Positions 1 to 20,475 of a stretch of 20,475 nt of DNA are shown piece by piece. Source of the DNA: a virus. Location of the stretch: the IMG/VR virus record IMGVR_UViG_3300033153_005478, positions 1-20,475 of that record; one strand, written 5' to 3'. The notes below the pieces were generated by a model that had not been told where the DNA came from, did no database searches, and worked only from the letters and a program-made list of their open reading frames with translations. How positions within the stretch are numbered: the stretch's first letter is position 1; every line of letters begins with the position of its first letter. The position numbers and the translations under genes are program-made.

Positions 1-8
1 ACGGGCAA

Positions 9-365
9 TCAGGGCGAAGCTTTTTCCTCGCCCTCGGGCTTTTTTGACGCTTCATCGTCCTTCTTGCCAAAGTAGGTCTCTAACTTGCCAGAGAGGAAAT
101 TCGAGGCGGCCAGCACGGTAGCCATATCTTCCTTGAATAGATCCTTAAGAGGTAAGTCAAGAAGTATTGAAACTATACGTACTGCATCCTCTTGCTGCTC
201 TGAAGAAGATGCGTCAACCTTACCAAAAAGCTTGGATATTTCAAAGCCCATTCCGGTTGTCACCTTCTCCACTTTGTATTCCTTCTCCCCAAGCTTGACC
301 GCAAATGGCTCAAAGAGAGATTTCCTTTCTTCCACGGCCACTGCCGCTGCGTCAAAAACTTCCAT
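9..365 (-). CDS. Tail assembly chaperone (gpG-like), upstream frame
   Basis: This acidic, soluble protein of about 118 residues follows the tail-tube gene directly. That is where tailed phages carry the chaperone that loads the tape-measure protein during tail assembly. Family membership is inferred from position, size, the charged Lys/Glu-rich C-terminus and the frameshift signal, not from a diagnostic motif. An ATG at 380 would add five residues but has no ribosome binding site. The ATG at 365 has GGAGAG about 8 nt upstream and is preferred. The last codons contain a slippery A_AAA_AAG followed by a hairpin, so some ribosomes should make a longer gpGT-like fusion in the -1 frame, which stays open to the window edge. 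The tape-measure gene would be expected just beyond the left edge. Confidence 0.75.
   Translation of the reverse strand: MEVFDAAAVAVEERKSLFEPFAVKLGEKEYKVEKVTTGMGFEISKLFGKVDASSSEQQEDAVRIVSILLDLPLKDLFKEDMATVLAASNFLSGKLETYFGKKDDEASKKPEGEEKASP
12..45 (-). promoter_or_regulatory. Programmed -1 ribosomal frameshift element
   Basis: On the minus strand the heptamer A_AAA_AAG (45 to 39) is in the zero frame of the chaperone gene (TCA AAA AAG). It is followed by a 5-nt spacer (38-34) and a hairpin with an 8-bp stem containing one G-U pair: GGGCGAGG, loop AAAAAG, CTTCGCCC (33-12). The zero frame stops with TGA at 11-9. After a -1 slip the next 13 codons read ARGRGKSFALIAR without a stop, up to base 1. 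A_AAA_AAG is the heptamer of E. coli dnaX, and frameshifted tail chaperones are a conserved feature of long-tailed phages. Confidence 0.85.
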
Positions 366-417
366 TGTCTTGCTCTCCATTCATAAAGAATAGTAAATAC
401 TCCACCCTAAAGGATGG

Positions 418-945
418 TTAAGCCGTCTGACCATAACCTATTGCGAATAGGTCGTTGGCCTCATAAGTCTCACCGGACGGCACAGACGAGACCGGATAAC
501 CACGGAAGATAACTTTAGCGACTTCCCTATCAGTCTCAGCGTCGTAGACCTGCTCGATGTCAGGTATAGGCGCTGCTACAAAGATGGTAAGCCACTTAGT
601 TTCATCAGCCGAAGCTACACCATCTTCGATCTTTTTGATGACGAGCTCATCTGCGATAGAACGAGCGTTGGTTCCAACATTAGTTGCAACCATTAACTCA
701 TTACCGTCCACAGAAGCGCCCGGAATAATTGCAGCCAACTCAACGAGGCTACACTCAACAAGAACTGCTTCAACTTCGCAGCTCTTCCCAGTGTAAACCT
801 CATCTTTGGGAGCTGTACCGGTACGCGCTGTGCGATGAGGAGCCACATCATCAGAAGTTCGGAACGTCACACGAGCATTTTCAGAGAGCGTAGTGTCTCC
901 GAATTTAAGCTCGCATGGTCCGAGGTCTCCAAGTGGATATGACAT
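418..945 (-). CDS. Major tail (tube) protein
   Basis: This 175-residue protein is probably the subunit that polymerises into the tail tube. It is rich in beta-forming segments, lacks signal peptides and membrane spans, and starts with MSYPLGDLGP. It is preceded by a strong AAGGAG site 7-8 nt before the ATG, as expected for a highly expressed structural gene. It sits between the tail-terminator-like gene and the chaperone with its frameshift site, the canonical place for the tube gene. No sheath gene lies beside it, which argues for a non-contractile tail. The assignment rests on gene order and general character; no single catalytic or family motif proves it. Confidence 0.75.
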   Translation of the reverse strand: MSYPLGDLGPCELKFGDTTLSENARVTFRTSDDVAPHRTARTGTAPKDEVYTGKSCEVEAVLVECSLVELAAIIPGASVDGNELMVATNVGTNARSIADELVIKKIEDGVASADETKWLTIFVAAPIPDIEQVYDAETDREVAKVIFRGYPVSSVPSGETYEANDLFAIGYGQTA

Positions 946-960
946 TTTAATTCTCCTTTC

Positions 961-1365
961 CTAGGATTCCTTAATACGGACGAGGTAATTGGTACTGTAT
1001 TCAAACCTACCACGCGCATCCCTACCCAAGGGTTGGGGTTTAGAGACTGCGTTGCAGACTTCAATATAGTATTGAGAGCCACTATCCACAAGAGGGAGAG
1101 TTACCCCCCTCAAACCTTGGAGGACTACATAGAGGTTAGTTGCCAAGGTCTCAGCATCGACCCAGGAGCCGTTGACGCCTGATCTGGACAATACCTGAAC
1201 CATATGGCTTGTGCGCGTCGTAGAGTGCACCACGCTCGCTGAAGGCCTATCTATGACAACGGAGCAAGCCGCCTCAGCGTCCTCTGGCCTGTCTGTAGCA
1301 AAGAGGTCTGAGCCTATGGTCAAGCTGGCCTGTGTCGCAATATATGTAGTCAGTTCACGTATCAT
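961..1365 (-). CDS. Tail terminator / tail completion protein
   Basis: This 134-residue protein starts with an amphipathic helix (MIRELTTYIATQ) followed by beta-rich sequence. Tail-terminator and minor capsid 3-like proteins, which cap the tube and join it to the head, have this general plan. Its ATG overlaps the stop of the preceding neck gene as ATGA, so translation is probably coupled. The tail-tube gene follows after 15 nt. Head connector, neck, terminator, tube is the normal order in siphoviruses and is the main reason for this call. Confidence 0.6.
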   Translation of the reverse strand: MIRELTTYIATQASLTIGSDLFATDRPEDAEAACSVVIDRPSASVVHSTTRTSHMVQVLSRSGVNGSWVDAETLATNLYVVLQGLRGVTLPLVDSGSQYYIEVCNAVSKPQPLGRDARGRFEYSTNYLVRIKES

Positions 1366-1901
1366 TTTACAGACAGATCCTTTTTGATGATAGCGGCTGC
1401 AACCTTTATATACTCCCTAAAATGAGAAGACACTTTAGACTCCAAGAACTTCTTCCCCGCAGTAGGCTCCCAAAATGGTGTTGACCGTGGCATAGGCCAA
1501 GAGTGCTGCATTCCCTGTCTGTGATGAACTTGGACGTAAGGAGGCCCCTTTGGCTCAGTTTCATGCCATTGAGCGGCATACTCCATATTGAACCCTACAG
1601 TACCGACAATCCTATACCGAGACTCGGTAGGGTCGGTATGCTGAGAGGCGGCAAACGCGTCATCGGTGGAAGCGTCAAAGTCCTTACCAGTAGCCTTACG
1701 GTCTGATTGCACAAAGACAGTGAGAGAGCCTCTGAGAGTGGCCTCATCAATAGGGGGCGTAGGCTCCTCATTGAGAGAATCATTGGCAAGCTCAAAGCAA
1801 GCCGCCGTGACGCCCTTAGCGACAGCCATAGGCACAACTTTCTTCTCCAGGAGCAGGAGACGCTTCTCGAAGTCGCTACTGTCAAATATAATACCTGTCA
1901 T
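1362..1901 (-). CDS. Neck / head-tail joining protein (HK97 gp10 or minor capsid 2 type)
   Basis: This is a 179-residue protein with a helical N-terminus (DFEKRLLLLEKKVVPMAVAKG) and a middle section containing YAAQWHETEPKG. Phage neck proteins of the HK97 gp10 type often carry a comparable 'YA...HE' stretch, so I infer a role at the head-tail interface. The family assignment is moderate because it combines this pattern with gene order. The gene overlaps both neighbours by ATGA: its start overlaps the head-closure stop and its stop overlaps the next start. It therefore belongs to a coupled connector operon. No membrane segments are seen. Confidence 0.55.
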   Translation of the reverse strand: MTGIIFDSSDFEKRLLLLEKKVVPMAVAKGVTAACFELANDSLNEEPTPPIDEATLRGSLTVFVQSDRKATGKDFDASTDDAFAASQHTDPTESRYRIVGTVGFNMEYAAQWHETEPKGPPYVQVHHRQGMQHSWPMPRSTPFWEPTAGKKFLESKVSSHFREYIKVAAAIIKKDLSVK

Positions 1902-2194
1902 GCCAAATACACCTTTGTGACACTGTACGAAAAAGAGGTTGGTTTCTGTACAGATAGAATAGCTCTGTCAACGTCATTCACGGTAATGAGGTCATTGTAG
2001 CTGAAAGCCACATCGTCGGCAAACTCCACCATAGCCGTAGACACAACTTCATTGCCGAACCTATCCCTTACCATTCTGTCACCCTGTAAGAGTATTCCTA
2101 CACGAGTCTCAGTAGTGGGAGAGTTTGGATCACCCCACTGATCTTGTCCACCAGTGCGTTTTATAGTAATGTCATAACCGTATGATCCTATCAT
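1898..2194 (-). CDS. Head closure / minor capsid 1-like connector
   Basis: This 98-residue, mostly beta-rich protein has the sequence GYDITIKRTGGQDQWGDP near its start. Small head-closure (stopper) proteins share this general pattern: a short beta-barrel that opens with a description of 'type and units' strands and includes a WG turn. It lies between the minor head protein and the neck protein, overlapping each by ATGA. The likely role is plugging the portal after packaging. Size and position support the call; sequence alone would not decide between a stopper and another small connector. Confidence 0.55.
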   Translation of the reverse strand: MIGSYGYDITIKRTGGQDQWGDPNSPTTETRVGILLQGDRMVRDRFGNEVVSTAMVEFADDVAFSYNDLITVNDVDRAILSVQKPTSFSYSVTKVYLA

Positions 2195-3072
2195 GCCGCT
2201 AGACTCCTTACTGACTCCATGTGATATAGGTCCCTAGCGCGCAGGGCTTCAGAGAACCTGGGCAACATCACATGCCTGCAATTAGGATGGATAGGAGTCC
2301 GTCGTTCTAGCTTTGGAAAGTCTGGATTCCTACCGTCTACCGAAAACGTGCGCCCCTCATAGGGGGTGCATTTATCACAAGCTCCAACGTGTTTACTCAT
2401 GGTGACCAAGTCGGCGCCCCATTCAACACCTTGGTTTATAGAACCCTCGGTGACGGCCTCTCGCGTCTGAGTCCTCGCCACCAGTTCAGCATAGTAAGTA
2501 GGAGAGAACTTCCTACCTCTGGCATACACTACATCGGCACCGTTGAGGTTGTTTAGGAAACCGAAGAGTATCTCATTAGACACCTGTTTTCTAGGAACAC
2601 CCTCCATGATACCAGCGGCCACAGCCCTATTAATAAACCCCTCACTCAAGATAGTCTGTTGGGTGCTGCGTATGACCCTCTTCAGACTGGAAGCCCAGCT
2701 CTGATTGGCAGCCAACATAGTCACTGTGATATTGTCGGCCAAAACTTGAACAGCCTGCTTATGGAAAGGAGACAAGACCACCTTACGAGTTGGAAAGCCC
2801 TCGAAGAAGAGGCTCGTAGCCGCCAAGCCCATACCATAGCGATACATACCGGTAGTCGTCTTGCTTGCCCATTTACGAGTCTTGGAGTTCAAGAAGGCCA
2901 CCTCAGCGTCAATCTGGGCCAAGAGGCTCTCAGCCTTGAATCGCGCAGGACTCGACAGATCGGCTAAGCGTAGACGTTCCACTAGCGCTTCCCTTCGAGT
3001 CGAGTAGATAGACACCAACTCAGAGATGAAAGGCATGGAGTACTGCTCAATCTGTAGTTCCTCGTGAGTCAT
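2191..3072 (-). CDS. Minor head protein, Mu gpF / SPP1 gp7-like (minor capsid protein 2 type)
   Basis: This 293-residue protein belongs to the large group of minor head proteins that sit near the portal and may be co-ejected with DNA. The C-terminal third has the family signature: a helix with ARTQTREAVTEG (about 199-210), CDKC (232-235), a short PYEGRTFSVDG segment, and PIHPNCRH (260-267). The Cys and His residues form the probable metal-binding site of the MuF fold. The N-terminal two thirds is helical. Its start lies after a small gap behind the membrane-protein gene, and it has no strong ribosome binding site, so re-initiation from the upstream gene is likely. In many phages this gene sits next to the portal. 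Here it is separated from it by the capsid genes and the glycan cassette. Confidence 0.85.
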   Translation of the reverse strand: MTHEELQIEQYSMPFISELVSIYSTRREALVERLRLADLSSPARFKAESLLAQIDAEVAFLNSKTRKWASKTTTGMYRYGMGLAATSLFFEGFPTRKVVLSPFHKQAVQVLADNITVTMLAANQSWASSLKRVIRSTQQTILSEGFINRAVAAGIMEGVPRKQVSNEILFGFLNNLNGADVVYARGRKFSPTYYAELVARTQTREAVTEGSINQGVEWGADLVTMSKHVGACDKCTPYEGRTFSVDGRNPDFPKLERRTPIHPNCRHVMLPRFSEALRARDLYHMESVRSLAA

Positions 3073-3315
3073 CTATTTATCACTGCGCCCTCTCAAAGCA
3101 TTGAGACGCTCATCGATACGCTGTATCCAACCTGTATGGCTTCTACAACGCTCCTCTATGGCGGCAAGGTTCTCACTGTTGTCTTCAACTTTCCTCGACA
3201 GCCCATTAGTGACTATCTTGCTCAATGTATTTATCTTCTGCCAAGTTATCCCAGCAAAGAAAGCAAAAGACACAACCTGCACACCAATTATAATTGCTAC
3301 TTGAATACCTTCCAT
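3073..3315 (-). CDS. Small membrane protein with coiled-coil tail (holin- or spanin-like topology)
   Basis: This 80-residue protein has one N-terminal hydrophobic helix (about residues 4-24, IQVAIIIGVQVVSFAFFAGI), then a polar helix (about 30-75) that could form a coiled coil, and a basic end, RGRSDK. A single anchor plus soluble coil resembles an inner-membrane spanin, or an inverted XhlA-type protein, but nothing is diagnostic. The ATG at 3315 is preferred: GAGAGG lies about 6 nt upstream, inside the last codons of the adaptor gene, whose stop is only 4 nt away. Longer in-frame versions would overlap that gene. A membrane protein here is unusual because every neighbour is a connector component. 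It could act in lysis, DNA entry or superinfection exclusion. Confidence 0.6.
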   Translation of the reverse strand: MEGIQVAIIIGVQVVSFAFFAGITWQKINTLSKIVTNGLSRKVEDNSENLAAIEERCRSHTGWIQRIDERLNALRGRSDK

Positions 3316-3319
3316 GAGT

Positions 3320-3727
3320 CTACCTCTCTTCATCCCTGGTGATGTTTGGAATCTGTAATGCCCTAATGTCGGAGTAGCTTTCAAGTAATTGTTTTGCCAT
3401 CGGGCATATAGGGAAAGTGGGCTTGTAATTATACTTCTCCTTGACTATACCCGCCTCAATGACTCCCTGTGCCTGGAGACCACCACGCCTGTCGAAGTCT
3501 TCCATGTGGATTATGACAAACAGGGCCTGTTCATACTGAGCCTGCTTCATGGCGTCCACGGTGGTGTCTGGTAGAGTAAAAAGACCAGAGTTGTTCAACT
3601 GGTTATAAGCAGTCTCAAGAGCGCCGTCTTTATCGGCCCCCGAAGCCCAAAAGTCAGATGCTCCGTACCTGCTAGCAAAGTAAGCGTCGGCTTCAGCTTC
3701 TGTAACCCAACCATAAGTAGTAGCCAT
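3320..3727 (-). CDS. Head-tail adaptor (DnaT-like head completion protein)
   Basis: This 135-residue protein opens with WVTEAEADAYFASRYG followed by W, an acidic/Lys stretch and AYNQLNN. That pattern (EAdAYfa.R...W, then a helix with aL..At..L) is typical of phage adaptor proteins often labelled 'DnaT-like ssDNA-binding'. They more probably attach to the portal as head completion proteins. The start has a clear AGGAG site 8 nt upstream. It begins 1 nt after the stop of the methyltransferase gene, so it is the first structural gene after the glycan cassette. In phages without such a cassette this gene usually follows the capsid gene directly, which marks 3728 as the downstream edge of the insertion. 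Confidence 0.65.
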   Translation of the reverse strand: MATTYGWVTEAEADAYFASRYGASDFWASGADKDGALETAYNQLNNSGLFTLPDTTVDAMKQAQYEQALFVIIHMEDFDRRGGLQAQGVIEAGIVKEKYNYKPTFPICPMAKQLLESYSDIRALQIPNITRDEER

Positions 3728-3728
3728 C

Positions 3729-4262
3729 TTAGTTTCTCCTACACACTATATACCAGAATGGTCCCTTACTCTCTATCACGTGAGGGATGCCAGTAAACAG
3801 ATCCTCCAGCATCTCCTCAGTGTAGACTCGAAGGTGGCCGGGATCGTTTACATGCTTGTTGGGGGTAGTCACAACCATCGCCTTACGTGTCAAAGACCAG
3901 ACACCTAGAATAAACTTACGATCCCACTCTACATGCTCAATAACCTCAGAGCATACTACACCATCATAGAACACCCCAACAAGGTCTTGTATGGAGTACA
4001 CGCAGAGGAAATCCATCCCAGTGAAGTTCTCACGCGCCTGCTCAATAGCGTCAGTAGAGAAATCAATACCCGTCCATTCACCGTCCTTCATACGTCTCAT
4101 GTAGTCCGTAGAGTGCCCTAGACCACAACCGACATCGGCAAAAGTCTGGCCTTCTAAAAAGGAGACGCAACTTCTAAACCTCGCCTGGTGCTTGGGAGAA
4201 GCCAAGTTTCTCCAAACCTCTTTCCTGGCCCAATGCTTAGAAATGTAAGATGAGGCGTCCAT
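3729..4262 (-). CDS. SAM-dependent methyltransferase (class I)
   Basis: This 177-residue enzyme has the motifs of a class I SAM methyltransferase of the Methyltransf_11/23 type. Motif I is FADVGCGLGHS (41-51), the acidic end of strand 2 is TGIDFSTDAIEQA (about 64-76), and the motif II region, GVVCSEVIEHV, is followed by a VVTTPNK strand. The acceptor cannot be read from the sequence. Within the cassette a sugar hydroxyl, amine or phosphate group on the growing glycan is most likely. The start overlaps the preceding glycosyltransferase stop as TAATG. This is the last gene of the cassette, just before the adaptor gene. Confidence 0.85.
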   Translation of the reverse strand: MDASSYISKHWARKEVWRNLASPKHQARFRSCVSFLEGQTFADVGCGLGHSTDYMRRMKDGEWTGIDFSTDAIEQARENFTGMDFLCVYSIQDLVGVFYDGVVCSEVIEHVEWDRKFILGVWSLTRKAMVVTTPNKHVNDPGHLRVYTEEMLEDLFTGIPHVIESKGPFWYIVCRRN

Positions 4263-4987
4263 TAAAACTCCCTACCCTTCGGACCATAATATTTCTTATA
4301 GTACTCAGCAAAGAATGCATTACGCTGAGACTTCAAAGCAGTATTTTTGAACATGGCTGTCTTATCACTCGCACAAGGTAAATTCCTGTAATTTTTTGTA
4401 GGAACAACATGTTTGGGTGAATAGGTGTGAACCTTCATCTGATGCCAAAGATCGTCGCAATTGGGAAGCATACCACGAGTGTCAAAACCAAAGAGACTAC
4501 GAGAAGCAAGATAGACAACACCAGTGAAACCTACACGAGTGATCTTTTCAACACCAGCCGAATTATAATATGGACAGTCTTTATAATAGTCCTCTCCTTT
4601 GAATACACGGCCTATAATACCTACAAAACCCCCTACCTTATCCCAACCACTAACGAGATCTTGTGCGAAGCCCTCGCTAGGGACCACGTCATCATCAGCA
4701 CAAATGATGAGGTCACCGTCTGTCAGGAGAGCCACTCCATAGTCGGCGCGAGTTTTGAAATCCCAAGGCATCCGCCAATAGAGGAAACGATGATCCCCGT
4801 CAAAATCAGTCACAGGTATAACAGACTCCACTGAAGACATTGCAAGCCATGCCTGACCACCATTATCAAGAAGCAATACCTCATCAACAGGTTGATCCAA
4901 CCAACCTCTGACTACTTCAGACAGTGTAGACGCCCTACTTGGGTGGTAGGTGGTAATCAACACTGAAACTGTTTTACCATTTATCAT
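4262..4987 (-). CDS. Glycosyltransferase, GT2-like (GT-A fold)
   Basis: This 241-residue protein opens with VSVLITTYHPSRASTL, the first strand and nucleotide-binding loop of GT-A enzymes. It continues with VDEVLLLDNGG and reaches the metal-binding acidic motif ICADDDVVP (95-103), which coordinates the divalent cation and nucleotide sugar. A second acidic group, PNCDDLW, lies where the catalytic base is often found. No membrane segment is seen, so it is probably cytosolic, transferring a sugar to a soluble or peripheral acceptor. The donor and linkage cannot be predicted. Its ATG overlaps the sulfotransferase stop (TAATG) and is preceded by GGAGG and AGGATA. Confidence 0.8.
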   Translation of the reverse strand: MINGKTVSVLITTYHPSRASTLSEVVRGWLDQPVDEVLLLDNGGQAWLAMSSVESVIPVTDFDGDHRFLYWRMPWDFKTRADYGVALLTDGDLIICADDDVVPSEGFAQDLVSGWDKVGGFVGIIGRVFKGEDYYKDCPYYNSAGVEKITRVGFTGVVYLASRSLFGFDTRGMLPNCDDLWHQMKVHTYSPKHVVPTKNYRNLPCASDKTAMFKNTALKSQRNAFFAEYYKKYYGPKGREF

Positions 4988-5568
4988 TATCCTACAACCT
5001 CCAAATCGGGCGCTTTATCAATCTCATCTATTAACTCAGAATAAGTACTTTTAACATTTTCTACGTGACGTGAATCAAAACGCTCGATCCAAGACCTCCG
5101 CCTCCGATATGGAGGTAAGAGATTGAGGTCCCTCCCTGTAAACTTTTCAATCTCCTTTATGTGATCCCACATCGTCTCATAGCGAATACGCAACGTAGGT
5201 ATCGTAGGTCGCTTCCAAGAATTGAAGATTGCCATTAACCCCGCACGGTCGGAGGACATCAAGTCCGACACGTCAGCGCATCTAGGAATACCAAGAATCC
5301 TTCGACTCACTTCATCCCCTCGACCCCTCACTAGAGACAAGACTGCCAAGACTATATCCCCAAAAATGAAAACAGCACGGTCATAGCCTGAGACGAGATC
5401 GTCAGAAAAAGGTTCATGTGTTTTCAATACACCGTTCGTCTCCGTCAGACGAGTTCGTATTCGCGGCCATACTTTGTTGCATGGCAACCCCGCCAACGCA
5501 CGCGCCATTACAGTCGTCCCACAACGTGGGATTCCAGCAAGGATAATTTTGTCATTACTCACTATCAT
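4987..5568 (-). CDS. Sulfotransferase-like protein
   Basis: This 193-residue protein resembles PAPS-dependent sulfotransferases. AGIPRCGTTVMARAL (11-25) matches the 5'-phosphosulfate loop, which is typically 'g.prsGTT.l...L'. KTHEPF (49-54) matches the conserved KtH.p segment with the catalytic His, and a late RYETMWDH matches the 'YEdl' strand. The 3'-phosphate loop is less typical: FIFGDIVLAVLSLVR (68-82) keeps the Ser (78) but has Gly-Asp where an Arg is usual, so PAPS binding may differ. It is shorter than most relatives. A TTG six bases upstream is possible, but the ATG at 5568 overlaps the previous stop as TGATG. The likely role is sulfation of a glycan in this pathway. Sulfotransferases are uncommon in phages. 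Confidence 0.75.
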   Translation of the reverse strand: MIVSNDKIILAGIPRCGTTVMARALAGLPCNKVWPRIRTRLTETNGVLKTHEPFSDDLVSGYDRAVFIFGDIVLAVLSLVRGRGDEVSRRILGIPRCADVSDLMSSDRAGLMAIFNSWKRPTIPTLRIRYETMWDHIKEIEKFTGRDLNLLPPYRRRRSWIERFDSRHVENVKSTYSELIDEIDKAPDLEVVG

Positions 5569-5978
5569 CAGCAAACTACCGATTCCCGAATTAAAGTAGT
5601 AGATACATCAGTAGTACAAGGTATCCTGACAACCTTAATACCCTTCTCTTCAGCATACGCGAGCGCTGCAATATGACGAGGGGCCATAGGGCAATTCTCT
5701 TCCAAGGCGTAGACGTGTATACCCCACAGCTGCATCAACTTCACATAATCCTGATTGTGAATAGTAACTACAGAATCCACACAAGACAGGCTCGACAGCA
5801 TCTCAATACGATGAAAAAGAGGAATCACAGGCACACGACCCTTTGTCTTCATAGCAACAGCGTCACTCTGGACACCAACAACTAGTAAATCACCAGCTCT
5901 CTTAGACGCCTCAAGCGCTCTAACGTGACCTACGTGAAGGAGATCCCATACACCGGTCTTTAGGACTTTCACACGCAT
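5568..5978 (-). CDS. Cytidylyltransferase (TagD / CCT-like)
   Basis: This 136-residue enzyme has the nucleotidyltransferase signature: TGVWDLLHVGHVRAL (8-22), with HVGH at 15-18 binding the CTP phosphates, and STTLIRE (126-132) matching the C-terminal 'isTT.i' motif. Size and motif spacing fit glycerol-3-phosphate, phosphocholine or phosphoethanolamine cytidylyltransferases, which make the CDP-activated donor from CTP. The substrate cannot be fixed from the sequence. A LicD-family gene lies immediately upstream and overlaps by 10 nt, and LicD proteins use CDP-choline or related CDP donors, so the pair probably forms one donor-plus-transfer step. GGAG lies 7 nt before the start. A RfaE2-type ADP-heptose role is a less likely alternative. 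Confidence 0.85.
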   Translation of the reverse strand: MRVKVLKTGVWDLLHVGHVRALEASKRAGDLLVVGVQSDAVAMKTKGRVPVIPLFHRIEMLSSLSCVDSVVTIHNQDYVKLMQLWGIHVYALEENCPMAPRHIAALAYAEEKGIKVVRIPCTTDVSTTLIRESVVC

Positions 5979-6574
5979 ATCAGTTCTCCAGTTTTTTTAT
6001 GGATGTCCACATCGTAACCACCGAGGCCATGTATCCTCCGATAGTCAGGATAATGATGAAGCTTAGGATACTCACCACGCTTCTTCGGTGTCATAAAATC
6101 AGGACCATAAGCAGCCCTAAGATATTCTTCTACCGGAGAGGGAACTTGGAATACACGGTCAAAGAGGGTAATATCTTCAGTGTTCTCCATCAGACGCGCA
6201 GGGAGAACATTACTCCTATTCGTCAACGCTGTAGGAGTCCACCGCTCATCCCCGTTCTTGAACCATGAGGGAATATCGGCATGAACATTACCCCTATAAG
6301 CTTTACACGTCCCCACAACGTCAAAGGGCATACTTATCTCTCGCAATTCAAAGCCACGTTTACGCAGCTCCTCGGCAGCCCTTGGCCATACTTCCACCCA
6401 ATCCTCATTAAGACATCCCAAGTCAATATCAGGGTCCCAAGGGATAAACCCTTGATGTCTGTAAGCTCCGAGGCAGGTTCCGAAGGCAAGAGTATAAGGA
6501 AGACCCGCAGCCCTAAGAGCGTCATCAACATCAAACAGACATGCTTTGGCTTCTTCAGTATTCATTCCTGCCAT
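5969..6574 (-). CDS. LicD-family phosphotransferase
   Basis: This 201-residue protein carries the LicD/fukutin-type motif at 32-52: GTCLGAYRHQGFIPWDPDID, with the Asp residues that bind metal in the nucleotidyltransferase fold. Family members transfer a phospho-alcohol such as phosphocholine, or phosphoribitol/phosphoglycerol in related proteins, from a CDP donor to a sugar. The YPKLHHYPDYRR segment near the C-terminus is not diagnostic. The ATG at 6574 has GGAG 7 nt upstream and is preferred. An internal ATG at 6565 overlaps the previous stop as ATGA but has a poorly spaced site. The cytidylyltransferase downstream probably supplies its donor. The acceptor is inferred to be a sugar built by the neighbouring glycosyltransferases. 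Confidence 0.85.
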   Translation of the reverse strand: MAGMNTEEAKACLFDVDDALRAAGLPYTLAFGTCLGAYRHQGFIPWDPDIDLGCLNEDWVEVWPRAAEELRKRGFELREISMPFDVVGTCKAYRGNVHADIPSWFKNGDERWTPTALTNRSNVLPARLMENTEDITLFDRVFQVPSPVEEYLRAAYGPDFMTPKKRGEYPKLHHYPDYRRIHGLGGYDVDIHKKTGELICV

Positions 6575-7389
6575 GGTTGTACTCCAAACGGTCTCAAGAG
6601 TTCTAGTATTTCTGACATATCCCCAGTTATAATCCCACCCTTCTTCTTCACGAACCTGATTGTCTCATCCTTGTCATGGTTTTCAATCCCAGAGAAGTCC
6701 CCGGAGAGTAACTCATCCCTCTCCCTTAAAGTCAACCTCAGGGCCTGAACGCCATTCTTCAAGTGGTTAGTATTCTGCCCATGCCTGACATTACAAATAC
6801 GCTTTGGATTTAGCTCCAAGGCGCGAGACAACCTTCCGCCTAAACGAGAGTGTGCCACACAATTAATAGAGCGGAAGACATTCCAATCCTTGTAGACAGC
6901 CCTCGGAAATACTTGTGTTGTGCTGACTGGAGCTCCACGATAATGCCAAGCCAAGTAGTTATTGACCTTTTCCAAGGTATAACATACACGCCAAACCATA
7001 TATTCAACTTGGTTGCTAAGGACGGCCTTCTCTCTTACCTCGGCCATACACTCCTCGTGCATCAAATCATCTGAATCCAACCGAGTAATAGTCACGTAGT
7101 CAGCATCAATACTCTGAAGGAGGGCACGACCTTCATCATAGACCGGATAAATAGGTATCTTACTATCCTCCCATAACCACTTAGATGTCCTCGCCTTATA
7201 GCGCTGACCATGAACCAACATGATAATGAAATCAGTCGTCGTCTGGCGCTCCAAACTCCTAAGCGTAGTTTGCTTGAACATCTCCATCCGCTCCTCAAAC
7301 CACTCAAATGGCGGTGTGAAGCTCTTCCTATCCTTATCACTAAATACCTTGACTATCATTTGGACTTTTTTACTCATGGTTTCTGCCAT
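6562..7389 (-). CDS. Glycosyltransferase, putative rhamnosyltransferase-like
   Basis: This protein of up to 275 residues has features of the putative rhamnosyl transferase group with a GT-A fold. A helix with KQTTLRSLERQTTTDFIIMLV (39-59) is followed by the strand VTITRLDSDDLMHEE (99-113), whose DSDD is the metal- and donor-binding motif. Rhamnose as donor is only a family-based guess. Two starts are possible: the ATG at 7389, or the ATG at 7377, which overlaps the previous stop as ATGA. Neither has a well-placed ribosome binding site, so coupled translation is likely. Its end overlaps the LicD gene. No membrane segment is present. Confidence 0.75.
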   Translation of the reverse strand: MAETMSKKVQMIVKVFSDKDRKSFTPPFEWFEERMEMFKQTTLRSLERQTTTDFIIMLVHGQRYKARTSKWLWEDSKIPIYPVYDEGRALLQSIDADYVTITRLDSDDLMHEECMAEVREKAVLSNQVEYMVWRVCYTLEKVNNYLAWHYRGAPVSTTQVFPRAVYKDWNVFRSINCVAHSRLGGRLSRALELNPKRICNVRHGQNTNHLKNGVQALRLTLRERDELLSGDFSGIENHDKDETIRFVKKKGGIITGDMSEILELLRPFGVQPWQE

Positions 7390-7874
7390 GCCGCCGCATG
7401 TTTCCCTTTAGTGAAATCAACACGTTTCCAGCCTGCGTCGTCGAGCAGACCAGCTGCTACCCCAAGAGTCCTAGTATATTTAACATTGTAAGAAACATCA
7501 TCAAGAACCAGCCAACCCCCAGAGCGTAAGAGATTCATAGCCTGCCGGGTACACTCGATACGAGCGGGTCGTGGGCCATCCACGAGAACAAGGTCATAAT
7601 GCCCGACATGCGAATTGTCTATATCCGTATAATTACCTACAAGGGCAACACAAGCCTCACGGAAAGGGAGAAGAGCGTCACTCACCAACGCAAACCGCTT
7701 CTTATCCTGTTCCAAGGAGAACACCCTCTTCGCCATCTTCGCAAACCATACCGTCGAGCCACCGGAGCCAAACTCAAATACACACGACTTCGGCCCGAGG
7801 ATTCCAGCCATCCACTCTAACAAGTCGTCAGCGAGCCATGGCTTACTCAAGGATGTGTCGTCCTTCACACTCAT
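7374..7874 (-). CDS. SAM-dependent methyltransferase-like protein
   Basis: This 166-residue protein has a compact Rossmann methyltransferase core. Motif I is VFEFGSGGSTVWFA (32-45), strand 2 ends in FSLEQD (52-57), DLVLVDGP (94-101) matches strand 4, and RSGGWLVLDDV (about 117-127) matches strand 5. The GSGGST loop is typical of a group found in polysaccharide gene clusters. The acceptor is unknown; sugar O-methylation would fit the setting. The first 30 residues are a short helical lead. It overlaps the downstream glycosyltransferase and touches the upstream stop, consistent with a single polycistronic unit. A non-methylating Rossmann protein cannot be excluded. Confidence 0.75.
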   Translation of the reverse strand: MSVKDDTSLSKPWLADDLLEWMAGILGPKSCVFEFGSGGSTVWFAKMAKRVFSLEQDKKRFALVSDALLPFREACVALVGNYTDIDNSHVGHYDLVLVDGPRPARIECTRQAMNLLRSGGWLVLDDVSYNVKYTRTLGVAAGLLDDAGWKRVDFTKGKHAAAWQKP

Positions 7875-8779
7875 TACAAGCTGTCCTTTATAATCCGAAT
7901 GACATACTTTGCCTGCGCTGGAGGGGAAAGATAACGATCATAATACGCTTGACCCCCCTTAGCCCTACGCAGCCTCTCTCTGTCGTTATTCAACCAATAG
8001 TCAACCTTTTCCTCAAAGTCGGAGAGATCACGTTCACACTCACCCCAACAGTCTACAGGATTACCAGGTAGAATGAAATCAGGCTTAATAGTGAGGAGGA
8101 AAGCTCCTATACCCATAATCTCAGTATGACGCCATGTCCAGTCACCCCCTACCCCGGGAAGAGCCAGACAGACCTTGGAACTGGCTTGTTTGTGCATGTG
8201 ATCCATAAATCGGAGCTTATTACCCCTTACGCTCTCGGGCACCTCTGGTCTATTGCGAAAGTGCGCCACAACACAAAAGGATTTCCATCTACTGTTGGCG
8301 AGAATAATCTCAGCAGCCTTAACACGCATATCAAAAGCAGTAGCTCGACAGGCATGTATAATATCATAAGCCTTATCATCCCTCCAGTTCAAACGCCTCA
8401 ATCTGGCGGTATGGAGAGGATAACTGGAACTGCAAACAATCTGCCCTATAGGGAAGAAGCGTTCCCTCAGAGGGAGATCGGCGCGAGTCTGTATCTTGAA
8501 GTAAAAATCCCCTTGCTCCATCAGCCTCTCGTAGTGGTCTTTTTCAAAGTCGGCAACATCATACCAGACTCGATGCTTATTACCATCAATAGTAATGTAA
8601 AGAGGTATAATCCCACTAGCCTTCTTATCGTCATGCAGTTTCTTGAGGGCGTCGTTGGTTGAAACAGGAATACCCAGCGTCTCGAAACCCACCTTTAGGT
8701 ACGAAAACCAAGAGGAGAATCCGGCCATAATCGGAGGCCACTCAACACAGACAGAAGATGTGTCTACTACATTCCCCAT
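7874..8779 (-). CDS. Glycosyltransferase-like protein (exostosin / GT-B-like C-terminus)
   Basis: This 301-residue protein is not firmly recognised. Its C-terminal half reads like the donor domain of exostosin- or CAP10-like transferases. After a helix with FMDHMHKQASSKVCLALPG comes WTWRHTEIMGIGAFLL (214-229), where an Arg and Glu precede a Gly-Ala-Phe strand. An acidic region before the C-terminal helices follows. The N-terminal half has RVWYDVADF and GDFYFKIQTR, plausible as an acceptor domain. Context in a glycan cassette supports a transferase role; the donor is unknown. The start overlaps the preceding gene by 13 nt and is preceded by GAGGGTGG about 6 nt upstream. Confidence 0.6.
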   Translation of the reverse strand: MGNVVDTSSVCVEWPPIMAGFSSWFSYLKVGFETLGIPVSTNDALKKLHDDKKASGIIPLYITIDGNKHRVWYDVADFEKDHYERLMEQGDFYFKIQTRADLPLRERFFPIGQIVCSSSYPLHTARLRRLNWRDDKAYDIIHACRATAFDMRVKAAEIILANSRWKSFCVVAHFRNRPEVPESVRGNKLRFMDHMHKQASSKVCLALPGVGGDWTWRHTEIMGIGAFLLTIKPDFILPGNPVDCWGECERDLSDFEEKVDYWLNNDRERLRRAKGGQAYYDRYLSPPAQAKYVIRIIKDSL

Positions 8780-9417
8780 ATCAAACCACCCTCTTTACGA
8801 GCTTTCATAATTTTCATATCTCGCTCTTTGTGAATTCTAGCCTCTCGGTGTGTCTCATCCATCTCCTCTTTACAGAAACACGGATGATAGTGCTCAACAA
8901 CCACTTCACGGGATGTAGCAAACTTTCCAAGCTTTACAGCCAGCCAGTGAATCTCTTGGGCGGCAAAATGGTCATACTCAGGATTGAACAACTGCCGGTC
9001 GGGATAGCGGTCGAGAAATTTCTTGCCTACAATCGCCATACCTGTAGGATGGTGCGACTTATCCTGTCTCAACCCAAGGACACCATCAGTATCAGGAAAG
9101 GAACGCTCGAAGTCGTCATAGGCGCTCTCTATCATACCCTCACGGAAGGTAACATCATCTGTGCCATAGAGGATGTTACTATGAGTGTCTTTGATACCTC
9201 GATTCCTCGCATCTACAGACCCCACACGTGAAGGAAGCTCCATAATAGCTAAATTGGACCTATTGAGTATCCAATCTGGAGGACCACCCGAAAGACATTC
9301 TCCATCCAAGACAATGAAAACCTCAAGCCAAGGATAAACAGGGACACTCTCAACCATCCTTTTAAGTTTTTCAGGCCTATTGCGAGTAGCCACCAAGAGT
9401 GTAAGTGGAGCTGGCAT
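8767..9417 (-). CDS. Glycosyltransferase family 2-like
   Basis: This 216-residue GT-A protein starts with PLTLLVATRNRPEKLKRMV (4-22), the classic family 2 opening. It then has VFIVLDGE (33-40), a GSVDARNRGI segment (66-75) that normally contacts the nucleotide, and the metal-binding YGTDDVTF (84-91). It is short, consistent with a minimal catalytic domain without a membrane anchor. A Cys-rich CFCKEEMDE segment follows HYHP near residue 180; its role is unknown. Its start overlaps the upstream fusion gene's stop (TAATG), and its end overlaps the next transferase. Donor and acceptor are unknown. Confidence 0.85.
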   Translation of the reverse strand: MPAPLTLLVATRNRPEKLKRMVESVPVYPWLEVFIVLDGECLSGGPPDWILNRSNLAIMELPSRVGSVDARNRGIKDTHSNILYGTDDVTFREGMIESAYDDFERSFPDTDGVLGLRQDKSHHPTGMAIVGKKFLDRYPDRQLFNPEYDHFAAQEIHWLAVKLGKFATSREVVVEHYHPCFCKEEMDETHREARIHKERDMKIMKARKEGGLIWGM

Positions 9418-10733
9418 TATTCAATCCCCTTCTTGAGATACCGTGACGCCTGATGGTGTAGAATGACTGGATCACGGACATCCGACATCGAATCAAAGAT
9501 GGTACAATACTGCGCGGGTAAATCAATAATACGAGCTGATGAATAGCGTACACGTTTCAGTACCCTTGAAAGCGCTCGCTGATCCCACTCGCTGGGGTTG
9601 GCCTTACATTCATCCTCCCACGCCTTGAGCACATTATTCACAACAGGACAAGGGCGCATGAAGATAGTGCCACTGAGGAGCTCCCTACGAGTACCATCAC
9701 GTTGGCGATAGTGGATACCGATGTCGGCCTGGTGGAAGTCGCATAAAAGCGTAGGATATTTCAGAAATTCCGCATCGGCATCCACCATCAACAACGTACG
9801 GTCGGGAAACCTCTCTATCATCTCTCGGAGGAAAGTTGGTTTGTGTTGGACATTAGAGATCCACGAACCTCTAGACGGAATCCCTTGGATATAGTAATCT
9901 AAGCTAAACTTACCAACAGACTTCAGAAGGCGCTTAGCCTCCTCTTCATAGCCTGTACCAACGGTGTAATAACTCACAACGATTGGCTTGTCCTGCTTGG
10001 GGATGTCGGCCACATCACCAAAGCTGAAGCACGTCAGGGCGGAGTCTGGGTTTAGATTAACCACACGCCGACGCTCCTCCAGCATGGGAGCTATACGCTC
10101 AAAGTTTGGTACAAAAAGTTGCTTGTAACGGGACTCAGGTTGAACCATGGGGTGAGGAGTGCTATTCCACCAAGCTTGTGCGCCAGAGCCTAAGCCCTTC
10201 ATATCATAGCCAAGGAGGTATATAGGATCAGCCCCCAGGCAGTAGGCTAGATTGAGAGCGCCGTAACCTGAATTACAGCCACCACCCAGACCTTCACGCA
10301 TGGACTCAGTGAACTTATCGCCGCCAGCGGATACAAGGGTAAAAGCGTCACTTGGTATGTTAGGGCCGGTTTCGAGCCATACCTTGTAGCCTTTATAACC
10401 CCTCCAACGGGTGTCAAACTCCTCCCCGTACTTCTTTTCCCTGACCCACCTAGCAAAACGGGTATCCATCGAGAAGTTGATGGTGGGGTAGAAAGCCTCT
10501 GGTGTTCTATTTACCCCAATAGTCAATTCACCTTCAAGACGAGTCCAATCGAAGTTTTGTAGAGAGGGGCCGCCACCAATAAGGAAACATCGCTGGCCTT
10601 CCCAAGCCCTGTCTGGTATTTCTTTATAGAATGGACGTGAGGCTACAACAGGGTGATTGGAGTCCGCATGTTCCACAAGGCCGCGTCCGGCTCTCATTAC
10701 CCTTCGAGCTTCTCTTGAAGTTACTACCGCCAT
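9417..10733 (-). CDS. Fusion: DUF115/Maf-like domain plus nucleotide-sugar transferase domain
   Basis: This 438-residue protein has two domains. The first (about 35-245) contains CFLIGGGPSLQNFDW (49-63), TIGVNR (71-76) and the later GYGALNLAYCLGADPIYLLGYD. This is the pattern of DUF115 (MptE-like) proteins, which include the Maf flagellin glycosyltransferases. The second (about 250-435) contains LMVDADAEFLKYPTLL (315-330), an acidic GT-A motif, then SGTIFM (354-359) and WDQRAL (383-388), as in GT77-like transferases. The ATG at 10733 is chosen because GGAGG lies 5 nt upstream; a TTG 12 nt further upstream has no such site. It is the first gene of the cassette, just behind the terminator that follows the capsid gene. 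Direct protein glycosylation is an inference from the Maf relationship. Confidence 0.75.
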   Translation of the reverse strand: MAVVTSREARRVMRAGRGLVEHADSNHPVVASRPFYKEIPDRAWEGQRCFLIGGGPSLQNFDWTRLEGELTIGVNRTPEAFYPTINFSMDTRFARWVREKKYGEEFDTRWRGYKGYKVWLETGPNIPSDAFTLVSAGGDKFTESMREGLGGGCNSGYGALNLAYCLGADPIYLLGYDMKGLGSGAQAWWNSTPHPMVQPESRYKQLFVPNFERIAPMLEERRRVVNLNPDSALTCFSFGDVADIPKQDKPIVVSYYTVGTGYEEEAKRLLKSVGKFSLDYYIQGIPSRGSWISNVQHKPTFLREMIERFPDRTLLMVDADAEFLKYPTLLCDFHQADIGIHYRQRDGTRRELLSGTIFMRPCPVVNNVLKAWEDECKANPSEWDQRALSRVLKRVRYSSARIIDLPAQYCTIFDSMSDVRDPVILHHQASRYLKKGIE

Positions 10734-10743
10734 CACTACCTCC

Positions 10744-10777
10744 AAAAAGTGGGGAGGGGGGTATCAATCCCCTCCCC
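10744..10777 (-). terminator. Rho-independent-type terminator or attenuator after the capsid gene
   Basis: On the minus strand, 13 nt after the capsid stop, a 9-bp perfect GC stem (GGGGAGGGG, loop ATTGATACC, CCCCTCCCC; 77-69 with 59-51 of 10700) is followed by AC and five T residues (10748-10744). The U tract is short, so it should end only part of the transcripts. It probably lets capsid mRNA accumulate while the cassette and connector genes are read at a lower level. Confidence 0.7.
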
Positions 10778-10790
10778 TATTGAGAAGTAT

Positions 10791-11792
10791 CTACGAAGTT
10801 GCACACCGTTGGAACTGTTCAGTGTCTCCGATAGTTCCACCATAGCGCCCCCAGCCGACCGAGATGTCGGAGTAGGTTTGCGGATCGAACTTGTCGAAGA
10901 TGGTCAGTAACATACGGTCTGCAAAGATCGCTTTGATCTTGGGAACACATACGTAGTAAGTGGTAGAGCTGGTTAACCCCAAAGTGAAGTGAGGCGTAAC
11001 CGGATAAACCAATCCGCGCTGCGTACCGGAGATGCCCGAATTGAGCAATCCCATAGCCCTGAGTATGCGCGCCTTGAGCTGTATTGGAGCCAAAAGGACG
11101 AAGGGTGTCGATGGGGATACATCGAAGCCCTTATCCTTCAGGTCGGTAAGAATTTCCAGACAAGCCGCGTTGATAGTGTTGATGTCACGAATGGCATTGT
11201 AGTTCTCATTCGTGTTGGCCACGTTGGCCGGGGTAACCGCCTGCCACGCCAAGTTCTGACCAACGCCGATAGCGTCGATAAGAGCATAAGCGTACTCTGC
11301 GCGAGACGAATACCATTTGTTGCGGAAAGCGATAGCGTTGTTCTCAAGGGTCCAGTACTCTTTATCATCAAAGAGTGTTCTGTCCCACCCGAGACCAGCG
11401 CCGTAGCGGTTGAAGCTCACTGTCGTTTTAGCTCCTCCAAACTTGTAGATTTTGGCGGCTTCACCAATAGGAACTTCAGCGAAGGTAAGACCGTCTTCGA
11501 CATCAAGAATCTCGAAGCCGTTACGATTGGACGACGTGAAGTCGGCCATATCGAAAACCTGCTCGAAAGCGTTGTCGTAGAAGGTCGTAGTTTGGAATTT
11601 CTTCAATACTTCAAGTACTGAAGTCGGAAAGTCATCGGACGTTGCGAAATGCTGCATTAGAGCCTTACCTGCTTTGTCGTAGGCGGGGTTGGCAGCATTC
11701 ATAAAGTGTTGTAATGCGCCGAAAATCTGTTTGCGGTCATCAGAACTATTGATGTCCACTTTAGACCAATCGGCTACAATTTTACCTTTCAT
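10791..11792 (-). CDS. Major capsid protein (HK97-fold)
   Basis: This 333-residue protein is the probable shell subunit. It lies after the decoration protein in the order terminase, portal, protease/scaffold, decoration, capsid. It is soluble and mixed alpha/beta, with a long helical N-terminus rich in Asp, Lys and Phe, then FEQVFDMADFTSSNRNGF and a repeated aromatic YGAGLGWDRTLFDDKEYW segment. These resemble Mu gpT-like capsids, and the similarity is a pattern-level judgement. The ATG at 11792 is preceded by GGAG; a TTG 18 nt upstream is part of the binding site and is not the start. A 6-bp hairpin presents this site. A terminator follows. Confidence 0.85.
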   Translation of the reverse strand: MKGKIVADWSKVDINSSDDRKQIFGALQHFMNAANPAYDKAGKALMQHFATSDDFPTSVLEVLKKFQTTTFYDNAFEQVFDMADFTSSNRNGFEILDVEDGLTFAEVPIGEAAKIYKFGGAKTTVSFNRYGAGLGWDRTLFDDKEYWTLENNAIAFRNKWYSSRAEYAYALIDAIGVGQNLAWQAVTPANVANTNENYNAIRDINTINAACLEILTDLKDKGFDVSPSTPFVLLAPIQLKARILRAMGLLNSGISGTQRGLVYPVTPHFTLGLTSSTTYYVCVPKIKAIFADRMLLTIFDKFDPQTYSDISVGWGRYGGTIGDTEQFQRCATS

Positions 11793-11796
11793 GGTT

Positions 11797-11815
11797 TTCT
11801 CTCCTTTCAAGAGAA
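11797..11815 (-). promoter_or_regulatory. Hairpin presenting the capsid ribosome binding site
   Basis: On the minus strand TTCTCT, loop TGAAAGG, AGAGAA forms a 6-bp stem ending 4 nt before the capsid ATG. The AAAGGAG Shine-Dalgarno is split between the loop and the 3' arm. Such a structure could stabilise or tune a very abundant mRNA. It is short and AT-containing, so its effect may be small. Confidence 0.4.
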
Positions 11816-11829
11816 GGTATTTAAGCCGA

Positions 11830-12198
11830 TCAGGCCACGATGCTCAGCGTACCGTCGAGTTGGATTTCAACCGACGTAGCCGAACTAGCTGGCGCTTCTG
11901 TAACGACGCCACACAACTTATTGGAGCTGGAAGTTTCAGTCACCCGCTCCTCGGTGGCGTCGAAGTAGACCTTTTCGCCTTCAGTGTAACCGGCGGAAAT
12001 AGCCTCACAAGGGACAAGGATCTTAGGCGCCTTGAAAATAACGGCGCCATCGTCACCACTATCCACATCTTTCACCCAGACACCAACGGTATCGTTGAAG
12101 ACGGCCATCTGGCCAGATGTTACATCGGCGGACGCCGTAATTGTCATCTGGTTACACCGAGCAATATTACAGCGGAGCTTCAGTCCTGTTAGAGCCAT
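11830..12198 (-). CDS. Capsid decoration / stabilisation protein (DUF2190-like)
   Basis: This 122-residue protein matches the size and pattern of DUF2190-type phage proteins near capsid genes. It has ITASADVTSGQMAVFNDTVGV at the start, an internal repeat of Gly-rich strands, EGEKVYFDATEERVTETS in the middle and VEIQLDGTLSI at the end. That is a small beta-barrel-like protein, probably a decoration or head stabilisation protein. The ATG at 12198 has AAAGG about 9 nt upstream; a TTG start 21 nt further upstream would include this site and is rejected. It is directly upstream of the capsid gene, so the two are probably made together. Confidence 0.7.
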   Translation of the reverse strand: MALTGLKLRCNIARCNQMTITASADVTSGQMAVFNDTVGVWVKDVDSGDDGAVIFKAPKILVPCEAISAGYTEGEKVYFDATEERVTETSSSNKLCGVVTEAPASSATSVEIQLDGTLSIVA

Positions 12199-12227
12199 TG
12201 TACTTTGCCTTTCTCCCAATCTTTCCT

Positions 12228-12776
12228 CTATTGAGGAATCTGAGGGTTGTTTTTAGGATCGGTGAGATCGTCGCTCGTAGAGCCGTCGCTGGCGGGAGAA
12301 TCACTGACACTTTTCTTAGTACCCCTATCATCTCCACCCACTCCAAACATCTTAGCAACCTCACCATAGTCTTTCAGCTGAGCGTCGAGGAACTTCCCAA
12401 CATCAAGTTCCAAAGCGTCCTCGGACTCAGCTTCGGTTTCGAGCTGACTCATGTTTCTCTCTATGAACCTCTTCTGACGGTCGTCGAACTTCCGAGACTC
12501 CATCTCACCCTTGACTATAGAATCAGCCTTGGACTTGATGTTGGCGGCCTTCATCTTGGCGAGCTCGTCATTAAGGCCCTTCTCGACCTTCATACGATCC
12601 TCACGCTCCTCGCCGAGACTCTTCTCGACGCGTCGGGCGTGTTCGTACTCCGTCTGCTTTTCAGCCTTAACGTGTGCAACGATGTTCGAGTCAGCCTTTA
12701 AGGCGTCAACGGTGAAAACATCAGACGGTGAGTGACCTCCATCTTTGATAGCCTCTTGGATCTCTTTGATGGTCAT
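12228..12776 (-). CDS. Nested scaffold protein (internal in-frame start)
   Basis: An in-frame ATG at 12776, codon 198 of the protease gene, is preceded by GGGAG 8 nt upstream. That is as good a site as those of the surrounding genes. The predicted product has 182 residues, begins MTIKEIQEAI, and has a charged helical body and an acidic tail, as expected for a scaffold. Nested scaffolds are known from lambda C/Nu3. Expression is inferred from the sequence only. Confidence 0.65.
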   Translation of the reverse strand: MTIKEIQEAIKDGGHSPSDVFTVDALKADSNIVAHVKAEKQTEYEHARRVEKSLGEEREDRMKVEKGLNDELAKMKAANIKSKADSIVKGEMESRKFDDRQKRFIERNMSQLETEAESEDALELDVGKFLDAQLKDYGEVAKMFGVGGDDRGTKKSVSDSPASDGSTSDDLTDPKNNPQIPQ

Positions 12777-13367
12777 GTTCTTTTCTCCCTCATGTTGGGT
12801 AAGTTGGCTCTGGAATGCCTGAATGGCTCCCAGTAATGTTGCCCCGGGGAATGCAGGTGTCACCTCGTCCGCGTCACCTAACGCTATCCCGGTTATATCC
12901 TGAACTCCCTCGACGAAGGCATGGCCTTGAGCGTCTTGGGAATAAAGTACTTCAGCCTCTATGGACGCCACGTCGAGCTTGGCGGCCTTGTATTCAGGGT
13001 AGATGTACACTGTAGCAAGAGAGTGTAACTTATCCCCTATCTCTTTGGTTACCGAAGAAACCACCTCTCCCACCCTCGCTCGGCCCGCGTGCTCATTGGT
13101 GCCTTTAGCGTGATTGAGAAAAACCGCGAGGCCTTGGCTAATACTTGCCGACACTTTCTCAATAGCGGAACGGAAGTATTGGAGTGGGGTGCTCAAGGCG
13201 CTGCCGAGGATGGTGGGAGAGGCTTGCCCTTCGTGACCTACAGAGAAAACTTTGAATAAAGGTTTACTGTCAAATATCCTAATACGACTTATAACGTCGT
13301 CGGGCACCATACTGAGAACCTCAGAATCGGCCATTGATTGAAGCGTGGCTGTAAGGGTGGTTTTCAT
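12228..13367 (-). CDS. Prohead protease with C-terminal scaffold domain
   Basis: This 379-residue protein is a protease-scaffold fusion. The N-terminal half (about 35-180) has FLNHAKGTNEHAGRARVGEV (83-102) with His86, and LDVASIEAEV (131-140) with Ser135. These are the likely catalytic His and Ser of a phage prohead protease. The C-terminal half (from about 198) is highly charged, helical and probably coiled-coil, ending in an acidic, Ser-rich, low-complexity tail, which is typical of scaffolds. An internal ATG (12776) with its own ribosome binding site would release the scaffold alone. The start overlaps the portal stop by ATGA. After capsid assembly the protease would cleave itself and the scaffold. 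Confidence 0.8.
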   Translation of the reverse strand: MKTTLTATLQSMADSEVLSMVPDDVISRIRIFDSKPLFKVFSVGHEGQASPTILGSALSTPLQYFRSAIEKVSASISQGLAVFLNHAKGTNEHAGRARVGEVVSSVTKEIGDKLHSLATVYIYPEYKAAKLDVASIEAEVLYSQDAQGHAFVEGVQDITGIALGDADEVTPAFPGATLLGAIQAFQSQLTQHEGEKNMTIKEIQEAIKDGGHSPSDVFTVDALKADSNIVAHVKAEKQTEYEHARRVEKSLGEEREDRMKVEKGLNDELAKMKAANIKSKADSIVKGEMESRKFDDRQKRFIERNMSQLETEAESEDALELDVGKFLDAQLKDYGEVAKMFGVGGDDRGTKKSVSDSPASDGSTSDDLTDPKNNPQIPQ

Positions 13368-14692
13368 TGCTCATCATCCTTGGAAGTGGACTCAGTGTCT
13401 TCTTGGGCCTTGATTTCAGCCAAGAGGGCAGTGGCCCTGTCTTTCTCAAGGGCGTGTACTGCCTTGGCCTCTTCGTCGGCATCAATCTCAGGCACCTTGG
13501 AGAGGAGAGTCTCAAGGGTTATAGCGCCACGTTCGTAGAGGGGCAGCCAAATAGACTCAATCTCTTTGATGCGGGCGCTGGAGGTCTGAGGGATCTCGAC
13601 GCCTATGACGCCTTCGCGCATACCCCCGAGGCCCGGAAACTCCTTATTTGCCATGGCTATGACTTTGTTGAACACTTTATCCCATACACCTCGCCACGTC
13701 TTACGGATCCCAGCGGTGCCTGAGGAGACCAGCTCAAGGAGGTTGTCGGCAGTGGCGCGGTTGGAGAGGAGATCTGGCATACCGAGGAAATGGACGGGCA
13801 CCGAGGTGTCGCCTGAGATCATCTTGGCTAGTGTTGTTATTTCCTGTCGGATAGTCTCTATCTTCGTGAAGTCTATACCCTCGATCTTGAAATTGGCTGT
13901 AGTGACAAGGATGTCCCCTATCTTCCATTTGTGGTCCTCAAGCTGCTCAAAGACCTCATCTACCTCAGCAGAGTTCTCACACTTGAACACCGGAGTAGGC
14001 AACCCTATGATATGGTTTATCTGTCTCCAGTCCCAAAGGGCTTTTGAGAGGGCCTCCACCTTCCAAAGGACTTTGGATACTGGAGGTGTAGGTTTATTGA
14101 CGTTGTAGACACGACCACCGAAGATCGCGTAAACAAATTCGTCGGGTGTGAGGTTTACCTCTTTGCCCGTCTTGCTCACCATATACTTGGCCGAGAGATG
14201 CTCCATATAGTCGTCGTCCGACACCTTGATAGTGTAAGCATGTTGAGACCACGGGACAGCCCTAATCTCTATTTGCTTGGCTTCCTTGTTGGGGAACAGG
14301 CGGAGGAGGGTTTTACCCTCTATCTCAGCCTCCTCGGCATATTCAAGGGGAACACCCTCATGGAGACCATTATGTATAATGAATTCCTTTATATACTTCA
14401 GTTCCCTGTCTGTGCCCTTTACCCGAGCTACCGGACGGATACCTTGGCCTATGGCAAAGGAGGCGCGGACGGCTACTATGGTTTGAATGAGCTCACAACC
14501 CCAACGAGCGGCGCCCTCAAACTTCTTGGAAAGGGCCGACACTTTAGAGTTGTATTCTGTATAGGGGTTGCCTGTGTAGCCCGAAGATGAAGTTTCCCGA
14601 TCAAGGAGGCCTAAGTCGGGATTGGTAAATTGAGTCTTCATCAACCTTATGGGAGGTTTAGTGGATGTAAAAAGTGTGGATAAGAGACTCAT
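13364..14692 (-). CDS. Portal protein
   Basis: This 442-residue protein follows the large terminase and precedes the protease, the canonical portal position. It has the layout of portal proteins: a start region MSLLSTLF, a central segment with SGDTSVPVHFLGM followed by NRATADNLLEL, and helical C-terminal sequence ending in a charged, low-complexity tail. Twelve copies would form the ring through which DNA enters. The ATG at 14692 overlaps the terminase stop as ATGA and has GGGAG 8 nt upstream, so a longer in-frame version beginning inside the terminase gene is rejected. Confidence 0.85.
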   Translation of the reverse strand: MSLLSTLFTSTKPPIRLMKTQFTNPDLGLLDRETSSSGYTGNPYTEYNSKVSALSKKFEGAARWGCELIQTIVAVRASFAIGQGIRPVARVKGTDRELKYIKEFIIHNGLHEGVPLEYAEEAEIEGKTLLRLFPNKEAKQIEIRAVPWSQHAYTIKVSDDDYMEHLSAKYMVSKTGKEVNLTPDEFVYAIFGGRVYNVNKPTPPVSKVLWKVEALSKALWDWRQINHIIGLPTPVFKCENSAEVDEVFEQLEDHKWKIGDILVTTANFKIEGIDFTKIETIRQEITTLAKMISGDTSVPVHFLGMPDLLSNRATADNLLELVSSGTAGIRKTWRGVWDKVFNKVIAMANKEFPGLGGMREGVIGVEIPQTSSARIKEIESIWLPLYERGAITLETLLSKVPEIDADEEAKAVHALEKDRATALLAEIKAQEDTESTSKDDEQ

Positions 14693-16050
14693 GCTGTTTT
14701 CTCCCAAGGCATTACATTGAGACCTGTTCTCAACCCCCCACCACATTGGGTAAGGTAAGTAATTGCCCAGACGAGAGCATCTACGCGGTCGGGGGAGTCT
14801 TCACCAGGTTCCCATGTCACCATCTGACTCTCCAAGTCCTCCATAACGCCCACATGGTGAACTCTACCCTGCTCGTAAAGGGAAGAGACGGGTTCCGCCC
14901 GGGTGGCTTTACCTTTCGACGCGTGGATTAGTTTTATAGGGATGTTTGGCGTCTCTACATCGTCGCCATCTTGGACCTTCTGCGTCAGGCGGATGGTGGA
15001 CTCCACCATTTCTCCGCCATTGTTTGATTCAGCAACTATGATATTGGCTTGGTTGCCCCTGTAAGCGTTGATTACTGAAGAGGCCCAATCGCGTGGTCTG
15101 GCGGCTGTACGGGACATATCATTTAGGACATAGTAATGGGCTGGTTTTCGTTTATCCCTGCCAGCGACTATGATACCGGTCTCATCTGAGGTCTTCTTTG
15201 AGGTTGCGGCAGGGTCAACACCTACTACTGTGTAAAAGATGTTGTCGGGGGCTTCTTTGAGCCTTGCCTGGTCAATCCACTTCCTCAACCATAGAGCATT
15301 GGGGTTATCATCAAGGATTTTACCTTCAATCTCCTGACGACCGAGGCGGGTTTTGCCATAATCCTCCTCAATCTGGCGTAGGAAGTTAGGCGCTAAGTTA
15401 GCCCTGTTTTCGTAGGTTGACCCTGTGGTGACATGCACACCCTTACCGCTCTTCGCCACCAGCTTTTTGATGAGCGGGCGGGGTCTTGGGGTTGTGGTTA
15501 CGATACCCCGGACATCGGAGCCGAGGCGCGCCCCAAACTGGAGCATATCCCATGTATCTTGCATCTTGGGCCATGCCGCTACTTCATCGGCCCACCAAGC
15601 ATCACACTGAGGGCCTCGTAGGGCGTCAGGTTCGGTAGCATGGAAAAGGATTATGGTCGCGCCGTTGGGAAAAGTGAGCCGACGCTTCGAGGGTTCATAC
15701 ATAGGCATGAACCATGGAGGACAGATAGTGAGGAGGCCAGAGGGGCCTTCAACCATGGTATCACGCGCATCCGACGCCGTATGGGCTACATAGTGAATTC
15801 TCTTGTAACGCCCTGATTCCACCCAGAGCCTGATAGTCTCATTCGCCGTTCTAGTCTTACCCCAACCCCTACCAGTCATAATAAGCCAAATATTCCACAG
15901 TGTCTCAAATCGGGGGACCTGCTGAGCCTTGCGCCCCTGGATAGACCACCGGTATTTAGCCTCCTCGACCAAACCATTGAGTACACAGCGGTCAGCGGCC
16001 ACCACGGGATCGCTCTCGAAGGCATTAGCGTTAGGGACGTGGGTAATCAT
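14689..16050 (-). CDS. terL: Terminase large subunit (TerL)
   Basis: This 453-residue ATPase-nuclease drives DNA packaging. The Walker A motif is TGRGWGKTR (59-67), with the Gly-Arg-Gly-x-Gly-Lys-Thr form seen in many TerL proteins. Walker B with the catalytic Glu is DAWWADEVAAW (150-160). The TTTPRP coupling segment is at 185-190. The nuclease domain begins with VVGVDPAAT (275-283), giving the first metal-binding Asp, and ends with SPDRVDALVWA. Both domains are present, so the protein is probably functional. It is translated from an ATG overlapping the small subunit stop (ATGA). Confidence 0.95.
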   Translation of the reverse strand: MITHVPNANAFESDPVVAADRCVLNGLVEEAKYRWSIQGRKAQQVPRFETLWNIWLIMTGRGWGKTRTANETIRLWVESGRYKRIHYVAHTASDARDTMVEGPSGLLTICPPWFMPMYEPSKRRLTFPNGATIILFHATEPDALRGPQCDAWWADEVAAWPKMQDTWDMLQFGARLGSDVRGIVTTTPRPRPLIKKLVAKSGKGVHVTTGSTYENRANLAPNFLRQIEEDYGKTRLGRQEIEGKILDDNPNALWLRKWIDQARLKEAPDNIFYTVVGVDPAATSKKTSDETGIIVAGRDKRKPAHYYVLNDMSRTAARPRDWASSVINAYRGNQANIIVAESNNGGEMVESTIRLTQKVQDGDDVETPNIPIKLIHASKGKATRAEPVSSLYEQGRVHHVGVMEDLESQMVTWEPGEDSPDRVDALVWAITYLTQCGGGLRTGLNVMPWEKTA

Positions 16051-16640
16051 TCCTTCGCCTCCTCAATCTCACCTTCGATAAAGCCGTCCTCGTCCAAGGG
16101 CTTCTCAATAGCCCTCTGATCCTCAATATACTTCGTGATTACTTTGATTTCGGCAATCAATTCCCTGTCAGTCATGTTGGCCATGTGTCCTCTATCGCCC
16201 CTACCGTCGTGAACGCGGAAATTGGATCTGTCAAACACTGAAGGGCGATGACCTTTAAGGAGTACCTTTAACAAACCCTCTGAGTACTTGGGCTTCTTTG
16301 TGGTAGTATGAGTCACATTACCTTCTGGATCAACCTTTTCAACGGTCTCCTCCACCATAAAGCCCATAGCCCTCCGTCTGGCCTCTGTCTCAAGGACATC
16401 AGTCGAGGTTTCCTTTGCGGCATCCCATAATATTGCAAATTCGGGGTCCCTCTTCCTCATCTCATACACGTAATTATGCTTTATTCCGGCTATCTCGCAG
16501 GACTCGGTAACATTGCCCGTAACAGCCAACGCCTTGAGGAACTTCTCCCTCGTGCGCATACCCTTCCTCCGCCGTTTCGCCCTTCCATCACGAAAGCCAT
16601 CTACCTGCCCAATGCGCGAAAATAGAGAAACTTGACTCAA
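16047..16640 (-). CDS. terS: Terminase small subunit-like protein
   Basis: This 197-residue protein lies just upstream of TerL. It contains a helix-turn-helix-like region, FLKALAVTGNVTESCEIAGI followed by YVYEMRKRDPEF (about 34-67), and then YSEGLLKVLLKGHRPSVFDR (about 119-138), a segment common in small terminase proteins. It should recognise phage DNA and recruit TerL. The annotated start is a TTG at 16640 with GAGAGG about 9 nt upstream; an ATG at 16559 lacks the basic N-terminus. The C-terminus is acidic. It is the first gene of the leftward late operon, next to the large noncoding region. Confidence 0.8.
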   Translation of the reverse strand: MSQVSLFSRIGQVDGFRDGRAKRRRKGMRTREKFLKALAVTGNVTESCEIAGIKHNYVYEMRKRDPEFAILWDAAKETSTDVLETEARRRAMGFMVEETVEKVDPEGNVTHTTTKKPKYSEGLLKVLLKGHRPSVFDRSNFRVHDGRGDRGHMANMTDRELIAEIKVITKYIEDQRAIEKPLDEDGFIEGEIEEAKE

Positions 16641-16746
16641 ACTTCAATTCCTCTCTGTGTATGATCCGACGCACATGTAGCATATCGCACATACCCCCCG
16701 TCAACATCTTTTTTCATATAGGGCAATGTTTATACAAAATCTCTTA

Positions 16747-16775
16747 TTGACAACCACTCCACCTTATGCTAAACT
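16747..16775 (+). promoter_or_regulatory. Sigma70-type promoter candidate, rightward
   Basis: A perfect TTGACA (16747-16752) is followed after 17 bp by TAAACT (16770-16775). It would transcribe rightwards, through about 1.1 kb of noncoding DNA before the first early gene. It could instead make a leader or small RNA. Confidence 0.5.
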
Positions 16776-16782
16776 TCGTCTG

Positions 16783-16811
16783 TTGACAGCGCAGAAAACC
16801 TCCCCTTTAAC
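16783..16811 (+). promoter_or_regulatory. Second, tandem sigma70-type promoter candidate
   Basis: Another perfect TTGACA (16783-16788), 36 bp after the first, is followed after 17 bp by TTTAAC (16806-16811), which matches the -10 consensus in four of six positions. Two perfect -35 boxes at this spacing suggest tandem control. Confidence 0.35.
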
Positions 16812-16823
16812 CTTTCGCTTAAT

Positions 16824-16850
16824 GTACTTGTACTCATATAAGTACTTGTA
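16824..16850 (+). repeat. GTACTTGTA direct repeat pair
   Basis: GTACTTGTA occurs at 16824-16832 and 16842-16850, 18 bp apart, and in inverted form (TACAAGTAC) at 17164-17172. Each occurrence lies near an AT-rich stretch that precedes a G-rich block. It could be a protein-binding site. Confidence 0.5.
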
Positions 16851-16873
16851 TAAGAGTGTTATATATATTAAAG

Positions 16874-16894
16874 AGAGGGGGGTGTGGGGGGAGA
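16874..16894 (+). repeat. G-rich block, copy 1
   Basis: An almost pure purine stretch has two runs of six G residues around TGT. It closely resembles 17186-17208 and could form triplex or quadruplex structures. Function is unknown. Confidence 0.5.
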
Positions 16895-16916
16895 GAGGTA
16901 GAGGGTGTTGGAATGG

Positions 16917-16953
16917 TATTTTGATTTTCAAAAATATTATAAAATTTTTTGAT
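16917..16953. other. AT-rich, self-complementary stretch (possible unwinding element)
   Basis: This segment is nearly all A and T and includes the inverted pairs TTTTGA/TCAAAA and CAAAAAT/ATTTTTTG. It follows the first G-rich block and precedes the repeats, so it could be an easily melted origin element or an AT-rich hairpin. This is suggestive only. Confidence 0.35.
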
Positions 16954-17005
16954 AGGTGGATGAATGGGTAGATTGATAAGAGGATAGATAAGTGAATAGG
17001 TGGAT
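16952..17005 (+). repeat. ATAGGTGGAT direct repeat in a GATA/GTGGAT-rich tract
   Basis: ATAGGTGGAT occurs at 16952-16961 and 16996-17005, 44 bp apart, within a tract of quasi-repeated GATA and GGATA words. Confidence 0.45.
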
Positions 17006-17081
17006 TGAGAAATGGAAAGCGGTGGTAGAGTATGTGGCTACTTACCATACAGAAAAGGGGCACCCCTATTGAGTTTTCACG

Positions 17082-17119
17082 GTTAGTTACTACTCTTTTA
17101 GTTAGTTACTCCCATTATC
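17082..17119 (+). repeat. 19-bp direct repeat, two copies
   Basis: GTTAGTTACT occurs at 17082-17091 and 17101-17110, exactly 19 bp apart, each followed by a C/T-rich stretch (ACTCTTTTA and CCCATTATC). The spacing equals that of the array at 17402-17513. Confidence 0.5.
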
Positions 17120-17185
17120 CATCAGTATATAAGTATGAGTATAGATATATATAGGTGTACATTTACAAGTACATTAAGCTCCTAC

Positions 17186-17208
17186 AGAGGGGGAGTGTGA
17201 GGGGGAGA
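17186..17208 (+). repeat. G-rich block, copy 2
   Basis: This repeats the block at 16874-16894 with small insertions (AGAGGGGG, GTGTG, GGGGGAGA order retained). It follows an inverted GTACTTGTA word, as copy 1 follows direct ones. Confidence 0.5.
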
Positions 17209-17225
17209 TTGCCAGGTGTCTCGAT

Positions 17226-17327
17226 GGGTAAAGCGTTACCCAAATAGGAATGAGAATAGATTCAAGATGGGTAAGTGGTTACCCAAATAGAATAGAGTCT
17301 AGTTGTCAAATGGGTAAGGTGTTACCC
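17226..17327 (+). repeat. Three 43-bp-spaced palindromic iterons (GGGTAA-N4-TTACCC)
   Basis: The palindrome GGGTAA-N4-TTACCC is found at 17226-17241, 17269-17284 and 17312-17327, with central N4 of AGCG, GTGG and GGTG. Each start is exactly 43 bp from the last, near four DNA helical turns, so a bound dimer would face the same side each time. The spacers are also related: CAAATAG follows copies 1 and 2. This is an operator or iteron array for a dimeric protein, perhaps a repressor or replication initiator. Confidence 0.8.
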
Positions 17328-17401
17328 GTGGGTGCCCGCGTGTCTAGCCTTCTCGATCTATCCTTCACTCGCTCACTGCTACAGTCGGCCATCTCACCCA
17401 C

Positions 17402-17513
17402 TCCCTTAAAGTTAGGCTTTCCAAACATAGTTAATCTCTCCAAATATACTCAGGCATCCCCAACATAGTCAGTCCCCTTGAACAAAGTTAGGCTTCCCTA
17501 ACATTCACAGGCT
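17402..17513 (+). repeat. About six degenerate 19-bp tandem repeats
   Basis: Consecutive units of 18-19 bp start at 17402, 17420, 17439, 17457, 17476 and 17495. They match a rough consensus TCCCNAACATAGTTAGGCT with several differences each. The array ends in the palindrome AGGCTAGCCT. It could bind a replication or partition protein. Degeneracy makes the exact number uncertain. Confidence 0.6.
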
Positions 17514-17518
17514 AGCCT
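17509..17518. repeat. AGGCTAGCCT palindrome, copy 1
   Basis: This perfect 10-bp palindrome closes the tandem array; an identical copy lies at 17685-17694. Two such copies in a short noncoding region suggest a dimer-binding site. Confidence 0.5.
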
Positions 17519-17684
17519 AACAGTCCATTCCGTGTATGTTACCTGGTTGTCCTATTATTCCCATAAAAGTCCTATTGTAGGTTATCTCACTATTGGCATT
17601 AGATACTAATAATCCCACTATCTTGGGCAAGTATTATGCCAGTAGGGTTTATTGGTTTTATTAGAGTTATAACATTGGCTGTTT

Positions 17685-17694
17685 AGGCTAGCCT
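17685..17694. repeat. AGGCTAGCCT palindrome, copy 2
   Basis: Identical to the palindrome at 17509-17518, and upstream of the candidate early promoter at 17748. Confidence 0.5.
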
Positions 17695-17747
17695 TGATTG
17701 TAGCGTATGGCTCAAGGGTGTGTATGAGATAGCGCTAAATAGGATAT

Positions 17748-17777
17748 TTTACTCATGGCCAGATAGAGGCTTATAAT
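17748..17777 (+). promoter_or_regulatory. Sigma70-type promoter candidate for the early operon
   Basis: TTTACT (17748-17753, four of six matches) and a perfect TATAAT (17772-17777) are separated by 18 bp. The start would lie near 17784, leaving a leader of about 145 nt before the first early gene. It is the best-placed rightward promoter for that operon. Confidence 0.5.
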
Positions 17778-17929
17778 GGTGTAAAGCCTTTATTTAGAGA
17801 AGTCTATAGAGTCAATGCTGTATTGCTTAGTATTGGCATAGGTGTCGCTAATATAGGGGTAAAAGAAGATGGATGTTTTAACAAAAACGGAAGGCCAAAA
17901 TTGAGAGAAACAAAAGAAAGGCCAAAAAA

Positions 17930-18259
17930 ATGGAACACGATCTAGTCACAGACGACGTAATTGAAATTGTTGAGCCGGTTTGGCAACGCGGTGTGAAGCG
18001 ACCGATCGGCGAGCGTCATTATGTCGCTAAGATCGAGCGCGAATCTTACGGCGACAAAACCGGCCAACACACGTTTTCGCTTCGCGTGACCGAAGTAATC
18101 TCCGGCGAAGGCGTTGAAGTCGGCAAACTGATTCGCCGTATGGGGCGCAACGTTTATCCAAATGCATTTCTGCTGGAGCGCGACGAAGACAAATTCGAGC
18201 GGCGCGCAGCGGCCAAACACGACCGCGCGGTTATGTATTCGGCCCGGGCGTTGGCTTGA
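17930..18259 (+). CDS. Hypothetical early protein, 109 aa
   Basis: I do not recognise this protein. It is 109 residues, hydrophilic and charged, and starts MEHDLVTDDVIEIVEPVW. Its middle is beta-rich, with YVAKIERESYGDKTGQHTFSLRVTEVI, and a basic helix follows (ERRAAAKHDRAVMYSARALA). There is no membrane segment or Cys motif. An AAAGG site lies 8 nt upstream, so translation is likely. It is the first rightward gene after the control region, a position often used for regulators or takeover proteins; that role is only a guess. Confidence 0.7.
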   Translation: MEHDLVTDDVIEIVEPVWQRGVKRPIGERHYVAKIERESYGDKTGQHTFSLRVTEVISGEGVEVGKLIRRMGRNVYPNAFLLERDEDKFERRAAAKHDRAVMYSARALA

Positions 18260-18293
18260 TATGAATTGTAAATAATCGAAAGGAAGTAGAACT

Positions 18294-18467
18294 ATGGACA
18301 TTCTAACAAAGCAAGAGGCATTGGATTTTTATATTGAAACCGGCTTACCGGTTTGGAACTGTAAGATTTGGGGCTGTTGGGCTTGTTGCGACGAAGAACA
18401 ATTACCCTCAAAATACAATCCCGATGCAGTTCCATTTAACTGGTATTGTGTTATTCCTTTTATATAG
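18294..18467 (+). CDS. Small Cys/Trp-rich protein, 57 aa
   Basis: An ATG with a strong AAGGAAG site 7 nt upstream opens a 57-codon frame ending in TAG. The product starts MDILTKQEALDFYIETGLPVW and has a cluster CKIWGCWACC, with four Cys and two Trp within ten residues, then an acidic stretch and an aromatic C-terminus. The Cys cluster could bind zinc or an iron-sulfur group, but nothing shows this. It lies between two other early genes with short gaps. The strong binding site and orderly neighbours are the reasons to accept it. Confidence 0.65.
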   Translation: MDILTKQEALDFYIETGLPVWNCKIWGCWACCDEEQLPSKYNPDAVPFNWYCVIPFI

Positions 18468-18505
18468 CAAGGGGTCTGAAAAATGAAGAAAAAGGAGTTA
18501 GAATA

Positions 18506-18865
18506 ATGAAAAAGAAACTCAAAGACTTGATCGAACTATCAGCTAGTGTCGCCATATACGTTCCATCGACAGTGAACGTTAATGGTGAGGCAAGCATCAA
18601 TATGATTCAAGAGCAAGTTGATCGAACCCTGGTTCACTTATCCGACACTTATGGCGGAGCAACGGCCATTGAAGGCTTAGGCTGTTGGCAATCGGCCAAA
18701 GATGGTTTGGTCAAAGAGCGAGTAACTGTCTGTAAAGCGTATTGTAACACTGAAGCACTAGGCGCTAACATCGAATCCACGATTGCCTTTTGTGAAGGTT
18801 TGAGGGTGAAAATGAGCCAAGAAGCAATCGCGCTTGAAGTGAACAATAAACTTCACTTTGTTTGA
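18506..18865 (+). CDS. Conserved-looking phage protein, 119 aa (IYVPSTV type)
   Basis: This 119-residue protein starts at an ATG preceded by AAGGAG; an upstream in-frame start inside the previous gene's end is rejected. It has IYVPSTVNVNGEA early, then GGATAIEGLGCWQSAKDGLVKERVTVC, which looks like a compact alpha/beta domain with a helix (MIQEQVDRTLVHLSD) before a glycine-rich turn. I recall this pattern from uncharacterised small phage and bacterial proteins, but assign no function. Four Cys residues are spread through the protein. It belongs to the early operon. Confidence 0.75.
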   Translation: MKKKLKDLIELSASVAIYVPSTVNVNGEASINMIQEQVDRTLVHLSDTYGGATAIEGLGCWQSAKDGLVKERVTVCKAYCNTEALGANIESTIAFCEGLRVKMSQEAIALEVNNKLHFV

Positions 18866-18893
18866 ATCTTGCCATTAAAAGGAGATATTGAGA

Positions 18894-19220
18894 ATGATGT
18901 CATTAAGTATAATTAGGGAACTGTCACAAGAAGCGGCCGTTGAGGCGGCAAAGGAAGGTCGAGTTCCGCTTGTATTGGAGCAATCTGACATTGACCACTT
19001 CCCAAGTGGGGTTCGTTTCCCTAATCTCGGGGATTATCGGCCAAACGGTTGGGAATTGGTTCGAGAGTTATTTTGTGATAAGTTGGGTTTCGGCGCTCCA
19101 AGCGAATCGGCTTTAACACTTGAACAGCTCAAGGGTGAGTTAAAGCCCGGCTTTGGCTACGCTAGCATCGAGGAAAGCCAATTCCAGATTTACTTAGGCG
19201 AATTCTCGCAAGAAGTCTAA
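18894..19220 (+). CDS. Hypothetical early protein, 108 aa
   Basis: This 108-residue protein begins MMSLSIIRELSQEAAVEAAKEG, an amphipathic helix. It continues with VPLVLEQSDIDHFPSGVRFPNLGDYRPNGWELV and ends with an acidic FQIYLGEFSQEV. I do not recognise it. An AAGGAG site lies 9 nt before the first of two adjacent ATGs, so either could start. The mix of helix and aromatic-rich beta sequence suggests a soluble globular protein. Confidence 0.7.
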   Translation: MMSLSIIRELSQEAAVEAAKEGRVPLVLEQSDIDHFPSGVRFPNLGDYRPNGWELVRELFCDKLGFGAPSESALTLEQLKGELKPGFGYASIEESQFQIYLGEFSQEV

Positions 19221-19230
19221 AGGCGAAGTT

Positions 19231-19350
19231 ATGAGGATCGTTAAAGGTTACGATGTAAACTGGGAGAATGAGTTTATGGATTGCGCGCATTGCGGAGAGC
19301 CTATTGAAAGCGCTTACGGTGATAACTTACATAACTATAACAAGGATTAA
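19231..19350 (+). CDS. Very small protein with CxxC motif, 39 aa
   Basis: A 39-codon frame starting 10 nt after the previous stop encodes MRIVKGYDVNWENEFMDC, then AHCGEPIESAYGDNLHNYNKD. CAHC is followed by a Gly-Glu-Pro turn, like half of a zinc ribbon, and no second Cys pair is seen. AAGGCGAAGTT precedes the ATG, a moderate binding site. A gene this short is uncertain, but spacing to both neighbours is regular. Confidence 0.5.
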   Translation: MRIVKGYDVNWENEFMDCAHCGEPIESAYGDNLHNYNKD

Positions 19351-19364
19351 AAGGGATTATAATC

Positions 19365-19664
19365 ATGTCTAAGAACGAACTACCGGAGAAAGTGGAGTAT
19401 TCCGCAGCTTTTAAGAAAAGTACTGAAGCGCATAATGCCTATGGGGTGCTTTGTAACGACCCAAAAGCAACCCAGGCCGAGCGCGACGCCGCTGGTGCTA
19501 TATTCGACGAGACCACCGCAGCGGAAATGGTTACCCTCCACCGATTAGTTGCAGCTGAGGAGCGAGCGGCTGAGGACGAAAGAAGACGCCTTAATCCAAC
19601 GGGTAAAACGCGCTTCCCAGCCAAACCTTGGAAATGGACAGGACCGCCGTTTTTGGAGGATTAA
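19365..19664 (+). CDS. Hypothetical early protein, 99 aa
   Basis: This 99-residue protein is mostly one charged helical region with a repeated Ala/Glu/Arg pattern (KATQAERDAAGAIFDETTAAEM and VAAEERAAEDERRRLN), followed by a Pro/Trp-rich end, PAKPWKWTGPPFLED. It may be a helical bundle or coiled-coil dimer. I do not recognise it. The ATG is preceded by AAAAGGG 9 nt upstream. Nearest neighbours are small early genes in the same direction. Confidence 0.65.
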   Translation: MSKNELPEKVEYSAAFKKSTEAHNAYGVLCNDPKATQAERDAAGAIFDETTAAEMVTLHRLVAAEERAAEDERRRLNPTGKTRFPAKPWKWTGPPFLED

Positions 19665-19680
19665 AAAGGGGAAAAGAGTA

Positions 19681-19827
19681 ATGGAACAGAATATCAATAA
19701 AACAATCGCTCATATTGGCCGATTGGGCCTATACTCAAAGAGCGATTATCTCCGGCGAATCGACCGGCGAATTGGGCGAAATACACGGCAAATAAGCGGC
19801 GAAAATCATAAAGAAAAGAGGGGTTGA
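19681..19827 (+). CDS. Small basic protein, 48 aa
   Basis: This 48-residue, Arg/Lys-rich protein reads MEQNINKTIAHIGRLGLYSKS, then DYLRRIDRRIGRNTRQISGEN and a basic tail. Its basic helical composition suggests nucleic acid binding, but that is a guess. GGGG and AAAAG sequences precede the ATG. Its last third resembles part of the short frame beginning at the G run at 19972, suggesting a duplicated end. Confidence 0.6.
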   Translation: MEQNINKTIAHIGRLGLYSKSDYLRRIDRRIGRNTRQISGENHKEKRG

Positions 19828-19830
19828 ACA

Positions 19831-19953
19831 GTGGCAACGGAACAAGATTTATTAAACCTTGCAAAGAAGCGCGGTCTCGAACATTGTGGGATTGAATATA
19901 TGTCAGCGCAAGGTGATAATAATATTGCTTATCTCAATAGGGCGAAACCTTGA
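19831..19953 (+). CDS. Very small protein, 40 aa, GTG start
   Basis: A GTG start preceded by GAGGGG 7 nt upstream opens a 40-codon frame: MATEQDLLNLAKKRGLEHCG, then IEYMSAQGDNNIAYLNRAKP. It begins 3 nt after the stop of the previous gene. It has a helical first half and one Cys. I do not recognise it; acceptance depends on its binding site and spacing. Confidence 0.5.
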   Translation: MATEQDLLNLAKKRGLEHCGIEYMSAQGDNNIAYLNRAKP

Positions 19954-19976
19954 AGAAGGGATTAAAGAGTTATGGA

Positions 19977-19989
19977 GGGGGGGGGGGGG
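19977..19989 (+). repeat. Run of 13 G residues
   Basis: A G13 run lies inside a possible start region: an ATG at 19972 reads ATG GAG and then four GGG codons before CGA ATA AGC. Changing the run by one base would change the downstream frame, so it could act as a contingency tract or be an error. The next gene has its own ATG at 20029. Confidence 0.9.
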
Positions 19990-20028
19990 CGAATAAGCGA
20001 CGAAAGTCAAAAAGGAAAGGGCGAGATT

Positions 20029-20247
20029 ATGGAAAAGTCGAAACGAGTGGAGATTTTACGGGGCGCGAGGCAAAAACTTCATCCCAAGTTGGTGGGGAGC
20101 GGCGATGTGACTATTACTTTCACCCGAGGCGAGGCGGCACAAATCCGAAGCGCTATCTGTGGTCAGATGGTCAAACTTGATCCCGATGCTTTTCAAGTCA
20201 CGCTTGAAGGTTGGCAAGTTGGCGATACGGTAGTTTTACGTGTTTGA
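20029..20247 (+). CDS. Hypothetical early protein, 72 aa
   Basis: This 72-residue protein starts MEKSKRVEILRGARQKLHP and contains DVTITFTRGEAAQIRSAICGQ and VTLEGWQVGDTVVLRV, a beta-rich, compact pattern. The start at 20029 is chosen because a purine-rich AAGGAAAGGG lies about 8-10 nt upstream; an in-frame ATG at 19972 would add a run of Gly residues encoded by the G tract. I do not recognise it. It ends at a nested inverted repeat that separates it from the clamp-like gene. Confidence 0.7.
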   Translation: MEKSKRVEILRGARQKLHPKLVGSGDVTITFTRGEAAQIRSAICGQMVKLDPDAFQVTLEGWQVGDTVVLRV

Positions 20248-20295
20248 CTCCACTTAAAGGGCGCTAAAGGTAAGTGCCCTTTAGGGGAAGTCAAA
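20243..20295. repeat. Nested inverted repeat (two stems)
   Basis: An outer stem TTTGACT (20243-20249) pairs with AGTCAAA (20289-20295), and an inner stem TAAAGGGC (20255-20262) pairs with GCCCTTTA (20276-20283). It spans the stop of the 72-residue gene. No U tract follows on either strand, so it is not a standard terminator. A structured RNA, RNase site or binding site is possible. Confidence 0.65.
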
Positions 20296-20314
20296 ACTTA
20301 AGGGAGATTGCATT

Positions 20315-20475
20315 ATGCAAATCATTATTGACGCTCGACCGTTTCGGAAGGCGCAACTTTGCGTCCCGAAGTGGGACCCACGCCAAGTTCTCAAGGGGGT
20401 CCACTTAACACCAGGCGGCGAGATTATGGCGACTGACGGAAAGGTTCTTTACCTCAACAGGGACAAAGGCCGCGC
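20315..20475 (+). CDS. DNA sliding clamp-like protein (partial, 5' end)
   Basis: The first 53 codons are in the window: the start MQIIIDARPFRKAQLCVPKW, then VLKGVHLTPGGEIMATDGKV and LYLNRDKGR. The VLKGVHL...GG.iMATDGKVL pattern resembles a conserved segment of bacterial beta clamps ('vL.Gv.l......l.ATDghrLa') and of phage clamp-like proteins. It would load polymerase onto DNA or alter the host clamp. GGGAG lies 8 nt before the ATG. The gene continues past the right edge, so length, remaining domains and function cannot be checked. It suggests that replication genes follow the small early genes. Confidence 0.65.
   Translation, partial: MQIIIDARPFRKAQLCVPKWDPRQVLKGVHLTPGGEIMATDGKVLYLNRDKGR

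Follow-up and report, generated by a model that had tools for sequence, protein, structure and literature searches.

From our analysis of a 20,475-base window, which comprises the entire IMG/VR record IMGVR_UViG_3300033153_005478, a genome fragment, we consider it highly probable that its left end contains the lambda-type G/GT frameshift site of a tailed phage, equipped with a signal of the dnaX type. A slippery heptamer, a hairpin, a -1 frame that is open up to the start of the tape-measure gene and a conserved protein encoded in this -1 frame are directly seen.

The minus strand of the window carries a head and tail gene block of a tailed phage, as indicated by family matches of its ORFs. 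The following genes were recognized:

Minus strand: terminase (PF03237, PF17289).
Minus strand, in the head and tail block: portal-like gene.
Minus strand: cement protein (PF09956).
2191-3072, minus strand: minor capsid gene (PF06152).
961..1365, minus strand: tail terminator, an upstream neighbour of the chaperone region (PF12691, E 8e-10, above the cut-off).
418..945, minus strand: major tail protein of an Ig-domain family, an upstream neighbour (PHROG 2175, E 2e-9; aligned with 11 relatives).
380..9, minus strand: G-like tail assembly chaperone ORF of 123 aa, assigned by its position and the -1 overlap.

ORF 380..9 comes immediately after the gene of the major tail protein and is the final ORF at the left edge; the window stops 8 nt beyond its stop codon, and the tape-measure gene lies beyond, on a second contig.

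Elsewhere in the block, about 7 kb on the minus strand (3729-10745) is occupied by genes for sugar and methyl transfer, namely glycosyltransferases, LicD, a cytidylyltransferase-like gene, methyltransferases and a possible sulfotransferase. This cargo is flanked by the presumed major capsid ORF, which belongs to PHROG 24071 (function unknown in PHROG), and by head-tail connector genes, an unusual location. The minor capsid gene of the window (2191-3072) stands after the capsid gene and adjoins the connector genes, unlike that of the phages Tripp and KLEB27-1, in which it stands ahead of the scaffold and capsid genes. At the right end of the window, the plus-strand ORF 17930-18259 matched DUF7699 (E 6e-6, just above the cut-off); the other plus-strand ORFs scanned there had no Pfam match.

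All parts of the predicted frameshift signal are located on the minus strand, which the preliminary description had not named:

58..62, minus strand: AAGGA, a Shine-Dalgarno-like motif 12 nt 5' of the heptamer; a short motif that may be due to chance.
39..45, minus strand: slippery heptamer A_AAA_AAG, in frame in ORF 380..9 (TCA AAA AAG).
11..34, minus strand: putative stimulatory hairpin of 9 bp with a 6-nt loop (folding, -16.2 kcal/mol).
9..11, minus strand: zero-frame stop codon TGA of the chaperone (ORF call).
1..51, minus strand: beginning of the -1 open frame (T), which continues on the second contig to a stop at 5037..5035.

The combination of A_AAA_AAG with a downstream stem-loop is that of a dnaX-type signal, and the heptamer (45..39) is a canonical X_XXY_YYZ in frame inside the overlap, as is expected of a G/GT pair. 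The preliminary description had reported an in-frame A_AAA_AAG, a 5-nt spacer and an 8-bp hairpin before the zero-frame stop, and all of these are present. The 8-bp stem pairs 33..26 with 19..12; in the computed fold it is lengthened by an A-U pair (34/11) to 9 bp, which shortens the spacer to 4 nt, and its final base coincides with the T of TGA. A stop codon interrupts the -1 frame at 54..52; from position 51 no other follows before the minus strand runs off the window, and this open stretch had been described. It is possible that AAGGA at 58..62 acts as a dnaX-like upstream stimulator. Among 10 compared sites, an AAGGA-like motif at a comparable spacing occurs only in locus L006 (GAGG at 13); that of L033 lies nearer to the heptamer. 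The hairpin was also considered as a transcription terminator, a reading that was rejected: GATTGCCCGT comes next, without a T run.

The combined signal is at the expected place and is rarer than synonymous recoding yields. Of 20,000 synonymous recodings, drawn with the window's own codon usage, 1,836 placed a canonical heptamer of any kind within the 20 final codons; in 313 of these the -1 frame was open as well, and all three features, with the hairpin at -16 kcal/mol or better, came together in 10 of the 20,000. Of the 23 minus-strand genes tested, ORF 380..9 alone carries a canonical heptamer in frame within its 35 final codons. Taken by itself, the hairpin stands out less: recodings equalled its stability in 60 of 3000 cases. 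Against dinucleotide shuffles it reached z values of -2.8 to -3.6 for pieces of 28-60 nt (1 to 3 of 200 shuffles reached its stability), and z was only -1.5 when exactly 50 nt past the heptamer, extended into the second contig, were folded. AAAAAAG by itself is not rare, with 3 occurrences on both strands of the window where 3.9 were expected.

The second contig was found by scanning viral contigs with the exact 26-mer spanning the site, which occurred in one other contig, IMGVR_UViG_3300033153_005864 (29,779 bases; hereafter L088), a separate IMG/VR record. One end of L088 overlaps the left end of the window with 64 of 64 nucleotides identical (window 1-64; region 1-5365 of L088), so that the two are identical base for base over the slip site. 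The remainder of the first 600 bases of the window had no further match to L088, and no match to the right end of the window was found in the L088 record. The G+C contents of the window and L088 are 48.3% and 47.7%, respectively. The 64-nt overlap between these separate records is short; they appear to be neighbouring parts of a single genome, or parts of two nearly identical ones.

Read across this join, the -1 frame stays open for 101 codons after the slip until TAATG, where its TAA overlaps the ATG of a 1086-aa ORF. This ORF matched the tape-measure family PHROG 167 (E 1.6e-6) and also TMP_3 (E 1.3e-7, but under the Pfam cut-off). Its nearest counterpart is that of L019, followed by those of L007 and L006; the major tail protein and terminator of the window likewise have L019 and L006 among their best matches. 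Two small ORFs thus lie between the major tail protein and the tape measure, conditional on the 64-nt dovetail. The preliminary description had proposed, as a check, an open -1 frame of roughly 80-150 codons ending before the tape-measure gene, into which the 101 codons on L088 fall; the early -1 stop beyond base 1 that would have spoken against it was looked for across the join and did not occur.

The same layout is found in related phages. Single-protein scans of viral contigs with the chaperone and the major tail protein as queries yielded no relative, nor did tblastn of these two proteins against phages; relatives were reached via the minor capsid protein and later two-row alignments. A large-terminase scan gave one weak locus, which was excluded from use. 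With a profile built from five major tail proteins, 19 ORFs were then retrieved in the loci searched, from which 13 distinct phages besides the window were kept. The rows dropped were the window itself (WIN and L001), L004 (same contig as L002), L009 and L014 (apparent copies of L008 and L019, with equal score and matching layout) and L030 (which ends ahead of the chaperone and resembles L032). L002, L019 and others have an extra ORF across the junction in a different frame; there the ORF ending at the tape-measure start was used. In all 13 relatives, three of which are named phage records with annotation, this ORF overlaps the chaperone in the -1 frame.

In 9/13 chaperones the last 35 codons contained a canonical heptamer in frame and the -1 frame was open (at least 40 codons past the stop), compared with 3/195 control genes, the controls being further genes of these loci (Fisher p 9e-11). 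Counted over the same 35 codons without the requirement for an open -1 frame, heptamers occurred in 9/13 and 19/195 (p 2e-6). As the chaperone genes are related to one another, both p-values overstate independence. The heptamers are distributed as follows:

A_AAA_AAC: L006, L033, L086 and L087.
A_AAA_AAG: L005.
A_AAA_AAA: L024.
G_GGA_AAC: L008 and L032.
C_CCA_AAG: L085.

The last 35 codons contain no canonical heptamer in the other four relatives (L002, L007, L019 and L073). In L073 and L002 one is present farther upstream in the chaperone, and in L007 (11480-11573) and L019 (12005-12161), which retain the -1 T frame, the 60 final codons of the chaperone are free of any canonical X_XXY_YYZ heptamer. 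A strong downstream hairpin occurs in some relatives only (z below -2.4 in 4 of the 9 folded).

The protein encoded in the -1 frame is conserved. T of the window and L088 matched the -1 ORFs of L008, L019, L006 and L033 with E values of 6e-16 to 8e-11 (11,483 ORFs) and that of L007 weakly (E 0.016). Its motif is FPGLF...LD.RDL..W, and F15, P16, G17, F19, L27, W35 and A39 are invariant across seven T sequences. Searches of T against Pfam and PHROGs recognized no domain family, and the T model had no significant match in BFVD. The T alignment A4 was too diverse as a scan query; a scan with the alignment A6 returned only loci already known and no bacterial genome. The L088 continuation, the layout in the relatives and this conserved -1 protein together support the G/GT pair that had been predicted from the window.

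In five of the seven T frames (L005, L008, L019, L033 and the window), no ATG, GTG or TTG precedes the FPG motif, so that there only a frame change or fusion can yield the conserved beginning of T; the exceptions are L006, with an ATG before the motif, and L007, with a GTG one codon before it. This bears on the possibility that T is a separate gene with its own start, TTG at 5268 of L088, whose use might depend on translation terminating at the end of G; the heptamer would then be incidental. A weak ribosome-binding motif, AGGGA, does lie four bases before this TTG, in L002 the junction is a GTGA overlap and a heptamer is missing close to the chaperone's end, and L006 has TAATG at the junction. 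However, the conserved stretch SFPGLF precedes TTG 5268 and would be lost from a T started there, five of the seven frames lack a start codon before FPG, and the heptamer is enriched in the chaperones (9/13 against 3/195); we therefore regard a separately started T as improbable. In the three annotated relatives, the deposited second gene begins about 70-120 nt past the chaperone stop. The earlier expectation that simple gene callers would miss the second protein thus holds for the fusion, which is unlisted in these records, but not for T as such, which is listed in truncated form.

A change of frame might also be transcriptional, made by slippage of RNA polymerase on the six-A run instead of by the ribosome. 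Transcriptional slippage occurs in bacteria on longer homopolymer runs, and a homopolymer run is present at the site. The runs described for bacterial slippage consist of 9 A or T (PMC5009743), whereas here 6 A end in G and are followed by the hairpin, and C_CCA_AAG and G_GGA_AAC, at the equivalent place in relatives, are without a long homopolymer; this makes slippage of the polymerase very improbable. A signal due to chance, or one gene split by a sequencing error, is hardly credible: AAAAAAG as such is no rarity in the window, but all 13 distinct relatives show the same -1 split, including three named phage records, and two separate contig records are identical over the site.

The designation of G as G-like, a chaperone, is based on gene position and frame layout. 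The 123-aa ORF had no Pfam match, and its PHROG matches were weak and to families other than chaperones; family searches with G and T gave no sequence match to a named chaperone family. The AlphaFold model of G was poor (pLDDT 64). Of the 50 matches listed for this model in BFVD, 11 were named tail assembly chaperone or tail assembly protein, including GT of N15, all with E above 0.05. Nothing significant was found among PDB structures, and the chaperone profile gave only chance-level matches, to aspartokinase, among PDB sequences.

The lambda G/GT tail assembly chaperone frameshift was reportedly described by Xu, Hendrix and Duda in 2004. The lambda slippery heptamer is G_GGA_AAG, and in dnaX the Shine-Dalgarno motif is spaced 10 nt from the heptamer. 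The window shares with lambda an overlapping ORF pair between the major tail protein and the tape measure, the second in the -1 frame, and a canonical heptamer close to the end of the first ORF; unlike lambda, it has A_AAA_AAG with a hairpin and a Shine-Dalgarno-like motif. With E. coli dnaX it shares A_AAA_AAG, a downstream stem-loop and a purine-rich Shine-Dalgarno-like motif upstream, the spacing of 12 nt being near that of dnaX. As described for these systems, A_AAA_AAG is the dnaX frameshift site, where the shift occurs at about 50% and gives the shorter product, while the ratio of the two lambda products is about 30:1, with G contacting the tape measure and T contacting the tube protein; the G/GT shift is widely conserved among long-tailed phages (PMC5009743). 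In contrast to dnaX, the predicted shifted product of the window is the longer one. The PRFect study counts 2397 annotated chaperone frameshifts in 3679 SEA-PHAGES genomes (PMC10885494).

A frameshift signal of a similar kind has already been published as a prediction for relatives, the four Paenibacillus larvae phages of the Tripp lineage that belong to Halcyonevirus (Halcyone, Heath, Scottie and Unity), in which a G/GT-like frameshift is placed in gp14 and the slip site is named as TAAAAAA (PMC6256684). Tripp (L086), a sister of these phages, has a homologous major tail protein (27% identity to that of the window) and resembles the window in its gene order, A-rich slip site and -1 T frame; it differs in having A_AAA_AAC, with no strong hairpin found downstream by folding.

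From the sequence, we infer the ribosomal slip, its rate, the fusion product and the roles of G and T. Most ribosomes on the G-like gene would terminate at TGA, giving G of 123 aa. A minority would arrive at TCA AAA AAG and be delayed there by the hairpin, to which the upstream AAGGA may contribute, and both lysine tRNAs would shift back one base onto AAA AAA. Reading in the -1 frame would then continue for 101 codons and give a GT fusion of 215 aa. By analogy with lambda, the G part would provide the contact to the tape-measure protein and the T part that to the tail-tube subunit, and the tube would thereby polymerize round the tape. We suggest only tentatively, taking both proposals jointly, that the complete dnaX-like triad (Shine-Dalgarno-like motif, A_AAA_AAG and stable stem) may shift far more often than the few per cent of lambda, resulting in an unusual G:GT ratio, and that L007 and L019, without a canonical heptamer, may enter T by a different signal.

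The site is a clear but ordinary further example of a known device, and the present case leaves the knowledge of tail assembly unchanged. It does call for a corrected annotation in one phage lineage, whose second product is probably a 215-aa fusion and not a short TTG-started ORF, and supplies a small family of T domains (FPGLF...LD.RDL..W).

Follow-up and report, generated by a model that had tools for sequence, protein, structure and literature searches.

The window analyzed here is the whole of a 20,475-bp viral record, an incomplete genome fragment, in which two divergent operons are separated by a non-coding gap of 1,289 bp (16641–17929). The leftward genes comprise terS and terL, portal-like, protease-like and capsid genes, and a cassette of sugar-transfer-like genes; the names portal, protease, and capsid are based on gene order and on related phages, the PHROG matches of these genes being unnamed in function. 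The leftward packaging and head operon opens with terS (16047–16640, minus strand; phrog_4044, E=2.6e-23). The rightward genes are small and mostly unassigned in function: the opening ORF of this operon (17930–18259, plus strand) matches DUF7699 at threshold, and the last one, at the right edge of the contig, matches the DNA-metabolism family phrog_3007 (E=4e-8). The latter ORF had been guessed by eye to encode a sliding clamp; Pfam and PDB searches gave no support for this guess, and PHROGs pointed to a RusA-like protein or DNA metabolism. The sugar-transfer cassette, located between the capsid and head-tail genes (3729–10745), comprises some ten genes (sugar-transfer, methyltransferase-like, and nucleotidyltransferase-like) and is partly common to six related contigs (L199–L203 and L262).

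The gap contains three exact copies of the palindrome GGGTAA-N4-TTACCC, namely, GGGTAAAGCGTTACCC (17226–17241, with the center AGCG), GGGTAAGTGGTTACCC (17269–17284, GTGG), and GGGTAAGGTGTTACCC (17312–17327, GGTG). The copies start at 17226, 17269, and 17312, that is, at two successive intervals of 43 bp, which corresponds to about 4.1 helical turns at 10.5 bp per turn. A sequence-only reading of this DNA had reported the three palindromes in the gap between divergent operons, at exact 43-bp intervals and near four helical turns, and all of this holds; the search for the motif elsewhere in the genome, which that reading had proposed, yielded no exact copy in the 20,475-bp record beyond the three. 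In first-order Markov shuffles of the non-coding gap (n=2,000), three 6-bp dyads with the same arm were never encountered (0 of 2,000), and two such dyads were found in 2 of 2,000.

The palindromes are borne by a 43-bp tandem array of 2.4 copies (17223–17327; Tandem Repeats Finder score 131), and comparison of the linkers suggests a composite history. The linkers of copies 1 and 2 are alike (17 of 27 positions identical, or about 23 of 27 when gaps are allowed), so that, judging from the sequence, these two copies look like a tandem duplication that would be the source of part of the regularity of the array. The linkers of copy 3 match the others at only 4 and 6 of the 27 positions, with almost nothing shared apart from the palindrome and the flanking AT; thus, copy 3 has kept both the 43-bp register and the arms despite unrelated linkers, a contrast that is partly circular given that the copies were recognized by their arms. 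The 4-bp centers also differ between the copies (1–2 of the 4 bases shared), whereas the arms are invariant, as would fit a dyad DNA site rather than a conserved RNA hairpin, and agrees with the earlier prediction that these are sites for a dimeric protein. An RNA hairpin was considered separately and rejected: the region folds better than its shuffles (z −3.9), as expected of any palindromes, the loops vary while the stems are constant, and Rfam yielded no match. A search for tRNAs was likewise negative.

Several other features of the gap surround the array. The GC content of the gap is 0.40, compared to 0.48 for the record, and the GC-skew changes sign within it. In a nearest-neighbor stability scan, the 50-bp stretch with the lowest stability anywhere in the record, a candidate DNA unwinding element, is found at 17126–17175 and stops 50 bp short of palindrome 1; the second and third least stable 50-bp stretches (16820–16869 and 16916–16965, respectively) are also located in the gap. 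On the other side of the palindromes lies a degenerate, iteron-like array of six 19-bp direct repeats (17408–17521, plus strand; consensus approximately ATAGTTAGGCTTCCCMAAC), which was absent from the sequence-only reading; its column score of 87 out of 114 is significant, the maximum in 100 shuffles being 69. The gap further contains a perfect 16-bp inverted repeat, with the left arm GCTTAATGTACTTGTA at 16817–16832 (plus strand) and the right arm at 17164–17179 (minus strand), 331 bp apart; this repeat extends over the margins of two of these weakest stretches. A 12-bp inverted-repeat pair consists of AGGCTAGCCTAA (17509–17520), with the core AGGCTAGCCT that is itself palindromic, and TTAGGCTAGCCT (17683–17694). 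There was no exact match to the DnaA box in the gap, and no promoter overlapping the dyads was predicted; the nearest good rightward promoter match (17748–17777) is more than 400 bp from the dyads, and such matches occur at the frequency expected by chance.

The relationships of this phage differ from one part of the record to another. Relatives of TerL are numerous but share with the record only terL, along with terS in two cases. By capsid, portal, and protease, the kin of the phage are the contigs L199–L204 and L259–L263 (capsid identity 41–51%), which carry another terminase module and lack the terminase genes of the record; the terL/terS module (14689–16640) appears to have been swapped relative to these phages. 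No repeated dyads (arm of at least 5) were found in the available loci of these kin, and in the two that were inspected for gene order (L259 and L262), the upstream genes are co-directional. The search for relatives via two of the rightward genes yielded none among viral contigs or phages except for a 34% match of the 139-aa rightward protein in a Bacillus phage, and a blastn search of phages, with the rightmost third of the record as the query, produced zero matches.

Another line of evidence comes from the occurrence of similar dyads in other viruses. In a scan of viral contigs for two exact motifs separated by 12–42 bp, only L005 and L006 matched; here, a Phage_rep_O gene (PF04492, E=1.6e-27) harbors seven copies, exact or nearly so, at a spacing of mostly 22 bp, and five more contigs (L030, L057, L064, L091, and L110) resemble them. 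A wider scan, which covered 2.9 million viral contigs and required at least three GGGT-N8-ACCC dyads 31–61 bp apart, returned 40 contigs, in 30 of which the dyad cluster lies inside a replication-initiator gene, a share that was measured for GGGT-N8-ACCC dyads alone and does not imply specificity to this sequence. These 30 contigs fall into 15 groups at 90% identity, or 8 when only unrelated groups are counted; the matches of the representatives are to Phage_rep_O or to replication-initiation families of PHROGs. The dyad spacings in the 40 contigs are mostly near 22, 34, 45, and 57 bp, that is, about 2–5 helical turns.

In bacterial genomes, the paired motif was found in assorted unrelated settings, which shows that the short motif alone is no proof of an initiator. 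In Arthrobacter sp. Leaf141 (L213:3403–3449), two GGGTAA-N4-TTACCC dyads 31 bp apart directly precede a putative HTH (Xre-like) gene and are possibly an autoregulatory operator. In a planctomycete MAG (L217; also L210 and L218), REP-like repeats of the GTAGGATGGGTAAC type are dispersed beside an ORF resembling a REP-type Y1 transposase. In Nodularia, a repeat that shares the core and has a 43-bp period (L216:86–144) contains GCGATCGC and is probably a coincidental tandem duplication. Separately, another viral contig contains three identical 42-bp palindromic repeats between terS-like and terL-like genes (L256:10207–10306).

Taken together, the phased dyads, the adjoining weakest DNA of the record, the second array, and the location in a non-coding gap between divergent operons match an iteron-type replication origin. 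We therefore favor the interpretation of the gap as a non-coding origin of this type, recognized by a dimeric initiator whose gene would lie outside the sequenced fragment, and consider the chances of this assignment to be about even. The analysis shows the dyads with their spacing, the array of 19-bp repeats, the stability minima, the non-coding location between the divergent operons, and the recurrence of the dyads in phage initiator genes; on top of these, we infer the initiator along with its binding, the unwinding, and what the 19-bp array does. Under this model, a dimeric initiator from the unsequenced part of the genome would bind the three GGGTAA-N4-TTACCC dyads, which are four turns apart on nearly the same face of the helix, so that the bound dimers could form a single bent nucleoprotein complex. 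The strain imposed by this complex would melt the weak A+T-rich DNA on the left, at 17126–17175 and then at 16916–16965 and 16820–16869, giving the replicative helicase its loading site. To the right of the palindromes, the 19-bp array might offer additional binding sites, either for the initiator or for a different protein, through which firing would be regulated. The DNA-metabolism match of the ORF at the right edge of the contig is in keeping with an origin. The main weakness of the case for an origin is the missing initiator: no initiator gene was found in the record, which is a fragment, and PF04492 is absent from both the record and the kin. Further points against an origin are that the copies in the known arrays of the same motif lie 22 bp apart within the initiator gene rather than in non-coding DNA at 43 bp, that three is a low number of spaced dyads for an origin, that GC-skew and A+T-richness also go with divergent promoters, that the gap is devoid of exact DnaA boxes, and that pairs of the motif are found in the unrelated bacterial settings described above.

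The sequence-only reading had offered three functions for the palindromes, namely, a cooperative repressor, a replication initiator, or a late switch. The initiator is the best backed of these, by the adjoining DNA resembling an unwinding element, the 19-bp array, and the dyad clusters in phage initiator genes, whereas nothing specific was found for a late switch. The repressor survives in the form of an operator array, where dimers of a phage repressor or activator would bind the phased dyads cooperatively and control divergent promoters. The location between divergent operons, which is shared with phage repressor operators in general, and the phasing of the dyads fit this possibility, as does the dyad pair preceding the Xre-like gene in Arthrobacter; however, the dyads overlap no predicted promoter, no HTH_3 regulator or other repressor gene was found in this fragment, and the large unstable region along with the second array would be superfluous for an operator. 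Such an operator thus appears rather unlikely, albeit worth serious consideration. A centromere is a different proposition: ParB would bind palindromes within 43-bp repeats, ParA would segregate an extrachromosomal prophage, and the 19-bp array would represent replication iterons. The parS site (sopC, ParABS type Ia) of the F plasmid consists of twelve 43-bp tandem repeats with ten 16-bp inverted repeats (PMC6238139; PMC9178275), and the incC/ori2 iterons lie to the left of parS (PMC6238139), so that the array in the record equals F parS in both the period and the length of the dyad and resembles the F layout in having an iteron array next to it. This likeness is striking, but it is an analogy based on the period and the dyad length alone, and the match in period might be a coincidence. 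The SopB site is TGGGACC-N2-GGTCCCA, from which GGGTAA-N4-TTACCC differs; furthermore, the record has only three copies, parA and parB, which are adjacent to sopC in F, were not seen in it, ParB_N had no match in either this fragment or the kin, and there is no sign of a prophage lifestyle. Accordingly, we consider a centromere improbable. The combined proposal, in which the gap would be a compact phage-plasmid maintenance locus with a sopC-like 43-bp centromere beside a 19-bp iteron origin, with a new ParB or initiator specificity and in a lineage without a known plasmid-like phage, seems quite improbable.

The position of the gap directly upstream of the terS-terL-portal operon also brings to mind a packaging site (cosB or pac), in which the small terminase subunit binds the repeats that immediately precede its own gene. 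The idea of a terminase site was initially encouraged by Achromobacter phage 83-24 (41% identity in the TerS region), which has three 55-bp tandem repeats just upstream of terS (L266:2647–2811), with the full TGGGGTATACCCCA palindrome in 2 of the 3 units. It was then weakened by the sister phages AMA2 and JWX, which have a single 55-bp unit, without the palindrome, so that the repeats in 83-24 are a strain-specific duplication, not conserved in Steinhofvirus. Among the phages with homologous terS genes that were examined, from Rhodobacter, Achromobacter, Janthinobacterium, Stenotrophomonas, Xanthomonas, Pseudomonas, Variovorax, and Brevundimonas, 83-24 is the only one with palindromic tandem repeats like these near terS, and repeated dyads comparable to those in the record were absent from the other upstream gaps. 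In lambda cosB and SPP1 pac, the repeats are likewise near terS, but the dyads in the record are about 590 bp away from it; moreover, the binding of TerS to pac is generally weak, and the pac site of P22 is asymmetric (PMC9611059). Given these observations, we regard a packaging site as a decidedly improbable explanation. Finally, the array might lack a function altogether, being a local tandem duplication or a mobile palindromic (REP-like) repeat, as could be suggested by the duplicated appearance of copies 1 and 2 with their common linkers, the dispersed same-core repeats in the Planctomycetota MAG, and the 43-bp repeat in Nodularia. The retention of the arms and register in copy 3 speaks against this explanation, with the circularity noted above, and unlike dispersed REP elements, the motif does not occur anywhere else in the record; we find the lack of function very unlikely.

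If the gap is indeed a replication origin, the palindromes pinpoint the start of replication in a phage lineage for which the searched phage collection contains no close relatives. They would also demonstrate that GGGT-N8-ACCC dyads, which are usually embedded in initiator genes, can occur by themselves in non-coding DNA at double the spacing. Clusters of such dyads may flag candidate origins in metagenomic phages, considering that an initiator gene was involved in three quarters of the contigs from the wider scan.

Among the known systems closest to the record are the lambda-type origins (Phage_rep_O, PF04492) and their relatives in L005, L006, L030, L057, L064, L091, and L110: like the record, they have repeated dyads with outer G/C tracts, and the core in L005 and L006, GGGTAA-N4-TTACCC, is identical. 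In the lambda origin, inverted-repeat iterons bound by O dimers lie beside an AT-rich tract (PMC7466680; PMC5043065), and A+T-rich DNA is present near the dyads in the record as well; plasmid iterons, too, are helically phased (PMC5043065). The dyads of these arrays, however, lie within the initiator gene and are spaced by 22 bp, in contrast to the non-coding array with its 43-bp spacing and no initiator gene in sight, and because no ORF with similarity to initiators spans 17226–17327, the record does not contain a lambda O-type origin in the strict sense. In architecture, the origin of the PLE satellite of Vibrio cholerae provides a parallel, being non-coding and combining repeats of several types with three semi-palindromic iterons, each about 30 bp long and 14–16 bp from the next (PMC7145576; PMC8263062); as in the record, the non-coding region is large, and the period of the PLE iterons, roughly 45 bp, is close to 43 bp. 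The PLE differs in the length of the iterons, in having 13-bp inverted repeats around a poly-A tract and a known RepA_N initiator, and in its unrelated sequence. Most likely, then, the palindromes in the record belong to a known kind of element, the phage origin palindromes, in a new arrangement.
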